DNA of 64,000 bases. Origin: Sphingobacteriaceae bacterium. GTDB lineage: Bacteria; Bacteroidota; Bacteroidia; UBA7662. Below, piece by piece: positions 1 through 64,000 of the stretch. The notes beneath the pieces are model-generated. The model searched no databases, was not told where the DNA came from, and worked only from the letters and a program-made list of their open reading frames with translations. Location: NCBI GenBank assembly GCA_030682795.1, contig JAUXNJ010000012.1, positions 62,001 to 126,000 of the forward strand, in the 5' to 3' direction. The position numbers and the translations under genes are program-made. Within the stretch, counting starts at the first letter, position 1; the number at the start of each line of letters is the position of its first letter.

Positions 1-217
1 TTTCAGCCAGCCAAATCTGGGCCAGAGCGGCAAAATAAGCTACAAATAAAATGCCGTGCGCCCATCCTACATATTTTACAGCGTAAGGCCAGTCGAAGCC
101 ATATTTTAAGGGCATCGCAATAAACAACAAGACGATAAAAGAGAGGCCCTCTGTGCGGGCAATCCATAAAAAGCGGTTGCGGATAGGCGTAGACATAGAA
201 TCGAAATGCTCAGGCAT
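1..217 (-). CDS. DUF3817 family membrane protein (partial, 3' end beyond window)
   Basis: The frame opens with ATG at 215-217 and runs off the left edge without a stop, giving about 72 residues. Reading minus, it gives a short polar start, then IARTEGLSF, a hydrophobic helix, AMPLKYGFDWP, and KYVGWAHGILFVAYFAALA. The arrangement of an RxEG motif, a first membrane helix with MPLKY, and a GWAHG-led second helix is what I know from DUF3817 integral membrane proteins (about 90-110 residues, function unknown). The start overlaps the stop of the upstream gene by 8 bases, so the two are probably co-transcribed. An internal ATG at 194-196 is an alternative start. Confidence 0.75.
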   Translation of the reverse strand, partial: MPEHFDSMSTPIRNRFLWIARTEGLSFIVLLFIAMPLKYGFDWPYAVKYVGWAHGILFVAYFAALAQIWLAE

Positions 218-587
218 CGTTTTTTGTTCCCTGGCTGTAAAATTGGCGGATAATTACTTTTTGAGCCTCTCTTTTTACAATGAGAGCGGCCAGGGTTTCA
301 CTCACTGCTTGTTCCATGGCATTGCCTAAAGCCTCGTTTAGTTTTGATTCTGGTAAATCAATGCGGTAAAGTAGTTGCATGAGTTTGTGACTGTCGTTTT
401 CGAAGAGCCAGTTTAAAACATCGGTCAGGGCCGTACAAATTTCGTCATAATTTGGGGCCTCGCTGGTTTGCAATTGCACCTCTAAACCATTGGTGAGAAA
501 GTCCTTTTTAATTTGCTCGATGGTTAAGCGCGCAAGTTGCTGCTGGGCATTGAGTTGTTCGGGAATTTGTTGCAGCTGTGGGTACAT
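210..587 (-). CDS. conserved hypothetical protein, 125 aa
   Basis: I do not recognise a named family. The protein is soluble, mostly helical and acidic, with no signal peptide or membrane helix. The centre (about residues 40-80) is rich in Leu, Asn, Glu and Asp. The C-terminal half contains an Ala/Glu/Lys helix ending in QFYSQG. It sits one base downstream of xseB and overlaps the next gene by 8 bases, so the three probably form one transcript. Position and tight spacing suggest a real gene; no function can be assigned. Confidence 0.7.
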   Translation of the reverse strand: MYPQLQQIPEQLNAQQQLARLTIEQIKKDFLTNGLEVQLQTSEAPNYDEICTALTDVLNWLFENDSHKLMQLLYRIDLPESKLNEALGNAMEQAVSETLAALIVKREAQKVIIRQFYSQGTKNDA

Positions 588-588
588 G

Positions 589-810
589 CTAAAACTTTTG
601 GGTCTCTCCAGTGGCGGGGTTAATCAAAGTTTCAACCTGTAAAGAGGCGGTTTCTAAAAAATCGCGACAGTTTTTGATGAGTTCGTCGGCCTCCTTGAAA
701 AGCGCCATGCTCTCGTCTATGCTCAAAGTCTCGCGCTGCAAGGTGTCGGCAATGCTTTTGATGCGCTGCAATTTGTCCTCAAAGGCTTCCTGCGATTTTT
801 TCTTTGCCAT
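589..810 (-). CDS. xseB: exodeoxyribonuclease VII small subunit
   Basis: This is the 73-residue small subunit of exonuclease VII, which with XseA degrades single-stranded DNA into oligonucleotides. The start is the ATG at 808-810 (MAKKKSQEAFED), which gives normal XseB length; the frame stays open upstream but that extension is basic and unlike the family. Family marks are the FEDKLQRIKSIADTL helix near the start, then LSIDESMALFKEADELIKNC, forming the two-helix hairpin. The large-subunit gene xseA, often just upstream, is not in the window on that side: udk lies there instead on the other strand. Confidence 0.88.
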   Translation of the reverse strand: MAKKKSQEAFEDKLQRIKSIADTLQRETLSIDESMALFKEADELIKNCRDFLETASLQVETLINPATGETQKF

Positions 811-906
811 AAGTCTCAAAAATCGGGAATTTATTGATTTGGCCGAAGTTTTTTGGGTGCTTTTTCTTTTAATGCCGCGCAATTGTGCTTTTATCACTCG
901 CTTTTT

Positions 907-936
907 TTTGAATGCGCCGGATGCTCGGTATATTTG
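907..936 (+). promoter_or_regulatory. candidate Bacteroidota housekeeping promoter for udk
   Basis: TTTG at 907-910 is followed 18 bases later by TATATTTG at 929-936, matching the Bacteroidota -33 TTTG and -7 TANNTTTG elements. Transcription would start around 942-944, that is at or next to the TTG start codon of udk, so the message may be almost leaderless. Confidence 0.45.
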
Positions 937-943
937 ACACGTT

Positions 944-1597
944 TTGGAAAAATTACACCCTGAAAACGCCTATCTGGTAGGCATTGTTGGTGGGAGCGCC
1001 TCAGGCAAGACTTCCTTCATCGAAAGTTTGGCCAAGCACTTCGAAGCGGATCAAATTTGTGTGATTTCGCAGGACCATTATTATGTGGCCAAAGAAATGC
1101 AGCAACGTGACGAAAATGGCGAAATCAATTTTGATTTGCCAGGTTCTATTGATCGTCAAAGGTTTCACGACGATGTAATGCGCCTGGTTTCGGGTCACGA
1201 AATATATGTGAAGGAATACACTTTTAACAATCCCGATAAAGCTCCTGAACTGATTTGTTACAAGCCCGCCCCCTTGATTATCATGGAAGGTTTGTTTGTT
1301 TTTTATTACGAAGAGATTCGGGAATTGCTCGATTTAAAGGTGTTTTTAGATGCGGAAGACCACATTAAGCTCGAGCGCCGCATCCGTCGCGATTCGAGCG
1401 AAAGGGGTTATCCAAAAGAAACTGTGCTGTATCAGTGGCACCAGCATGTAGTACCCGCTTATAAAGCTTACCTTGAGCCTTACAAGGCGCATAGTGATAT
1501 CATTGTTACCAACAATACCAGCTTCTCAAAAGGATTAGAAGTGCTGGTGAATCACCTCAAAGCCAAAGTCCAATGGAAAATAAATTCGGTGTTATAG
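944..1597 (+). CDS. udk: uridine kinase
   Basis: A 217-residue P-loop kinase that phosphorylates uridine and cytidine to UMP and CMP in pyrimidine salvage. Walker A is GGSASGKT at residues 16-23. Further family marks are ISQDHYY (about 42-48), the NFDLPGSID stretch typical of uridine kinases, a Walker-B-like LIIMEGLFVF, and the arginine-rich lid LERRIRRDSSERG. The start is TTG at 944: an in-frame TGA at 935-937 rules out anything earlier, and any later start would cut the P-loop strand. The last 25 bases overlap the following gene in another frame. Confidence 0.9.
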   Translation: MEKLHPENAYLVGIVGGSASGKTSFIESLAKHFEADQICVISQDHYYVAKEMQQRDENGEINFDLPGSIDRQRFHDDVMRLVSGHEIYVKEYTFNNPDKAPELICYKPAPLIIMEGLFVFYYEEIRELLDLKVFLDAEDHIKLERRIRRDSSERGYPKETVLYQWHQHVVPAYKAYLEPYKAHSDIIVTNNTSFSKGLEVLVNHLKAKVQWKINSVL

Positions 1598-2268
1598 GTC
1601 TCGGTCGTTTCGGCACCACCATCGCCCGTACGCTCTCACAGCGGGGTGCAGAAGTAATGGTGTTTGACTCCTCTGCCGAAAAGGTGGATGCATTGCGCGA
1701 TGAAGTGGCTTATGCCGTACAATTGGATGCCACCGATATTAAGGCCCTGCGTTCGCAAAACGTACATGAACTGGATGCGGTGGTGGTGGCCATCGGACAA
1801 GATTTTGAGTCTTTGTTGCTCACGACCGTTACCCTCATGGAAATGAAGGTGAAACGCATCATTGCCAGGGCGTCAACCGACCAACAGCGGCGTATTTTGG
1901 AAAAACTCGGAGTAAGTGAATTGCTCTCACCAGAGGATGAGGTAGGTATTTCGGTGGCTGGCCGGCTCCTAAATCCTGATTTGGTGAGCTTTTTTCAGTT
2001 GCCCGATGATTACCAAATCGTGGAATTGAAAACGCCTGTGGGGGTTGCTGATAAAACGGTGATCGAAATTGGTCTTCGAAATAAATACAACCTTAACCTC
2101 ATAAGCCTGCGCCGCGCCTATGAAGTGAAAGGCGAGGACGGGGAGTTGCGAACTGAGTACCACATTCTAGGTGTGCCCAAAGCGGATACCATTCTGTACA
2201 ATACCGACTACATCATCTTGCTCGGCAAAAACACCGACATTGAGAAGTTTGTTGAAATCAACAAATAA
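1573..2268 (+). CDS. TrkA/KtrA-type potassium channel regulatory subunit
   Basis: A 231-residue cytoplasmic RCK protein with an N-terminal Rossmann NAD-binding domain (TrkA_N), showing GLGRFG at residues 9-14, VFDSS after the second strand and VVVAIG. A TrkA_C domain spans about 140-228. Proteins of this size form rings that gate a KtrB/TrkH-type K+ or Na+ translocating subunit in response to bound nucleotide. No membrane subunit gene lies nearby, so its partner must be elsewhere. It overlaps udk by 25 bases, suggesting co-transcription. It converges on the gldB-like gene with no spacer and no obvious terminator hairpin. Confidence 0.85.
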   Translation: MENKFGVIGLGRFGTTIARTLSQRGAEVMVFDSSAEKVDALRDEVAYAVQLDATDIKALRSQNVHELDAVVVAIGQDFESLLLTTVTLMEMKVKRIIARASTDQQRRILEKLGVSELLSPEDEVGISVAGRLLNPDLVSFFQLPDDYQIVELKTPVGVADKTVIEIGLRNKYNLNLISLRRAYEVKGEDGELRTEYHILGVPKADTILYNTDYIILLGKNTDIEKFVEINK

Positions 2269-3318
2269 TCAGCTTTTGCCTTTGTATTTGGCTTTTTTGA
2301 CAATTTCCTGAGCGTTCATTTCGAAGAGTTCTGCCAAGCTTACGTTGGGGTAGCGCTCCATAAAACGATTCACAACTTTGTAGGCAGCAAAGGCGGCAAT
2401 GCGTGGGGCACTTTCTTGCGGAAGGCCAGTGGTAAACGGACCATCGTTGAGTAAGCGTGCCATGGCGTTCACATCGCCCGAATACAACAAGTTTTCGTTA
2501 AGCAGGTATTCCCAAATGGCGAGTTCATTTTGATTGGCCCAGTCCATTTGCGCCGCCGTATAGCTGAACAATATGCTATCGGGGGTTTGGGGCAGGATGG
2601 CTTTGAGGGCATATTGTATTTTTCCTGCGATGATCATGGCATTCAGTACGCTGGTTTCGCCTAGGTAGGGAGGCAATAAATCTTCTACCATTACCTTGAG
2701 GGCATCGGGAACGAGGTGCTGACGGTCGAGGCGGGGTAGCATATAATTGCTCAAGTAGGCCACTTGCGGATAATATTTGTACTGGCGGCCCAAATGGAGG
2801 TCTAGTCCCAGCAATAAAGCACTATCGGTGAGCGCATTTTTATACTGGAAGCCGCTCACAAAACTGATTACTTTGTAGGGTTGTGCTTCGGGAAAGAAAT
2901 AGTAATAATAGCTAAAGGCTTTACTGAGTTCTTTTTCTATGTCCGACAAATCGGCGAAGGCCGCCAAGGTTTCCTGGTACACTGTGTCGATATAGGGGTC
3001 ATTGAGGAAATGTTGTATTTCTAAGTGCAACTCTGGATCTCTAACCCCCGATACGGCAATCAAATCTTCTACATACAATTTGAAAAAGCTACCATACTTA
3101 GAACGCAGGGCGGAAATGGCGGCAGGACTGAGCTCAGAGCGACTGTCGTATAAGTCTTTATCAAAGCGCTCTACTACCACGGTTTTTTTTGCCGATTCGG
3201 GCAAAACCACTGTTTTTCTGCCGCTAAAGTAGTTTTGGTAGATAAAAACAGCAGCGATGGCCAGCAGTACAATGACAAGTACTAAAATCCGTTTCGAGTT
3301 CTGCGACGTAGTTGACAT
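2269..3318 (-). CDS. gldB: GldB-like gliding motility / T9SS-associated protein
   Basis: A 349-residue envelope protein resembling GldB, a lipoprotein needed for gliding in Flavobacterium. The match rests on the VVVERFDKDLY start, the ISFVSGFQYKNALTD segment, LLLGLDLHLG, a YLSNYMLPR run and a C-terminal domain rich in Ala/Tyr helices. The start is ATG at 3316-3318; an upstream GTG at 3327 is possible. The N-terminus has one hydrophobic helix at about residues 11-31 and no cysteine after it. It would therefore be anchored as a membrane helix rather than as the lipoprotein known from Flavobacterium. No gldC lies beside it. Confidence 0.75.
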   Translation of the reverse strand: MSTTSQNSKRILVLVIVLLAIAAVFIYQNYFSGRKTVVLPESAKKTVVVERFDKDLYDSRSELSPAAISALRSKYGSFFKLYVEDLIAVSGVRDPELHLEIQHFLNDPYIDTVYQETLAAFADLSDIEKELSKAFSYYYYFFPEAQPYKVISFVSGFQYKNALTDSALLLGLDLHLGRQYKYYPQVAYLSNYMLPRLDRQHLVPDALKVMVEDLLPPYLGETSVLNAMIIAGKIQYALKAILPQTPDSILFSYTAAQMDWANQNELAIWEYLLNENLLYSGDVNAMARLLNDGPFTTGLPQESAPRIAAFAAYKVVNRFMERYPNVSLAELFEMNAQEIVKKAKYKGKS

Positions 3319-3387
3319 ATTTATCACGTTATTTACGTTACGAAATTACAAACAAACCCTCGCCTCTGAACATTAATATAAAAAGCC

Positions 3388-4101
3388 ATGTACAAATACC
3401 TATTCTTCTTCCTTTTTTTAGTAAGCTACAGCCAAAGTCAGGCCCAGTCTGGTGATTCTAAATACAGATTTGGACTCCATTTCACTCCAAACCGTGCTTG
3501 GGTGATGCCTGAAACGCGCTTGTTGAATCAAGAGCGTGGGGGGTATGGTTATGGGTATGGTTTACTAATTGAGCGCAAAATCGGAAGTAATTACTTTTTT
3601 TCTACTGGGCTTTCGATCAATCAATTGCAATATGGTAGTTCTTTAGATACTAACATCTACGTACGAAAAAACACCTTGCCAGCCGGCTTTAACAACATCC
3701 AATATCAATACCGTGCGCAATATTTCGAGCTGCCTTTGAGCATGAAAATGCGTACCAATCAGATGGGGGCCATCCGAATCTATGGTCAATTCGGAATCAA
3801 TACAGCAGTATTGTTTCAGGCGCGAGCCAAAATCACCAACATTCCAGGAGAATTCGACCCCGAGGAGTACTTTTTTATTAATAAGGTTACCGATTACAAA
3901 AACGACCTCACTACCGATGACCGTGTGAGCGTACTCCGGGCTGGCATTATCATCGGCGCAGGTGTTGAATATCTGCTCTCTGGCGAAACGCACTTGGTAT
4001 TAGGGGTGCGCCTCGATAATCCATTTACGGATAATTACAGAGGTGATGCAGTCAATGGCCGTGTACCATCTATTGGACTGCAAGTTGGTATCTTCTTTTA
4101 A
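3388..4101 (+). CDS. outer-membrane beta-barrel protein, PorT-like family
   Basis: A 237-residue exported protein. Residues 1-19 form a signal peptide ending in SQAQ. The rest alternates short aromatic-flanked strands (YRFGLHF, FFSTGLSINQLQYG, YFELPLSMKM, IRIYGQFGIN, VLRAGIIIGAGVEYLL) and ends in a beta strand with terminal phenylalanine (IGLQVGIFF), as expected for a Bam-assembled barrel. The layout fits the outer-membrane beta-barrel (PorT-type) family that is abundant in Bacteroidota; specific function is unknown. It ends 5 bases before nadE and is probably co-transcribed with it. Confidence 0.7.
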   Translation: MYKYLFFFLFLVSYSQSQAQSGDSKYRFGLHFTPNRAWVMPETRLLNQERGGYGYGYGLLIERKIGSNYFFSTGLSINQLQYGSSLDTNIYVRKNTLPAGFNNIQYQYRAQYFELPLSMKMRTNQMGAIRIYGQFGINTAVLFQARAKITNIPGEFDPEEYFFINKVTDYKNDLTTDDRVSVLRAGIIIGAGVEYLLSGETHLVLGVRLDNPFTDNYRGDAVNGRVPSIGLQVGIFF

Positions 4102-4106
4102 TCTAC

Positions 4107-5753
4107 ATGAAAATAGCGCTTGCCCAGATCAATTACCACACAGGTAATTTTGAATACAATACGCAACAGATTTTAACGCATGTAGCTGCCGCTAAAGCGG
4201 AGCATGCAGACTTGGTTGTTTTTGCAGAATTGGCCATCACAGGCTATCCCGCACGAGATTTTTTAGAGTTTGAGCATTTTTTACAACTGTCAGACGAGGC
4301 AATTCAACGCATTGCACAAGCTGCTGAGGGCATTGCTGTGATTGTAGGGGCACCTGCTAGGAACCTGCAAGGGGAGGGCAAGCCTCTATTTAATGCAGCC
4401 TATTTTTTAGCCGAGGGCAAGGTGCAGCAGGTTGTTGCCAAAACCTTGCTGCCTACTTACGATGTATTTGATGAGTATCGTTACTTTGAGCCTGCCTTTT
4501 CCAACAAATTGGTGCATTTCAAAGGTGTCAAAATTGCCATAAGTATCTGTGAAGATTTGTGGAACGTAGGTCATCACGCTAAATACAAAAGAAATCCTTT
4601 AGCGGAAATAGGGGCAGCAGCGGCTGATTTGATTGTGAACATTGCGGCATCGCCTTTTTCGGTGGGACAAGAAGCAGAGCGGGCATATGTGTTGGGTGAA
4701 GCCGTAAATACCTATGGTAAGCCACTTTTATATGTAAACCATGTGGGTGCGCAAACCGAATTGGTGTTTGATGGTGCTTCTACAGCGCGCAATGCAGCGG
4801 GTGAGATCGTATTGCAATTACCCACTTTTGAGACAGCCATGGACTACGTTGTGTTTGAAGCGGGAGTATTAGCTGCTTCGGCCGCAACAAATTTAGCGCC
4901 TGTAGCGTCTAGCAATATTCAGCTCATTCATGACGCTTTGGTACTGGGAATCCGAGATTACTTCCGCAAGCTCGGTTTCAAAAAAGCCATCATTGGTTTG
5001 TCTGGCGGCATCGATTCGGCCCTGGTAACAGTGCTGGCCGCGCGTGCTTTGGGGCCCGAAAATGTACATACCTTGCTCATGCCATCGCGCTACTCTAGCG
5101 ACCACTCGGTGAACGACAGCGTAGCCTTGGTCAATAATTTGGGGGTTTCTTACGAAATTGTTTCTATCGAAAAGGTATTCTCAGCCTATGAAGAAACTTT
5201 ACGCCCCGCTTTTGCCGGTACCCAGCCCGATATTACCGAAGAAAATTTACAATCGCGCATACGCGGCATGCTGCTGATGGCGCATACCAACAAATTTGGC
5301 TCCATCCTGCTCAATACTTCCAATAAAAGCGAGCTGGCGGTAGGATATGGTACCCTGTATGGAGATATGTGTGGTGGTTTATCGGTGATTGGCGATTTGT
5401 ACAAGACGGAGGTCTTTGCACTTTGTCACTACATCAACCGCGAAGCAGAGGTGATGCCTTCTAACATCCTCACCAAGCCACCTAGTGCAGAGTTACGTCC
5501 CGACCAAAAGGATTCTGATTCGCTGCCGGATTATGAAATTTTGGATAAGCTCCTGTTCCATTACATTGAAGAGCGTCAGGCCCCTGCGGCCATCCGGGCC
5601 ATGGGCTATGACGAAGCTTTAGTAAATAAGGTGATGCGCTTGGTAAACATCAACGAATACAAACGGCACCAAACGCCGCCCATCTTACGGGTAAGCAACA
5701 AAGCCTTTGGCATGGGGCGCCGCTTGCCCATTGTGGCGCGCTATTTAAATTAA
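4107..5753 (+). CDS. nadE: glutamine-dependent NAD+ synthetase
   Basis: A 548-residue two-domain enzyme that makes NAD+ from deamido-NAD+, ATP and glutamine. Residues 1-265 form the nitrilase-type glutaminase with the Glu-Lys-Cys triad: E41 in VVFAELAITGY, K112 in AKTLLPTYD and C148 in ISICEDLWN. The C-terminal half is the synthetase, with the PP-loop SGGIDSA starting at residue 299, LMPSRYSS, and the LLNTSNKSELAVGYGTLYGD motif. Length is normal for the bacterial two-domain form. A convergent terminator lies directly after the stop codon. Confidence 0.95.
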   Translation: MKIALAQINYHTGNFEYNTQQILTHVAAAKAEHADLVVFAELAITGYPARDFLEFEHFLQLSDEAIQRIAQAAEGIAVIVGAPARNLQGEGKPLFNAAYFLAEGKVQQVVAKTLLPTYDVFDEYRYFEPAFSNKLVHFKGVKIAISICEDLWNVGHHAKYKRNPLAEIGAAAADLIVNIAASPFSVGQEAERAYVLGEAVNTYGKPLLYVNHVGAQTELVFDGASTARNAAGEIVLQLPTFETAMDYVVFEAGVLAASAATNLAPVASSNIQLIHDALVLGIRDYFRKLGFKKAIIGLSGGIDSALVTVLAARALGPENVHTLLMPSRYSSDHSVNDSVALVNNLGVSYEIVSIEKVFSAYEETLRPAFAGTQPDITEENLQSRIRGMLLMAHTNKFGSILLNTSNKSELAVGYGTLYGDMCGGLSVIGDLYKTEVFALCHYINREAEVMPSNILTKPPSAELRPDQKDSDSLPDYEILDKLLFHYIEERQAPAAIRAMGYDEALVNKVMRLVNINEYKRHQTPPILRVSNKAFGMGRRLPIVARYLN

Positions 5754-5780
5754 AAAGCCCCGTTTTTCAACGAGGCTTTT
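5753..5780. terminator. bidirectional terminator between nadE and rng
   Basis: AAAAGCC/CG pairs with CG/GGCTTTT around an 8-base T-rich loop. An A-run precedes and a T-run follows, so it can serve both convergent genes. Confidence 0.75.
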
Positions 5781-5782
5781 AT

Positions 5783-7333
5783 TCAGATGCTGATTTGTTC
5801 GCCAGCTGCATTGAAGAAATGATATTCTCCCATGTGGTAGTTGTTCTCAGGCACCACCTTGACCCAGCGTTTGTATTTCAACCACCAATGTATGCGCTTC
5901 GAAGGGAAACCATTGGTGAAGTATGCGGCTAAGAAAGGATGCATGTGCAAGGCCACCGTTTTTTCGTTTTGCTCGTTGAAGATGTATTTCAAGTGTGCTT
6001 CTACTTCGTCGGATAGCAAAATGCTGGGACGAATTGCACCGCTTCCTTCGCACATCGGACAAACCTCATTGGTTACCAAATTCACTTCTGGCCGCACCCT
6101 TTGACGGGTAATTTGCAACAGACCAAATTTCGAAATCGGCAAAACAGTATGCTTAGCGCGATCGCTGTTCATGGCATCGCGCATGCGTTCGTACACCAAC
6201 TTTTTATTGGCTGCCGTGCGCATATCGATAAAGTCGATCACAATGATGCCACCCATATCACGCAAGCGCAATTGACGAGCAATTTCGTCGGCAGCCTCTA
6301 AATTGGTATTGAGGGCGTTACTTTCTTGGTTGCTGTCTTGCTTCATGCGATTGCCGCTGTTCACGTCGATCACATGTAAAGCTTCAGTATGTTCAATGAT
6401 GATATAAGCACCTCCAGGCATGGTAACATTCTTACCGAATGCTCCTTTTACTTGCTTATCGATGCCGAAGTGCTCAAACAAACTCTGTTTGCCTTTATAC
6501 AACTTCACGATATCGGCCTTTTCAGGGGCAATGCCTGTTACATACTCCTTCACTTCCTCATGCATGCGAGGGTCGTCGAGGTAGATGTTTTGGAACGAAT
6601 CGTTGAGTAAATCACGCAACATACCGGTGGTACGGGCAATTTCTTGTACCAAACGGTCGGAAGGCTTGGCTGTTTTGAGTAAGCCAATGGCGGTTTCCCA
6701 TTTCTGTACCAGCTCTTTAATGTCTCGTTCGAGCTCCTCAGCTTCACAGCCAATGGCTGCTGTGCGCACGATAACGGCGAAATTTTTGGGCTTCACGCCT
6801 AAGGCAATTTGTTTCAAACGCTTCTTTTCCGCGTTATCTACTACCTTCTTGGAAATGTTAACGGTGTCGCCAAAAGGCACTAACACACAATAGCGACCAG
6901 CAATGCTGATTTCGCTGCTTAGGCGCGGACCTTTGGTACTGATAGGCTCTTTCACCACTTGCACCAGCAAAAGTTGTCCTTTGCTAATGGTATCGGCTAT
7001 TTTGCCGTCTTTGGTGATTTCTTCTTCGAACTTGAAGTTCTGAAGTAGAGCCCCTTTCTTTTTTCCCGACTGTATATCGTCGGTGAATTTCTTGAGTGAG
7101 TTGAAGTGTACGCCAAGGTCGAGATAGTGCAAAAAGGCATCTTTCTCGTAGCCAATGTCTACGAAACAGGCATTCAGGCCGGGAATCACCTTCTTCACCT
7201 TCCCTAAATAGATATCACCTACTTGGAAAGATTTGTCGCTGACTTCTTCGCTGAATTCCACGAGTCGTTTTTCTTCGAACATGGCTATTTCGAAGCCCGT
7301 GGGCGTACTTCTCACGTATAAGGATTTGTTCAA
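5783..7333 (-). CDS. rng: ribonuclease E/G family endoribonuclease
   Basis: A 516-residue RNase G-type enzyme that cleaves single-stranded AU-rich RNA in rRNA maturation and mRNA decay. An S1 domain (about residues 30-125, VGDIYLGKVKKVIPGLNACFVDIG) precedes the RNase H-like and DNase I-like regions. Catalytic metal-binding aspartates are D323 (HVIDVNSGN) and D366 (IDFIDMR), followed by the Zn-link CPMC near 425. It lacks the long RNase E scaffold tail. The start is taken at TTG 7331-7333, preceded by GGAGG and giving the family start NKSLYVRSTPTG; the frame stays open to 7393, but that extension is unlike the family. Confidence 0.92.
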   Translation of the reverse strand: MNKSLYVRSTPTGFEIAMFEEKRLVEFSEEVSDKSFQVGDIYLGKVKKVIPGLNACFVDIGYEKDAFLHYLDLGVHFNSLKKFTDDIQSGKKKGALLQNFKFEEEITKDGKIADTISKGQLLLVQVVKEPISTKGPRLSSEISIAGRYCVLVPFGDTVNISKKVVDNAEKKRLKQIALGVKPKNFAVIVRTAAIGCEAEELERDIKELVQKWETAIGLLKTAKPSDRLVQEIARTTGMLRDLLNDSFQNIYLDDPRMHEEVKEYVTGIAPEKADIVKLYKGKQSLFEHFGIDKQVKGAFGKNVTMPGGAYIIIEHTEALHVIDVNSGNRMKQDSNQESNALNTNLEAADEIARQLRLRDMGGIIVIDFIDMRTAANKKLVYERMRDAMNSDRAKHTVLPISKFGLLQITRQRVRPEVNLVTNEVCPMCEGSGAIRPSILLSDEVEAHLKYIFNEQNEKTVALHMHPFLAAYFTNGFPSKRIHWWLKYKRWVKVVPENNYHMGEYHFFNAAGEQISI

Positions 7334-7402
7334 GGAACCTCCTAATGTAAGCTGTGGACGAATGATAAGATTTTTTGACCTACAAAATGTCAAAAAACAA
7401 GA

Positions 7403-7438
7403 ACACTGTCACCCGAAAAAACGATCAGGTGACAGTGT
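7403..7438 (-). terminator. 11-bp stem-loop upstream of rng / downstream of the small ribosomal gene
   Basis: ACACTGTCACC and GGTGACAGTGT form a perfect 11-bp stem around a 14-base loop. On the minus strand it is followed by TTCTTGTTTTTT, so it looks like an intrinsic terminator for the genes at 7461-8706. It could also be a structured leader of rng. Confidence 0.65.
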
Positions 7439-7460
7439 ACGCTACAATGAAAAAGTAATC

Positions 7461-7550
7461 CTACTTCTTCTTGTGACGATTCTTTCTAAGGCGCTTTTTA
7501 CGCTTGTGAGTGGCGATTTTATGACGCTTTCTTTTTTTACCGCAAGGCAT
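7461..7550 (-). CDS. AURKAIP1/COX24-domain ribosomal-type protein, 29 aa
   Basis: This tiny gene reads MPCGKKRKRHKIATHKRKKR followed by LRKNRHKKK and a TAG stop. About two thirds of the residues are Lys, Arg or His, with no acidic residue at all. It matches the very short AURKAIP1/COX24-domain proteins annotated throughout Bacteroidota. These are related to mitochondrial mS38 and to the mycobacterial small-subunit protein bS22, so it very probably sits on the 30S subunit. It lies between the TPR gene and rng on the same strand, with a terminator-like hairpin 22 bases after its stop. Confidence 0.88.
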   Translation of the reverse strand: MPCGKKRKRHKIATHKRKKRLRKNRHKKK

Positions 7551-7561
7551 AGTAATGTCGT

Positions 7562-8401
7562 TTATGGGGTTGAACTTTTGATTTGATTGATAAAGGCATC
7601 GATTTGGTTGTTCACCGACTCGTCGCGTACCAGTCCTTTGTACTGTTCGAGACTTTTAATGGCTGCTTCTTTGTTGCCAAGGTTGAAATGGGCTTCACCC
7701 AAACCAAGATAGGCATCTGCATAAGCAGGGTACCAAGCGATGAGGTTTGTATAACGCTCTATGGCTTTGTCGTGCTGACCACTGGTGATGGCCAATCGCG
7801 CCAAATAAGAGTTTGCCTTCAGATGTTTAGGCTCTTGTTTTACAATATCGAGCAGCGCTTGAATCCCACGCATGGGAGCAGCAGTGCCGGTAACGATCAC
7901 GTTGGCCAAGTCGGCTTTCATGTCTAAATCGTTAGGATCGAGTTGAGTGGCCTTTTCCATGTTTGAAATGGCACTCGTGTACAAAAAGCCAGATAACAAG
8001 GTATCGTTGGCTAGTTCTGCAGCGGCTTGGTATCTGCTACCAGCCACCATATAATTTACAGCTTGAGGTTCTAAATCGGCAGCGGCCTGGTAATGAACGC
8101 CAGCAGCAGCCCAGTCGCTTTTGGTATCCCAAAAGGCAGCTAAACTGCGGTGCAAGGCGGCCTTTTGAGCAGCATTATCCACTGTGTCGAGTGCAGCCAT
8201 GATGGGGGCGAGTTTCTCGCGCTCCTCAGGCTTCAAGCTGCTTGCCGCAATCTCTAGCAAGGCGTCTTTGTCCATACCGCGACTCGCCTCAATTACTGGG
8301 GCAGTGGCGTCTTGCGTCAGTACCGTCATCTTACCAAAAAGGTAGATGCTCAGACCGAGGGCAATGACTGCGGTTACGACAAGGATTTGTTGCTTGTTCA
8401 T
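7562..8401 (-). CDS. membrane-anchored tetratricopeptide-repeat protein
   Basis: A 279-residue protein. Residues 5-27 form one membrane helix (QILVVTAVIALGLSIYLFG), likely a signal anchor placing the rest in the periplasm. From about residue 80 to the end there are TPR-like helix pairs, seen in WAAAGVHYQAAADLEP, SYLARLAITSGQHDKAIERY and AYLGLGEAHFNLGNKEAAIKSLEQY. Such proteins are adaptors for protein complexes; no specific partner is shown. It lies 5 bases after the HU gene and 11 bases before the 29-residue ribosomal gene, so the three are probably one transcript. Confidence 0.8.
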   Translation of the reverse strand: MNKQQILVVTAVIALGLSIYLFGKMTVLTQDATAPVIEASRGMDKDALLEIAASSLKPEEREKLAPIMAALDTVDNAAQKAALHRSLAAFWDTKSDWAAAGVHYQAAADLEPQAVNYMVAGSRYQAAAELANDTLLSGFLYTSAISNMEKATQLDPNDLDMKADLANVIVTGTAAPMRGIQALLDIVKQEPKHLKANSYLARLAITSGQHDKAIERYTNLIAWYPAYADAYLGLGEAHFNLGNKEAAIKSLEQYKGLVRDESVNNQIDAFINQIKSSTP

Positions 8402-8406
8402 GCGTA

Positions 8407-8706
8407 TTAAGCTACCACGCTGGTTTTGATGGTGTCTTTAACTTCGTCGATAAACTGCTTCGAAGGCTTGAAGTGCGGAATGAAGTGCTCAGGAATTTCG
8501 ATAGAGGTGTTACGAGAGATATTACGTGCGATTTTGCGGGCACGCTTCTTTACGATAAAACTGCCGAATCCACGAACGTAAATGTTTTCACCATTTTTGA
8601 TCGAATCTTTCACAACTGTGAAAAACGCTTCTACAACTTGTTGTACATCTACCTTCTCGATACCGGTATCCTCGGCAATCTGGCTAATAACTTCTGCTTT
8701 GGTCAT
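8407..8706 (-). CDS. HU/IHF family DNA-binding protein
   Basis: A 99-residue histone-like protein that bends and compacts DNA as a dimer. It begins MTKAEVISQIAEDTGI (helix 1), continues VQQVVEAFFTVVKDSIKNGE (helix 2), then the RGFGSFIVKKRARKIARN saddle and beta arm with the conserved GFGSF. The arm tip keeps the expected Pro (IEIPEH), and the C-terminal FKPSKQFIDEVK completes the fold. Length is normal. I cannot separate HU from IHF by sequence alone. Confidence 0.93.
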   Translation of the reverse strand: MTKAEVISQIAEDTGIEKVDVQQVVEAFFTVVKDSIKNGENIYVRGFGSFIVKKRARKIARNISRNTSIEIPEHFIPHFKPSKQFIDEVKDTIKTSVVA

Positions 8707-8747
8707 CTTGATTACTATTAAAGACTTTCTAATTTTGAAACGGAATG

Positions 8748-8755
8748 CAAAAATA
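8748..8755 (-). promoter_or_regulatory. -7 element for the HU gene
   Basis: Minus-strand TATTTTTG matches TANNTTTG, 41 bases before the HU start. No clear TTTG lies 18-20 bases upstream, so only the -7 half is supported. Confidence 0.4.
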
Positions 8756-8812
8756 CAGTAATGATTTGAATTAAGAAGGTGTATTCCATGTATTTATAAA
8801 GATTTATCGAAA

Positions 8813-9871
8813 ATGTTGATGTGGAGCAAGTTGCTGAAGGATTGGTACTCAGAGGTTAAAAGGGATTTGCCGTGGCGAAAAAGCAAGGATCCATACCACA
8901 TTTGGCTCTCAGAAGTCATTTTGCAGCAAACCCGGGTGGCCCAAGGATTGCCGTATTTTGAAACTTTCGTGGCGCATTACCCTACAGTGGCGCACTTGGC
9001 TGCCGCGCCAGAACAGGCTGTTTTACGCGATTGGCAGGGCTTAGGCTACTACAGTAGAGCCCGTAACCTGCACGAGGCCGCAAAGCAAGTGGTGGAGGAG
9101 CATGGAGGGCGCTTTCCTGCCAATTATAAGACCTTGTTGCAATTAAAGGGTGTTGGTCCCTATACCGCTGCCGCCATCGCGTCAATTGCCTTCGATTTGC
9201 CCGAGGCAGTGGTCGATGGCAATGTGTACCGAGTGCTCAGCAGGGTATATGGCGTGAGGGAAGCCATTGATCAACCTGCGGGACAAAAAGCTTTTGCGGC
9301 TTTGGCGATGCGCTTGTTAGACCGTAACGACCCTGGCAACTATAACCAGGCCTTGATGGAATTTGGTGCGTTACAGTGTGTGCCAGTGAATCCCGATTGC
9401 GGAAGCTGCATTTTTAGCCGCGATTGTGTGGCTTATAAAGAAGGGCTCGTAAGCCTTTTGCCCATTAAATTAGGTAAAGTGAAGGTGCGCAAACGCTTCT
9501 TCAATTATGTGGTGATAAGATTTGGGGATGGCCTGTACCTGCAACAACGGCAGGCGGGCGATATATGGCAGCATTTGTGGGATTTTACAAATTTTGAAAC
9601 CGATTATGAATTAGATGAGGCAGAAATTTCATCGCATTTTCAGCAAAAATTTTCGTTTTCAGAGGCCGATTTTCAGCTAATTGCCCATTCTGAGCCTGTT
9701 AAGCATGTTTTGACGCATCAGCGCATTTTTGCGAAGTTTTGGCTGGTTCAAATTTTTCATAACTTGCAAGATAAGGAGCTTAAATTTGTACCGATAAAGG
9801 ACTTGGATACATACCCGCTCCCTAGATTAATAGATCTGACAATTAAAAAGAACAAGGAATGGCTGGACTGA
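8813..9871 (+). CDS. mutY: A/G-specific adenine DNA glycosylase
   Basis: A 352-residue base-excision enzyme that removes adenine mispaired with 8-oxoguanine. The catalytic acid is E34 (WLSEVILQQT) and the HhH-GPD aspartate is D135 (VVDGNVYR), after the helix-hairpin-helix LKGVGPYTAAAIASIAF. Four cysteines at about 189, 196, 199 and 205 (spacing 6-2-5) hold the [4Fe-4S] cluster. Residues from about 225 form the NUDIX-like domain that recognises 8-oxoguanine (VVIRFGDGLYLQQR). The stop overlaps the ssb start by 13 bases. mutY-ssb-gldE-gldD is a gene order I know from Bacteroidota. Confidence 0.95.
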   Translation: MLMWSKLLKDWYSEVKRDLPWRKSKDPYHIWLSEVILQQTRVAQGLPYFETFVAHYPTVAHLAAAPEQAVLRDWQGLGYYSRARNLHEAAKQVVEEHGGRFPANYKTLLQLKGVGPYTAAAIASIAFDLPEAVVDGNVYRVLSRVYGVREAIDQPAGQKAFAALAMRLLDRNDPGNYNQALMEFGALQCVPVNPDCGSCIFSRDCVAYKEGLVSLLPIKLGKVKVRKRFFNYVVIRFGDGLYLQQRQAGDIWQHLWDFTNFETDYELDEAEISSHFQQKFSFSEADFQLIAHSEPVKHVLTHQRIFAKFWLVQIFHNLQDKELKFVPIKDLDTYPLPRLIDLTIKKNKEWLD

Positions 9872-10302
9872 ACAAAGTAATGCTCATTGGCAATCTCGGG
9901 AAGGATCCCGAAGTGAAGACCCTTGATAATGGAGCTAAAATTGCCACATTTCCGTTGGCAACATCGGAAACTTACAAAGACAAAGAAGGAAATCGTCAAA
10001 CCCGTACCGAATGGCACAATTTGGTGCTTTGGAGAGGTTTGGCTGATATCGCAGAGAGTTATTTACACAAAGGCTCGCAGGTTTACATCGAAGGTCGCCT
10101 CTCCACCCGCAAATGGGAAGATAAAGAAGGCAATACACGCTACACCACCGAGGTGATTGGAGACAATTTGGTGCTATTAAGTCGCGCCAATGAACAGCAA
10201 CAAGGTGGCATCGGGGCTTCAACAGGCGGTTTTAACGCGCCCGTAAGCCGACCAGCGATTGAAGAAATGGGTGGCGGTCCGGAAGACGACCTGCCATTTT
10301 AA
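9859..10302 (+). CDS. ssb: single-stranded DNA-binding protein
   Basis: A 147-residue SSB. The OB fold occupies about residues 3-110, opening NKVMLIGNLGKDPEVK and containing TEWHNLVLW and the YIEGRLSTRKWEDKEGNTRY strand pair. A short Gly-rich linker leads to the acidic tail EDDLPF, which docks replication and repair proteins. It overlaps mutY, so the two are translationally linked, and the gldE start follows 21 bases later. Confidence 0.96.
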   Translation: MAGLNKVMLIGNLGKDPEVKTLDNGAKIATFPLATSETYKDKEGNRQTRTEWHNLVLWRGLADIAESYLHKGSQVYIEGRLSTRKWEDKEGNTRYTTEVIGDNLVLLSRANEQQQGGIGASTGGFNAPVSRPAIEEMGGGPEDDLPF

Positions 10303-10323
10303 GTTTAACGTAAATTACTGATT

Positions 10324-11703
10324 TTGGACAGTCCCGACGGGAAACCCCTTTCGTTAGTAGCACAGTTGATGCAAATCACCTTGCAAGCCGAGGCAGGTGA
10401 AATAGCACTCTCAATCGGCGTTATTTTTATTTTACTATTTGTTTCTGCCCTGATATCCGGGTCCGAAGTAGCCTACTTTTCTATCAATAGGCAGCAGCTC
10501 AATGAATTAGAAGATTCGGAGTTAGATGCTGATAAACGCATCGTTTCGATTATTCTTAGGGCCAAGGAACTGTTAGCTACTTTGTTAATTGCCAACAACC
10601 TGGTGAATATTACCATCGTAATTCTTTCGTATTATTTGACTTTCAGACAATTCGATTTTTCGACTTTTCCAGTCCTTGGCTTTGTGATTCAAACTTTTGT
10701 AGTGACTTTTTTAATCGTCATGTTTGGCGAGGTAGTGCCTAAAGTCTATGCCACTGAAAACAATCTCAAAATGGCCCGCAGGATGAGCGGCATTGTCAAT
10801 TTTTCGATGAGTTTGCTTAAGCCCATGAGCTGGGTGTTGGTGCAGGGTACAGATTTAATTGATCGCCGTTTTAAGCAATATGCACAACAAGTATCAATTG
10901 ATGAATTGAATCAGGCCATTGAAATGACCTACGAAGAAGTGCCTGAAAATCCAGAAGAAAAAGACATTCTGAAAGGCATTGTAAATTTTGGTAACATCAG
11001 CGTTAAGCAGGTAATGGTCCCGCGTCAAGATATTAAGGCCATTGATATTGAGCAGGATTTTTCAGAATTGAAAGCCCAGGTTATTGAATGGGGTTATTCG
11101 CGCGTGCCTGTTTATAAAGAGTCTTTAGACCATCTGGAAGGCATATTGTACTTAAAAGATTTGTTGCTAAAGCTTGATGAGCCAGCTAATTATGATTGGA
11201 GAAGCTTGCTGCGAAAGCCCTTTTTTGTGCCTGAAAAAAAGCGCATCGATGATTTATTTCGTGATTTTCAGACCAAGCATACCCATATGGCCATTGTGGT
11301 AGATGAATATGGAGGCTGTGCCGGTCTGATAACTTTAGAAGATGTGCTTGAAGAGATTGTGGGGGAAATTAACGATGAGTTTGATGAGGTGGAGGAAAGC
11401 CAGTTGAACCAAATCGATGACCGTACTTTTGTTTGTATGGGAAAAATCTCACTCCAGGATTTAAGTAAAAATGTTGGTTTTGATATGGCTCTTTTTGAGG
11501 AAGAAATGGGTGAGGTGGATACTTTGGCGGGATTAATTCTGGAGATTGCGGGACGTATTCCAGAAATCAACGAGCAAATCAGTTACCATGGGTATGATTT
11601 TGTAGTTACAGAAGCTGATGCCAGGCGTATCAAAACCGTACAAATTACGATTCCAGGAGAAGATACACCTCCAATAGCGGAAGGAGCGCAAAGTGAAATT
11701 TAG
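10324..11703 (+). CDS. gldE: gliding motility-associated protein GldE (CNNM/CorC-type)
   Basis: A 459-residue inner-membrane protein. A DUF21/CNNM transmembrane domain (about residues 25-190: VIFILLFVSALISGSEVAYF, ELLATLLIANNLVNI, FGEVVPKVYA) precedes two CBS domains (about 215-335: VNFGNISVKQVMVPRQDI, THMAIVVDEYGGCAGLITLED). A CorC/HlyC C-terminal domain follows. General relatives act in Mg2+/divalent-metal efflux; in Flavobacterium GldE is a gliding accessory linked to GldD. The context ssb-gldE-gldD gives the name. The start is TTG at 10324; an in-frame ATG at 10369 is the alternative. Confidence 0.88.
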   Translation: MDSPDGKPLSLVAQLMQITLQAEAGEIALSIGVIFILLFVSALISGSEVAYFSINRQQLNELEDSELDADKRIVSIILRAKELLATLLIANNLVNITIVILSYYLTFRQFDFSTFPVLGFVIQTFVVTFLIVMFGEVVPKVYATENNLKMARRMSGIVNFSMSLLKPMSWVLVQGTDLIDRRFKQYAQQVSIDELNQAIEMTYEEVPENPEEKDILKGIVNFGNISVKQVMVPRQDIKAIDIEQDFSELKAQVIEWGYSRVPVYKESLDHLEGILYLKDLLLKLDEPANYDWRSLLRKPFFVPEKKRIDDLFRDFQTKHTHMAIVVDEYGGCAGLITLEDVLEEIVGEINDEFDEVEESQLNQIDDRTFVCMGKISLQDLSKNVGFDMALFEEEMGEVDTLAGLILEIAGRIPEINEQISYHGYDFVVTEADARRIKTVQITIPGEDTPPIAEGAQSEI

Positions 11704-12271
11704 CCATTTGTTTTGTATTGGCATTGGCCTGCTGCTCTTGATTGGCTGTACGCAGCAGGATGCGACTCCTAAACCATATGCCTATCATCGCATACTATTG
11801 AGCAGTAAGGCATATCAGTTTATTCAGGCCGACCTGCCATTTAAATTTGAAGTAGATACGGCTACACGTATTCAGTGGCCAAAACCACAGGAAGAGCCGT
11901 ATTGGATTAATATTTATTATCCAACCTTAGACGCAACTATTTATTTGAGTTATTTGGAGGTAAACGGACCTAAAATGCTTGGAAAGTACATTGAAGAGTC
12001 GCAGCGGATGACTTTCAAGCATACCGTGAAGGCTTCTTCAATTGAGGAAATTCTAATTGACAAAGGGAATGAACGTGTATTTGGTCTTTTTTATAAAGTG
12101 GGGGGGAATGCAGCCAGTAACTCTCAGTTTTATCTGACCGACAGTACCAAGCATTTTGTACGGGGGGCTATGTACTTCAATACTGCACCGCGTGCCGACA
12201 GTTTAGCTCCCGTGGTAGAGTATGTGATTAGCGATATAGAACGTTTATTGGAGACATTTACCTGGAAATGA
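11693..12271 (+). CDS. gldD: gliding motility lipoprotein GldD
   Basis: A 192-residue lipoprotein. The signal peptide ends in the lipobox LLIGC with C19 as the lipidated residue. The mature part has PKPYAYHRI, the aromatic PYWINIYYPTLDATIYLSYL segment and a C-terminal FYLTDSTKHFVRGAMYF stretch, all typical of GldD. GldD is required for gliding and T9SS function in Flavobacterium; its exact role is not settled. The start is GTG at 11693, inside the end of gldE (11-base overlap), so translation is probably coupled. Confidence 0.88.
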   Translation: MKFSHLFCIGIGLLLLIGCTQQDATPKPYAYHRILLSSKAYQFIQADLPFKFEVDTATRIQWPKPQEEPYWINIYYPTLDATIYLSYLEVNGPKMLGKYIEESQRMTFKHTVKASSIEEILIDKGNERVFGLFYKVGGNAASNSQFYLTDSTKHFVRGAMYFNTAPRADSLAPVVEYVISDIERLLETFTWK

Positions 12272-12306
12272 CCAATATTTTGCTGATAGCTGGTTAATTT
12301 AGTGAA

Positions 12307-14421
12307 GTGAATGCTTTTCAAGACTTATTGCAAACTCCTGTGGAATTCCTCAAAGGAGTTGGACCTGCCAAGGCGGAACTGCTTCGTAAGGAGTTGGGCA
12401 TAGGCGTTTATGAAGATTTGCTTCAGTATTTTCCATTTCGGCACATCGACCGCAGTAAATACTATAAAATTAATGAGTTACAGGAATCCTTTGCCTTAGT
12501 TCAACTAAAAGGTGTATTAACGGCATTTGAGTTGGTAGGAGCAGGACCAAAACAACGTTTGGTAGCCCAATTCACCGATGGACAAGGTCAAATGGAACTC
12601 ATTTGGTTTCAAAGCATCAGGTGGATCCAATCTGGCTTGAAAGTAGGTGAACCCTATGTGGTTTTTGGAAAACCCACTCTTTTTAAGAATACCTACTCGA
12701 TTGTACATCCTGAAATTGAATTGGTTAAGGATTTACAACAGGGAAAGGGAATCGTTAGCTTACAGCCTGTATATTATTCGACCGAAAAATTGAAGCAAAG
12801 AGGTCTCGATACCCGATCTATTGCCCGTTGTACATGGCAAGCATTGGAAGCAAGCATGCCTCATTTAGTAGAGAATTTGCCGCAGGGTTTACGGCAGCAT
12901 TTTCAATTGGTAGATCGCAAAACTGCCTTTAAGCAAATACACTATCCCGAATCTTTAGAACAGTTAGAACAAGCACGACGCAGGCTGAAGTTTGAAGAGC
13001 TTTTTTTCTTGCAGTTCGGCATGATTTACAATAAAAGGGCTCGAAAAGCAGCTCAAAGGGGGCATGTATTTAGTCAGGTTGGACAATATTTTAATGGTTT
13101 CTACCAAAACCACCTGCCTTTTGAACTTACCGACGCTCAAAAAAGAGTCGTAAAGGAAATCCGGGAAGACATGCGCACCGGCCAGCAAATGAATAGGCTA
13201 TTGCAAGGAGATGTAGGCAGTGGAAAAACCGTTGTAGCTTTGCTTACCATGTTATTGGCGGCCGACAACGGTTTTCAAGCCTGTTTAATGGCACCAACCG
13301 AAATTCTGGCAACGCAGCATTATCAATCAATTAAGATGCTGTTAGGGGAGCTCCCTGTGGAGGTAGCACTGCTCACCGGGAGTACACGCATCAAAGAACG
13401 ACGCGTATTACATGAAAAGCTTCGCTCCGGTGCCTTGCATTTTTTGATAGGTACACATGCTCTGATTGAGCCAGAGGTGCAGTTTCATAATTTAGGTCTC
13501 ACCATTATTGATGAACAGCATCGCTTTGGTGTGGCCCAACGTGCCAAATTATGGGCAAAAAATGCCATCATGCCCCATGTGATGGTGATGACCGCCACAC
13601 CCATCCCACGTACTTTGGCCATGACTTTGTATGGCGATTTAGATGTTTCGGTCATCGATCAATTACCAATGGGCCGGAAGCCTATAAAAACAATGCATGC
13701 TACAGATGCGCAGCGGCTTAAAGTTTTTGAGTTCATGCGGCAGGAAATTGCCAAAGGCAGGCAAGTGTATGTGGTTTATCCCTTAATTGAAGAGTCTGAA
13801 AAGCTCGATTTGAAAGACTTAACCGATGGCTATGAATCGATGAGCCGGGCCTTCCCGCTGCCCAATTACCGGGTAAGTATCGTGCATGGTAAAATGAAAC
13901 CCGAGGATAAGCAGTTTGAAATGAATCGTTTTATTACTGGCAATACCCACATCATGGTGGCTACTACAGTGATAGAAGTAGGGGTGAATGTACCCAATGC
14001 CAGTATTATGGTTATTGAAAACGCGGAGCGGTTTGGCCTTTCGCAATTACACCAATTGCGTGGCCGAGTAGGAAGAGGCGCAGAGCAGTCTTATTGCATC
14101 CTCATGTCGAGTAATAAGCTCAGTGTAGATGCTAAATTACGCCTCAAAACCATGTGCGAAACCAATGATGGTTTTAAAATTGCAGAAGTAGATTTGGAAT
14201 TGCGCGGTCCGGGAGACATGGCCGGCACTCAACAGAGCGGCATGGTAGATTTTAAAATTGCGGACTTGACTACAGATGCGGATATATTACGTCAAAGTAG
14301 GCAAGCAGTAGAGGCCATTTTTAGTCATGACCCTGAACTACAGTTATCCGACAGTCGGCAGTTGGTGCAAGCATACAAGCAATATCATCGCCAGCACAAA
14401 AACTGGAGCGCTATCAGCTAA
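12307..14421 (+). CDS. recG: ATP-dependent DNA helicase RecG
   Basis: A 704-residue monomeric helicase that reverses stalled replication forks and processes branched DNA. The N-terminal wedge/OB region starts with the HhH-like LKGVGPAKAELLRKELG. Helicase domain 1 has Walker A GDVGSGKT at residues 301-308 and the DEQH box beginning at D402. Domain 2 has MVATTVIEVGVNVPNAS and motif VI QLRGRVGRG. The start is GTG at 12307, 35 bases after gldD. Length is normal. Confidence 0.95.
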   Translation: MNAFQDLLQTPVEFLKGVGPAKAELLRKELGIGVYEDLLQYFPFRHIDRSKYYKINELQESFALVQLKGVLTAFELVGAGPKQRLVAQFTDGQGQMELIWFQSIRWIQSGLKVGEPYVVFGKPTLFKNTYSIVHPEIELVKDLQQGKGIVSLQPVYYSTEKLKQRGLDTRSIARCTWQALEASMPHLVENLPQGLRQHFQLVDRKTAFKQIHYPESLEQLEQARRRLKFEELFFLQFGMIYNKRARKAAQRGHVFSQVGQYFNGFYQNHLPFELTDAQKRVVKEIREDMRTGQQMNRLLQGDVGSGKTVVALLTMLLAADNGFQACLMAPTEILATQHYQSIKMLLGELPVEVALLTGSTRIKERRVLHEKLRSGALHFLIGTHALIEPEVQFHNLGLTIIDEQHRFGVAQRAKLWAKNAIMPHVMVMTATPIPRTLAMTLYGDLDVSVIDQLPMGRKPIKTMHATDAQRLKVFEFMRQEIAKGRQVYVVYPLIEESEKLDLKDLTDGYESMSRAFPLPNYRVSIVHGKMKPEDKQFEMNRFITGNTHIMVATTVIEVGVNVPNASIMVIENAERFGLSQLHQLRGRVGRGAEQSYCILMSSNKLSVDAKLRLKTMCETNDGFKIAEVDLELRGPGDMAGTQQSGMVDFKIADLTTDADILRQSRQAVEAIFSHDPELQLSDSRQLVQAYKQYHRQHKNWSAIS

Positions 14422-14580
14422 TCAACGCAAGGCGCGTATCAACATCACAAGCAAGCAAAACAGGAACATCAAAATACTTACACGGTTGATGCCGTGCATA
14501 ACTTTGAGGTTAAAATTGCTTGTTTGATGGGGTCCGTTTGGCTTGAAAACCTGAACAAAATAAAGCATTACCTTTTTCAT
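14422..14580 (-). CDS. small membrane protein, DUF6728-like, 52 aa
   Basis: A short gene from ATG at 14578-14580 to TGA at 14422-14424. It reads a basic start (MKKVMLYFVQVFKP), then SNFNLKVMHGINRVSI, then a hydrophobic helix (LMFLFCLLVMLIRAL). The N-L-x-x-MHGIN-[KR]-[IV]-SI-x-MFL pattern is what I recall from the small Bacteroidota family DUF6728, of unknown role. It begins 31 bases after the rodA stop on the same strand, so it is probably the last gene of the purH-mre-rodA transcript. It touches the recG stop directly. Confidence 0.72.
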   Translation of the reverse strand: MKKVMLYFVQVFKPNGPHQTSNFNLKVMHGINRVSILMFLFCLLVMLIRALR

Positions 14581-14611
14581 AGTAGCATAACAATCAAGAG
14601 GATACTCGGTT

Positions 14612-15886
14612 TTAACGAAGACTAATTTTTCTGCCGCTATCGAGGCGTATGAGAATTCCCAATAAGATGGTGAATGACCAAAGGGAAGATCCGCCATAAC
14701 TGATGAAAGGCAGTGGAATGCCAATGACAGGCAGTAAACCAATGGTCATGCCAATATTAACAAATACGTGGAAGAACAAAACAGAGGCAACGCCATAGCC
14801 GTAAACCCGGGCAAAACGACTGCTTTGTCGTTCTGCCACCATTAATATACGGATAAGCAATACGCTAAAAAGGAGGAGTAATAAAAAGCTTCCAATAAAA
14901 CCATACTCTTCTCCAATCGTACAAAAGATGAAGTCAGTACTTTGTTCAGGAACGAAGTCAAATTTTGTTTGTGTTCCTTGCAAAAAGCCTTTGCCCCAAA
15001 AGCCACCCGAACCTATGGCAATGAGCGATTGGTGAACATTATAACCAGCGCCTCGAAAGTCCTCCACCTTGCCCAAAAGCACGTTAATACGTTGTCTTTG
15101 GTGTTCTTGAAGTATGTTGTCGAAGGCGTAATCGACCGAAAACACGATGATGATGGCCGGAACTGCCACTAAAATGGCTTTGAGGATGGCGGGCTTAATT
15201 TTTCTAGAAAGCAGGATATAGAGCGTGGCCACACTAACAATTCCTACTGCAACTGCCCATTCATTTAGCAAAAGGGTTAAAACCACTATGAGAATGGTTA
15301 GGCCGATGTATAATAAATAAGCAATAGGCAAACCTTCACGGTACAAAACAAAGATGAATGAAAAATACACCAAGGCGCTTCCAGTATCTTTTTGCAATAT
15401 GATAATCGCTATGGGAAGGAGAATGATGGCTGCGATGGCCAATTTTGTTTTGTTCTTTTGAATACTCACATCGGTATTGCTGAAATAATAGGCCACCATC
15501 ATGCAGGTAGCAAATTTCATGAACTCCGCAGGTTGTAATCTAAAACTTCCAATTTCGAACCAAGCTTTGGCACCATTCACCTCCCTGCCAAACAAGGCTA
15601 CCCCAATGCCCAGGGCAAGGGCTCCAATGTATACAAAGGGTGATATACCTTCAAAGATCCTAAAATCTAAGGCCAGCAAAACCGCCATTATCAAATAACT
15701 GGTGCCAATCCAAAGCATTTGTTTGCCGTAGTTTTGGCTGAGATCAAACATGCTTTGGTGCGCTTCGTTGTAAACGGCCGAATACACAGCCACCCAACCA
15801 ATCAAGGTCAAGAGTATGTATAACCCAACAAGGGGCTTGTCGATGTATTGAAAAATGGTGCGTTCAGATCTTGATGTAGTTCTCAT
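14612..15886 (-). CDS. rodA: rod-shape peptidoglycan glycosyltransferase RodA
   Basis: A 424-residue SEDS-family polytopic membrane protein with about ten helices, which polymerises lipid II glycan strands in the elongasome. Family marks include FDLSQNYGKQMLWIG in the second helix region, GREVNGAKAWFEIGSFRLQPAEF with the catalytic-loop PAEF motif, QKDTGSALVY, and LPFISYGGSS near the end. The start overlaps the stop of pbp2 by 4 bases, the usual RodA-PBP2 pairing. Confidence 0.95.
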   Translation of the reverse strand: MRTTSRSERTIFQYIDKPLVGLYILLTLIGWVAVYSAVYNEAHQSMFDLSQNYGKQMLWIGTSYLIMAVLLALDFRIFEGISPFVYIGALALGIGVALFGREVNGAKAWFEIGSFRLQPAEFMKFATCMMVAYYFSNTDVSIQKNKTKLAIAAIILLPIAIIILQKDTGSALVYFSFIFVLYREGLPIAYLLYIGLTILIVVLTLLLNEWAVAVGIVSVATLYILLSRKIKPAILKAILVAVPAIIIVFSVDYAFDNILQEHQRQRINVLLGKVEDFRGAGYNVHQSLIAIGSGGFWGKGFLQGTQTKFDFVPEQSTDFIFCTIGEEYGFIGSFLLLLLFSVLLIRILMVAERQSSRFARVYGYGVASVLFFHVFVNIGMTIGLLPVIGIPLPFISYGGSSLWSFTILLGILIRLDSGRKISLR

Positions 15887-17694
15887 CGAATTTTAGCCTC
15901 CAAAATCCTCTTTTCCAATTCGGGGCGTTTGGTTCCGCCGAGCAGGTATTTTTCTATCATTAAGCTGGCAATAGGAGCAGCCCAAACACCGCCAAAGCCG
16001 GCATTTTCTACCATCACGGCAATGGCTATCTTGGGATTTTCGCGGGGGGCGAAGCAAACAAAAACAGCATGGTCTTTGCCATGTGGGTTTTGAGCTGTAC
16101 CTGTTTTCCCGCAAATGGTAATGCTATCGAGTTTGCCATAGGCCCGTGCAGTACCTTGATCCACCACTTTTTGCATTGCTTCCATTACTACATCGAAATA
16201 GGCCTCTTGAATGCCCATTTCAGTCTTTACATTGTAGCCTTCTGGTATTCGTTTCTCATCCCCTACACTTTTAACCAAATGCGGAGGATAATACCAGCCT
16301 TTGTTTGCTATAATGGCCATGGTGTTGGCCATTTGCAAGGGCGTCATGGCTACTTCTCCTTGTCCAATCGACAAAGAAATAATGCTGTTTGCCCGCCAGC
16401 GGTTACTGCCATGTACTTTGTCGTAATAAGCTACACTTGGTAAAATACCTTTCACCTCGTTTGGAATATCAATACCCGTTTTAGTACCAACGGTGAAGCG
16501 GTTCATAAAGGTTCTCCAAATGTCATAGCCTTCTGAGGGTTTCAGATTGCCATTGTGATCGACCATGGTTTTAAAGGCGAAACAATAGTATGGATTACAA
16601 GAAAACTGAATCGATTCTTCTAGGTTCAAAGCTGTATGCACGTGGGTGCACTTTACTGTATGGCTGCCCATGCGATAGCCTCCACCACAGGGGAAGCGGG
16701 TAGTTGGCTTCAGCAAGCCCAATTCTTGGCCGATTAAGGCTTGGATTGGCTTAAAAATAGAGCCTGGAGGATATTGCGCCTGCAAGGGCCTATTAAAAAG
16801 AGGTTTTAGAGAGTCGTTTGCCAATATGCGGTAATTCTTCCCTCTTACGCTTCCTACTAATAAATTTGGATCGTAATTGGGAGCACTTACAAAGGCTAAT
16901 ATCTCTCCGGTAGAAGGTTCAATAGCTACTGCACTGCCTTTTTTATTTGCAAATAAACGTTCAACATATTGCTGCAGCTGAATATCAATGGATAATTCTA
17001 AGGATTCTCCCGAGACTGCCACACTGTCGAAAGCTCCTTCTTTGTAGCTGCCTACAATGCGGTTATGAACATCTACATATTGATACTTCACGCCACGTTT
17101 TCCGCGTAAGGCCGTTTCATAGGAAAGCTCGATACCAGCAATGCCAATGTAATCGCCCATCTGGTAATAACCCTCTGAGGCTTTGATTTTTTCGTTATTC
17201 ACCTCACCAATATAACCTAAAACGTGCGCTGCGCCCCCCATGGGGTAGTAGCGAACGGTTCTTGATTCGGCATAAAAGCCAGGAAATTCGTGTAGGCGCT
17301 CTTGAATGGCGGCAAAATCTTCAACACTTATTTGAGCTTGAAATAAGGAGGGCTTGAATTTCGAAAACTTCCTCGCCTTTTGTACACGCTCTATAAAAAC
17401 CGATTTTTCCATTTGTAATAGCGCACAAAAAGAAGCGGTATCCATCTTTGCTGATACTTGAATGGGTATCAACATGAGGTCATAGATGGGACGGTTTACC
17501 ACCACACGTTCACCGTTCCGATCGTAAATTACACCACGTGCAGGGTAAACAGTAACTTGACGAATGGCATTTTGTGCCGCCCACAAACTGTAGCTATCAG
17601 TAACTACTTGAATATAAAATAGTCTGCCTAAAAAAATGACAAATATCCCTAAGATGATCCCGATTACTAACTGTATTCTGCCCGATTGCTTCAT
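15883..17694 (-). CDS. mrdA: penicillin-binding protein 2 (peptidoglycan transpeptidase)
   Basis: A 603-residue class B PBP that cross-links peptidoglycan with RodA during elongation. One N-terminal anchor helix (about residues 8-26) and a dimerisation domain (PARGVIYDRNGERVVVN) precede the transpeptidase domain. The active serine is S312 in the SIFK tetrad, followed by SCN (about 365) and KTGT starting at K530. Start and stop overlap mreD and rodA by 4 bases each. Confidence 0.95.
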   Translation of the reverse strand: MKQSGRIQLVIGIILGIFVIFLGRLFYIQVVTDSYSLWAAQNAIRQVTVYPARGVIYDRNGERVVVNRPIYDLMLIPIQVSAKMDTASFCALLQMEKSVFIERVQKARKFSKFKPSLFQAQISVEDFAAIQERLHEFPGFYAESRTVRYYPMGGAAHVLGYIGEVNNEKIKASEGYYQMGDYIGIAGIELSYETALRGKRGVKYQYVDVHNRIVGSYKEGAFDSVAVSGESLELSIDIQLQQYVERLFANKKGSAVAIEPSTGEILAFVSAPNYDPNLLVGSVRGKNYRILANDSLKPLFNRPLQAQYPPGSIFKPIQALIGQELGLLKPTTRFPCGGGYRMGSHTVKCTHVHTALNLEESIQFSCNPYYCFAFKTMVDHNGNLKPSEGYDIWRTFMNRFTVGTKTGIDIPNEVKGILPSVAYYDKVHGSNRWRANSIISLSIGQGEVAMTPLQMANTMAIIANKGWYYPPHLVKSVGDEKRIPEGYNVKTEMGIQEAYFDVVMEAMQKVVDQGTARAYGKLDSITICGKTGTAQNPHGKDHAVFVCFAPRENPKIAIAVMVENAGFGGVWAAPIASLMIEKYLLGGTKRPELEKRILEAKIR

Positions 17695-18206
17695 GGTTTT
17701 TTGCTAGGGGTGAGGTCAAAATACCGGAAAGCAAGTATCGTGAGTAATGAAATGAGGGTATTAATGATTGATTTGCCTGAAATCCATAATAAATCGCCCC
17801 AGGCCAGCGACTCGAGCAGGTATAGCGCAAAATGATGGATGAATAACAAGGCGCTGGTATAAATCACAAACTGCCCAAATTCTATTTCCTTCAATTTGAT
17901 ATTGCCTAATTCATCGTAATTACTTCGTGGTATGGCTATTTTTACCCAAAACGGCCGAATAAAGGCGATGAGGGTGGATGCAAATGCGTGAAGTCCACCA
18001 GTATTAGAAAAAATATCGACTGCAAATCCCGTTATAAAAGCCAGTAGGAGCAGCAGTGATCGGGAAGTTGCCAAGGGCAACATGAGAATGAAAAAAACAT
18101 AGATGAAAGGATTGAAAAGACTGAAAAATCCAATTCTATTGAATAAAAAAACCTGCAACAGGAGCAATAACCCCCAACGTATGAGCTGCTTAAAAACTTC
18201 AATCAT
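17691..18206 (-). CDS. mreD: rod shape-determining protein MreD
   Basis: A 171-residue, very hydrophobic protein with about five membrane helices, matching MreD in length. A typical stretch is the loop FSNTGGLHAFASTLIAFIRP (about residues 65-85). MreD is an inner-membrane partner of MreC and RodA in the elongasome. MreD sequences diverge strongly, so the call leans on its place between mreC and pbp2; it overlaps mreC by 8 bases and pbp2 by 4. Confidence 0.9.
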   Translation of the reverse strand: MIEVFKQLIRWGLLLLLQVFLFNRIGFFSLFNPFIYVFFILMLPLATSRSLLLLLAFITGFAVDIFSNTGGLHAFASTLIAFIRPFWVKIAIPRSNYDELGNIKLKEIEFGQFVIYTSALLFIHHFALYLLESLAWGDLLWISGKSIINTLISLLTILAFRYFDLTPSKKP

Positions 18207-19032
18207 AACTCAGCTGCCTTTCTAGTGAGTCGCGCTCCGCTTGCATTTTGTTTCCAACAATGTTCACAAAGCTTAGCCTTTGATAATCTGTACCTAACAG
18301 TACGTCGATTTGATAAGTGCTTGAACCTTCTGTTTTTTGAATGTCCTTCACGCTGCCAATAAAAATGTTTTCAGGAAAAATATTAGAGTATTGGCTAGTG
18401 GCAACGGTATCGCCGATGGCCACTTCGATGTGAATGGGGATTTCAATTAATTTCGCCACGCGATAATTCGAACCTTCCCAAACAATAGTACCGGTGGTCT
18501 CACTTTTGAGAAGTTTGGCACTGATTCGGGCATTTTTATTTAATACTGAAATAACGGTTGAGAAATTAGCTGAAACATCCTTCACAATACCTACAATTCC
18601 GTTTGGACCAATAACGGCCATGCGTGGCTCAATGCCTGCATTTATTCCTTTATTGAGTGTGATGTAATTATTTCGATAACCAATCGTATTATTCACGACT
18701 TTGGCCGAAGTGTAGGTATATCTAGGAGAACCGAGGGCACTACTATCGTTGATGAGCCAAGTGGCAGTCTCTATTTCACGGTTTTGAGGGAGCTGTGCTA
18801 ATAAACGACTGTTTTCGGCAGCTAGGCTATCATTGATGCTTTTAAGCGATAAAAAATACCTTACATCTGCTACTTGCGTGTACAACTTACCAGCAAATGC
18901 ATTACTGCTATTGAAAAAACTGGCTCTGTGGTATGCGTTTTGACGAACGATGAGCACAATCGCCAGCGTTTCAAGTGCGATAAACAAAAATATCAGGCGT
19001 AAGCCGAACAAAAACCGAAGTATCGCCCGCAT
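18199..19032 (-). CDS. mreC: rod shape-determining protein MreC
   Basis: A 277-residue bitopic protein. One anchor helix lies at about residues 10-28 and a short coiled coil at about 60-85. The periplasmic beta domain has INAGIEPRMAVIGPNGIVGIVKDV, the signature of MreC, and a second barrel with IPIHIEVAIGDTVATSQYSNIFPENI. It scaffolds PBP2 and links the wall machinery to MreB. The start codon at 19030-19032 lies 9 bases after the mreB stop. Confidence 0.94.
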   Translation of the reverse strand: MRAILRFLFGLRLIFLFIALETLAIVLIVRQNAYHRASFFNSSNAFAGKLYTQVADVRYFLSLKSINDSLAAENSRLLAQLPQNREIETATWLINDSSALGSPRYTYTSAKVVNNTIGYRNNYITLNKGINAGIEPRMAVIGPNGIVGIVKDVSANFSTVISVLNKNARISAKLLKSETTGTIVWEGSNYRVAKLIEIPIHIEVAIGDTVATSQYSNIFPENIFIGSVKDIQKTEGSSTYQIDVLLGTDYQRLSFVNIVGNKMQAERDSLERQLSYD

Positions 19033-19041
19033 AGCTGCTTA

Positions 19042-20064
19042 TCAGGTCATCAAGAAGTTGAAACGATCGATGTTTTTGAGGGCAATGCCTGTTCCTCGTA
19101 CTACAGCACGCAATGGATCTTCAGCAATGTGCACTTTTAACTTCGTTTTTTGACTGATTCGCTTATCTAAGCCCCGTATCAAAGCTCCTCCACCCGTGAG
19201 GTAGATACCTGTTTCGTGGATGTCAGAGGCCAATTCTGGCGGGGTAATTTCGAGCGCTTTCAAAATGGCACCTTCTACCTTGCTGATCGACTTATCAAGC
19301 GCATGAGCAATTTCTGTGTAGCTCACCGTAATTTGTTTCGGAATACCGGTCATGAGGTCACGACCGCTCACTGTGATGTCGGCAGGTGGATCATCCAACT
19401 CTGGCAAAGCCGAGCCTACTTGAATTTTGATCATTTCCGCCGTACGTTCACCAATAAGCATATTGTGTTGGCGACGGATGTATTCTAATACATCGGCAGT
19501 GAACTGGTCACCTGCCACGCGAATAGATTGGTCGCATACAATACCTGCCAAGGCAATTACCGCAATTTCTGAGGTACCACCGCCTATGTCGATGATCATA
19601 TTGCCTTTGGGCTCCTCTACGTCGATACCAATACCAATGGCAGCCGCCATGGGTTCGTGGATCAGATATACCTCTTTGGCACCAGCATGTTCGGCACTGT
19701 CACGTACCGCCCGCTTTTCTACTTCCGTAATGCCTGAGGGAATACAGATCACCATCCGCAAAGAAGGGGCGATGAAACGTTTCTTCGGATTGATCATGTC
19801 AATCATGCCACGAATCATGTTTTCAGCCGCATGAAAGTCAGCAATCACACCGTCTTTCAAGGGACGAATGGTCTTGATGTTTTCGTGCGTTTTACCATGC
19901 ATTTGCTGGGCTTGCTTGCCAATGGCCAAAACTTTATTGGTGGTGCGGTCGATGGCCACAATCGATGGCTCATCTACTACAACTTTGTCGTTAAATATGA
20001 TTAGCGTATTGGCCGTTCCCAGGTCAATCGCAATCTCTTGGGTGAAAAAATCGAATAATCCCAT
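19042..20064 (-). CDS. mreB: cell-shape actin homologue MreB
   Basis: A 340-residue actin-fold ATPase forming membrane-attached filaments that steer elongation. Phosphate-1 is IDLGTANTLI (about residues 13-22), phosphate-2 is IDIGGGTSEIAV (about 163-174) and the adenosine motif is LTGGGALIRGL near 290. The N-terminus MGLFDFF offers a short hydrophobic membrane-binding end. It lies 25 bases after purH on the same strand, so the whole shape operon may be read from the purH promoter. Confidence 0.97.
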   Translation of the reverse strand: MGLFDFFTQEIAIDLGTANTLIIFNDKVVVDEPSIVAIDRTTNKVLAIGKQAQQMHGKTHENIKTIRPLKDGVIADFHAAENMIRGMIDMINPKKRFIAPSLRMVICIPSGITEVEKRAVRDSAEHAGAKEVYLIHEPMAAAIGIGIDVEEPKGNMIIDIGGGTSEIAVIALAGIVCDQSIRVAGDQFTADVLEYIRRQHNMLIGERTAEMIKIQVGSALPELDDPPADITVSGRDLMTGIPKQITVSYTEIAHALDKSISKVEGAILKALEITPPELASDIHETGIYLTGGGALIRGLDKRISQKTKLKVHIAEDPLRAVVRGTGIALKNIDRFNFLMT

Positions 20065-20089
20065 TTATGAATTTACTAAGCTGACAAAT

Positions 20090-21610
20090 TTAGTGTTTAA
20101 AATGACGAATACCAGTAAACACCATCGACATTCCGTGAGAATTACAAAAATCTATGCTGTCTTGGTCTTTTATGCTTCCGCCCGGCTGAATGACGGCCCG
20201 AATGCCCTCGTTATAAGCCACCTCTACACTGTCGGCAAAAGGGAAGAAGGCATCGCTGGCTAGCACCGCCCCATGCACGTCGAAGTTGAAGCTTCTGGCT
20301 TTGTGAACCGCCTGTTTCATGGCATCGATGCGCGAAGTTTGACCAGTACCACTGCCTATTAATTGCTTGTTTTTAGCCAGTACGATGGCATTACTCTTGG
20401 TATGCTTCACCACTTTGGCCGCAAATACCATGTCTTCAATTTCTTGCGCATTGGGAGTAATGGCGGTTACGGCCTTGAGATTGGCGCTGCTGTCTACAAA
20501 GGTGTCCTTGTCTTGATGCAACACCCCATTCAAAATGCTGCGTACATGCATGGGATTATGAACGGGCTTTTTCATTCGCACCAAAATGCGGTTTTTCTTT
20601 TTGCAGAGGAGCTCAATGGCTTCGGCACTATAAGCCGGTGCAATCAGTACCTCGTAGAAAATCTTATCGATTTCTTGTGCGGTGGTCAGGTCAATGGCCT
20701 CATTGCTCATCAAAACCCCACCAAAAGCCGAAACTGGATCGCCGGCGAGGGCATCCTGCCAGGCTTGGTAAATGGTAGGTCGGGAAGCTAGGCCACAGGC
20801 GTTGTTGTGCTTGATGATGGCGAAGGTAGGCTCATCGAAATCGGCCAGTAAGTTTACTGCGGCATCTACATCTAACAGGTTGTTATAGCTGAGTTGTTTG
20901 CCATTCAAAATATCGAATACCTCGTCTAAATCGCCAAAGAAAGTGCCTTTTTGATGTGGATTTTCGCCATAACGCAACGATTGGACTTGGTTGCTTACCA
21001 AACGCAGGGCTGGAATTTGGGCTTCGGTATTGAAATAGTTGAAAATCTGACTGTCGTAATAGCTGCTTACAGCAAAAGCTTCGGCCGCATACTGCTTTCG
21101 ATCTGCTAGGGTGGTGCCGCCTTGGGTTTGTAACTGACCGAGCAATCGTGCATACTGGTCTTTCGACGATAAAATCACCACCTCGTTATAATTTTTAGCA
21201 CCTGCCCGGATGAGGGAAATGCCTCCAATGTCGATTTTTTCTATTACTTCTGCGTGTGCAGCCCCCGAAGCCACCGTTTCTTCAAAAGGATAGAGGTCAA
21301 CAATCACCAAATCAATGGTAGGAATGTCGTAAGCCGCTAAGTCGTTGATGTCGTTCATTTCTTCACGACGGGCCAAAATGCCGCCAAAAACCTTGGGATG
21401 CAGGGTTTTTACCCGTCCACCCAATATCGAAGCGTAACCAGTTAGGCCTTCCACTGTGTGAACAGGAATGCCTAAGTTTTCGATAAAAGCTTGGGTGCCA
21501 CCTGTGGAATAAATTTCAACATGCTGGGCATGAAGCTCTTTAACAAGTGATTCAAGACCATCTTTATAATAGACTGAAATTAAGGCGGATTTGATTGGAG
21601 TAAGGGCCAT
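20090..21610 (-). CDS. purH: bifunctional AICAR formyltransferase / IMP cyclohydrolase
   Basis: A 506-residue enzyme doing the last two steps of IMP synthesis. The N-terminal MGS-like domain (IKSALISVYYKDG, IYSTGGTQAFIENLGIPV, GGRVKTLHPKVFGGIL) is the cyclohydrolase. The C-terminal part is the formyltransferase, with LRYGENPHQ, the KHNNACG catalytic region (Lys-His), VSAFGG and GQTSRIDA. ATG at 21608-21610 is preferred. A GTG at 21634 would extend the frame by 8 residues but overlaps the -7 promoter element. The purH-mreB order recurs in Bacteroidota. Confidence 0.95.
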   Translation of the reverse strand: MALTPIKSALISVYYKDGLESLVKELHAQHVEIYSTGGTQAFIENLGIPVHTVEGLTGYASILGGRVKTLHPKVFGGILARREEMNDINDLAAYDIPTIDLVIVDLYPFEETVASGAAHAEVIEKIDIGGISLIRAGAKNYNEVVILSSKDQYARLLGQLQTQGGTTLADRKQYAAEAFAVSSYYDSQIFNYFNTEAQIPALRLVSNQVQSLRYGENPHQKGTFFGDLDEVFDILNGKQLSYNNLLDVDAAVNLLADFDEPTFAIIKHNNACGLASRPTIYQAWQDALAGDPVSAFGGVLMSNEAIDLTTAQEIDKIFYEVLIAPAYSAEAIELLCKKKNRILVRMKKPVHNPMHVRSILNGVLHQDKDTFVDSSANLKAVTAITPNAQEIEDMVFAAKVVKHTKSNAIVLAKNKQLIGSGTGQTSRIDAMKQAVHKARSFNFDVHGAVLASDAFFPFADSVEVAYNEGIRAVIQPGGSIKDQDSIDFCNSHGMSMVFTGIRHFKH

Positions 21611-21633
21611 GAAGGTTGTAATGGTTGAAGCCA

Positions 21634-21641
21634 CAAAAGTA
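21634..21641 (-). promoter_or_regulatory. -7 element for purH and the shape operon
   Basis: Minus-strand TACTTTTG matches TANNTTTG and lies 24 bases before the purH ATG. A start near 21627 would give a short leader. The -33 half is not clear. Confidence 0.45.
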
Positions 21642-21684
21642 AATAATTAAGCACAAAAAGGACGGATAGATTATATTTAACACA

Positions 21685-22881
21685 ATGAAAGCAGTACTTT
21701 TTTTGCTCACTTGGGTGTGGATAACCCTGCAAACAGCGGTCTCATTGGCGCAATTGCCATCTGAAAAGCTCCAATCCTATTTGCAAACATTGCAGCAAAT
21801 GCCGGTCGATTCAGTTAAGAAGCTTGAATTGAGGAATATGCGGCTGAAATCCTGGCCGGCTGATTTATTGAGGTTCAGTGCTATAGAAGAGATTTATTTA
21901 GATGGGAATTTATTTGAAGCCATTCCGGCTGAATTAAGACATTACAAGCAACTCCATACTTTGAGTATGAATGAAAATCTTTTGCATGGCACCAAGCTTC
22001 AGCTCAGGGCCTTGAAGCAGCTCAAAAGGTTTTCGGCATCAAAAAACAAATTCTACCAAGACTTAAAGTTAATAGCCAAGCCTGCGTTGCAAGAAGTGCG
22101 ACTTTCGCAAAATCAATTGTCCGAATTCGCTTACAAAAGTAGGGGGTTGAAAGAACTAGAGCTGGCCTACAACCGCATGGAAGCGGTGAAGCAGCCTTTC
22201 TGGCATCGTCACAAACTTGAAGTGGTGGTGCTTTATGGAAATGGTTTATCCAAACTGCCCGCTGGACTCAGCCAACATAAAAACATCCGAAAGCTGGTGA
22301 TGGCCATCAATAATTTTGAACAAATTCCTGCCGAAATGCAGGGTTTTCGTAAGCTGGAAAGTTTGATGTTTTATAAAAATAAGCTGGAGTATTTTCCTGA
22401 TTTTATATGGGATATGCATCAGTTGCGGGAGATCGACGTTCACCACAACCGCATTAAAGCGGTGCCCGAGGGCATTGGCCAGCTCAGCCGTCTGAAAGAG
22501 CTATACCTCGCGCACAATTGTATTCCAACCTTGCCAGCCAGTATTTCCAAGCTGCGTAGTTTAGAGTACCTGTACATCGAAAATAACGAGCTCCAAATGT
22601 TGCCTGCTGGCTTCGATTCGCTCATTTCAGTGAAACGACTGAGCTTGCTTGGCAATAAATTCATCGTCTTTCCAGAGGTAGTTGCCAATTTACCGGCTTT
22701 ACAAGAATTTGATATCTCGGAAAACGACATTGAAGCCTTTCCGCAAGCACTCAGCCTTAAAAACGACCTTAAATTGCTGCTGCTAAATGAAAACGCATGC
22801 ACCACAGGAATGCAGTGCATGCGTTATTTGCGGCAAATGGAAAAGCAATCGGCAAATCCCAATCTAAAGTTCCAATACTAA
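21685..22881 (+). CDS. secreted leucine-rich-repeat protein
   Basis: A 398-residue exported protein. Residues 1-22 form a signal peptide. From about residue 45 to 375 there are some 13-14 leucine-rich repeats of 22-24 residues, of the type LxxLxLxxNxLxxLPxxI, for instance LKELYLAHNCIPTLPASISK and LEYLYIENNELQMLPAGFDS. Such repeats form a curved protein-binding solenoid. No enzymatic domain and no T9SS sorting domain follow, so it probably stays in the periplasm. Binding partner unknown. Confidence 0.82.
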   Translation: MKAVLFLLTWVWITLQTAVSLAQLPSEKLQSYLQTLQQMPVDSVKKLELRNMRLKSWPADLLRFSAIEEIYLDGNLFEAIPAELRHYKQLHTLSMNENLLHGTKLQLRALKQLKRFSASKNKFYQDLKLIAKPALQEVRLSQNQLSEFAYKSRGLKELELAYNRMEAVKQPFWHRHKLEVVVLYGNGLSKLPAGLSQHKNIRKLVMAINNFEQIPAEMQGFRKLESLMFYKNKLEYFPDFIWDMHQLREIDVHHNRIKAVPEGIGQLSRLKELYLAHNCIPTLPASISKLRSLEYLYIENNELQMLPAGFDSLISVKRLSLLGNKFIVFPEVVANLPALQEFDISENDIEAFPQALSLKNDLKLLLLNENACTTGMQCMRYLRQMEKQSANPNLKFQY

Positions 22882-22882
22882 A

Positions 22883-22908
22883 AAAGACCGCCTCGAAAGA
22901 CGGCCTTT
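22883..22908. terminator. imperfect convergent terminator between the LRR gene and htpG
   Basis: AAAGACCGCC pairs with GACGGCCTTT with two mismatches around TCGAAA, flanked by A- and T-rich runs on both sides. It lies between the two convergent stops. Confidence 0.5.
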
Positions 22909-22911
22909 GTT

Positions 22912-24732
22912 TTAGCTCAGTTGGATACTGCGCTCAATAAAGGTGGTGAGCGCTTCGCCTTTGAGCATGCCTTGCGATAACAAAGCCAGGTCGTAGGCCT
23001 GACGGGCGAGTTTTTCTCTTTGATCGGCTTCGGTGGTGCCGCTCAGTTTTTGGAGATAGGGATGCGCGGTATTGAGCACCACTTGCATCGGCTCTTTCAT
23101 TTGACCGCCAAACATGCCACCCCCTCCCGTGGCCGCCATTTCATTCATCCGGCGGATAAATTCTGAACGGGTCACCACAACCGGCTGGTCGTCGGGTGAA
23201 AGGGCCGCAGAGCTTACTTTGTAGTCTTGGTTTCCAATGAGTGTTTCAAACAACTTCACAGCTTCTTGTGCTTGCTCTTCGCTTAACAATGACGCATAAG
23301 TTTCTTCCTTTTCAATGAGCTTATCGATGGTTTCAGCATCTACACGCTTGAATTGGGTTTTTTCGAGTTTGCTTTCGATGAAGCTTAAGAAGTGACTATC
23401 GATTACGCTGCCGAGTACCAATACATCATAGCTGCGTTTTTTGGCAGCGGCAATGAATCCATGTTGCGCTTCAGCATCACTGGTGTAAAGCACCACCAAA
23501 TTGCCGTTTTTATCTTTCTGATTGGCCTCAATGCGCTGCTGGTAGGCTTCCCAATCGTTGAGTTGACCGGCTTCATTTTTGTACAAACAAAAACCTTTTG
23601 CGCGGTCGTAAAACTTTTCATCGCTCAACATGCCGTATTTCACGAATAAATCCAAACTTTCCCATTTCTCCTCGAATCCGGCGCGGTCGTTTTTGAAAAT
23701 TTCATTCAGTTTGTCGGCCACTTTTTTGCTGATGTGGCTGTTTATTTTTTTCACATTGCCATCCGTCTGTAAAAATGAACGAGATACGTTCAAAGGAATG
23801 TCCGGCGAGTCAATAACCCCGTGTAATAAGCGCAAATAGTCGGGCACAATGTCTTCTACCGCATCGGTTATAAATACTTGGCGACTATAAAGGTGGATTT
23901 TATTTTTATTGGGCTCAAAATCGGCCTTCAACTTGGGGAAGTAAAGGACTCCTGTGAGGTTGAATGGGTAGTCTACATTCAAATGAATCCAAAACAAAGG
24001 CTTTTCAGCCATGGGGTAGAGGTCTTCATAAAACTTCTCGTAGTCCTCATCGCTTAAATCAGCAGGCTTTTTGGTCCATAACGGCTGGGTTTGGTTCACC
24101 ACTGCGCCCTCAAACTCAATTTCAACCGGCAAAAATTTGCAATATTTGGTCAGAATGCTTTTAATGCGATAGCTGTCTAAAAACTCCTCCGAATCCTCTG
24201 AAATGTGTAAAATCACATCAGAACCACGGTCGGTGCGTGTACCCGCGCTGATCTCAAAGCTGGTGCTGCCGTCACAAATCCAATGCACAGCAGTAGCGTC
24301 AGGGTAGTGTGCGAGACTTTTAATCTCAACATTTTTGGCCACCATAAAGGCAGAATAGAAGCCCAAACCAAAATTGCCAATCATATTGTTGAGGTCGGCT
24401 TTGTCTTTGTATTTCTCTACAAACTCAGTAGCGCCCGAAAATGCAACCTGATTGATGTATTTTTCCATCTCGTCGGCGGTTAATCCGATGCCACGGTCGC
24501 TTACGGTGATGGTTTTGGCATCCTTATCGATGCTTACACTTACTTTGATATCGCCCAATTCGCCTTTGAATTCTCCAAGCGAAGCCAGGGTTTTTATTTT
24601 TTGGGAGGCATCTACTGCATTACTCACCAATTCACGTAAAAATATTTCATGATTGGAGTAAAGCGATTTTTTAATGATGGGGAAGATGTTTTCTGTATTG
24701 ACCGAAATGGTTCCTTTTCTGCTTTGTTCCAT
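22912..24732 (-). CDS. htpG: molecular chaperone HtpG (Hsp90)
   Basis: A 606-residue dimeric ATP-dependent chaperone of the heat-shock response. The GHKL ATPase domain shows LRELVSNAVDAS, DRGIGLT and GNFGLGFYSAFMVA. The middle domain has the LYSRQVFITD and NVSRSFLQ segments with the catalytic Arg. The C-terminal dimerisation domain follows, without the eukaryotic MEEVD tail. The start is ATG at 24730-24732 (MEQSRKGTISVNTENIF). An upstream in-frame ATG at 24774 would translate straight through the sigma-54 promoter and is rejected. Confidence 0.96.
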   Translation of the reverse strand: MEQSRKGTISVNTENIFPIIKKSLYSNHEIFLRELVSNAVDASQKIKTLASLGEFKGELGDIKVSVSIDKDAKTITVSDRGIGLTADEMEKYINQVAFSGATEFVEKYKDKADLNNMIGNFGLGFYSAFMVAKNVEIKSLAHYPDATAVHWICDGSTSFEISAGTRTDRGSDVILHISEDSEEFLDSYRIKSILTKYCKFLPVEIEFEGAVVNQTQPLWTKKPADLSDEDYEKFYEDLYPMAEKPLFWIHLNVDYPFNLTGVLYFPKLKADFEPNKNKIHLYSRQVFITDAVEDIVPDYLRLLHGVIDSPDIPLNVSRSFLQTDGNVKKINSHISKKVADKLNEIFKNDRAGFEEKWESLDLFVKYGMLSDEKFYDRAKGFCLYKNEAGQLNDWEAYQQRIEANQKDKNGNLVVLYTSDAEAQHGFIAAAKKRSYDVLVLGSVIDSHFLSFIESKLEKTQFKRVDAETIDKLIEKEETYASLLSEEQAQEAVKLFETLIGNQDYKVSSAALSPDDQPVVVTRSEFIRRMNEMAATGGGGMFGGQMKEPMQVVLNTAHPYLQKLSGTTEADQREKLARQAYDLALLSQGMLKGEALTTFIERSIQLS

Positions 24733-24754
24733 AGTTGTGATTTTAGACACACCC

Positions 24755-24770
24755 TGCAAAGCTGGTGCCA
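24755..24770 (-). promoter_or_regulatory. sigma-54 (RpoN)-type promoter for htpG
   Basis: The minus strand reads TGGCACCAGCTTTGCA. Against the -24/-12 consensus TGGCACG-N4-TTGCW this differs only at position 7 (C for G) and has the exact GG-to-GC spacing. Transcription would start near 24745, about 12 bases before the htpG ATG. It depends on RpoN and an enhancer-binding ATPase. Confidence 0.7.
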
Positions 24771-24782
24771 GCATTTGATTGC

Positions 24783-24808
24783 TGTCATTTTGTCAATATT
24801 GGCTGTCA
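24783..24808. repeat. three TGTCA repeats upstream of the htpG promoter
   Basis: On the plus strand TGTCA occurs at 24783-24787, 24791-24795 and 24804-24808; on the htpG strand these read TGACA. They lie roughly 40-65 bases before the predicted start and may bind a regulator or the sigma-54 activator. Confidence 0.4.
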
Positions 24809-24870
24809 AACTGTGTCGTATGACCTGCGAATACCTGGGGCGGCACAAAGAATGGCAGCGGCAAGTAGCG

Positions 24871-25956
24871 CTATGAACTTTGGTTGGGTATGTTTAATTC
24901 AAAAGTACTACCCTGACCATATATCGATTCCACTGTGATGCTCCCGGCGAGTTGTTCAACCGCATCTTTAACGATGTAAAGACCAATGCCAGAGCCTGGA
25001 TTCATATTCGTAGCGCGATAAAACATTCTAAATATCTTTTCAACTTCTCCTTCTTTAATGCCGATGCCATTATCAGCAATTCGGATCGTTGCTTTTTGCG
25101 CATCCACTTTGATATCGATACTTACTTGTTTTTCTGTTTTGTTATGGTCCTGATACTTAATGCCATTGCTGATTAAATTGCTCAGGGCTATGCCGAGTTT
25201 GAGTTTATCTGAAACAAAACTTTGTTTTTGGTCGATGTTAATCTTGAAATTCAAGTCTGTTTCTTCCAAGTGGAGTTGGTTTTGAATACAAAAGTCAACC
25301 ATGTCCTTGAAATCTATTTCAGAAGGATGGAAGCTGTTTCTTTTATTTCTGTAATAATCGATGATGCTTTTGATGAATCCGTCTAAACGTTCAACGCTTT
25401 CCTCGATCATACTAAAGTAGGCCTTGGTATTGGTAAAATCTCCCTCCATACGCGCCAATTTTACCACACCTAAAATGCTCATCAGGGGTGAACGCATATC
25501 ATGCGAAGCACTGTACACGAATTTATCAAGTTCAGAATAGGCAAGTTCCAATTCTTTGTTTTTAATCACCAATTGCGCTCTGGTCTGGTAAATCTCATAA
25601 GCTTGGGTAATAGCAGTTCTTATTTCCTCCTCTTTCCAAGGCTTTTGAAGGTATCGAAACACATTTCCTAAATTTACGGCATTTATTACAGCTTGAATAT
25701 CGGTGTAACCTGTAAGCAGGATACGCATCACTTGAGGATGTGTCGACATGATTGACTCGAAAAACTCAATGCCGGTTTCTTTGGGCATCCGTTGATCAGC
25801 AATCACAATGGGTATCTGATGGTTGCGAAGTAATTGGCGGGCTTCTTCGGCACTTTCTGCAATAAATACCTCGTATTCTAATCTGAACGTGGCTCTGAAG
25901 GCATACAAGTTATGCCTTTCATCATCAATGTATAGTACGGCTATTTTACCCATCAT
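24871..25956 (-). CDS. receiver-histidine kinase hybrid (REC-HisKA-HATPase)
   Basis: A 361-residue cytoplasmic signalling protein with no membrane helix. The N-terminal receiver domain has acidic D11/D12, phospho-acceptor D54 (VIADQRMP), T82 (LLTGY) and K105 (QKPW). A helical linker then leads to HisKA with H152 (SASHDMRSPL). The ATPase carries LSNLISNGIKY, DNGIGI and GSGIGLYIV. The order input-receiver then kinase suggests phosphorelay from another kinase, most simply the one encoded just upstream. Its ATG overlaps that gene's TGA by one base (TGATG). The receiver closely resembles the separate regulator at 30048-30512. Confidence 0.9.
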   Translation of the reverse strand: MMGKIAVLYIDDERHNLYAFRATFRLEYEVFIAESAEEARQLLRNHQIPIVIADQRMPKETGIEFFESIMSTHPQVMRILLTGYTDIQAVINAVNLGNVFRYLQKPWKEEEIRTAITQAYEIYQTRAQLVIKNKELELAYSELDKFVYSASHDMRSPLMSILGVVKLARMEGDFTNTKAYFSMIEESVERLDGFIKSIIDYYRNKRNSFHPSEIDFKDMVDFCIQNQLHLEETDLNFKINIDQKQSFVSDKLKLGIALSNLISNGIKYQDHNKTEKQVSIDIKVDAQKATIRIADNGIGIKEGEVEKIFRMFYRATNMNPGSGIGLYIVKDAVEQLAGSITVESIYGQGSTFELNIPNQSS

Positions 25957-28091
25957 CACCTTTGATATTTTGGTAAATCTATTGAAAAAATAGTGCCTTT
26001 ATCAATTTCAGAGGTTACTTTGATGCTCCCTTTATGCAATTCAATGATGCTGTAAACTATCGAAAGTCCAAGCCCAGTGCCTTGTCCCACGCCTTTGGTG
26101 GTGAAAAATGGATCGAAAATTTTGGCACAAACCTCTTCACTCATACCTTTGCCTGTGTCTGAAATGGTAATGTTTATAGATTCAGGCAGGGCTTTGGTGG
26201 TAATGCTGAGGGTCCCCGACTTTTTCTCGCTGTCAACTAACATGGCATGGATTGCATTGTTGGCAATGTTCATAATCACCTGATTGAGCTTACCAGGATA
26301 GCACTCCAAATAAGCATCAGGATCATAGTTTTTGACTACCTGTATCCGGTTGGCCATGGAGCTATTGAGAAGCACCAGGGTGCTATCGATGCCTTCGTTG
26401 AGGTCGACCTTTTTTAAGTCGCTTTCATCAAGTCTAGAAAAAATACGTAAACCCTTTACAATTTCCGCCGTGCGATTAGCCCCTTCACCAATCCCATTGA
26501 GCAACATTTTGATTTCTTCTTTGAGATAATCAAAGTCGATTTCTTTTTTGAAAGCCAATACTTTGTCAAAGTGGTGTTTATCGTGCGTCAGCTCTTCTTG
26601 CAGCTGATCGTAAACATTGATCAAGGCGAAAATATCTTCCATATCTCGCTTGAGTGGCACCACATTGGAAGTAACAAAGTTGATGGGATTGTTGATTTCA
26701 TGGGCAATACCCGCAGTTAATTGACCTAAGGAAGCCATTTTTTCGGCATTTACCAATTGTGTTTGGGCGCTTTTAAGGTTTGTTAAAGTATACTCTAGTT
26801 CTTTGTTAGTGCTTTCCAAGGCAGAGGTACGCTCTTTCACCTTGGCTTCGAGCAATACATTTTGCTGGGTAATGAGTACTGCATTTTCTTCGGCCGTGCG
26901 CAATGCCTCTGCTTGAGAGGCTTCTTTTTCTCTCTTGAGAATGTTGATGCGGTCAGCCAAGGCAACGCTCAGCAATACCGACTCCACGCCGGAACCCATC
27001 AATAATACGTTTTTGGTGAAAAAATTATACGGCAACCAGCCGAGATTACGAGCAACGTACACGAACATCCCGATCATAAAAAACGACCATGCTAAAAGAA
27101 AAAATTTAGCCGTACGCTGGCCAGCAATACTTAGTTTGATAGAGAAAAACAGGGCGTACAACGAAAGTAGCAAGGCCGCAATATCCAATAGGTTGTAGCT
27201 CAATTGATCTAGGCCCAAAAGGTAGACCAATAAAGCTGCGCCATATAGAAACTCAAATACTGTTAATCCTTTGCTTATTTTGGGCAATTGTTTATCGAGT
27301 TGCAGAAAAATACGCGCAAATTGAATGGCGCCATAACCTGCAATAGCACTGAAAATGAGTACCGCTAAGTGGTTCAAATAGCTGTTTTCAGGCCAGAAGT
27401 ATTTGTAAGTATAGCCCAGTAAGGTGGCTTGTGCCAACGCTATGCTGAGGATGTAGAGCACATAAAAGAGATAGCTCTTGTCTTTTACACTGATGTAAAT
27501 GAATAGGTTATAAAAAAACATCACAAACATGATCCCGAAATAGGTGCCGGCGAAAATGTCTGTTCGGTAATTGTTGGTTAAAACAACTTCTCGCTTGCCA
27601 ATGCTTAAGGGTAAACTAAGTTGCTCCATCGATTGAAAACGCAAATAAATTGTGGCTTGCTGTTTTTTTAATAGCGAGAATGGAAAGATGAAGTGTTGAT
27701 GATTAATAGCTCTTTGTGAGTAAGGCAATAAATCACCCATTTGGGTGTGGGTGTAGGACAGCCCATGAGGCACATAGAAATCAATGCGATCGAGCTGTGT
27801 GTTGCTTACCTCTAAGGCTAAGTCTTCGCTGGAGGTGTTGTTGTAAAGCTGAAATCGTACCCAGTAGGCCGATTTGGTGTATTGAAAATTGGGGACCTCT
27901 ACAGTGCTTTTTTGGAAAGCATCTCCTTTGGCAATTACTTGCGCTAAATCCAAATCCCCGCTAGGGTCTTCTAAAAACTCAAGCTGCATGCCAATCACAA
28001 AGGGCTTTTGGCCTTCCTCAAGCACAATGGTTTGGCCTTTCACTGGGCTAGTGAAACAGAGTAAAAAGAGGAATAAGACCACTTTATTCAC
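25956..28091 (-). CDS. 7TMR-DISM sensor histidine kinase
   Basis: A 711-residue membrane receptor kinase. Residues 1-19 are a signal peptide. About 25-170 is a periplasmic DISMED2-type beta domain, a class thought to bind small ligands such as carbohydrates. About 180-390 holds seven membrane helices (7TMR-DISM). A coiled coil (about 395-450) joins to HisKA with H464 in [12 protein letters not shown], and the ATPase has [21 protein letters not shown] and [12 protein letters not shown]. The start is GTG at 28089-28091, two bases after the stop of the acyltransferase-like gene, and the end overlaps the hybrid kinase. Ligand unknown. Confidence 0.9.
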
Positions 28092-28093
28092 AG

Positions 28094-28828
28094 CTAAAAT
28101 ATTTTGAATTCGTTTGGATCCACATTTTTCAGCTGGAGATCGTAATGTATTTCAACTTCCATTTGTCGGATGGGAGATACTTCTGTATACACTTGCTGGA
28201 GATTTTTTCGAATATCAAAAATGCGCACTTGTTCGGCAGGTTCGGCTTGCTGGATGGTTTGAGCATCTTCTAAAAGCACAATTGTTGCAAGTAAATCGAG
28301 TTTCGGATAGTAAAAAGTGCCGTTATTGCCAATGCTTTTGAGCACCCTGCATCCCACTTTTTCAGCAAATTTGACAGTATAGGGTGCGCACAAAGCAAAA
28401 ATACTTTCAACACCCAGCTGTTCGGCAATCACAACCCCAACCCGGGTCGAAAAAAAGGCACCTATGCCCAAGCCTGATACTTCCCTTGAATTCCACAGGC
28501 CGCAGAGCTCTGCAGTGCCATGGATGCTTTTTTCGCGAACCACATCGTAAATACGGACATCAAATTCACCAGCTGCTTGCTCAATAGGCAAGGGCTGATT
28601 ACCGCCACTACATTGTAATCTTGCACCACCCAAAACCTTGCTACCATCTTCATTTTCAACAAGGATTACAAAACTGGCAGGATTGTTTATCCAGTCGTGA
28701 TTGGCTGAGGTCACCTTTTTAACGCCAGCAACCTCTAATACATGCGCATGCCCTTCAATGAATCGCTCACATGCAACGGAATCATCCGTAGCCCTAAATG
28801 CTCTTATTTTAATGCTATTCAGGACCAT
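28094..28828 (-). CDS. GNAT-fold / autoinducer-synthase-like acyltransferase (putative)
   Basis: A 244-residue soluble protein without a clear named family. The core resembles GNAT/LuxI-type acyltransferases. It has an N-terminal IRAFRATDD strand-helix, a FVILVENEDGSKVLGGARLQ strand pair, and AELCGLWNSREVSGLGIG with the acidic residue and Gly-rich turn expected at the acyl-CoA pyrophosphate site. A helix then leads into GVESIFALCAP and FAEKVGCRVL. The C-terminal 70 residues are extra and unknown. Its start overlaps the stop of the E1-like gene (TAATG), and the sensor kinase begins two bases after its stop. Substrate unknown; the name is from pattern only. Confidence 0.55.
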   Translation of the reverse strand: MVLNSIKIRAFRATDDSVACERFIEGHAHVLEVAGVKKVTSANHDWINNPASFVILVENEDGSKVLGGARLQCSGGNQPLPIEQAAGEFDVRIYDVVREKSIHGTAELCGLWNSREVSGLGIGAFFSTRVGVVIAEQLGVESIFALCAPYTVKFAEKVGCRVLKSIGNNGTFYYPKLDLLATIVLLEDAQTIQQAEPAEQVRIFDIRKNLQQVYTEVSPIRQMEVEIHYDLQLKNVDPNEFKIF

Positions 28829-29931
28829 TAAGCTTGCAAGTTTGGAACGATGGCGTTCATATCTACATAAAACCTTCCGGATGAAACGCGTTCTCCCAAC
28901 AAAATTCTTCTGGCAATTTCGGCAGTAGTACCCCCACCCATCATTACAGCCGAAGCCAGTTGCGGCCAGGTATTGAGCGACTTTCCAATTTCTAAATAAG
29001 AACGCCGGAGACTTTCAGATACCTCGTCAAAGCCAACGATTGCCATTAATAGTTGCATGCGCTTTTCAGGGGGCATATCGCCAGGATTAGAAATGTCAAA
29101 CCCGGCTATTCGGCCATGAAAAAGGGGTAAATCGGTGATTAAATCAAAACGCTCAATGTCTAACATACCACGGTCACTTGTTTCCATGAGCACGGGTAGG
29201 TGGTGTTTTTTAGCAGCAAGCCGGAGTTTGAGTTTGTATTCTAAACTGTCACACTCATCAATGAGGAGGTCTAAACCACCTTGATCAGTAATGAATGCTT
29301 CTATATTTTCGTCTGTGACGCCTTCTACCAAGACTTCTACCTTTAAAAAAGGGTCCATTTCAGCAATTTCCCTGGCCACAATAACCGCTTTGTTTAAGCC
29401 AATATCGCTGATACGTGCCCGCAGGCGGTTTAAATTGCTCAAATCCAAGGTATCAAAATCGGCGAGCACCAAGCTGCCAAAACTGCGCTCCATGGCCATG
29501 GTAAGGGCTATGGCACTGCCTACCGACAAGCCTACGATGCCCACACGCTTTTCGCTGAGCAATTGCTGCGCTGCTTCAGTGATTTTGTATTTGTTGCGAG
29601 AGGTGCGAAGCTCAACAAACTCCTGCTCATCTAACACATGTACCAGGCGCTTGCACCAAGGATAAAGTACCCAAACACCATATTCATGTATCCCAAACCC
29701 GTTTAATTGAGTAGTTATGGCAGCCGCAAGCTCGTTTTCTGCGAAAGTAACACCAGGATTTCGGGTAATAATGAGTTCTTTTAATTGCCTCGGTAGGCTG
29801 TCTTGTATTTGGAGGTCAGGGTCGCTCACAACCAGATTGAAAGCGTCGGCTTCATCCTCCTTGTAAATGCGAAAGAAGATAGGGGAAAAGCTATTCGGCT
29901 CGGCCCCGCTTCTGTAATCCAGGTAGTCCAT
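28828..29931 (-). CDS. ThiF/E1-like adenylating enzyme
   Basis: A 367-residue protein with an E1/ThiF/MoeB-type Rossmann domain at about residues 125-300. The ATP loop is VGIVGLSVGSAIAL (about 130-143), followed by VLADFDTLDLSNLNRLR with the conserved Asp and Arg finger, a GLNKA motif and the IDECDS strand end. The two CxxC zinc pairs of ThiF/MoeB are missing and no catalytic cysteine is evident. The N-terminal 120 residues are unlike ThiF. They recall the N-terminal part of Rv1355c-type proteins, but here without the nitroreductase domain. It leads a four-gene overlapping operon with an acyltransferase-like protein and two kinases. Confidence 0.75.
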   Translation of the reverse strand: MDYLDYRSGAEPNSFSPIFFRIYKEDEADAFNLVVSDPDLQIQDSLPRQLKELIITRNPGVTFAENELAAAITTQLNGFGIHEYGVWVLYPWCKRLVHVLDEQEFVELRTSRNKYKITEAAQQLLSEKRVGIVGLSVGSAIALTMAMERSFGSLVLADFDTLDLSNLNRLRARISDIGLNKAVIVAREIAEMDPFLKVEVLVEGVTDENIEAFITDQGGLDLLIDECDSLEYKLKLRLAAKKHHLPVLMETSDRGMLDIERFDLITDLPLFHGRIAGFDISNPGDMPPEKRMQLLMAIVGFDEVSESLRRSYLEIGKSLNTWPQLASAVMMGGGTTAEIARRILLGERVSSGRFYVDMNAIVPNLQA

Positions 29932-30022
29932 GTGAATGTAGTGATCAATTGCGGCAAGCAGAAATCGAAAGCAATATAGAGATTGATTAAATAATTCCTG
30001 TTATGGTTATCAGGATAAAGTT

Positions 30023-30030
30023 TATTTTTG
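30023..30030 (+). promoter_or_regulatory. -7 element for the stand-alone response regulator
   Basis: TATTTTTG matches TANNTTTG and lies 17 bases before the ATG at 30048. No good -33 TTTG is present. It sits in the divergent spacer shared with the E1-like operon. Confidence 0.35.
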
Positions 30031-30047
30031 AACCAAATAGCCCAATC

Positions 30048-30512
30048 ATGTCAGAAGATAAACTCAGCGTACTCTATGTAGACGACGAAGTAAACAACCT
30101 GCAATCTTTCAAGGCAGCTTTTCGTCGTGATTTTTTAATTTACACTGCAGAATCTGCCAAAGAAGGCATGAAGATTTTGAGTGAAATGCCTATTGAGGTG
30201 ATTATCACCGACCAGCGCATGCCTGAAATGACTGGCGTGGAGTTTTTGGAGTCGATTATACCCCAATACCCAGATCCTATTCGCATCTTATTAACTGGTT
30301 ATAGCGACATCCAAGCGGTGATCGACGCCATCAACAAAGGCCAGGTTTATCATTATATTACCAAGCCTTGGGATGAAGAGCAATTGCGCAACATCATTAA
30401 AAAATCTCTGGAGGTTTATACACTTCGGGCCGAAAACAAAGAGCTTATCAAGAGTTTGTTGCGTGCCAATGAGCAGCTTGAGTTTTTGCTCAGACAAAAA
30501 TTACTCTCCTGA
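30048..30512 (+). CDS. stand-alone response regulator with C-terminal coiled coil
   Basis: A 154-residue protein. The receiver domain (about residues 5-120) has D12/D13, phospho-acceptor D55 (VIITDQRMP), T83 (LLTGY) and K106 (ITKPW). A helical tail of about 30 residues rich in Glu, Leu and Asn follows, without DNA-binding or enzymatic output. The receiver shares the RILLTGY-S/T-DIQAV signature with the hybrid kinase 5 kb away, so the two look like paralogues in one circuit. It is transcribed divergently from the E1-like operon. Its last 12 bases overlap the 3' end of the convergent gene. Confidence 0.9.
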   Translation: MSEDKLSVLYVDDEVNNLQSFKAAFRRDFLIYTAESAKEGMKILSEMPIEVIITDQRMPEMTGVEFLESIIPQYPDPIRILLTGYSDIQAVIDAINKGQVYHYITKPWDEEQLRNIIKKSLEVYTLRAENKELIKSLLRANEQLEFLLRQKLLS

Positions 30513-30962
30513 GGCGGGGTATTTTCTTAAAAAATTAGTGAGCAGCAGCAAAAAAGCTGCAGTACATAAATAATACGCCAGGCCAAGGCTCCAGCTGCTA
30601 ATGGTTCCGTTGATGCCTTGGGTAGCCCGGAAAGCTGTAGTGGTTATGGCAAAAAGCTGGGCGCCGCTGAGCAGCAAACTCACCCTTTTGAGCTTTTGAT
30701 GTAAGTCGATGTTTTTGCGACTGGCCAACATACCCACCAACAAAGCAGCAATGCCGTAGGTTAAATAGGCTAATGCCTTGTTTTCCTGACTGCTGGCTAT
30801 AGTGCCGCTGCCCGCGGAGTACCAATCGAGCCGGTACAAGCCAAATACCAAAGTGCCATCGGTCTGACCTGCAATGTCCCAGCTTACAAAAGGGAATAAT
30901 CCCGTGAGCAATAAAAGGAGCAAGGCCAGCATTGGCAAAAGCGTGCTTTTGATGTGATTCAT
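30501..30962 (-). CDS. four-helix membrane protein, DUF4293-like
   Basis: A 153-residue protein with four hydrophobic segments (about residues 8-25, 66-86, 96-113 and 125-145) and a short polar loop between the first two, LVFGLYRLDWYSAG. Length, topology and gene position recall DUF4293 membrane proteins of Bacteroidota, though the family start MIQRIQ is not seen (here MNHIKSTLLPM). ATG at 30960-30962 is used; a TTG two codons upstream is possible. It converges on and overlaps the response regulator by 12 bases. Function unknown. Confidence 0.6.
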   Translation of the reverse strand: MNHIKSTLLPMLALLLLLLTGLFPFVSWDIAGQTDGTLVFGLYRLDWYSAGSGTIASSQENKALAYLTYGIAALLVGMLASRKNIDLHQKLKRVSLLLSGAQLFAITTTAFRATQGINGTISSWSLGLAYYLCTAAFLLLLTNFLRKYPASGE

Positions 30963-31029
30963 GCACAAAGCTAATATTTTAAGCTGATTGCCCTCCAGCT
31001 TTGCTATTTTTGCGTATCAAAAGCAACAC

Positions 31030-32229
31030 ATGAAAGCAGTATACGTTATCGATGCCCTGAGAACGCCCATTGGAAAATTCGGAGGAAGTTTACGCGATTA
31101 TCGGCCTGATGATTTGGCGGGTTTGGTAATCCGTTCGCTTGTTGCTCGGCATCCGGCCATCGATCCAGCCGACATAGAAGATGTTGTTTTTGGCGCTGCT
31201 AACCAGGCGGGCGAAGACAACCGCAACGTGGCCCGCATGGCCCTGCTGCTGGCTGGCTTGCCTACAAGCATCGGCGGGGTAACCGTAAATCGCTTGTGCG
31301 CAAGCGGACTACAGGCCATCATGGATGCCAGTCGCGCCATCAACAATGGCGATGGCGAGCTGTATTTGGCCGGAGGCGTGGAAAGCATGACCCGCGCACC
31401 TTTTGTAATGGCTAAAAGCAACCAAGCTTTTTCTCGCAATGTCGAAATTTATGATACTACCATCGGCTGGCGCTTTATCAACAGTCGCTTGTCGGATTTG
31501 TATTACCCTTACAGCATGGGCGAAACGGCTGAAAACGTTGCTGAACGCTGGGGCATCAGTCGCCAGGAGCAAGATGAATTTGCCTACCATTCGCAATTAA
31601 AATACCAGCAGGCTGCCGCTGCCGGCAAGTTCAAAGCCGAAATACTGCCTGTTACCATCCACCAGCCCAAAGGAGATCCGCTGCTTTTTGAAGCGGATGA
31701 GCACCCACGTTTGTCGACCCTTGAACAGTTGGCCAAACTCAAGCCGGCCTTTAAAAAGGACGGCACGGTTACCGCTGGCAATGCTTCTGGCATCAACGAT
31801 GGGGCGGCTTGTTTGATGCTGGCTTCCGAGAATTATGTGAAAAAACATGGCCTGAAGCCGCTGGCCAGGGTAGCATCGATGGCCATAGCCGGACTCGACC
31901 CCGCCATCATGGGCGCTGGTCCCATTCCCGCCAGTCGAAAAGCCATGCAGCGGGCAGGCATTACGGCTAAAGACCTAGGCCTGGTAGAACTCAATGAAGC
32001 TTTCGCCAGTCAATCTATTGCCAGTATGCGTGATTTAGAGCTTGATCCAGCCACAGTTAACGTCAACGGCGGTTCCATCGCCTTGGGCCACCCTCTGGGT
32101 TGTTCTGGCGCCCGCATCTCAACCACCTTGTTATACGAAATGCAAAAGCAGCCTGCAGTTCAATACGGCTTGGCAACCATGTGCATTGGGGTGGGACAAG
32201 GCGCTGCCATCATCTACGAAAAGTGCTAA
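31030..32229 (+). CDS. acetyl-CoA acyltransferase (thiolase), 3-oxoadipyl-CoA type
   Basis: A 399-residue degradative thiolase that splits 3-oxoacyl-CoA with CoA. The nucleophile is C90 (VNRLCASGLQAI); the C-terminal GGSIALGHPLGCSGAR supplies the catalytic His, and CIGVGQGAA the second Cys. The GWRF-x-N-x-R...MGETAENVAERW stretch resembles PcaF/PaaJ 3-oxoadipyl-CoA thiolases more than FadA. No other aromatic-catabolism gene is close, so a general beta-oxidation role remains possible. ATG at 31030 fits the family start. The stop overlaps the truA start (TAATG). Confidence 0.88.
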   Translation: MKAVYVIDALRTPIGKFGGSLRDYRPDDLAGLVIRSLVARHPAIDPADIEDVVFGAANQAGEDNRNVARMALLLAGLPTSIGGVTVNRLCASGLQAIMDASRAINNGDGELYLAGGVESMTRAPFVMAKSNQAFSRNVEIYDTTIGWRFINSRLSDLYYPYSMGETAENVAERWGISRQEQDEFAYHSQLKYQQAAAAGKFKAEILPVTIHQPKGDPLLFEADEHPRLSTLEQLAKLKPAFKKDGTVTAGNASGINDGAACLMLASENYVKKHGLKPLARVASMAIAGLDPAIMGAGPIPASRKAMQRAGITAKDLGLVELNEAFASQSIASMRDLELDPATVNVNGGSIALGHPLGCSGARISTTLLYEMQKQPAVQYGLATMCIGVGQGAAIIYEKC

Positions 32230-32996
32230 TGCCGCTGGCGCAACGATATTTTATAGAACTCGCCTACAACGGCACCGCTTACCACGGCTGGCAGCGACAA
32301 CCCAACGCCATGAGCGTGCAGCAGTTGCTGGAGGAAGCCATGACCGTGATTTTAGGGGAGCGCATCATTCTGCACGGACAAGGTCGCACCGATACCGGCG
32401 TGCATGCTACCCGCTTTTTTGCGCATTTCGACTTCCAAGAGCCGCTGCCCGAAAACTTGGTGGTGCGCATGAATGGCTATTTGCCAGAAGACGTGTCTAT
32501 CATTCAGATTTTTAAGGTAGACGAAAAAGCCCATACCCGCTTCAGCGCTACCTCCCGCAAATACGCTTACCACATTCATATCCGCAAGGACCCCTTTGCC
32601 CACCAATGGTCGATGCGCTTGTACAAGCCCTTAGACTTTGAGGCCATGAATCAAGCCGCAGCTTTGTTGTTGCAGCACCAGGATTTTGCCTGTTTTGCCA
32701 GAAGCGGGGGAGGGCAACAAACCACTATTTGTACGGTAACAGAGGCTTATTGGGAACAAAACGGTCACCAAGCTGTTTTTTACATTCGTGCCAACCGCTT
32801 TTTGCGTAATATGGTGCGGGCTGTGGTGGGTAGCTTGCTTGAAATAGGCTATGGTCGCAAGCCCGTAAGCTGGATGCAAGAGTTGTTAGAGCACGGAAAA
32901 CGCTCGGATGCCGGTAGTTCGGTGCCCGCCTGCGGCTTGTATTTAATCGATATCACTTATCCCGAAAGCATTTATCCCCATGAGCCAACCCCCTGA
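32229..32996 (+). CDS. truA: tRNA pseudouridine(38-40) synthase
   Basis: A 255-residue enzyme modifying uridines 38-40 in the anticodon arm. The catalytic Asp is D55 in GQGRTDTGVHA. RYFIELAYNGTAYHGWQRQP opens the fold, and a later FLRNMVRAVVGSLLEIGYG segment is the other TruA signature. The start ATG overlaps the thiolase TAA. An upstream in-frame extension to 32100 lies within the thiolase gene and is not used. Its end overlaps the ABC exporter start by 17 bases. Confidence 0.95.
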   Translation: MPLAQRYFIELAYNGTAYHGWQRQPNAMSVQQLLEEAMTVILGERIILHGQGRTDTGVHATRFFAHFDFQEPLPENLVVRMNGYLPEDVSIIQIFKVDEKAHTRFSATSRKYAYHIHIRKDPFAHQWSMRLYKPLDFEAMNQAAALLLQHQDFACFARSGGGQQTTICTVTEAYWEQNGHQAVFYIRANRFLRNMVRAVVGSLLEIGYGRKPVSWMQELLEHGKRSDAGSSVPACGLYLIDITYPESIYPHEPTP

Positions 32997-34746
32997 GTCG
33001 TACACCACCTGGAAAGTGCTGCTCAGGGTCATTGCCTTGGTAAAGCCCTACAAAAGCATCTTCTGGCTCACCACCAGCATGGTGATTTTGCTTGCCATAC
33101 TTTCGCCGCTGCGGCCTTGGCTCATTCAATATACGGTTGATGGGCCCATTGCCCAAGGCGATTTTACCGGCTTACTCAATTTTACGATGTTGATGCTGGG
33201 CGTGCTCATCTTAGAGTCGCTTTTCCGGTATTTGTTCAGTTATTTCAGCGCTTGGCTCGGACAAGCAGCCATCCGCGACCTGCGGCAGCGCATCTTTAAC
33301 CACATCAGCAAACTGCGGCTGAGGTTTTTCGACCGCACCCCCATTGGTACCCTCACCACCCGCACGGTAAACGATGTGGAAACCATTTCGGAGGTGTTTA
33401 CCCAGGGCCTCCTCACCATTATTGGCGATGTTTTGCAGCTTTTAGCCGTTTTGGCAGTGATGCTGTATACCGACTGGCGGCTCACACTGGTGAGTTTGTC
33501 GGTGCTGCCGCTCCTGCTATACAGCGTGTATGTGTTTAAAGAGAAGGTGCGTTTATCGTTTCAGGATGTGCGCACCCAAGTAGCCCGACTCAATGCCTTT
33601 TTGCAAGAACACATCACGGGCATGAACATTGTACAGATTTTCAACCGCGAAAAAGAGGAGCACAAGCGATTTAAAGAAGTCAATGGCGCGCTCAACCACG
33701 CCCACCTCAAAAGTGTAATGTACTATTCGGTCTTTTTTCCGGTGGTCGAAATCATCACAGCGGCTTCCCTGGGCTTGCTGGTATGGTGGGGCGCCAATGG
33801 TGCCTTGCGTGGAGAAGTCACCGTGGGTACCATCATCGCCTTCATCTTATACGTCAACCAATTTTTCCGTCCCATTCGGTTGCTGGCCGACAAATTCAAC
33901 AGCTTGCAGATGGGCGTTGTGGCCTCCGAACGGGTTTTCCGTTTGCTCGATACAGATGCAGTGATTGAAGACAAAGGCACCCAAAGTCTGGCAAAAGCCA
34001 AAGGCCAAGTGGTGTTTGAAAAGGTGTGGTTTTCGTACGACGATGAAAAATTTGTATTGAAAGACATCAGTTTTGAGCTGGCGCCGGGCAAAAAATTAGC
34101 CTTAGTCGGTCCAACGGGAGCAGGCAAAAGCTCCATCATCAATGTACTCGGGCGTTTTTATGAGTTTCAGCAAGGGGAGGTTTGGCTAGATGGTATTCCC
34201 ATTCGCGATTTTAAGCTCAAAGAAGTGCAAAAGCATGTGGGCATCATTTTGCAGGACGTATTCCTGTTTTCAGGTACCATCGCTGAGAACATCAGTATGA
34301 AAAATCCGACCATTAGTCTCGAACAAATTAAGGCCATGGCCGTCAAAACTGGCATCAATCGCTTTATTGAGAAGCTACCGGGCGGCTATAACTACAGCGT
34401 AATGGAAAGGGGGGCAGCGCTTTCTACGGGTCAGCGACAACTACTGGCCTTTTTAAGAGTGATGGTTTATAATCCTGCTGTTTTAGTGCTAGATGAGGCA
34501 ACAGCATCGATCGATTCCGAAACCGAAGAATTGCTGCAAATGGCCATGAAAAAAATGCTCGAAAATCGCACGGCTATCATCATCGCACATCGCCTATCGA
34601 CCATTACTGATGCCGATGAAATTTTGGTGATCGACGATGGTCAAATCGTTGAACGTGGAGCACATAAGTCCTTACTCAGGAAAAATGGCGCCTACCGCAA
34701 GCTCTACCAAATGCAGTTTGAAGCCACTGAATCGCGTTTGGCTTAA
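32980..34746 (+). CDS. ABC exporter, fused membrane and ATPase domains
   Basis: A 588-residue half-transporter of the MsbA/MdlB type. An N-terminal domain with six membrane helices (about residues 20-310) is followed by an ATPase domain with Walker A GPTGAGKSS starting at residue 377. The ABC signature is altered to LSTGQRQLL instead of LSGGQ, and Walker B is LVLDEATASID. The Gly-poor signature is typical of the MdlB/YheH side of heterodimers, but no partner half lies next door, so it may be a homodimer. The substrate could be a lipid, drug or peptide; the sequence does not say. Confidence 0.9.
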   Translation: MSQPPESYTTWKVLLRVIALVKPYKSIFWLTTSMVILLAILSPLRPWLIQYTVDGPIAQGDFTGLLNFTMLMLGVLILESLFRYLFSYFSAWLGQAAIRDLRQRIFNHISKLRLRFFDRTPIGTLTTRTVNDVETISEVFTQGLLTIIGDVLQLLAVLAVMLYTDWRLTLVSLSVLPLLLYSVYVFKEKVRLSFQDVRTQVARLNAFLQEHITGMNIVQIFNREKEEHKRFKEVNGALNHAHLKSVMYYSVFFPVVEIITAASLGLLVWWGANGALRGEVTVGTIIAFILYVNQFFRPIRLLADKFNSLQMGVVASERVFRLLDTDAVIEDKGTQSLAKAKGQVVFEKVWFSYDDEKFVLKDISFELAPGKKLALVGPTGAGKSSIINVLGRFYEFQQGEVWLDGIPIRDFKLKEVQKHVGIILQDVFLFSGTIAENISMKNPTISLEQIKAMAVKTGINRFIEKLPGGYNYSVMERGAALSTGQRQLLAFLRVMVYNPAVLVLDEATASIDSETEELLQMAMKKMLENRTAIIIAHRLSTITDADEILVIDDGQIVERGAHKSLLRKNGAYRKLYQMQFEATESRLA

Positions 34747-34799
34747 AAATCTTTTCATTATCTGTAAAAATTGCGATATTGGATGTTTAACACACATTC

Positions 34800-36776
34800 A
34801 TGAAAACCATCATAAGTTCTTTTTTACTTGTTTTTGGCGTGCTATCAGCCACCGCACAATCGGAGCATGAGCACGATTGCGCTTATACTAAATCGCATTT
34901 TGCCGAGAGCCGCATGCAAGCCAGTCAGCGCATCAGTGCGGCCAGGGGCGGCGACCAATACGACATCCATTTTTACGACATTACCCTCGAGGTGAGCAAT
35001 ACCGCCACCACGGTTCAAGGCAATGTATTCATTGAAGGCACCGTGATTTCGGCTGGTATGGATACCTTTTGGTTTGAACTCAAAGACAATATGACCATTG
35101 ATTCGGTCTACGTAAACGGCATCAAACGCACCAACTTTATTCGCCAAAACAATGTGGTATTGGTGCCGCTCCCAAGCAGCATTCCTCAGCTGGAGACTGT
35201 CAATACGCGCATTTGGTACGGAGGGACAGCGCAACAGGCTGGTTTTTTCAGTGGTTTGAGCACTGCTTTTTCCAATACATGGGGGGTGAACGTAAGTTGG
35301 ACCTTATCTGAGCCTTTTAGCGCCCCCGACTGGCTGCCTTGCAAGCAGGATTTATGGGATAAAATTGATTCCGTCAATTTCAACGGTATTGCTACCATTC
35401 CTAACAAAGTAGGTTCCTTGGGCTTGCTTACCAACATTGTGCCACTGGCAGGTAACAAAACGCGTTACGAGTGGAAGACCCGCTATCCTACAGCTTTTTA
35501 CCTCATTGCTTTTGCGGTTACCAATTATGCAGAGTACCTCAGCTATGCCAAACCATCACAGTTGGCAGGCGATTCTATTCTTATTCAGCATTGGGTGTAT
35601 AATGCTAACAACAGCAGCAATGTTTCGGCCGTAAACTTCTTCAAGCCCCAGTTGGATGCTACCAACGATATGATGGATGTGTTTAGCGATTTGTTCGGTT
35701 TATATCCCTTTTGGCAAGAAAAATATGGGCATATGCAATCTGCTATGGGTGGCGGTATGGAGCACCAAACCATGAGTACGATGGGAGGCTTTGGGCAAGA
35801 TCTAACTGCGCACGAGCTCATTCACCAATGGTTTGGGAATTATATTACTTGCGCTACTTGGAGTGATATTTGGCTCAATGAAGGATTTGCGTCTTATGGC
35901 GAATACCTGTACCGTCAGTATGGTGTAAGTCAGGCGAGTGCCGATTCCTGGATGACTTCGGCGCATAATTCCGCGCGACAGCCCACAGGATCGGTTTATG
36001 TGCCCGCTGGTTCAAGCGTTAACCGGATTTTCAACGGCAGCCTTACCTACAAAAAGGGTGGTTCTGTGGTGCACATGCTTCGTTGGGAAATGGAGAATGA
36101 TTCTGCCTTTTTTAGAGGCATTGGCGATTATCTTTCGGCCAAAGCAAATGATGTGAGTACTACCGACGAACTGCGTCAAATTTTGGAAACCAGTAGTGGT
36201 CTTACGCTTCAGCCTTTCTTTGAAGACTGGGTGTATGGCGAAGGTTTTCCAACTTACAGCGTACGTTGGAACCAAATCGACAGCACTGTTTTTGTAGAAG
36301 TGAACCAAACCACGAGCAGTCCGGTAACCCCACTTTTCCGTAATAAAGTGCCCGTACGACTAATCATAGGCGGTACTACCCAAACTTTACGGGTGGACCC
36401 TGCACAGGGCATCAATCGCTTTCAGGTGGCTGGTACCGTTACTACGGCCCAGCTCGACCCTACCAACATCCTGCTCAAGGGCACCACGTCCAACATTATC
36501 AAACAAAACAGCTTAGGCGTACATGTAGCCGACTTGGCACAAATCAACTTCAAGCTGTACCCAAATCCTGCTGCTGATTTCGTAGTTATTGAAACTGAAC
36601 TCGATCAGTTCGAGCTCCGGATCACGGACCTTCAAGGCCGCGAACTTCAACGTCTTCAAAACAATTCAGGCAAGATGACTTTGACCACTGCTCATTTGCA
36701 AGCTGGTATGTACTTGCTGCAGTTGCAAGACGCCCAAGGTAACCTGTCGAAAATAGAGCGTCTCGTGGTTCGCTAA
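34800..36776 (+). CDS. secreted M1-family aminopeptidase with T9SS sorting domain
   Basis: A 658-residue exported zinc peptidase. A signal peptide covers residues 1-19. The N-terminal beta domain (about 50-240) precedes the GGGMEHQTM substrate motif and the gluzincin site: H338, E339 and H342 in HELIHQW, with the third ligand E361 in LNEGF. From about 585 a T9SS type A sorting domain (FKLYPNPAADF, LQAGMYLLQLQD, ending VVR) marks it for export through the T9SS and attachment or release at the surface. It likely removes N-terminal residues from environmental peptides. Confidence 0.93.
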   Translation: MKTIISSFLLVFGVLSATAQSEHEHDCAYTKSHFAESRMQASQRISAARGGDQYDIHFYDITLEVSNTATTVQGNVFIEGTVISAGMDTFWFELKDNMTIDSVYVNGIKRTNFIRQNNVVLVPLPSSIPQLETVNTRIWYGGTAQQAGFFSGLSTAFSNTWGVNVSWTLSEPFSAPDWLPCKQDLWDKIDSVNFNGIATIPNKVGSLGLLTNIVPLAGNKTRYEWKTRYPTAFYLIAFAVTNYAEYLSYAKPSQLAGDSILIQHWVYNANNSSNVSAVNFFKPQLDATNDMMDVFSDLFGLYPFWQEKYGHMQSAMGGGMEHQTMSTMGGFGQDLTAHELIHQWFGNYITCATWSDIWLNEGFASYGEYLYRQYGVSQASADSWMTSAHNSARQPTGSVYVPAGSSVNRIFNGSLTYKKGGSVVHMLRWEMENDSAFFRGIGDYLSAKANDVSTTDELRQILETSSGLTLQPFFEDWVYGEGFPTYSVRWNQIDSTVFVEVNQTTSSPVTPLFRNKVPVRLIIGGTTQTLRVDPAQGINRFQVAGTVTTAQLDPTNILLKGTTSNIIKQNSLGVHVADLAQINFKLYPNPAADFVVIETELDQFELRITDLQGRELQRLQNNSGKMTLTTAHLQAGMYLLQLQDAQGNLSKIERLVVR

Positions 36777-36788
36777 AAGAATAAGCCA

Positions 36789-36818
36789 AAAAAAACCTGC
36801 TCTCGAGCAGGTTTTTTT
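36789..36818. terminator. bidirectional terminator after the M1 peptidase
   Basis: AAACCTGCTC and GAGCAGGTTT pair perfectly around a 2-base turn, with A-runs before and T-runs after. It serves the peptidase gene and the convergent MCE gene. Confidence 0.85.
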
Positions 36819-36826
36819 ATATTCGG

Positions 36827-37753
36827 TTATTTCTGTTTTCGTCCAAATACACTGAAGTGCAAATAGCGATTGGGATTCGATTTCATGTCAATCAACAGCT
36901 TATCTAAATCTTCAGAGCTTTTCTGCAGGTTTTCATACAGGGCTTTATCATTCACCATCAAACCAATGCTGCCTTCACCTTTGTTGATTTTTTCCATCAC
37001 AGCAGCTGTTTGCGTAAGGGCCTCTCTTGCCTGCGCAATGGTGCTGGTGAGCTCGGCTTTCGCCAAACTATCGGTAATGGCATGCACATTGGCCAAGGCT
37101 GCGCTAATGAGTTTGTTATTGTCTTGAATATTTTTAGTGATAGAAGCCACATCAGCCAAAATGCGATTGAACTTGCTGTTTTTGTCGCCAGTCATTTGAC
37201 TCAAAGAGGCGGTAGTTGCCTCGATGTTGGTCATTGTTTTTTGCAATTTATCACCATCAATACTGGCCGAAATGCGGTTGATGTGTTCTACTGTTTTTTG
37301 TACCTCCGACAATAACGGGCTCAATTCATCGCCCAATTGATCAATTAAACCAGGTGCAATGCTGCCCACCAAGGTATCATCTTCGGCGTGTAGCTCCGTT
37401 TGATCGGCTAAAATCAGCTCAATGGCACGGGTATTAAACAAGTCGGTGGTAATAAGCTTGGCTTCACTGCCTTTGGGTATTTTTACCTTGTTGCTTACGT
37501 AAAAAGAAACAATCACTCCTTTACCATTGGGCTGAAACTTGATTTTTTCAACAGAACCAACTTTAATACCGCGGTAAATAATGCTGCTTGAACTCTGGAG
37601 GTTCATGGCATTTTCGTAGGTAACATGGTAATTGGAGTTACTGGTAAATAAATCTTCTCCCTTTAAAAAATTGAAACCCAGCAGTAGGAGGGTGATGCTA
37701 ACGGCTGCTAATGCGCCGACCAAGGTTTCGTTTCTTACATTAAACTTACTCAA
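36827..37753 (-). CDS. MlaD/MCE-domain lipid transport protein
   Basis: A 308-residue protein. One N-terminal membrane helix (about residues 10-28) and one MCE domain (about 38-115: YHVTYENAMNLQSSSSIIYRGIKVG) precede a long helical tail rich in Ala, Thr and Asn. MCE proteins form hexameric rings that pass lipids between membranes with an MlaEF-type ABC pump. Matching mlaE and mlaF genes lie 25 kb away at 61.9-63.4 kb. The start is TTG at 37751-37753. The amidase gene ends 20 bases upstream on the same strand. Confidence 0.9.
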   Translation of the reverse strand: MSKFNVRNETLVGALAAVSITLLLLGFNFLKGEDLFTSNSNYHVTYENAMNLQSSSSIIYRGIKVGSVEKIKFQPNGKGVIVSFYVSNKVKIPKGSEAKLITTDLFNTRAIELILADQTELHAEDDTLVGSIAPGLIDQLGDELSPLLSEVQKTVEHINRISASIDGDKLQKTMTNIEATTASLSQMTGDKNSKFNRILADVASITKNIQDNNKLISAALANVHAITDSLAKAELTSTIAQAREALTQTAAVMEKINKGEGSIGLMVNDKALYENLQKSSEDLDKLLIDMKSNPNRYLHFSVFGRKQK

Positions 37754-37773
37754 AGCTCGAAATTAGGAGGTTA

Positions 37774-38556
37774 TTACTTGCCATCTTTGTCGATTTCGGC
37801 CTTATAAGCAACAAATGCTTGGTAAACCGACTCCGCCATTTTTTGTTGACCTTCGGGCGAAGTTAGGAATTTTTCTTCGTTTCGGTTGGTTAAGAAACCC
37901 GACTCAATTAAAACCGCTGGCATGGTAGTTCTGTAAAGCACTAAAAAGCCGGCTTGTTTTACACCCCTGCTAAACCGGCCAGCACGTTTCTCAAAATTGG
38001 TTTCGATTTTTTCAGCAAACCGGATGCTTTGGTTGCGATAAGCTGATTGGAAGAGCTCAAAAATAATGTGCGTGGTTGGGTCTTTCGGATCAAAACCATC
38101 GTAGTTTGCAGTATAATCGCTTTCCAGCAATACCGAAGCGTTTTCTCGTTTCGATACTTCTAAGTTAGCTCCTGTAACATGCAGTCCTTGGGTAAAGGTT
38201 TCGGTACCATGCGCCTGGGAACTGGCGCTGTTCAAATGAAAGGAAATAAATAAATCAGCATTGTTTTTATTGGCGATCGAAGCACGTTGGTGCAGTTCTA
38301 AAAAACGGTCGTCCTTCCGAGTGTAAATTACCTTAACGTCTTTATGATTGGTTTCCAGCATTTTGCCAAAGGCCAAGGCAATTTGTAAGGCAACGTCTTT
38401 TTCTTTGGCGGCAGCACCTAAACAGCCCGAATCGTGACCTCCATGCCCTGCATCGATTACAACGGTACGGATTTTGTAGGCTTTGAGGCCGAGTGGATTT
38501 ACACTCACCAACAAAATTACCAATCCGATCAGTATGCTGAATTTGATTTTCTTCAC
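37774..38556 (-). CDS. N-acetylmuramoyl-L-alanine amidase (Amidase_3)
   Basis: A 260-residue periplasmic zinc amidase that cuts the bond between MurNAc and the stem peptide, used in cell separation and wall turnover. After an N-terminal signal helix the zinc site is built by VIDAGHGGHDSG, a following Glu, and SFHLNSASSQAHGTETF, with the catalytic Glu in LIESGFLTNRNEE. The start is GTG at 38554-38556. It shares a divergent spacer with lptD and probably a transcript with the MCE gene, a grouping I know from other Bacteroidota. Confidence 0.92.
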   Translation of the reverse strand: MKKIKFSILIGLVILLVSVNPLGLKAYKIRTVVIDAGHGGHDSGCLGAAAKEKDVALQIALAFGKMLETNHKDVKVIYTRKDDRFLELHQRASIANKNNADLFISFHLNSASSQAHGTETFTQGLHVTGANLEVSKRENASVLLESDYTANYDGFDPKDPTTHIIFELFQSAYRNQSIRFAEKIETNFEKRAGRFSRGVKQAGFLVLYRTTMPAVLIESGFLTNRNEEKFLTSPEGQQKMAESVYQAFVAYKAEIDKDGK

Positions 38557-38572
38557 TTTGATATCGTTTGCG

Positions 38573-38580
38573 TACTTTTG
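38573..38580 (+). promoter_or_regulatory. -7 element for lptD
   Basis: TACTTTTG matches TANNTTTG in the amidase-lptD divergent spacer, 54 bases before the proposed GTG start. TTTG copies upstream are not at the usual 18-20 spacing. Confidence 0.35.
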
Positions 38581-38634
38581 ACCAGTTTTTCTACCAACAA
38601 AGTTAACTCAGTATTACGGCTTTTTGTATTTATC

Positions 38635-41313
38635 GTGCGGCGGATTATCCTCATTGTTCTGTTTATTATCCACTATAGTGGTCAGTCGTACGCACAGGAA
38701 TTATCAAAAAGTGTACCAGATAGCAATAAATCGCAAAAAACAGCCATCGATTCGAATGTGATTGATAGCCTTTCAAAACAGGGGGCTGATAGCTTGGTGT
38801 TGTCTGATAGTTTGCTGAGTGCATCAGACAGCAGTGCGGCAGCCAAACCTCGCCGTCCCGATGACCTTACTTCTGAAGTGAAATACCAAGCCAACGATAG
38901 CATTGTTTTTAACCTCAGGACCAAAGGCGCTAAATTGTATGGAGACGCGGTGGTTGATTATGAATCGATTAACCTCAAAGCTGCTTTTATTGATCAAAAT
39001 TGGGTTACCAATGAAGTTACCGCCTTGCCAGGCCTCGATAGCGCAGGCAATATGATTGGGAAGCCTAAATTTAAAGATGGCGACCAGGAATTTGAGAGCA
39101 AGCGCATGGTCTATAACTTCAGGACTAAAAAGGCACGCATTTCTCAAATGGTTACCAATGAAGGGGAGTCGTACCTCATTGGCAAGGAAGTGAAGCTGAA
39201 CCAAGACCAAACCATCTTTATTAAAAACACCCAGTTTACCACTTGCAGCAATACCGATCATCCGCATTTTTACCTCAATTTGTACAAGGCCAAAATCATT
39301 CCAGGCAAAAGTGTGGTGAGTGGTCCTGCCAACATGGTGGTAGAAGGCATTCCAGTTCCCATTGGTTTACCCTTTGCCATCATTCCCAACCAGCGGGGTC
39401 AACGTTCGGGTATTTTACCACCAGAATATGGTCGTTCTCCCGAATTAGGCTTCTTTTTGAGGAATGGCGGCTATTATTTTGCCATCAACGATTATATGGA
39501 TCTGGCTTTGAAGGGAGATATTTATTCTTGGGGTAGCTACCGCATCAATCCCGAAACGCAGTACATCAAAAAATACAGATACAGTGGTCGTTTAAGCGTG
39601 AGTTACAGCAACCAGCAACGCGGCGACCGTTTAGCCGATGATTTTGTGAGTAACAGAGACTTTTTTGTGAATTGGCAGCACCAGCAAGACCCAAAGGCCA
39701 ATCCCTATGGTAGATTCACGGCCTCAGTTCGTGCCGGTACAAGTAGCTTTTTGAGTAATAACTCCTTTGCCAGTACACAGTTTTTAAATAACCAGTTGGC
39801 ATCTTCCATTAGCTACAACCGGTCTTTTCCTAACAAGCCTTATCGCTTGAGCTTGGCAGCCCGGCATAGCCAAAACACCCAAACGCGGGCTTTGAATTTA
39901 TCTCTCCCCGAAGGATCTTTTAGTGTAAACCGTCTCGAGCCCTTCAAACGCAAAACACAAATTGGAGATCTTAGATGGTATGAAAAGGTAGGTTTTACCT
40001 ATCAAACCAATATGAAAAATACTATCAATGATTTTGATAGCTCGCTTTTCGTGGGAAGTCTTATTGACAAAATGGATGTTGGTTTCCAGCACAGTATTCC
40101 CATTAGCACCTCTGCCTTTGTAATTGCAAAATATTTTCAGTTAACTCCTAGTTTAAATTACAACGAACGATGGAATTTTAGACGGCAGGAGCGTATTTAT
40201 GATGCGGAAACAGATAGTGTAATTGTTCAGACGGTAGATGGTTTTTTTCGCAATTACGATTACAGTTTTAATCTGAGTTTGAACACGCGTTTATATGGAT
40301 TGAAGCAATTTAAACGTGGTAAATTGGCAGCGGTAAGGCATGTGGTGAATCCACGGATGAGCTACAATTTACGCCCAGATTTTTCAGAAGAACGTTTTGG
40401 ATTTTTTGGCTCGGTACAAACCGACAGCCTGGGTACCATCCAAACTTACAACCGTTATCAGGGCTTTGGATACGGTGGTCCTGGCGCAGGCCGCCAAGGC
40501 GCCATAGCGCTGAATGTGGACAACAATTTTGAGGCTAAAATCCGCCAGCAAACCGATACGGGTGTGGTGATGAAAAAAATCAAGGTATTTGATTCTTTCA
40601 ATTTCGGTAGCAATTACAATTTTGCTGCAGACAGTTTTCAGTTATCTCCCATTAATTTTTCAGGTCGAACCACTTTCACTAATAATTTTAGCCTGCTATT
40701 TGGCGGCGTATTGGATCCATATCAACGGGATACCACTGGGCGTCGAATCAATCAATTTTATGCGGGCAATGCAGATTCAAAACTGGCAGATTTATCGAAT
40801 GCCAACCTGACCCTCAGTGGTTCAATTAGGCCTAAAAGCCGAACAGGTAATGCCCGGCGCACAGCTGGAAATCCATTAGCTGATACGCCCATGCCTAATC
40901 CGCAAGATGAAGCTGAGGCCCGTGAGCAGGAGTTTATGCGAAGGCAACATTGGGATCAGTTCATCGACTGGACAGTTCCATACAACCTCAGCTTTAACTA
41001 CACGCTGAATTTTACTAAGAATTATTTTGGAGGCAAAAATGCTTTTACCCAAGCCATTACTTTAAATGGAGATGTAAGCATAACACCCAGTTGGAAGATT
41101 GGGTATAATACGGGTTATGATTTTACCAACAAACGCATGACACCTACGATGCTGAATTTATATCGTGATTTGCATTGTTGGGAGATGAGTTTCAACTTGG
41201 TGCCCTTTGGTCAGTTCCGGTCTTATACATTTACCTTGAATGCCAAAGCACGGATGCTGCAAGAGTTAAAGTTAACTAGACGCCGCGACTGGTACGATTT
41301 ACAACGGCTCTAG
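38635..41313 (+). CDS. lptD: LPS-assembly protein LptD (outer-membrane translocon)
   Basis: An 892-residue outer-membrane protein. A signal peptide ends around SYAQE, then a Ser/Asp-rich low-complexity stretch. A jellyroll region (about residues 80-220: KGAKLYGDAVVDYESINLKA, KKARISQMVTNEGESYLIGKE) resembles LptA/OstA. A C-terminal beta barrel of about 650 residues has many aromatic-ended strands. CSNTDHPHFYL is the conserved cysteine-containing junction of the Bacteroidota form. It inserts lipopolysaccharide into the outer leaflet. GTG at 38635 is the most likely start: the frame is open back to 38434 but that part lies inside the amidase gene. Confidence 0.88.
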   Translation: MRRIILIVLFIIHYSGQSYAQELSKSVPDSNKSQKTAIDSNVIDSLSKQGADSLVLSDSLLSASDSSAAAKPRRPDDLTSEVKYQANDSIVFNLRTKGAKLYGDAVVDYESINLKAAFIDQNWVTNEVTALPGLDSAGNMIGKPKFKDGDQEFESKRMVYNFRTKKARISQMVTNEGESYLIGKEVKLNQDQTIFIKNTQFTTCSNTDHPHFYLNLYKAKIIPGKSVVSGPANMVVEGIPVPIGLPFAIIPNQRGQRSGILPPEYGRSPELGFFLRNGGYYFAINDYMDLALKGDIYSWGSYRINPETQYIKKYRYSGRLSVSYSNQQRGDRLADDFVSNRDFFVNWQHQQDPKANPYGRFTASVRAGTSSFLSNNSFASTQFLNNQLASSISYNRSFPNKPYRLSLAARHSQNTQTRALNLSLPEGSFSVNRLEPFKRKTQIGDLRWYEKVGFTYQTNMKNTINDFDSSLFVGSLIDKMDVGFQHSIPISTSAFVIAKYFQLTPSLNYNERWNFRRQERIYDAETDSVIVQTVDGFFRNYDYSFNLSLNTRLYGLKQFKRGKLAAVRHVVNPRMSYNLRPDFSEERFGFFGSVQTDSLGTIQTYNRYQGFGYGGPGAGRQGAIALNVDNNFEAKIRQQTDTGVVMKKIKVFDSFNFGSNYNFAADSFQLSPINFSGRTTFTNNFSLLFGGVLDPYQRDTTGRRINQFYAGNADSKLADLSNANLTLSGSIRPKSRTGNARRTAGNPLADTPMPNPQDEAEAREQEFMRRQHWDQFIDWTVPYNLSFNYTLNFTKNYFGGKNAFTQAITLNGDVSITPSWKIGYNTGYDFTNKRMTPTMLNLYRDLHCWEMSFNLVPFGQFRSYTFTLNAKARMLQELKLTRRRDWYDLQRL

Positions 41314-41334
41314 ATTGAGTTTTGCGCAAAAAAA

Positions 41335-41366
41335 AAAACCGCTGCTTCCGAAGAAACAGCGGTTTT
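41335..41366. terminator. bidirectional terminator between lptD and the E2 gene
   Basis: AAAACCGCTG pairs with CAGCGGTTTT around a 12-base loop that can itself fold (TTC/GAA). An A-run of 8 precedes it. Confidence 0.88.
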
Positions 41367-41382
41367 AGTATTTGAATCTGAA

Positions 41383-42732
41383 TTAGATCGGACGGTTAAT
41401 GTCCCACTGCTCCAAATAATCAGCCATGCGGCGTACGAACATGCCTCCCAAAGCACCATCAACCACGCGGTGGTCGTAGGAGTGCGACAGGAACATCATG
41501 CTGCGAATACCGATGAGGTCGCCCGACTCGGTTTCGATCACTGCTGGCTTCTTGCGAATGGCACCCACGGCCATGATGGCCACTTGCGGCTGAGGAATAA
41601 TTGGTGTGCCCATTACGTTGCCAAAGGTACCCACGTTTGAAATGGTGTAAGTGCCACCTTGAATCTCGTCTGGCTTGAGTTTGTTGATACGCGCACGGTT
41701 AGCCAAGTCGTTTACACGCTTTGCCAAGCCAGCCAAATTGTACTGATCGGCATTGTGAATAACCGGCACAATCAAATTGCCACTTGGCAAAGCTGCGGCC
41801 ATGCCTATGTTGATGTCTTTTTTAACGATGAGGTTGGTACCATCTACTGATACGTTGATCATCGGGAAATCCTGAATGGCCTTCACCGCTGCCTCAATAA
41901 AAATAGGAGTGAATGTGAGTTTTTCGCCGTAGCGCTTTTCAAATTCCTTCTTCACTTTGTCGCGCCACATCACCACATTGGTCATGTCGGCCTCTACGAA
42001 AGAAGTAACATGCGCGGATGTGCGCTTCGAAGCAATCATATTGTCGGCAATCATGCGGCGCATGCGGTCCATCTCAATGATCTCGATGTTGCCACCCACG
42101 CTTGGTGCGGGCGCAATGCTGGCTGTAGGTGCAGGTGGACTAATGATAGGGGCTGCAACCGGCGCTGCGGCAGTAGGAGCCGGAGCCGCGACTGGAGCTG
42201 TTTTACCTGCTTTCTTATCGGCAACGTATTGAAGGATGTCTTTTTTGGTTACCCGGCCTTCGTTACCAGTGCCAGGCAAGCTTTCAAGCTCTTGCATCGA
42301 TACGCCCTCTTGATTGGCGATGTTGAGTACGAGCGGAGAATAAAAACGACCAGCGGCCGGACTTTCAATTTTAGTGGTGATGGCAGCGCTGAGGTTGGCT
42401 GTTTCGGTTGGCATGGCTGCCGCCACAGGGGCACTCGCAGCTTGCGGAGCTGGGGTTGCCACAGCAGGAGATGGGTTCACCGCGGCGCCAGCTTCAGTTT
42501 CAATGATGGCTAAAATGCCACCTACAGGAACAACTGCTCCTTCTTCAAACTTCACTTCTGCCAAGATACCAGCGACTGGAGAAGGCACCTCAGAATCCAC
42601 CTTATCGGTAGCAATTTCAAGCACTGCTTCGTCTAACGCGATGGTGTCGCCTGGTTTTTTGAGCCACTTGAGGATGGTGGCCTCCATAATGCTTTCGCCC
42701 ATTTTGGGCATCAGCAACTCAACCTTTGCCAT
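41383..42732 (-). CDS. 2-oxo acid dehydrogenase E2 acyltransferase
   Basis: A 449-residue core subunit that moves the acyl group from lipoyl-lysine to CoA. One lipoyl domain (residues 1-80) carries K44 in EIATDKVDSE. An Ala/Pro-rich swinging linker follows, a peripheral subunit-binding domain lies at about 140-180, a second Ala/Pro linker comes next, and the catalytic domain ends with SHSYDHRVVDGA (His and Asp of the active site). The DKVDSEVPSP lipoyl motif is commoner in branched-chain or 2-oxoglutarate complexes than in pyruvate dehydrogenase. E1 and E3 genes are not adjacent, so the substrate is unresolved. Confidence 0.92.
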   Translation of the reverse strand: MAKVELLMPKMGESIMEATILKWLKKPGDTIALDEAVLEIATDKVDSEVPSPVAGILAEVKFEEGAVVPVGGILAIIETEAGAAVNPSPAVATPAPQAASAPVAAAMPTETANLSAAITTKIESPAAGRFYSPLVLNIANQEGVSMQELESLPGTGNEGRVTKKDILQYVADKKAGKTAPVAAPAPTAAAPVAAPIISPPAPTASIAPAPSVGGNIEIIEMDRMRRMIADNMIASKRTSAHVTSFVEADMTNVVMWRDKVKKEFEKRYGEKLTFTPIFIEAAVKAIQDFPMINVSVDGTNLIVKKDINIGMAAALPSGNLIVPVIHNADQYNLAGLAKRVNDLANRARINKLKPDEIQGGTYTISNVGTFGNVMGTPIIPQPQVAIMAVGAIRKKPAVIETESGDLIGIRSMMFLSHSYDHRVVDGALGGMFVRRMADYLEQWDINRPI

Positions 42733-42766
42733 ATTTAGCTATTTATTGTCGAATTATAAAGATTTG

Positions 42767-42797
42767 CAAAGGTACGCTTTTGCCTTGGAAAGGTCAA
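42767..42797 (-). promoter_or_regulatory. candidate promoter for the E2 gene
   Basis: Minus-strand TACCTTTG (-7, 42767-42774) is preceded by TTG at 42795-42797, 20 bases upstream. The start site would be near 42760, giving a leader of about 28 bases. It lies just after the cinA stop. Confidence 0.45.
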
Positions 42798-42798
42798 T

Positions 42799-44034
42799 TT
42801 AATGCATCATTTTCCATAATAGATACAAGGCCATCATCGATGCTCGTTCTATATTCAGCTGTCGCTCAGTGCCAAAGTTGTAGGTACGGAGCCAGGTTTC
42901 GGTGGGCCCGCTGACGGCAAAGCAGACCGTACCTACGGGTTTTTCGGGGGTTCCGCCGCCGGGACCAGCGATGCCGCTGACCGCAATACCATAGTCTGTG
43001 CCAAATTTTAATTTCACCGAAGTCACCATTTCGGCCACGGTTTGCTCGCTCACAGCCCCGTGGTTTTCAATGGTTTCAGGGTTTACGCCCAATAAATCTA
43101 TCTTGGCCTCATTGCTATAACTCACTACCGACCCCATAAAATAGGCACTTGCACCTGCCACACTGCTGATCATGCTGGCAATGTTGCCGCCTGTGCAGCT
43201 TTCTGCTGTAGCAATTTTGCGTTGGCGTTTAAGTAAAGCCTCACCAATGGCGGCTTCTAAACTCACATCATCGTAGCCGAAAACATGGTGCCCCAGCAAT
43301 GCTACAAAGCGCTGTTCGTACTGCGCTACTTCTTTTTCGAGGGGTTCACGCTGTTTCCCTAAGGCACTCAACCGCAAGCGTACTATGCCCGGCCGTGGTA
43401 AAAATGCTAATTTTATGTGCGAGGGGAGGTCGGCCTCTACCTCAGCCACCAATTCAGCTATGCGCGACTCCACCATGCCGCAGGTCATGATGGTGCGATG
43501 TACAATGATTGGCAATTCGAACTCCTGGCGCAAAAGCGGTAGCAAGCGCTCACTTACAATGTGCTTCATTTCATAAGGCACCCCCGGCATGCTCAGGATG
43601 AGCTTGCCATTTTTGCGCCACAGCATGCCTTGGGCGGTGCCCAAGCTGTTTTGCAAAATCTCGCAGTTGTCCGGCAAATCGGCCTGCCGCTCATTCATCT
43701 CACTCATTTTACGGCCGCGTTGCTCGAACCAGCCGCGTAACTGAAATAAAACCGATTCATTGGTTACCAGTCTGGCCCCAAAATAGTCGACCAAGGTATG
43801 TTTGGTCACATCGTCCTTAGTAGGCCCCAAACCACCCGTGATTAAAATGAGATCAGCACGACCTTGCGCTGCTTCCAAAGCTTCCACAATGGCCACTGCC
43901 TGGTCGCTTACCGAACTGATTTGCACTACCTGAATGCCAATGCTGCTCAGCTGTTGACCTAGCCAGGCGGAATTGGTATCTACAATCTGACCAATTAAAA
44001 TTTCGTCTCCTATGGTGATGATTTCGGCGCGCAT
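42799..44034 (-). CDS. cinA: CinA family nicotinamide-nucleotide amidohydrolase
   Basis: A 411-residue two-domain protein. The N-terminal MoaB/MogA-like domain (EIITIGDEILIGQIVDTNS, TGGLGPTKDDVTK) is linked to ADP-ribose pyrophosphatase activity. The C-terminal CinA domain (about 255-411: AESCTGGNIASMISSVAGAS, VVSYSNEAKIDLLGV) is the nicotinamide mononucleotide deamidase that recycles pyridine nucleotides. Length and domain order are normal. ATG at 44032-44034. It is convergent with nothing and divergent from the T9SS protein gene. Confidence 0.93.
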   Translation of the reverse strand: MRAEIITIGDEILIGQIVDTNSAWLGQQLSSIGIQVVQISSVSDQAVAIVEALEAAQGRADLILITGGLGPTKDDVTKHTLVDYFGARLVTNESVLFQLRGWFEQRGRKMSEMNERQADLPDNCEILQNSLGTAQGMLWRKNGKLILSMPGVPYEMKHIVSERLLPLLRQEFELPIIVHRTIMTCGMVESRIAELVAEVEADLPSHIKLAFLPRPGIVRLRLSALGKQREPLEKEVAQYEQRFVALLGHHVFGYDDVSLEAAIGEALLKRQRKIATAESCTGGNIASMISSVAGASAYFMGSVVSYSNEAKIDLLGVNPETIENHGAVSEQTVAEMVTSVKLKFGTDYGIAVSGIAGPGGGTPEKPVGTVCFAVSGPTETWLRTYNFGTERQLNIERASMMALYLLWKMMH

Positions 44035-44113
44035 ATGCTCTAATTCTGCTCTAAGTTAAGCTTGTTTTGGCCATTTACGAAGGGAGCGCACATATCAATA
44101 TTTCTCTTAACTT

Positions 44114-44121
44114 TAACTTTG
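44114..44121 (+). promoter_or_regulatory. -7 element for the T9SS cargo gene at 44136
   Basis: TAACTTTG matches TANNTTTG and lies 14 bases before the ATG. No -33 TTTG at normal spacing. Confidence 0.4.
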
Positions 44122-44135
44122 TCAAAACCTGAAGT

Positions 44136-45182
44136 ATGAAAATCGCAATCCTCGCTTTTTTAGCGGTTTTTTGCTCTTATGCACAAGCCCAAATCAGCAT
44201 CACCCGAGCCGAAATGCCTCAGAACGGAGATACTGTAAGGGTGATGAATGCCATTGTGCCACCAAATTTGGGCGTGAGGCTGGCCGCAACAGGGCCGGGT
44301 TACAGCTGGGATTTTTCTGATTTGCAGCCCGATAGAGATGAACTGTTTAGTTATCGCCTCGGTATTCAAACTCCGTATTTTTATTTTTTGACTGCTTATG
44401 GCACTCAGGTGCAAGAGAATTTGAATTTGTTTGTGGTGAATTTGGAGCAGTTGTACGATTTCTACAACCTAAACAACAATCGTTTTGCGGTTACTGGAAA
44501 AGGATTTACGGTTACAGGCTTGCCCTTACCTGCCTTTTTTACCGATCCCGATGAAGTGTTTTTTCTGCCGCTGACTTATAATCGCCGTGATTCCAGCACA
44601 TTTGCCTTTAGTTTGAGTATACCTACTGTGGGCGACTATCGCAGCAGGGGGGGGCGCAAAACCGAAGTAGATGGCTGGGGTACTGTTAAAACCCCACAAG
44701 GTACTTTTGAGTGTTTGCGGGTCAAAAGCACTGTACGCACACTTGATTCTATTACCTTCAATGGGCTAAATATCGGTATTCCTCTCCGCACAGAAGTACA
44801 ATACATTTGGTTGGCCAAGGGTGAAAAGGCACCAATACTTAAAGCTACGGGCACTAGCTTTTTTGGTCAATTCACACCAACCACAGTGCAGTATCGCTAC
44901 AATGCGCCCGTGCTGGTTCCACCAATCAAAGTTCCGGTTGAGGCTGGCAAAGTATTGCTTTATCCCAATCCTGTGTCTGAAATATTGTACTTGGCCGTGA
45001 ATGGGTTAGACCGCATCGAAGCGGTACAGATTTTTGATGAATTTGGCAGATTGGTGAAAGTTGTAGATGGTAGTCCAGCCGCTGGCATTGATGTGCGGGA
45101 CCTACAATCAGGCCTCTACAGCGTACGGGTTTATGGTCAATACGGTGTTTACACCGAGAAGCTCGTGGTAACACCCCGGTGA
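44136..45182 (+). CDS. secreted protein of unknown function with T9SS sorting domain
   Basis: A 348-residue exported protein. A signal peptide covers residues 1-18 (ending YAQAQ). The middle 240 residues, mostly beta-strand with YSWDFSDLQPD, VDGWGTVKTPQGTFECLRVK and VQYIWLAKGEKAPIL, match no family I can name. The C-terminal 75 residues are a type A sorting domain (LLYPNPVSEILYL, DLQSGLYSVRVY). It therefore goes through the T9SS. The next gene, also T9SS cargo, starts one base after its stop codon. Confidence 0.82.
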   Translation: MKIAILAFLAVFCSYAQAQISITRAEMPQNGDTVRVMNAIVPPNLGVRLAATGPGYSWDFSDLQPDRDELFSYRLGIQTPYFYFLTAYGTQVQENLNLFVVNLEQLYDFYNLNNNRFAVTGKGFTVTGLPLPAFFTDPDEVFFLPLTYNRRDSSTFAFSLSIPTVGDYRSRGGRKTEVDGWGTVKTPQGTFECLRVKSTVRTLDSITFNGLNIGIPLRTEVQYIWLAKGEKAPILKATGTSFFGQFTPTTVQYRYNAPVLVPPIKVPVEAGKVLLYPNPVSEILYLAVNGLDRIEAVQIFDEFGRLVKVVDGSPAAGIDVRDLQSGLYSVRVYGQYGVYTEKLVVTPR

Positions 45183-45183
45183 T

Positions 45184-46488
45184 ATGCGCGCTGGTTGGAT
45201 TGTTTGCTTCACCATAAGCTTCCTCCTAGAGCATGCCGGGCCAGCGCAGGCACAATCTCTCTATTTTCCACCGGTCCTGGGCAATCAGTGGGACACCCAA
45301 TCACCAGCTGCTTTGCAATGGTGCACTTCTGAAATCCCTGCCCTCCATAGCTACCTCAACCAAACCAATACCAGAGGTTTTTTGGTATTGAAGGATGGAA
45401 AAATTGTGATAGAACAATATTTCGGTGGATTTACAGCTGATAGCGTTTGGTATTGGGCCTCTGCTGGTAAATCGCTCACCGCCTTTTTAATTGGAATTGC
45501 TAAGTCGGAAGGCTTACTCAGCTTGCAAGACAGCAGTAGTAAATACTTGGGTAGCGGCTGGACCAGCGCACCGGCAAATAAAGAAGGAATGATAAAGGTG
45601 GTGCACCAACTCAGCATGACCACTGGTTTAAACGATGGCTTGGGCAATGCCGACTGTACCAACGATACGTGTTTGGTATACTTACAAGACGCTGGCACCC
45701 GCTGGGCCTACCACAATGCGCCTTACACCTTGCTCGACGAAGTGATCCGCTCGGCGACAGGCGTGAGCAACAACCTTTACGTACAACAAAAACTTCGGCC
45801 AGTGACGGGCTTTAATGGACTTTTCTTGCCCATTGGTTACAACCAAGTGTTTTTTAGTACGCCGCGTATGATGGCGCGCTTTGGACTGCTCATGCTCAAC
45901 CAAGGCAAATGGAATACCACCACCGTTCTCAACGACACTGCCTATTTCCGGCAAATGATCAACAGTTCGCAGGCACTTAATCCTGCTTACGGTTACCTCT
46001 GGTGGCTCAATGGAAAAAGCAGCTATCGCTTACCACAAACCCAGTTTTCTTTCCCAGGCCCGCTGCTCCCCAATGCCCCAATGGATACTTATTCAGCCAT
46101 GGGCAGGGACGGTCAGCTGATCATGGTTTCGCCTTCACAAAACTTGGTGGTGGTGCGGGTTGGCGATAACCCCAACACTGGTTTGGTGCCCACTTTTTAT
46201 GCTGATACCCTTTGGCAATACCTGCAGGCGGTTATTTGCAATCCCATTTCAGTAGCTGAAAAACAAATGGAGTTGCGTCCCAAAGCCTATCCCAATCCCT
46301 TTAAAAACACCTTGTCGTTAACTGAAGCGCAGCCCAATGCCATTTACACTCTTTATGATGCAGCCGGGCGGATACATGCGCAAAGCACATCCTTACCCTT
46401 ACATACGGCTGAAATAGCGCCGGGATTATACATTTTAGAAACCAAAACCACTGCTTTCCAGCACCGACAAAAGGTTATCAAGCAGTAG
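45184..46488 (+). CDS. secreted serine hydrolase (beta-lactamase/DD-peptidase fold) with T9SS sorting domain
   Basis: A 434-residue exported enzyme of the class C beta-lactamase / esterase superfamily. A signal peptide ends near residue 24 (AQAQ). S93 and K96 (SAGK) form the SxxK nucleophile motif. A YHN triplet near residue 176 gives the YxN motif, followed by the TLLDEVIRSATG helix. The C-terminal 70 residues (AYPNPFKNTLSLT, APGLYILETKT) are a T9SS type A domain. Substrate could be an ester, peptide or beta-lactam; sequence alone does not decide. It lies 1 base after its neighbour, probably one operon. Confidence 0.87.
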   Translation: MRAGWIVCFTISFLLEHAGPAQAQSLYFPPVLGNQWDTQSPAALQWCTSEIPALHSYLNQTNTRGFLVLKDGKIVIEQYFGGFTADSVWYWASAGKSLTAFLIGIAKSEGLLSLQDSSSKYLGSGWTSAPANKEGMIKVVHQLSMTTGLNDGLGNADCTNDTCLVYLQDAGTRWAYHNAPYTLLDEVIRSATGVSNNLYVQQKLRPVTGFNGLFLPIGYNQVFFSTPRMMARFGLLMLNQGKWNTTTVLNDTAYFRQMINSSQALNPAYGYLWWLNGKSSYRLPQTQFSFPGPLLPNAPMDTYSAMGRDGQLIMVSPSQNLVVVRVGDNPNTGLVPTFYADTLWQYLQAVICNPISVAEKQMELRPKAYPNPFKNTLSLTEAQPNAIYTLYDAAGRIHAQSTSLPLHTAEIAPGLYILETKTTAFQHRQKVIKQ

Positions 46489-46562
46489 CTACAAGAAAGC
46501 GGATAAATTGTGCAAATACTTTGAGCCAAATACCGTTTTTTTGAGCTTAATTTAGGAGAAGT

Positions 46563-47357
46563 ATGAAGCAATACCACGATTTGATGCAGCATGTGCTGAG
46601 CAATGGCACACGCAAAGAAGACCGCACCGGTACCGGTACCATCAGTGTTTTTGGCTATCAAATGCGCTTTAATTTGCAAGAAGGCTTCCCCTTGGTTACT
46701 ACCAAAAAGCTGCATTTGCGGTCGATTCTTCACGAATTATTGTGGTTTTTGAAGGGCGAAACCAATGTGGCCTATCTCAAAGAAAACGGGGTAAGCATTT
46801 GGGACGAATGGGCGCGTGAAGATGGCGAACTGGGCCCCATTTATGGCTACCAGTGGCGCAGCTGGCCTACTGCCGACGGCAGGCACATCGACCAAATCAG
46901 TCAGGTGATCCACACCCTCAAAACAAATCCCGATTCCCGTCGCATTATCGTTTCAGCTTGGAACGTAGGTGAAATTGAGCACATGGCCCTGCCGCCATGC
47001 CATGCTTTTTTCCAGTTTTACGTGGCCGATGGCAAGTTGAGTTGCCAGTTGTATCAGCGCTCAGCCGACATTTTCCTGGGCGTGCCCTTCAACATTGCCT
47101 CTTATGCCTTGCTTACCATGATGGTAGCGCAGGTGTGCGGCCTCGAGCCTGGCGATTTTGTACACACTTTCGGCGATGCGCATTTGTACCTCAATCACCT
47201 CGAACAAACCGAGCTGCAGCTGAGCCGCGAGCCCCGACCATTGCCCAAAATGAAAATCAATCCTGCAGTTAACAACATCTTCGACTTCAAATTCGAGGAT
47301 TTTGAACTGCTCGATTACCACCCGCATCCGCACATCAAGGCGCCGGTGGCGGTTTAA
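46563..47357 (+). CDS. thyA: thymidylate synthase
   Basis: A 264-residue enzyme converting dUMP to dTMP with methylene-tetrahydrofolate, which becomes dihydrofolate. The nucleophile is C146 in [12 protein letters not shown], followed by [21 protein letters not shown]. The length equals the Escherichia coli protein. An AGGAG run sits 5 bases before the ATG, one of few Shine-Dalgarno-like sites here. The expected partner folA, which regenerates the folate, lies 1.9 kb downstream with two other genes in between. Confidence 0.97.
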
Positions 47358-47384
47358 TGTTACGATTTTTTAGCTAGAAATATT

Positions 47385-47392
47385 TAGATTTG
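47385..47392 (+). promoter_or_regulatory. -7 element for the radical SAM gene
   Basis: TAGATTTG matches TANNTTTG, 69 bases before the ATG. It suggests the radical SAM gene has its own promoter and is not simply read through from thyA. No -33 TTTG is seen. Confidence 0.35.
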
Positions 47393-47461
47393 TACAAGAC
47401 TAAAGCTACAATGCTAGTTTATAATGGCTTTTTGAATGCTTGACTATTTTAAATACGAAGA

Positions 47462-48505
47462 ATGCCGATTAGTAAAGCGATTGTAAGAGATGGATTGAAT
47501 TTTTTAAGTAAGCTTACATTACTCAAAATTTTGAATTTTGGGCAATTATATATCAGTTACCATGTCTCAAAGTTTTTAGGCAAAGCAGTTCATAAAGGCG
47601 AACCCATGACGATTTCGATGGAGCCTACCACTGCCTGTAATTTAAGATGCCCTGAGTGCCCCAGTGGCTTAAGGTCATTTACCAGACTGACGGGTAATTT
47701 GAAGTCCGACTTCTTTAGAAGCACCATTGATCAGGTGCATTCAAAGCTGATGTACCTCATTCTTTATTTTCAAGGGGAGCCGTATATCAATCCTCAGTTT
47801 TTAGAAATGGTTGCTTATGCAAAACGCAAAAATATTTATACCATTACTTCAACCAACGGGCACTTTTTAAGCGAGGAAAATGCGAAAAAGACCATTGAAA
47901 GCGGATTAGATAGGATAATCATTTCTATTGATGGAATTACACAAGAAAGTTATGCTGCTTACAGAAAGGAAGGCAAACTTGAAGAAGTAATTCAAGGGGC
48001 TAAAAACTTAGTTCACTGGAAAAAAGAAATGAAATCTCCCACTCCATTTGTGATTTTTCAATTTTTAGTTGTGAAGCCCAACGAACATGAAATTGATGGC
48101 TTGATTCAGCTAGCGAATGAAATTGGGGTTGATGAGGTTAAGCTTAAAACGGCTCAAGTATACGATTTTAAGCATGGTAATGAACTTATACCCACCATAG
48201 AAAAGTATTCGAGGTATAGGAAAAATGCAGATGGCACCTACAGTATTAAGAACTACTTATTAAATCATTGTTGGAAAATGTGGCATTCTTGTGTAGTTAC
48301 ATGGGATGGAATCGTTGTGCCATGTTGTTTTGACAAGGATGCCGACCATAGATTAGGCAATTTAAAAAGTAATGATTTCAAGGATATTTGGCGTTCAAAG
48401 GATTATAATGAGTTTAGAAGTTTGATTATCAAAGGCCGTGATCAAATTGATATTTGTAATAATTGTACCGAGGGATGTAAAGTATGGGAAACAGTTTCAG
48501 TTTAG
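47462..48505 (+). CDS. radical SAM / SPASM domain protein
   Basis: A 347-residue iron-sulfur enzyme. The SAM-cleaving cluster is bound by C59, C63 and C66 (ACNLRCPECPSG). A partial TIM barrel follows (LILYFQGEPYINP, TITSTNGHFL, RIIISIDGITQESY). The C-terminal SPASM-type region (about residues 260-345) has clustered cysteines: CWKMWHSC, VVPCCFD, ICNNCTEGC, holding one or two more clusters. Relatives modify peptides or act in cell-surface polysaccharide and lipid pathways. No precursor peptide is visible nearby. The gene is AT-richer than its neighbours and sits between thyA and folA, so acquisition is possible. Confidence 0.87.
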   Translation: MPISKAIVRDGLNFLSKLTLLKILNFGQLYISYHVSKFLGKAVHKGEPMTISMEPTTACNLRCPECPSGLRSFTRLTGNLKSDFFRSTIDQVHSKLMYLILYFQGEPYINPQFLEMVAYAKRKNIYTITSTNGHFLSEENAKKTIESGLDRIIISIDGITQESYAAYRKEGKLEEVIQGAKNLVHWKKEMKSPTPFVIFQFLVVKPNEHEIDGLIQLANEIGVDEVKLKTAQVYDFKHGNELIPTIEKYSRYRKNADGTYSIKNYLLNHCWKMWHSCVVTWDGIVVPCCFDKDADHRLGNLKSNDFKDIWRSKDYNEFRSLIIKGRDQIDICNNCTEGCKVWETVSV

Positions 48506-48583
48506 AGAAGTCCGGTGCGTTAATATTTCATTGTGAAAAGCGATTTTAAATTTAAGGTAATTGGCTTCTTAATTTTATTCAGT

Positions 48584-49207
48584 ATGAGTAAAACTATCAA
48601 AATTCTGACAAGCACTAGCTTTTTGCTTATGATTACTTATGCCACAATTGCGCAATCCTTTGATGCAAAAGTGAAGATGGGTAAAGACCATTACGTGGTA
48701 TTACGCCCGGGTACAGATACCATTTACGGCAAGATTACCGAAATTGCTCATGGCGAATCTGGAATCACAAAACTTCGGATTACCTCCAGGGGCAAGAGCA
48801 AAACTTTTTCTAAGGAAGAACTTCGGAATGTGATCGGCTATCGCATGGGCAACTTTGCCCAAGAATTCGCCTTCATCCCTACAGAAAACCAAAAGAAGGA
48901 AGGGAGATGGCTGCAAGTATTTAATACTGGAGAAGTAAGGTTGTTACAAACCATCGAAAACACCGTTTTTAAAGGAGAAGAAGTAGATTATGAGGTGAAT
49001 TACAAAATGTATTACTGGCGCGTTGGAGATGGCGTTTTTCCCATCCATGAATCTTTACTAGCAGAAGCCATCGTGCCAAGTATTAATGGTTGTTTGGGTC
49101 AAGAGCTGGTAAAGTTGGGCTCCGCTGGTGATAAGGAATACCTCTTACAACTCACCAAATACTGGAATGCCCATTTTGATTGTATTTATATCATTGATTT
49201 AAACTAA
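48584..49207 (+). CDS. secreted hypothetical protein, 207 aa
   Basis: No family recognised. ATG at 48584 gives an N-terminal signal peptide of about 24 residues ending in ATIAQS; the open frame further upstream (to 48533) adds a second hydrophobic patch and is less likely. The mature part contains VVLRPGTDTIYGKITEI and ITSRGKSKTFSKEELRNVIGY. This strand pattern is common in Bacteroidota periplasmic proteins of unknown function, with the phrase 'TDTIYGKI' leading into a residue-conversion beta sandwich. It follows the radical SAM gene by 78 bases and precedes folA by 5 bases. Confidence 0.72.
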   Translation: MSKTIKILTSTSFLLMITYATIAQSFDAKVKMGKDHYVVLRPGTDTIYGKITEIAHGESGITKLRITSRGKSKTFSKEELRNVIGYRMGNFAQEFAFIPTENQKKEGRWLQVFNTGEVRLLQTIENTVFKGEEVDYEVNYKMYYWRVGDGVFPIHESLLAEAIVPSINGCLGQELVKLGSAGDKEYLLQLTKYWNAHFDCIYIIDLN

Positions 49208-49212
49208 AACAT

Positions 49213-49689
49213 TTGCTCTCTATCATCGTAGCCGCCTCCCAAAACAACGCCATCGGCAAAAACAACGAACTGTTGTGGCGCATTTCCGACGATCTCAAAC
49301 GTTTCAAAGCCCTTACCATGGGTAAAACCTGCATCATGGGCCGCAAAACCTATGAAAGCATCGGTAGGCCCTTGCCTGGTCGCAACTTCGTGATCATCTC
49401 GCGCCAGCCCGATTACCAGGTACCAGGTTGTGTGGTGGTGCCTAGTCTCGAAGCAGCGGTGCGCCACAGCGTGCCCGACGAGGAAACATTTATCATTGGC
49501 GGGGGTGAAATTTACGCACAGTCGATGTCGATGGTTAAAAAAATCTACCTCACCCGGGTATATGCCGATTTTGAGGGAGATGCCTTTTTTCCGGAAATTG
49601 GCGATGAGTGGCTCATGCACAACATCAGTCCGCGCTTTCAAACCGATGAAGGCCTCGAGTACCAATTCATCGATTTATTCAGAAGATAG
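49213..49689 (+). CDS. folA: dihydrofolate reductase
   Basis: A 158-residue enzyme reducing dihydrofolate with NADPH, the partner step of thymidylate synthase. It opens LSIIVAASQNNAIGKNNELLW with the catalytic acid in the ISDDLKRFK helix, then GRKTYESIGRPLPGR for NADPH, and FIIGGGEIYAQ later. The start is TTG at 49213, only 5 bases after the preceding stop. A short hairpin at 49684-49707 overlaps its end, and a strong terminator follows. Confidence 0.95.
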   Translation: MLSIIVAASQNNAIGKNNELLWRISDDLKRFKALTMGKTCIMGRKTYESIGRPLPGRNFVIISRQPDYQVPGCVVVPSLEAAVRHSVPDEETFIIGGGEIYAQSMSMVKKIYLTRVYADFEGDAFFPEIGDEWLMHNISPRFQTDEGLEYQFIDLFRR

Positions 49690-49716
49690 GTCGTCTGGGC
49701 GACCTATTCAGGCGTA

Positions 49717-49752
49717 AAAAAAGCGGTCATCCGAAAGGAGGACCGCTTTTTT
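49717..49752. terminator. bidirectional terminator between folA and proS
   Basis: AAAAAGCGGTC pairs with GACCGCTTTTT, and the inner bases fold as TCC-GAAA-GGA, a stable GNRA-type loop. It separates two convergent genes. Confidence 0.9.
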
Positions 49753-49764
49753 GGTTTTGAAACT

Positions 49765-51237
49765 TTAGTAAGCCCGCGCAAAAAGCACCCTTTGGCTACT
49801 GGACTGGCCGGTTAAGATGCATTTACCTGCTTCCTGCACATTGTCTATAGGAATGCAACGAATGGTTGCTTTGGTTTTGTCCTTGATGGCTTGTTCGGTT
49901 TCCGGCCTGCCGTCCCAATGCGCTGCAATAAAGCCGCCTTTGTTTTCGAGCAGGTCAACAAACTCCTCCCAAGTATCGGCTTTGTGGGTCATGTCGGCTC
50001 TAAAGTCCAAAGCCTTTTGGTAGATGTTTAGCTGAATCTGTTCCAAAAGGTGCTTGATCTTTACCTCCAAATCGGTGATTTGAAGCACTTCTTTTTCTTT
50101 GGTGTCGCGACGTGCTACTTCCACGGTGCCATTTTCGAGATCGCGCATGCCCAAAGCTATACGTACAGGAATGCCCTTGAGCTCAGAGTCGGCAAATTTG
50201 TAGCCGGGGCGCGACTTCTCATCATCGTCGAATTTTACACGAATGTTTAGACTTTCGAGCGACTTTTTGATGTTGTTGCCAGCCTCTTTCAAAACGGCAA
50301 TGCTCTCTTCTCCTTTATAAATAGGCACAATCACCACTTCGATAGGTGCCAGTTTTGGAGGCAGCACCAAACCATCGTCATCGCTATGCGCCATTACCAA
50401 GGCACCCATTAAGCGGGTAGATACACCCCAAGAGGTGGCCCAAACGTGTTCGCGGGTGCCTTCAGCGGTGGCGAATTGTACGTCAAATGCCTTCGCGAAA
50501 TTCTGGCCCAAAAAGTGGGAGGTACCCGCCTGCAGCGCCTTGCCATCCTGCATCAAGGCTTCGATGCAATAGGTGTCGATGGCCCCCGCAAAGCGCTCAT
50601 TGGCGGTTTTAACGCCTTTGATTACGGGAACCGACATCCAGTTCTCCGCAAAATCTGCGTAAACGTGTAACATTTTGATGGTTTCTTCCACAGCCTCCTC
50701 AGCAGTAGCGTGGGCGGTGTGGCCTTCTTGCCATAAAAATTCAGTGGTGCGTAAAAACAAACGAGTACGCATTTCCCAGCGCACTACGTTGGCCCACTGG
50801 TTAATCAACAAGGGCAGGTCGCGGTAACTCTGAATCCAATCGCGGTAAGTGTTCCAAATAATGGTTTCCGAAGTTGGGCGCACAATCAATTCTTCTTCCA
50901 ACTTTGCTTCTGGATCCACAATGATTTCCCCATTTTCTCCGTTTTTCAAACGGTAGTGCGTTACAACGGCGCATTCTTTAGCGAAACCTTCCACATGACT
51001 GGCTTCTTTACTAAAGAAAGATTTAGGGATAAAAAGCGGGAAATAAGCATTGCTGTGACCCGTTTCTTTGAATTTGGCATCCAAGGCATCACGCATGCGC
51101 TCCCAAATGGCAAAACCATAGGGCTTGATTACCATGCAGCCGCGTACAGCAGAATAATCTGCCAAACCCGCCTTGATCACCAAGTCGTTGTACCATTGCG
51201 AATAATCTTTATCCCTGGGCGTTATCTCTTTTGCCAT
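49765..51237 (-). CDS. proS: prolyl-tRNA synthetase, archaeal/eukaryotic type
   Basis: A 490-residue class II synthetase. Motif 2 region reads [34 protein letters not shown], after RPTSETIIW; the anticodon domain (about 290-390) begins [11 protein letters not shown]. There is no inserted editing domain, and the protein ends in a C-terminal domain finishing with Tyr (VLFARAY). Both mark the eukaryote/archaeal-like ProS type that Bacteroidota use. Start ATG at 51235-51237. A candidate -7 element lies 53 bases upstream. Confidence 0.95.
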
Positions 51238-51289
51238 GTGTTTGTTATATTTGGAACGAAAATTGACGTATATTTACTCATTGAGTGAA

Positions 51290-51297
51290 CAAAGATA
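51290..51297 (-). promoter_or_regulatory. -7 element for proS
   Basis: Minus-strand TATCTTTG matches TANNTTTG. It would give a leader of about 45 bases. No clear -33 element. Confidence 0.4.
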
Positions 51298-51347
51298 GCC
51301 ATTCATATTGTTACTACTACAGCGAATAAACGGAAAGGACATATATC

Positions 51348-52565
51348 ATGAAGTATTTGATTAGGATCATTGCAATAATCGGGACGGGAAGCATGCTTTC
51401 GTGTTCCCCTTCACAAACTGCACGATTTATGAATCAGGAATACGATGATGACATTTATTTCGTGTCGAGCGGTCGTTCTGAAATGTATGTAGAAGAATCG
51501 CGCAGGGCAGTTCGGGAGTCCGACGGACAAACCGATGATGCTTACAACGAATATTTAAACGCCCGCCGCGGCAATAATTCAGGTGTAAGTCCTTACGGCT
51601 ACAGTGAACGTTCTTATGACCGCACCATGCAACGCCATGCTGATCCTATGTGGTCAGACCCAACCTTTGGCATGGGCATGGGGGGCTTTTTTGGGATGCG
51701 CAGTTATATGCTTTATAATCCTTATTATCCGCCATTTTGGTCTATGCAGCCTGGTTTATCACTTTCCTTTAACAGCATGGGAGGCTTTGGAATGGGCTAT
51801 GGAATGGGCATGGGCATGAGTCCTTTTGGTTTTGGCGGCGGCTTTGGCGGCATGTACAATCCTTATTTCGATCCATTTATGATGGGGGGCATGGGCATGT
51901 ATAATCCCTACATGGGGTGGGGCAACCCTTATATGGGGTGGGGAAATCCCTATATGGGCTGGCATCATCCGCATCACATGGGCTGGGGCGGTGGTGGCTG
52001 GGGCGGAGGCTGGGCTGGCGGTGGTGATGTGAATGGTGGTGGCCGGCTACCCGTAGCACCGCCAAGAAGCGGAAATGTAGGTGCGGGAACGCCGCGTCAA
52101 TCTTCACTTTTCAATCCTAATCCCGGTCGAAATACCGCTGGCGCTTCAAATCGCATCGATAATGGAAGTCGTTCAGTGAATCCAGCAGGCAGTCGCATGG
52201 AGCCTGGTGCTACGCCATCACGCAATAACAACGCTTCTCCTGGTCGCGAAACCGGCAATTCGGGCCGCAGAATTATCGAGGAAAGCCGCCCTACGCGCAC
52301 TCCTTCACGCAATACTTGGGACCGTGGTTCGTCGCCTGCCACACCAAGCAGGTCTCCAGAACGGGTAAATCCAACTCCACGTCCGAGTGGCGGTGGTGGC
52401 ACAGTAACACCCAGCAGAGGAGGAGGCTCATTTGATAGAGGCAGTACAGCTACTCCAAGTCGCGGAGGTGATTCTGGTGGGGGCAGTATGTCACCTAGCA
52501 GAGGTGGTGGCGGCGGTGGCGGTTCTCGTCCAAGTGGTGGTGCTTCACCTGGTCGTCCACGTTAA
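51348..52565 (+). CDS. low-complexity lipoprotein with Gly/Met-rich and TPSR repeats
   Basis: A 405-residue protein of unknown function. The signal peptide ends at lipobox MLSC (C19). An acidic stretch (about residues 28-70) follows. Residues about 105-225 are rich in Gly, Met, Phe, Tyr and Trp, with three tandem NPYMGW units. The last 170 residues are basic and disordered, with TPSR or SPSR recurring six to seven times, then Gly runs. A surface-exposed, sticky or matrix role is conceivable, but it is inference. It lies 9 bases before the outer-membrane protein gene. Confidence 0.7.
   Translation: MKYLIRIIAIIGTGSMLSCSPSQTARFMNQEYDDDIYFVSSGRSEMYVEESRRAVRESDGQTDDAYNEYLNARRGNNSGVSPYGYSERSYDRTMQRHADPMWSDPTFGMGMGGFFGMRSYMLYNPYYPPFWSMQPGLSLSFNSMGGFGMGYGMGMGMSPFGFGGGFGGMYNPYFDPFMMGGMGMYNPYMGWGNPYMGWGNPYMGWHHPHHMGWGGGGWGGGWAGGGDVNGGGRLPVAPPRSGNVGAGTPRQSSLFNPNPGRNTAGASNRIDNGSRSVNPAGSRMEPGATPSRNNNASPGRETGNSGRRIIEESRPTRTPSRNTWDRGSSPATPSRSPERVNPTPRPSGGGGTVTPSRGGGSFDRGSTATPSRGGDSGGGSMSPSRGGGGGGGSRPSGGASPGRPR
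51903..51962 (+). repeat. three 21-bp tandem repeats encoding NPYMGWG
   Basis: Units at 51903-51923, 51924-51944 and 51945-51962 (last one 18 bases) encode NPYMGW(G). They differ from each other at a few bases, mainly third codon positions, so the amino-acid repeat appears selected. Confidence 0.85.
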
Positions 52566-52574
52566 TATCGAGCC

Positions 52575-54068
52575 ATGAGAAAGTTCATTTTAATAGCCGT
52601 GTTGAGTACATGGTCGGGATTGCTACAGGCGCAAACGGAGATCGACCTTTTTAGATACAGCAGCATGCGGCAATCGCCAACAGCACGTGTAGCTGGCTTA
52701 GGGGGTGCATTTGGGGCTTTGGGAGGAGATATAGGCGGTATACCGCTCAATCCCGCAGGCTTAGCTACCTTTCGTAAATCTACCATCAGCTTAACTCCTG
52801 GTTTAATCACCCAAAGCAGCTCAGGCGATTACTTAGGTAACAGTACGAGTGATAGTCGTAGTCGATTGGCGATGAACAGTGTAGGTTTTGTGTTTGCCCA
52901 ACGGCCCTCCGCAAAAGGCACCAAGTGGCAGCAGTTGAATTATGGTTTTACCATGAACCGCACCAATAATTATTTGAATGCCCAGCGTTATGAAGGGGTG
53001 AATACGAATTCAAGCCTGGTTGATTATTTTGTTTCTGAAGCGAATATTGGCAATGAGTTTTTTCCGGAGGATTTTCCTTTTTCGGCAGGACTGGCAGAAC
53101 AAGTAGGACTCATTTTTCCTTCTATTCCAGGGAACTATCAGTCTACTTTCGTTGGTATCGTGCCCAACGCCGGCATTCGGCAAACCGAACAAATTAGAAG
53201 TGTAGGGAATTCGAGTGATTATAATTTTTCGGTGGCTGGTAATTACGACAACAAATTACACCTCGGGGCGGGGCTGAGCCTGATGTCGAGCAACTTCAAT
53301 AGCACCGATATTTTTTCGGAATTTGACCATATGGACACTATTTTTGACTTCAAGAATTTTGCTTATCGCAGGACGCTGGGGGTGGAGATGGATGGCTTTT
53401 TGCTGCGACTTGGTGCGGTTTTTCAGCCGGCTGCTTGGTTCCGACTGGGCTTAAGTTATGAGTCACCCACCCGGTATACCGTATCGGAAGATTACCGAGT
53501 AGATTTGGAAGCAAATTTCGATTCCGTACCAACCTTTGCCAGGGCAAATTCTCCTTTGTTCAGACCCTTTGTTTATAATTATCGAACAACTGGTCGCACT
53601 ACCTTAAGTGCTGCCTTTTTGTTTGGTGGAAAGGGTTTGGTGAGTGTTGATTACGATTATGTGCCCTATGATGCCCTTCGCGTGATTGCCTTACGCAACG
53701 ATCAAGGGTCGGTTCCTTGGGCACGTGACTTAAATGACCGTGTAGCCCTCTTGTTTCGCTCATCTAACAACCTTAGAATTGGTGGTGAATATGTGGTTGG
53801 TCCCTTGGCCATGCGTGCAGGTTACGGTTATTGGGGAAGTCCCTATCGCCAGGATGTGATTACCGGAGGCGGTGATTTATCACAACAGCAGTTTTCATTG
53901 GGCTTGGGAACCCGGCTAGACAATTTCTCCTTGGATGTATCTTTTGTACGTGCCTTTTGGAAGTCTTACCGGGCACCTTACACAGTAGAAAATTTGCCTG
54001 AAGACGGGGTTCTATTTACGAATGCTCGCAGTTTGATTCAGTTTTCGCTTGGTTTCCGTTTAGATTAA
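52575..54068 (+). CDS. outer-membrane transport protein, OmpP1/FadL-like
   Basis: A 497-residue exported beta-barrel protein. The signal peptide is residues 1-19 (ending LLQAQ). The mature start SPTARVAGLGGAFGALGGDIGGIPLNPAGLATF resembles the N-terminal plug of FadL/TodX proteins, where the NPAGLA motif is characteristic. Regularly spaced barrel strands follow, ending in LIQFSLGFRLD. Relatives take up hydrophobic compounds; in Bacteroidota they are often labelled hemin receptor without proof. It is probably co-transcribed with the preceding lipoprotein. Confidence 0.8.
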   Translation: MRKFILIAVLSTWSGLLQAQTEIDLFRYSSMRQSPTARVAGLGGAFGALGGDIGGIPLNPAGLATFRKSTISLTPGLITQSSSGDYLGNSTSDSRSRLAMNSVGFVFAQRPSAKGTKWQQLNYGFTMNRTNNYLNAQRYEGVNTNSSLVDYFVSEANIGNEFFPEDFPFSAGLAEQVGLIFPSIPGNYQSTFVGIVPNAGIRQTEQIRSVGNSSDYNFSVAGNYDNKLHLGAGLSLMSSNFNSTDIFSEFDHMDTIFDFKNFAYRRTLGVEMDGFLLRLGAVFQPAAWFRLGLSYESPTRYTVSEDYRVDLEANFDSVPTFARANSPLFRPFVYNYRTTGRTTLSAAFLFGGKGLVSVDYDYVPYDALRVIALRNDQGSVPWARDLNDRVALLFRSSNNLRIGGEYVVGPLAMRAGYGYWGSPYRQDVITGGGDLSQQQFSLGLGTRLDNFSLDVSFVRAFWKSYRAPYTVENLPEDGVLFTNARSLIQFSLGFRLD

Positions 54069-54400
54069 TCTTCTATGTCAAGGTTCATCAAGGCATTTTT
54101 AAATTCAGAAATGCTTTTGAGGTCCTTGGCTCCTTGCGCATAATGAAGGCCTGTTTCGAGGGAATTTTTAGCGGCTTCTCGTTGTCCGCTAGCTTCAAAG
54201 GCCTCTGCCATTTGGTAGTAGGCGGCGATGTAGTTGGGAGTTAATTGTACAGTTTTTTGAAACCATTGCACGGCTTCCTCCCAATGTTGGGCCTTTTTAT
54301 ATTCGGAGGCAATGGCATAATGCAGGAAAACTTCCTGTGGTTGCTCCGATAAAAGTGCGAACAATTGTGCTAAGCGACTGTTATTTATTTCGTTGTTCAT
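54065..54400 (-). CDS. small tetratricopeptide-repeat protein
   Basis: A 111-residue cytoplasmic protein with about two and a half TPR motifs (VFLHYAIASEYKKAQHWEEA, YIAAYYQMAEAFEASGQREA, NSLETGLHYAQGAKD). ATG at 54398-54400 (MNNEINNSRLAQL) is preferred to the extension to 54433, which is unlike the rest. Its stop overlaps the stop of the FadL-like gene by 4 bases on the other strand. Probably a small adaptor; partner unknown. Confidence 0.8.
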   Translation of the reverse strand: MNNEINNSRLAQLFALLSEQPQEVFLHYAIASEYKKAQHWEEAVQWFQKTVQLTPNYIAAYYQMAEAFEASGQREAAKNSLETGLHYAQGAKDLKSISEFKNALMNLDIED

Positions 54401-54462
54401 TTCAATTATTGTAGTTTTGCAGTTAGGCCGCAAGGCTACAAAATTAACTTTTTAGTCCATAT

Positions 54463-55203
54463 ATGAAGATTCTGGTTTGTATCAGTAATGTTCCCGACAC
54501 AACCACCAAAATTACCTTTAGCTCCGATAACAAGGAGTTTAACAAGGCTGGGGTGCAGTACATTATTAATCCTTATGATGAGTTGGCCCTCACAAAGGCC
54601 CTTGAGTTAAACGAAGCCGCGGGTGGTGGCACGGTAACGGCCATTCACGTTGGTCAGGCTGATGCCGAGCCCAATTTGCGAAAAGCCTTGGCGGTAGGAG
54701 CCGACGATGCCGTGCGCATTGATGCAGCTCCGATCGATGGTTTTTTTGTGGCGAGTGAAATTGCGCATTATGCCAAAGACAAAGGCTTCGACTTGATCCT
54801 TTGCGGTCGCGAGTCGATTGACTACAACGGTGGCATGGTGGCCGGTATGTTGGGCGAGCTGCTGGACTGGCCAAGCGTAAACGTAATTACCTCTATCAGC
54901 ATCAACGGTGGAGAAGCGCATTTGGAGCGCGACATCGATGGAGGCCGTGAGGTATTAACGGCCAAATTACCTTTCGTAGGCAGTTGCCAAAAAGAATTAA
55001 CCGAACCTCGCATTCCCAATATGCGGGGCATTATGATGGCGCGCAGCAAGCCTTTGCAGGTTTTGCCGGTAGCCGCCAATACAGCGCATACCCAAGTAGC
55101 TACTTATGCAGCACCGGCTCCAAAGGCGGGTTGTAAGTTTTTAGAGCCTACGCAGGTAGAAGAATTAGTTCATTTGTTACACACCGAAGCTAAAGTGATT
55201 TAA
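54463..55203 (+). CDS. etfB: electron transfer flavoprotein, beta subunit
   Basis: A 246-residue subunit that, with EtfA, carries electrons from acyl-CoA and other dehydrogenases to the quinone pool through ETF-quinone oxidoreductase. The N-terminal MKILVCISNVPDTTTKI, then INPYDELALTKALEL, VGADDAVRI and LILCGRESIDYNGGMVAGMLGELL mark the fold and AMP site. The etfA ATG follows 1 base after the stop. The window also has a thiolase, fitting fatty-acid oxidation. Confidence 0.96.
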   Translation: MKILVCISNVPDTTTKITFSSDNKEFNKAGVQYIINPYDELALTKALELNEAAGGGTVTAIHVGQADAEPNLRKALAVGADDAVRIDAAPIDGFFVASEIAHYAKDKGFDLILCGRESIDYNGGMVAGMLGELLDWPSVNVITSISINGGEAHLERDIDGGREVLTAKLPFVGSCQKELTEPRIPNMRGIMMARSKPLQVLPVAANTAHTQVATYAAPAPKAGCKFLEPTQVEELVHLLHTEAKVI

Positions 55204-55204
55204 G

Positions 55205-56179
55205 ATGGCAGTTGTAGTATTTGCAGAAAATAATGCAGGAAGCTTCAAGAAAGCTTCTTTCGAAATTGTAAGTTATGCCGCGGCCATTGCCAAAACCATG
55301 GGCACGAGCGTAACGGCAGTAGTTTTAGGCAGCATGGAAGATGCTGTAGCCGCTGAGTTGGGTACTTATGGTGCCAGCAAGGTGGTAAAGGTTTCAGATG
55401 TAAGTCTGGATACCTTCGAATCGCATGCTCATGCCAAAGCCTTAGCAGAAGTAGCAAAGGCGGAAGGCGCTAAAGTAGTGGTTTTAGCGAATACCTATTC
55501 AGGAAAGGCCATTGCCCCGCGCTTGTCTGTTAAACTTTCAGCGGCCTTAGCATCTGGAGCTGTAGCTTTACCAGAAATCAATGGCAGTTTTACTGTCTTG
55601 AGAAGTGTGTTTTCGAACAAGGGTTTTGCCAACATTCAGTTGGATACCGATGTTAAAATTGTGAGTTTAACACCAAATAGCTACAAAGTAGTGGCTGATG
55701 GCAGCGCTGCTGCAGTGGAAAACCGCAGTTTGGGCATTGCTTCTGGCGATTTTAAATCTACCAGCGTTGAAGTTAAAAAAGTGACTGGCAAAATTCCGTT
55801 GACAGAGGCAGAGCTGGTGGTATCGGCTGGTCGTGGTTTGAAAGGACCAGAAAACTGGCATTTGGTGGAAGATTTGGCCACTACTTTGGGTGCCGCAACT
55901 GCCTGTTCTAAGCCAGTGAGTGATATGCATTGGCGTACGCATGACGAGCACGTAGGGCAAACCGGCATTACCATCAAGCCGAACTTATACATCGCTATTG
56001 GTATTTCAGGCGCCATCCAACATTTGGCAGGGGTGAGTGGCAGCAAGGTCATCGTAGCCATCAACACAGACAAAGAGGCCCCTTTCTTTAAAATAGCCGA
56101 TTACGGTATTGTAGGCGATGCCTTTGAGGTATTGCCAAAACTGAACGAGGCACTTTCAAAATTCAAGGCCGCTAATTAA
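55205..56179 (+). CDS. etfA: electron transfer flavoprotein, alpha subunit
   Basis: A 324-residue FAD-binding subunit. The N-terminal half is the ETF alpha/beta fold. The C-terminal FAD domain shows LVVSAGRGLKGPENW, then AATACSKPVSDMHWRTHDEHVGQTGITIKPNLYIAIGISGAIQH, with the flavin-binding GQTG and ISGAIQH signatures. It begins 1 base after etfB, so the two are translated together. A terminator hairpin overlaps its stop codon. Confidence 0.96.
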   Translation: MAVVVFAENNAGSFKKASFEIVSYAAAIAKTMGTSVTAVVLGSMEDAVAAELGTYGASKVVKVSDVSLDTFESHAHAKALAEVAKAEGAKVVVLANTYSGKAIAPRLSVKLSAALASGAVALPEINGSFTVLRSVFSNKGFANIQLDTDVKIVSLTPNSYKVVADGSAAAVENRSLGIASGDFKSTSVEVKKVTGKIPLTEAELVVSAGRGLKGPENWHLVEDLATTLGAATACSKPVSDMHWRTHDEHVGQTGITIKPNLYIAIGISGAIQHLAGVSGSKVIVAINTDKEAPFFKIADYGIVGDAFEVLPKLNEALSKFKAAN

Positions 56180-56194
56180 GCGGCTTTGTTTTTT
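56168..56194 (+). terminator. terminator overlapping the etfA stop
   Basis: GCCGCT and AGCGGC form a 6-bp stem around AATTA, followed by TTTGTTTTTT. Part of the stem is inside the last codons of etfA. Confidence 0.6.
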
Positions 56195-56212
56195 GAACAA
56201 CCCTAACCCTGC

Positions 56213-56806
56213 ATGAAAAAGATTGAGCTTGAAATTATTGCCTTGTCCGACGGCAATTCCTCTACCAACAGCTATGCTGTAGTGTTGGGTGAAAAGGGGG
56301 GCAATCGCAGGTTACCTGTAATTATAGGTGCTTTTGAAGCCCAGGCCATTGCAATTGAACTGGAGAAAATGAAGCCTGCTCGTCCTCTAACCCATGATTT
56401 ATTTAAAAACTTTGCCGATGCATTTCAATTGCGTTTGGAAGAAGTGGTGATTTCAGACCTCAAAGAAGGTATTTTTTATAGCCGTTTGCATTGCCGCAAT
56501 GGGAGTGAGTACCACGACATAGATGCGCGTACCAGCGATGCCTTGGCGTTGGCAGTGCGTTTTAACTGTCCTATTTTTACCTACGAGCCCATTTTAGATA
56601 CGGGCGGTATTGTATTTGATGCCGAGCAGGAGGCGCAGGAAGATATCAAGGCCGAAACCATGGCCAATGAGCCTAAACGAAAAGGCGGATTTGATGATAA
56701 AAGTGATGCCGAGCTGAAAAAGCTCATGGAGGAAGCCCTGCTTAATGAAAATTACGAGAAGGCAGCCATGTTGCGCGACGAATTAGAACGCAGAAATTCG
56801 CTTTGA
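56213..56806 (+). CDS. bifunctional nuclease (DUF151) with C-terminal UvrB/UvrC motif
   Basis: A 197-residue protein. Residues 1-140 are the BFN/DUF151 domain: KKIELEIIALSDGNSSTNSY, LPVIIGAFEAQAIAIEL, and the IDARTSDALALAVRFNCPIF signature. Plant and bacterial members have DNase and RNase activity. The last 35 residues form a UVR motif (DAELKKLMEEALLNENYEKA) that binds partner proteins. The nuclease-UVR fusion is typical of Bacteroidota. Just downstream is a nucleoside transporter, so a link to nucleic-acid salvage is possible but unproven. Confidence 0.88.
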   Translation: MKKIELEIIALSDGNSSTNSYAVVLGEKGGNRRLPVIIGAFEAQAIAIELEKMKPARPLTHDLFKNFADAFQLRLEEVVISDLKEGIFYSRLHCRNGSEYHDIDARTSDALALAVRFNCPIFTYEPILDTGGIVFDAEQEAQEDIKAETMANEPKRKGGFDDKSDAELKKLMEEALLNENYEKAAMLRDELERRNSL

Positions 56807-56867
56807 ATTCAATAAATACGCTTATTTTGGAGGCTTAAACCTCCCGGACTAAAGGCCAGCTCGCTAC

Positions 56868-58160
56868 ATGCAACAAATTTTAAACGGATTCATTGGCGTT
56901 TTTGCTCTAATCGTCATTCTGTATTTACTTTCTGAGAACCGCAAAAAGGTCAATTGGCGCACTGTGGGCATGGCCTTGGCGCTCCAATTGAGTTTTGCGT
57001 TCTTGGTGATAAAAATAAGCTGGGTGCGTGCCGGTTTTGAAAATGTGAGTGGTTTTTTTGTAACGCTTCTGAGTTTTACTAAGGCTGGCTCCTCTTTTTT
57101 GTTCGGCTCTTTGGTTACACAAGTAGACTCTTTCGGGTTTATTTTCGTATTTCAGGTTCTCCCTACCATTATTTTCTTTGCGGCGCTAACAGCCATGTTG
57201 TATTATTTTGGCATCCTTCAGCGCATTGTATATGTGTTTGCTTGGATCATGAACAGATTGATGCGGCTTTCGGGAGCGGAAAGTTTGGCCGCCTCTGCTA
57301 ATGTGTTTTTGGGACAAACAGAAGCGCCTTTGCTCATCAAGCCATACCTCGATAAAATGACGCGTTCCGAAATCATGGCGCTCATGACCGGCGGTATGGC
57401 TACCATTGCGGGCAGTGTATTGGCAGCCTATATTGGTTTTTTAGGCGGAAACGACCCTGTGCAACAGCAAATTTTTGCCACCCATTTGCTTTCGGCTTCT
57501 ATCATGGCCGCCCCTGGCAGCTTGTTAGCGGCCAAGTTGCTGGTCCCCGAGACCGAAAATTTTGAAAAAGAGCTGAGCATTGGCAAAGAATCGATTGGCG
57601 ACAATGTACTAGAGGCCATCTCCAATGGTACCAGTGATGGTTTGCGATTGGCAGTAAATGTAGGTGCCATGTTGTTGGTGTTTACCGCCATCATGGCCAT
57701 GTTCAATTATATTTTCAAAAACTGGATTGGCGGTCCTACTGGCCTTAACGAAATGATTGTGCAGGCTACGGGCGGTAAGTTCGATGGATTGACGCTTCAG
57801 TATTTGCTGGGGTATATGTTTGCACCCGTGGCTTGGCTTATAGGCGTTAGGGGAGAAGATGTTGTGCTCATAGGTCAGTTGTTAGGCGAAAAGACCGTCT
57901 TAAATGAGTTCATTGCCTTTACCAGTCTGGCTGATTTTAAAGCCGCTGGCACTTTAAGTAATCCGCGCTCGGTAATCATTGCCACGTATGCCCTATGCGG
58001 ATTTGCTAATTTTGCTTCTATCGGCATTCAAATAGGCGGTATTGGCGCTTTGGCTCCAGGTAGAAGGACCTTGCTTTCACAGCTTGGAGTGAAGGCGCTT
58101 ATCGGTGGCACGGCCGCATCTTTGTTAAATGGTGCAATTGCGGGTATGTTGCTCGAGTGA
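56868..58160 (+). CDS. concentrative nucleoside transporter (NupC/CNT family)
   Basis: A 430-residue inner-membrane H+ or Na+ symporter for nucleosides, with about nine to ten membrane segments. Family marks are GQTEAPLLIKPYLDKMTRSEIMALMTGGMATIAGSVLAAYIGFL and LMYAP-like YLLGYMFAPVAWLIGV. The helical hairpin motif and NFASIGIQIGGIGALAP near the end are the nucleoside-binding region. The start ATG is at 56868. Near thyA and folA in other Bacteroidota, this gene group serves nucleotide supply. Confidence 0.94.
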   Translation: MQQILNGFIGVFALIVILYLLSENRKKVNWRTVGMALALQLSFAFLVIKISWVRAGFENVSGFFVTLLSFTKAGSSFLFGSLVTQVDSFGFIFVFQVLPTIIFFAALTAMLYYFGILQRIVYVFAWIMNRLMRLSGAESLAASANVFLGQTEAPLLIKPYLDKMTRSEIMALMTGGMATIAGSVLAAYIGFLGGNDPVQQQIFATHLLSASIMAAPGSLLAAKLLVPETENFEKELSIGKESIGDNVLEAISNGTSDGLRLAVNVGAMLLVFTAIMAMFNYIFKNWIGGPTGLNEMIVQATGGKFDGLTLQYLLGYMFAPVAWLIGVRGEDVVLIGQLLGEKTVLNEFIAFTSLADFKAAGTLSNPRSVIIATYALCGFANFASIGIQIGGIGALAPGRRTLLSQLGVKALIGGTAASLLNGAIAGMLLE

Positions 58161-58216
58161 TTCTGCTTGCTTCTTGTTTTATTCTTTCGCATCTTAGAAT
58201 TCCTAAAATTATTGTA

Positions 58217-59059
58217 ATGACGAAAATACTATTTACTTGCTTCGCCTTTTTATGGGCATTTTCAGCACAAGCGCAAACCAATTATGCAAAGGCTAAAGAG
58301 CAAGGCAAGGCAGCCATGGTGGTTCATTATTTGGAGAACTACCCATTTGCCTATCAAAACGAACAAGGGCAGCTAACTGGTTTAGAAATTGATGTGGTGA
58401 TGGCCTTTGCCGATTGGTTGATGCGGGTGAAGGAAATAAAATTATCCGTGGAATTTGTGCCATACACCGATTTTGCGAAGGTGTATGAGAAGATCAAAGG
58501 GGCGCCTGATGGACAAATAGGCTTGGCTTCGGCCACAGTAACCAAGGAGCGCCAAAAAGAGGTCTTGTTTACACCTCCTTATCTCAAAAATGTATCCATG
58601 TTGGTGACCAATATTGATGTGCCTACTTTGCGTGCCTACAGCGATATGCCGGTATTTTTTGAGAACATGACCGCTTTGGTGATGCGAGGAACAGTTTTAG
58701 AGACACATTTGCTGGATGTGCGCAAAAAGCATTTTGAAAAAATGCGGGTGAGTTATGTGGAGCATCCCAAGGAAGTGGTGCAGCAAATCGCGGAAACCAA
58801 CAAGCAGTATTTTGGCTATGTCGACATCCTGACCTATTGGTCACTGCTCAAGCAAAAGCCTGCGAACCTCAAAATCCACAGGGTAGCGAGTTTGGGCAAC
58901 CAGTTTTTTGGCCTGATGTTGCCCAAGGAAAGCAGTTGGGCTGGTGCTTGGGCTGAGTTTATGGAAGGGGGCTTTGGCTTTCCAGCCACTGAGACCTACT
59001 ACAACATTCTGCAGCGCCATTTAAGCTACGAAGTGATTGAAACGGTGAGCATGCCGTAA
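58217..59059 (+). CDS. periplasmic substrate-binding protein, amino-acid type (SBP_bac_3)
   Basis: A 280-residue exported protein. ATG at 58217 gives a clean signal peptide (about 20 residues, ending SAQAQ), and the frame further upstream overlaps the transporter end. The mature part has ENYPFAYQNEQGQLTGLEIDVVMAFADWL, IGLASATVTKERQKEVLFTPPYL and YFGYVDILTYWSLLKQKP, the layout of family 3 solute-binding proteins for polar amino acids. No ABC transporter genes are adjacent, so it may also act as a sensor-like binding protein. Substrate not deducible. Confidence 0.82.
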   Translation: MTKILFTCFAFLWAFSAQAQTNYAKAKEQGKAAMVVHYLENYPFAYQNEQGQLTGLEIDVVMAFADWLMRVKEIKLSVEFVPYTDFAKVYEKIKGAPDGQIGLASATVTKERQKEVLFTPPYLKNVSMLVTNIDVPTLRAYSDMPVFFENMTALVMRGTVLETHLLDVRKKHFEKMRVSYVEHPKEVVQQIAETNKQYFGYVDILTYWSLLKQKPANLKIHRVASLGNQFFGLMLPKESSWAGAWAEFMEGGFGFPATETYYNILQRHLSYEVIETVSMP

Positions 59060-59062
59060 TAT

Positions 59063-59088
59063 AAAAACCCGATTAATCGGGTTTTTTT
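59063..59088 (+). terminator. terminator after the binding-protein gene
   Basis: AAAAACCCGATT pairs with AATCGGGTTTTT as a perfect self-complementary stem, followed by more T. It lies 4 bases after the stop. Confidence 0.92.
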
Positions 59089-59139
59089 AGACGTCAACTT
59101 AATAGTGGATGTTAACATCTAATTTATGCTGAAATTCCG

Positions 59140-59147
59140 TATCTTTG
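59140..59147 (+). promoter_or_regulatory. -7 element for the PLP decarboxylase gene
   Basis: TATCTTTG matches TANNTTTG, 21 bases before the ATG at 59169. No -33 TTTG at normal spacing. Confidence 0.42.
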
Positions 59148-59168
59148 CGCCAAATTAAAGAAACGCCT

Positions 59169-60410
59169 ATGTATTGGGAGCAGAAATCAACGGAAATCAT
59201 CAAAGGAGAGGTACTGACTGCCTTGGCGCATAACCGCAATTATCGCTCCTCGGCGGTGCTTGGTTTACCAGCCAGTTATTTAGATCCAGAGGTTTTTCCA
59301 CCCGATGCTGCTTTTTTGGAGGATGCGCCTTTTGCCAAGGTGTTTATGGAAAACCCCAATCACATTGGTTGTCACACCTTGGTAGGTGGAGAAAGTGCCT
59401 TTGGCGGTACCCATGCCTTGGAGCGCGATTTAATTCGCATCTGCGCTGAAGAAATGATGGATGCACCAGCAGCTGGATACGATGGTTATGTAGCCTCTGG
59501 TGGCACAGAAGCGAACATCCAGGCCATGTGGATTTTCAGAAATATGTTCATGGAGCAGTATGGCATCGGCTCGCAGCACATTGGTATTTTATACAGTAGC
59601 GACAGTCATTATTCGTTTTACAAGGCTGGAAATTTATTGCAAATCAAGACTTTTGAAATAGAGGTTGCCGAAGAAAGCCGTCAGATGTCGGTGGATGTCT
59701 ATGCCGCAGCCATTCGCAAGGCGCAGGCAGCGGGCGTGCGCTGTTTAATCGGGGTGTTTAACATGGGCACTACCATGTTTGGTTCGGTAGATGATATCAG
59801 CAGTTTGCTGCCCGTGCTCAAAGCTTCGGGGATGCCTTACAAAGTACATGTGGATGGAGCCTTTGGTGGATTTGTTTATCCATTTTCCAATAAAGAGCAT
59901 GCGCTCACCTTTAACAATCCAGAGGTAAGCAGCATGACCATAGATGCGCATAAAATGCTACAAGCGCCATACGGCACGGGCATTTTTATGGCCCGCAAGG
60001 GATTGATGGAATTTACCCATACGGTTGAGGCCAGTTATGTGTTGGGGGGCGACTCAACTTTGTCGGGCAGCCGCTCAGGCGCCAATTTGGTAGCTGCCTG
60101 GATGATTTTAAATACCCACGGTTCGGAGGGCTGGCGGACGAAAATTGCTGGGCTCTTGGCTTTAACCGATGAGCTGTGTGGCATACTCGATCAAATGGGC
60201 ATTGCCTATTACCGCAATCCCGAGATGAATTTGGTAACTATGCGTGCCAATCAAATTCCTGCGGCTTTGGCTGAAAAGTACTTATTGGTGCCCGATAGTC
60301 ATGGTGAAAATGCCCATTGGTACAAAATTGTAGTGATGGACCATGTAAAACCGGCCATCCTCAGAAGTTTTATCGAAGATTTGCAAGCGGCTTGCGCGCC
60401 GATGGCCTAG
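59169..60410 (+). CDS. pyridoxal-phosphate group II decarboxylase
   Basis: A 413-residue fold-type I PLP enzyme of the glutamate/aromatic amino-acid decarboxylase family. The cofactor lysine is K262 in IDAHKMLQAP. The PLP-pairing Asp is in KVHVDGAFGGFVYP and a phosphate-binding region is YVASGGTEANIQAM. It is shorter than GadA/GadB (about 460 residues) and lacks their N-terminal acid-stress extension. Substrate (glutamate, aspartate, tyrosine or other) cannot be fixed. ATG at 59169 is used; the frame opens 24 bases earlier without ATG. Confidence 0.88.
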   Translation: MYWEQKSTEIIKGEVLTALAHNRNYRSSAVLGLPASYLDPEVFPPDAAFLEDAPFAKVFMENPNHIGCHTLVGGESAFGGTHALERDLIRICAEEMMDAPAAGYDGYVASGGTEANIQAMWIFRNMFMEQYGIGSQHIGILYSSDSHYSFYKAGNLLQIKTFEIEVAEESRQMSVDVYAAAIRKAQAAGVRCLIGVFNMGTTMFGSVDDISSLLPVLKASGMPYKVHVDGAFGGFVYPFSNKEHALTFNNPEVSSMTIDAHKMLQAPYGTGIFMARKGLMEFTHTVEASYVLGGDSTLSGSRSGANLVAAWMILNTHGSEGWRTKIAGLLALTDELCGILDQMGIAYYRNPEMNLVTMRANQIPAALAEKYLLVPDSHGENAHWYKIVVMDHVKPAILRSFIEDLQAACAPMA

Positions 60411-60441
60411 CATATCCCCGAGAGGATTTCAAGGCGGGTGA

Positions 60442-60765
60442 TTAATGCTGATCGGCCGTGAACTGTACCTGAATGCCGCATTTATCGCAAAGCGAGAGGG
60501 CGCCTAAAACGCCACCACCGCGGGCCCAGGCATCGGCTGGACTCGAATAGCGCACCCAACGCAATTGGTGGGAGGGGCGCTGGCAAAGTGGACAGGCTTC
60601 TTTGTTGCGGAAAGGCAGTGGATCGAGGGCTACATCTAAACATCCTGCCACGTCTTCGGTTGCAAAAAAGCCGTGGTACACACGCTCTTCATCAGCCTCG
60701 GGGCGCCGCAACACCTTAAGCCAGGCAATCATTTCGTCGTTCGCGGTCAGTTCAAAAGCATTCAT
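60442..60765 (-). CDS. hypothetical protein with two CxxC pairs, 107 aa
   Basis: I do not recognise a family. The first half is helical (MIAWLKVLRRPEADEERVYHG); the second carries CPLC at about residues 58-61 and CDKC near 94-97, about 32 residues apart. Together these could bind zinc as one ribbon. It is soluble, without signal peptide or membrane helix. It stands alone, convergent with the decarboxylase gene, and has its own short upstream region. Possibly a small zinc-ribbon regulator; this is inference. Confidence 0.6.
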   Translation of the reverse strand: MNAFELTANDEMIAWLKVLRRPEADEERVYHGFFATEDVAGCLDVALDPLPFRNKEACPLCQRPSHQLRWVRYSSPADAWARGGGVLGALSLCDKCGIQVQFTADQH

Positions 60766-60864
60766 GGCCGTAGTTTTCTAAATGAAATTTACAAAAGGCA
60801 ATGAACCGCTTTTACGCAAGTTATTAACATCTTAAAAAATACCCTAAACAGGGTAGGGCAAAAA

Positions 60865-60892
60865 AAAGACCAGACTGAAAAGCCTGGTCTTT
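60865..60892 (-). terminator. terminator of sucD
   Basis: AAAGACCAG pairs with CTGGTCTTT around a 10-base loop. On the minus strand it is followed by a T-run of 7. It lies 19 bases after the sucD stop. Confidence 0.88.
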
Positions 60893-60910
60893 GTAGTATT
60901 TGAAATGTGC

Positions 60911-61783
60911 TTATTTCAGCACGCTTTTCATGGTTACACCAATTTCGGCTGGTGAGGCAACTACGTGGATGCCACAGTCAGTCATGATTTGCATTTTGGC
61001 AGCAGCGGTATCGTCGGCACCGCCAACGATGGCACCGGCGTGGCCCATGCGGCGACCTGCAGGAGCAGTTTGGCCAGCAATGAAGCCTACTACTGGCTTT
61101 TTATTGCCGTTGTCTCTGATCCAGCGTGCAGCTTCGGCTTCCATACCGCCGCCAATTTCACCAATCATTACGATGGCGTCGGTTTCGGGATCGTTCATGA
61201 ACAATTCTACGGCTTCACGGGTAGAAGTACCGATGATGGGATCACCACCGATGCCAATGGCTGTAGAAACGCCCAATCCTGCTTTTACAATTTGGTCGGC
61301 AGCTTCGTAGGTAAGGGTGCCCGACTTAGACACGATGCCTACACGGCCTTTTTTAAACACAAAACCTGGCATGATGCCCACTTTAGCTCCTTCTGGGGTG
61401 ATAACACCTGGACAGTTCGGGCCAATCAAGCGGCAGTCTTTGCCTTTGAGGTATTCTTTCGCTTGGATCATGTCCTGCGTAGGAATGCCTTCGGTAATAC
61501 AAACAATCACTTTGATACCGGCTTCAGCGGCTTCCATGATGGCGTCGGCGGCGAAAGCTGGTGGCACAAAAATGATTGATACATTGGCTTGGGTTTGCTT
61601 AACAGCATCCGCAACCGTATTAAAAATAGGGCGATCGAGGTGCGATCCGCCGCCTTTGCCTGGGGTAACGCCACCAACTACATTGGTGCCGTATTCAATC
61701 ATTTGCGTGGCGTGGAAAGTACCTTCGTTACCGGTGAATCCTTGAACGATGATGCGTGAGTTTTTGTCGACTAATACACTCAT
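60911..61783 (-). CDS. sucD: succinate-CoA ligase, ADP/GDP-forming, alpha subunit
   Basis: A 290-residue citrate-cycle subunit that binds CoA and carries the phosphohistidine. Family marks are [20 protein letters not shown], the [12 protein letters not shown] CoA region, and [14 protein letters not shown] with the phosphorylated His at about residue 248. ATG at 61781-61783 is the normal start; the frame extends to 61828 without the family pattern. The beta subunit gene sucC is not beside it. Confidence 0.95.
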
Positions 61784-61870
61784 GGTATGTTGAATAGATG
61801 GTTTGAGCTGTTTTGAAAGCGGCCACAAGATAAGGCCGATTTACGGATTTTCGAGCCTATTTTTCACTTC

Positions 61871-62626
61871 TTATCTGCTTTTGTCGCGGAATTGCCGCAA
61901 GAAATTGGTGGCAAATACAAATTCATTGAGCAATTGATTGTCTGTGGTAAGGATGGTGGCCTTATCGCCTTCCCATTCTTTGTGACCTTTGTAGATGTAA
62001 GCGATTTGGTCGCCAATCTCCATTACCGAGTTCATATCGTGGCTGTTGATGATGGTGGTGATGTCGTATTCTTGGGTGATTTCCTTGATCAATTCGTCGA
62101 TAAGGATGGAGGTGAGGGGGTCGAGGCCGGAGTTAGGTTCATCGCAAAAGAGGTATTTGGGATTGAGCACAATGGCTCGGGCAATGCCTACCCGCTTTTT
62201 CATGCCACCGCTGAGTTCGGCGGGATAAAGTTTGTTGGTGTTGGAGAGGCCAACGCGTTCGAGACAAAAATTCACCCGTTTGAGGTTGTCGGCATGGCTG
62301 TCGGGACTAAACATGCTCAACGGGAAAATCACATTTTGTTCAACGGTGAGGGAGTCGAACAAGGCAGAGTTTTGAAACAGCATGCCGATTTGCTTGCGCA
62401 CTTCGGAGCGTTGGTTGCGGTCGAGGCTCACATAATCTTGTCCATCGTACTCGATGCTTCCTTTATCGGGTAAGTGCAGGCCTACCATCAGCTTCATGAG
62501 CACCGATTTGCCACTGCCGCTGGCGCCAATGATCATGTTTACTTTGCCGGGTTGGAAGCGCAAGGAGATGTCTTCCAAGATTTTTTTCTCGCCAAAGGAT
62601 TTGCTAATGTTCTTTAATTCAATCAT
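61871..62626 (-). CDS. mlaF: MlaF-type lipid transport ABC ATPase
   Basis: A 251-residue ATPase of an MCE/Mla lipid transporter. Walker A is GASGSGKSVLMK (about residues 33-44), the signature LSGGMKKRVGIARAI (about 138-152), and Walker B YLFCDEPNSGLDP. It lies directly against mlaE, sharing one base. With MlaE it forms the inner-membrane pump; the ring protein is probably the MCE protein at 36.8-37.8 kb. No MlaB (STAS) or MlaC gene is seen. Confidence 0.92.
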   Translation of the reverse strand: MIELKNISKSFGEKKILEDISLRFQPGKVNMIIGASGSGKSVLMKLMVGLHLPDKGSIEYDGQDYVSLDRNQRSEVRKQIGMLFQNSALFDSLTVEQNVIFPLSMFSPDSHADNLKRVNFCLERVGLSNTNKLYPAELSGGMKKRVGIARAIVLNPKYLFCDEPNSGLDPLTSILIDELIKEITQEYDITTIINSHDMNSVMEIGDQIAYIYKGHKEWEGDKATILTTDNQLLNEFVFATNFLRQFRDKSR

Positions 62627-63363
62627 CAGAGCATCAATTGGGCGAGTAAATAATCGGATAACAAAATCAAGATACAGCTATATACTACTGCTTTGGTGCT
62701 CGATTGTCCCACTTCTAGTGATCCTCCCGAGGTATAATAACCTTGATAAGCCGATACCGAAGAGATGATAAAGGCAAAAGTGAAAGCCTTGGTGAGTGAG
62801 AAAAAGATGTTGTAAGGTAAAAAAGACGACCGTGCGCCTTCGATAAACTGCTGTGCAGAGAGGATGCCGGTGAGATCGCCTACAAAAATACCGCCACCAA
62901 TGCTTAAAGTGATTGAAAGCACAATGAGCATGGGGATGGTGATGACTGCGGCTAAGATTTTGGGACTGATGAGGTAGCCTGGGGCGTTTACTCCCATGAT
63001 TTCGAGGGCATCGATTTGCTCGGTCACGCGCATCGTACCAATTTCGGAGGCAATGCTGGAGCCGATTTTACCGGCCAAAACAAGGGAGGTGATGGTGGGA
63101 CCGAGTTCTAAAATGCTGGAGTCACTCACAATGGCGCCGATAACCGTTTTAGCTACCAGGCCAGAAATGAGCTGGTAAGCGGTTTGTACGGTGGTTACCG
63201 CGCCCATGAACACCGAAATAATAATGACGATGCCTAATGAACTCACCCCGATGGCTACCATTTGCCGGAATAATTCATCCCAGTACATTCGGTAGTTTTC
63301 AGGACGTTTGAACAACTGCTTGAGTAAGAGCAGGTAGCGGCCGAAATGGAAAAAAAAGCGCAT
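62626..63363 (-). CDS. mlaE: MlaE-type lipid transport permease
   Basis: A 245-residue permease with about five membrane helices. Family marks are the N-terminal amphipathic FGRYLLLLKQLFKRPEN, VIIISVFMGAVTTVQTAYQL, and the conserved central loop GKIGSSIASEIGTMRVTEQIDALEIMGVNAPGYL. ATG at 63361-63363 is chosen because a TTG at 63384 lies inside the -7 promoter element. It is followed at once by mlaF. Confidence 0.92.
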   Translation of the reverse strand: MRFFFHFGRYLLLLKQLFKRPENYRMYWDELFRQMVAIGVSSLGIVIIISVFMGAVTTVQTAYQLISGLVAKTVIGAIVSDSSILELGPTITSLVLAGKIGSSIASEIGTMRVTEQIDALEIMGVNAPGYLISPKILAAVITIPMLIVLSITLSIGGGIFVGDLTGILSAQQFIEGARSSFLPYNIFFSLTKAFTFAFIISSVSAYQGYYTSGGSLEVGQSSTKAVVYSCILILLSDYLLAQLML

Positions 63364-63381
63364 CAGTTGAAATAAGCTCGT

Positions 63382-63389
63382 CAAAAATA
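63382..63389 (-). promoter_or_regulatory. -7 element for mlaE-mlaF
   Basis: Minus-strand TATTTTTG matches TANNTTTG; a start near 63375 would give a leader of about 12 bases before the ATG. No -33 TTTG seen. Confidence 0.42.
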
Positions 63390-63418
63390 CATTTTTTTAC
63401 CGCTGAATTAGAAGAATT

Positions 63419-64000
63419 ATGAAAGAGCGTAAGAATGCAGTAGTAACCGGTGCCACCAAAGGCATAGGTAGGGCCGTGGTAAACAAATTGGCCCAAGAGG
63501 GGATGTCGGTTTTGTTTTGTGCCCGTAACCCCCAAGAAGTTGCGGCCATGCAAGCGGAACTGCTGCAGGCCTATCCCCAGCAAGCTTTTTACGGGATTGT
63601 GGCTGATGTATCCAAGGCCAGCGACCGGCTGATGTTGGGGGAAACCATTCAAAATACGTTTGAGCGCATCGATTTGCTGTTGAACAATGCGGGGGTATTT
63701 TTACCTGGTGGCGTGCATACCGAGGAGGAGGGTACTTTGGAGCTGCTAACCGAAACCAATCTGTACAGCGCCTACCACCTTACGCGAGCTTGTTTGCCCC
63801 TTATGATTCCTCACAAGGCTGGTCATATTTTTAATTTGTGCTCCACGGCTTCGATTGAAGCTTATGTGAATGGTGGCTCTTATGGCATCACCAAATTTGC
63901 CTTGCTGGGCATGTCGAAGGTATTGCGCGAGGAGATGAAGGCCTATGACATCAAAGTAACAGCGCTGCTGCCCGGTGCAACCTACACTGCCAGTTGGGAG
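63419..64000 (+). CDS. short-chain dehydrogenase/reductase (partial, runs past window end)
   Basis: The first 194 residues of an SDR, open to the right edge. The cofactor loop TGATKGIG spans residues 10-17, NNAG lies near residue 90, and the catalytic Ser, Tyr and Lys are present (STAS, Y155 and K159 in YGITK). The post-catalytic LLPGATYTASW is also typical. SDRs oxidise or reduce alcohols and ketones with NAD(P); the substrate cannot be told from this part. It is divergent from mlaE with a 55-base spacer. Confidence 0.9.
   Translation, partial: MKERKNAVVTGATKGIGRAVVNKLAQEGMSVLFCARNPQEVAAMQAELLQAYPQQAFYGIVADVSKASDRLMLGETIQNTFERIDLLLNNAGVFLPGGVHTEEEGTLELLTETNLYSAYHLTRACLPLMIPHKAGHIFNLCSTASIEAYVNGGSYGITKFALLGMSKVLREEMKAYDIKVTALLPGATYTASWE

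Follow-up and report, generated by a model that had tools for sequence, protein, structure and literature searches.

Gene content of the locus

We analyzed a window of 64,000 nucleotides from a Sphingobacteriaceae bacterium, in which five genes lie close together. All five open reading frames of an initial annotation were confirmed at their coordinates, as were the tight minus-strand junctions with their overlaps and the divergent orientation of a receiver-only regulator. The features are as follows.

24871..25959, minus strand: receiver-HisKA-HATPase hybrid kinase with an N-terminal REC domain (Pfam Response_reg 1.3e-18, HisKA 3.2e-10, HATPase_c 1.3e-23)
25956..28091, minus strand: 7TMR-DISM sensor histidine kinase (PF07696 2.3e-38, PF07695 6.1e-49)
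28094..28828, minus strand: predicted N-acyltransferase of the autoinducer-synthase type, GNAT superfold (AlphaFold2 model and PDB fold matches)
28828..29931, minus strand: E1/ThiF-like cyclase assigned to the Rv1355c/TrzS family (NCBIfam NF005901 and invariant residues)
29932..30002, no strand: divergent intergenic region between the E1 and response regulator genes (sequence)
30003..30512, plus strand: stand-alone response regulator, a receiver with a conserved coiled tail (Pfam Response_reg 4e-20)

On the minus strand, the E1 and acyltransferase genes overlap in TAATG (...GCTTAATGGTC), the TAG stop of the acyltransferase gene is followed after 2 bases by the GTG start of the sensor kinase gene, and the sensor kinase and hybrid kinase genes overlap in TGATG (...AGGTGATGATGGG). 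The latter overlap makes 25956 the probable start of the hybrid kinase, in place of the GTG at 25959. The coiled tail of the response regulator terminates in QLEFLLRQKLLS, and its homologues are 151-157 aa long, which suggests a start at 30048 rather than 30003. The region 29932..30002 presumably carries the promoters of both the E1 and the response regulator genes.

Predicted functions of the proteins

The E1-like protein, in which Pfam confirmed a ThiF domain, matched the NCBIfam model NF005901 with 431 bits (7.1e-129) over profile positions 6-342 of 722, and missed the full-model cut-off of 476 because its C-terminal half is absent. Judged by this match, it is a ThiF-like cyclase of the Rv1355c/TrzS family, whose members convert N-acyl amino acids to oxazolones (PMC12856293). 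The residues of the adenylation site (G134-G138, D158, D160, N168, R169, K181, C227 and D228) are invariant and the ATP site is intact. What the initial annotation called an adenylating enzyme is thus, more exactly, a TrzS-family cyclase of the kind that forms oxazolones. The protein has only two cysteines (C93 and C227), one of them invariant, and no CxxC motif.

TrzS, of the Rv1355c family, first closes the ring of N-acyl-Trp and then introduces a double bond; if its oxidase is inactivated or deprived of O2, the ring-closed but still saturated intermediate builds up (PMC12856293). A C-terminal nitroreductase (FDO) oxidase half was found neither in the window E1 nor in its neighbourhood; the host genome encodes a single generic nitroreductase (224 aa), on a different contig. 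Of 152 related cassettes, 81 carry a nitroreductase-type flavin oxidase. We predict that the window E1 adenylates the carboxylate of an N-acyl amino acid and closes an oxazolone. Since the oxidase half is missing, the expected product would be a saturated N-acyl oxazolone or, after hydrolysis, which oxazolones undergo in acid, an N-acyl amino acid.

The acyltransferase-like protein gave no significant match to a Pfam or NCBIfam family, that of the autoinducer synthases included, and none in a sequence search against solved structures; its identity therefore rests on the predicted fold. Its AlphaFold2 model (pLDDT 86) retrieved from the PDB, as top folds, the AHL synthases BjaI, MesI and RpaI (E 1.9e-7) and the N-acyl amino acid synthase FeeM, with TM up to 0.76 by target; this AHL-synthase fold is common to FeeM and, more weakly, to other GNATs. 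BjaI and FeeM are likewise reported to be the closest structures to TyzA (PMC10404671). From the model, the protein is predicted to be an N-acyl amino acid synthase. The fold is like that of the LuxI/BjaI AHL synthases and FeeM (PDB 5w8e, 2g0b), whereas identity to them is 11-16% and the Pfam autoinducer-synthase family is not matched.

The sensor kinase contains 7TMR-DISMED2, 7TMR-DISM_7TM and HATPase_c domains, all above the curated Pfam cut-offs, and a HisKA domain at 23.4 bits, slightly below the cut-off of 26.9. It is laid out as a periplasmic beta-sandwich (residues 36-164), a 7TM region (179-381) and HisKA/HATPase (about 440-711). In the predicted model (pLDDT 88), the ectodomain matched the sensor domain of RetS (E 1.7e-8), so that the DISMED2 fold and the 7TM-DISM domain are held in common with RetS-type kinases; unlike these, the cassette kinase is encoded beside a signal-type synthase and co-varies with it. 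DISM ectodomains also resemble carbohydrate-binding modules. For SagS, a Pseudomonas sensor of the 7TMR-DISM type, a response to glucose-6-phosphate is reported (PMC8544897). Over its whole length the sensor model also resembles human Wntless (E 4.7e-5, TM 0.3), a likeness that we set aside as too weak to serve as evidence of lipid binding. The 7TMR-DISM kinase is predicted to be the receptor for the product of the cassette. Pfam found no DNA-binding domain in the response regulator of the locus, only a receiver; with neither an output domain on this protein nor known target genes, there are no grounds to claim density-dependent control.

Recurrence, enzyme exchange and co-variation

The arrangement recurs across Bacteroidota. 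In a phylum-wide sample of 395 genomes, every genome with the E1 had the synthase and a 7TMR-DISM kinase alongside (11/11), so that enzymes and kinases do co-occur, and the synthase adjoined a DISM kinase in 13/13 genomes. The same adjacency held throughout a fetched set that came mostly from one family (63/63), and in 147 of 152 when all fetched loci were pooled, four of the other five being cut by contig ends. Eighty named loci were picked by their similarity to cassette E1s and their co-occurrence rate is biased for that reason; the unbiased figures are those of the 395-genome sample and of the 63 loci. Elsewhere in the phylum, several other families have the cassette in a different gene order and between unrelated flanking genes, and most complete cassettes include the divergent response regulator. 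Cultivated carriers include Parapedobacter soli KCTC 12984, P. pyrenivorans CGMCC 1.12195 and Pedobacter caeni DSM 16990. In locus L126, the E1 and the synthase are joined in a Rosetta fusion. Some oxazolone synthase genes have no kinases with them, namely mycobacterial trzAS, the Dyadobacter loci L096 and L103, and L126.

The slot occupied by the E1 varied among cassettes: it held an E1, an E1-nitroreductase, a carboxyl methyltransferase of the ICMT type (PF04140 as low as 1.5e-19), a SAM methyltransferase, a FAD oxidase, or nothing. The synthase and the predicted receptor are the core of the cassette, and the E1 is one among several interchangeable tailoring enzymes. With equal numbers of alignment columns, changes of tailoring type were fewest on the tree of the 7TM region (21.7), compared with those of the kinase (34.4) and the hybrid kinase (33.5).

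Syntenic relatives consisted of a conserved and a variable part. Identity was 75-93% for the response regulator, 77-86% for the kinase and 78-93% for the hybrid kinase, whereas in the same relatives it was 20-31% for the ectodomain, 35-43% for the 7TM region and mostly 32-64% for the synthase (78% in one pair). A sharp mosaic breakpoint lies at residue 380-400 of the sensor kinase, residues 1 to about 385 falling in the variable, swapped block. Two Parapedobacter kinases, for example, share the kinase half but differ in sensor, and their cassettes differ in synthase and tailoring. Over 103 close pairs, the synthase co-varied with the ectodomain (rho 0.79, a value reached by 0/2000 within-group permutations) and with the 7TM region (0.72), compared with 0.41 for the kinase and 0.40 for the hybrid kinase. 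The linkage of a synthase gene to the gene of a predicted receptor across lineages is as expected of a quorum-sensing circuit. What the analysis shows is the gene content of the locus, the families and folds of its proteins, the recurrence of the cassette, the exchange of enzymes, the co-variation of synthase and sensor, and the breakpoint.

When synthase and sensor are replaced together and the kinase is conserved, the pattern is that of specificity switching of the pheromone type, as in ComQXPA and agr. Among related bacteria of soil and water, the half that makes the signal and the half that senses it appear to have been exchanged jointly on many occasions. Swapping was seen in relatives; no swap separates the window copy from its nearest relative, and no swapped relative of this copy was found. 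A fast-evolving sensor and synthase in one operon could also correlate in part through shared recombination tracts, without direct binding.

A putative autoinducer circuit and its relation to known systems

We consider the locus to be quite probably an autoinducer system whose signal is an N-acyl amino acid derivative, read by a receptor kinase of its own and modified by tailoring chemistry that can be swapped; we infer its substrate, product, secretion, binding, phosphotransfer route and output. In such a circuit, the LuxI/FeeM-fold acyltransferase would N-acylate an amino acid with a fatty-acyl chain, and the E1-like cyclase would use ATP to activate the carboxylate and close an oxazolone. 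This neutral, lipid-like product may then reach the membrane or periplasm, where the 7TMR-DISM kinase would detect it through its beta-sandwich, its 7TM region or both. Phosphate would be handed on to the hybrid kinase, through its REC domain, and to the receiver-only regulator, both of which may work through protein contacts rather than DNA binding. Across Bacteroidota the synthase-receptor core persists through exchanges of the tailoring enzyme, and replacement of the tailoring, synthase and sensor genes as a unit, with the kinase output conserved, could create chemically distinct communication groups. The initial proposal that the operon makes and detects a small molecule is thus strongly supported by comparative genomics, secretion and detection being the conjectural part.

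Four other explanations were weighed against this circuit. The kinases might read an external cue, such as a glycan, the envelope state or a host lipid, and switch on an N-acyl amino acid or oxazolone that serves as a surfactant, antibiotic or membrane lipid, with no self-sensing. The CBM-like fold of DISM ectodomains, the antimicrobial N-acyl tyrosines of Stieleria (PMC12479983) and the proposal that oxazolones link stress cues to adaptation (PMC12856293) agree with such regulated biosynthesis, but it predicts neither the joint replacement of sensor and synthase with kinase and hybrid kinase unchanged nor sensor trees that track tailoring type better than kinase trees, and we regard it as unlikely. 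Very unlikely, in our view, is that the product is a membrane lipid whose amount the 7TM receptor gauges in its own membrane rather than between cells. Tryptazolones are reported to be mainly in the cell pellet rather than the supernatant (PMC12856293), the 7TM region tracks tailoring chemistry best, and the weak Wntless match would fit as well; the repeated, coordinated replacement of synthase and sensor is nevertheless closer to pheromone specificity groups.

The alternative of the initial annotation, that the operon modifies a carrier, fared poorly. Here the E1 would adenylate a ubiquitin-like or carrier protein, the acyltransferase would modify it and the kinases would exert control, a scheme that includes anti-phage E1-E2-like systems. 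The ThiF-fold adenylation residues are indeed intact and there are weak PADLOC matches to E1-E2 models, but the best of these is 2e-11 against 7.1e-129 for the Rv1355c family, no small carrier ORF was seen within the window cassette, and the E1 has the cysteine content described above and is replaceable by methyltransferases, a FAD oxidase or nothing. On cysteine content, family scores and enzyme exchange we rejected such modification, including E1-E2 or CBASS-type defence, as highly improbable. That an enzyme pair and a two-component system are merely neighbours has a negligible chance of being correct: every gene family also occurs elsewhere, but recurrence in several families with changed order and unrelated flanks, and unbroken adjacency in both samples although genomes carry only about 5-30 DISM-like first-look candidates each, refute it.

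The autoinducer reading extends, somewhat less surely but still as the likely case, to a phylum-wide Bacteroidota family in which a LuxI/FeeM-fold synthase is paired with a dedicated 7TMR-DISM kinase, chemotypes arise from interchangeable tailoring (oxazolone cyclase with or without oxidase, carboxyl methyltransferases, FAD oxidase or none), and synthase and sensor are replaced in coordination; on this reading acyl-oxazolones would act as signals. In soil, water and guts Bacteroidota are a numerous group, and we know of no synthase-receptor small-molecule signalling pair that is well established among them. The cassettes amount to a ready-made set of predicted signal-receptor pairs that differ in chemistry, some of them from close relatives whose kinases are nearly the same but whose sensors and tailoring enzymes are not. 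What N-acyl oxazolones do physiologically has been called a major unresolved question (PMC12856293), and it becomes open to direct experiment because a genetically linked receptor changes together with the synthase.

The initial view that no described pathway has this composition held in part. An acyltransferase with a ThiF-like enzyme has been described in OxzAB, TyzABC and TrzAS (PMC12856293, PMC10404671), which likewise place an Rv1355c-family cyclase beside an N-acyltransferase of FeeM/BjaI-like fold; the fused nitroreductase-type oxidase of these systems also occurs in many Bacteroidota homologues, whereas the window copy is without it. The linkage to a receptor kinase is undescribed: our literature search, with the neighbourhood figures of the primary OxzAB paper outside the comparison, found no account joining this enzyme pair to 7TMR-DISM kinases. 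Compared with those systems, which have no reported signalling partner, the cassette adds a dedicated 7TMR-DISM kinase, a hybrid kinase and a receiver, and its tailoring enzyme is exchangeable or absent. In contrast to LuxI/BjaI systems, the predicted receptor is a kinase and not a LuxR protein. In LuxM-LuxN and CqsA-CqsS of Vibrio, an acyl-derived small signal is read by a membrane histidine kinase, as proposed here, but the synthase and sensor folds are unrelated, the relay is different and there is no exchangeable tailoring slot. The agr system of Staphylococcus shows the same linkage, sensor co-variation and specificity groups as ComQXPA. In ComQXPA of Bacillus, as in the cassette, signal-making genes are linked to a polytopic sensor kinase and co-vary with its N-terminal sensor region while the kinase domain is conserved, giving specificity groups (PMC4008528, PMC4408185). 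The cassette differs from ComQXPA and agr in that its receiver lacks a DNA-binding domain, it belongs to a Gram-negative phylum, and its signals would be small N-acyl amino acid molecules rather than peptides.

The five genes and their recurrence

The five open reading frames and the junctions described in the initial annotation are present in the window, and Pfam agreed with its domain calls for all proteins but the acyltransferase-like one.

Genes of the cassette in the window
30003-30512 (probable start 30048), divergent from the other four: stand-alone receiver, Pfam
28828-29931, minus strand: E1-like protein, Pfam
28094-28828, minus strand: acyltransferase-like protein (synthase), no match among Pfam or NCBIfam models
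25956-28091, minus strand: 7TMR-DISM kinase (sensor), Pfam
24871-25959, minus strand: REC-kinase (hybrid kinase), Pfam

The stand-alone receiver lacks a DNA-binding domain, and therefore a partner outside the locus must exist. The receiver and its homologues end in a strongly conserved C-terminal tail, QLEFLLRQKLLS, which is likely a docking peptide.

Starting from the window, we found 10 relatives with E1 among 60 genomes, and their neighbourhoods held the same genes in differing genomic contexts. Of 395 Bacteroidota genomes drawn evenly, 11 had E1 and 13 the acyltransferase; the acyltransferase and the DISM kinase adjoined E1 in all 11, so that the recurrence on which the proposed five-gene module had been made to depend was borne out. 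A scan of named genomes yielded 80 loci (Pedobacter, Mucilaginibacter, Parapedobacter, Chitinophaga, Dyadobacter, Algoriphagus, Daejeonella and others). Together with 7 fetched loci, 63 of 87 carried all five genes, several of the 24 incomplete loci being cut by contig ends; gene order was variable, and 55 of the 87 E1s included a nitroreductase half. Over all loci the acyltransferase was accompanied by the kinase in 147 of 152 cases, the other five being four truncated loci and one distant acyltransferase (L074). In L032:3198-3608, L037:2000-2377, L161:3471-3866, L172, L183, L188 and L194, the hybrid kinase is immediately followed by an extra small receiver gene (~125-150 aa), a candidate additional output element.

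Synthase, cyclase and the tailoring slot

The acyltransferase structure was predicted from a 9-sequence alignment (pLDDT 86), and its best solved-structure neighbours were the AHL synthases BjaI, MesI and RpaI and the N-acyl amino acid synthase FeeM. This likeness is shared with TyzA of the tyrazolone pathway, whose closest structures are reported to be FeeM and BjaI (PMC10404671). One cassette (L170, G526:C4:69313-71259) has two tandem acyltransferases, perhaps giving two signals for one receptor.

The E1-like protein matched the N-terminal half of NCBIfam model NF005901 (Rv1355c family) at 431 bits. Rv1355c is now TrzS, which with TrzA converts N-acyl-tryptophan to N-acyl tryptazolone, cyclisation preceding desaturation; the saturated cyclised compound builds up if the oxidase part of TrzS is disabled or oxygen is limiting (PMC12856293). 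Because the window protein stops after the cyclase half, the product of its cassette is expected, by analogy, to be a saturated oxazolone. The single nitroreductase of this genome is generic and located elsewhere. Adenylation residues were invariant across 11 E1 homologues. CxxC is lacking from the protein and just one of its cysteines is invariant, which speaks against a ubiquitin-like or sulfur-carrier role and, with it, the earlier suggestion that the operon modifies a carrier.

Related E1 genes were also seen in other settings. On a contig binned as Patescibacteria, an E1-nitroreductase precedes a 7TM kinase of another type (HisKA_7TM, PF16927; L084:9923-13998, +), possibly an independent link of an oxazolone synthase to a membrane kinase. 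In two Dyadobacter genomes (L096:9203-11137, L103:9102-11101), E1 adjoins a different acyltransferase, in one of them with a weak Acetyltransf_5 match, and no kinase. In Brevibacillus borstelensis (L121:9058-11071, +), an unrecognised ORF of 283 aa precedes a close homologue, and a PAS kinase is encoded ~1 kb further upstream.

The two acyltransferase genomes without E1 in the 395-genome draw carried an ICMT-family carboxyl methyltransferase in the E1 slot. Therefore, we searched 216 genomes of their family, probably Chitinophagaceae, with an acyltransferase profile, and found the gene in 65. The DISM kinase adjoined it in 63 of 63 fetched loci, whose slot held E1-nitroreductase (24), E1 alone (12), ICMT (9), a class I SAM methyltransferase (4), an FAD-linked oxidase (2) or nothing (8); four loci were cut by contig ends. 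Because slot content varies while the kinase stays beside the acyltransferase, both here and over all loci, the cassette core, as read from gene content, is synthase plus receptor, and the remainder is tailoring.

The SAM methyltransferase loci are L143, L145, L148 and L158, in three of which the hybrid kinase is absent and a receiver follows the DISM kinase. The oxidases (FAD_binding_4, ~535 aa) are at L161:7184-8800 (-) and L169:9578-11185 (+). A natural E1-acyltransferase fusion, one 632-aa ORF, was found in a Saprospiraceae MAG (L126:6409-8307, +), at a locus from which the DISM kinase is absent.

Co-variation of synthase and sensor

Mean identity across 126 non-redundant cassettes was 22% for the sensor ectodomain, 39% for its 7TM part, 43% for the acyltransferase, 46% for the hybrid kinase and 55% for the kinase half. 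A mosaic emerged from pairwise comparison of close relatives, often of the same genus, whose flanking regions could be aligned. Between Parapedobacter soli and P. pyrenivorans, flanking genes (68-98%), receiver (89%), kinase (82%) and hybrid kinase (83%) were conserved, whereas acyltransferase (44%), E1 (48%), 7TM (38%) and ectodomain (20%) had diverged. The breakpoint within the sensor was abrupt, at residue 380-400 in the 7 pairs examined. Among 103 close pairs (kinase and hybrid kinase each at least 72%), 50 were swapped (7TM below 48%), with acyltransferase identity of 51%, and 41 were un-swapped, with 80%; 9 of the 15 groups of relatives contained swapped pairs.

Acyltransferase identity correlated with that of the ectodomain (rho 0.79, reached by 0 of 2000 within-group permutations) and the 7TM (0.72), and more weakly with that of the kinase (0.41) and hybrid kinase (0.40); E1 correlated with the 7TM (0.76). 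These comparisons were between species, not strains, and operon-wide recombination tracts could account for part of the synthase-sensor correlation. On trees of equal column number, tailoring-type changes were fewest for the 7TM (21.7), followed by ectodomain (27.2), acyltransferase (29.7), hybrid kinase (33.5) and kinase (34.4), the kinase tree being less resolved because the kinase is more conserved, although the hybrid kinase has diverged about as much as the acyltransferase. The tailoring-type count favours the 7TM as the putative ligand-binding part, and the correlation with the synthase favours the ectodomain.

A predicted autoinducer circuit and known systems

The best explanation of the cassette is an autoinducer circuit, in which substrate identity, export, binding, phosphotransfer and output are all predicted. 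The synthase would make an N-acyl amino acid, and the tailoring enzyme would cap its carboxylate by cyclisation or methylation, both of which should take away the charge. The DISM kinase would sense the tailored product, and the hybrid kinase and receiver would pass on its state. The predicted sensor structure comprises seven helices, a RetS-like beta-sandwich and an N-terminal helix that would fit a signal peptide. The same model (window 25956-28091) also gave a weak whole-length Foldseek match (E 4.7e-5, TM about 0.3) to human Wntless, a carrier of lipidated Wnt that consists of a beta-domain and a 7TM part.

The initial annotation knew of no described pathway with this composition. A literature search, whose scope did not include the OxzAB discovery paper, did not find the combination of enzyme pair and receptor, nor the Bacteroidota spread, the exchangeable tailoring slot or the synthase-sensor mosaic. 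The enzyme pair itself, however, belongs to the known chemistry family of oxazolone synthases, from which the window copy differs in lacking the oxidase, and 7TMR-DISM is a known receptor family. The circuit logic, a linked synthase and sensor kinase with specificity groups, is also of a known kind. In ComQXPA, comQ is strongly polymorphic (PMC4408185), and the cytoplasmic part of ComP varies far less than its signal-meeting N-terminal sensor domain (PMC4008528), the same pattern as in the DISM kinases of these cassettes.
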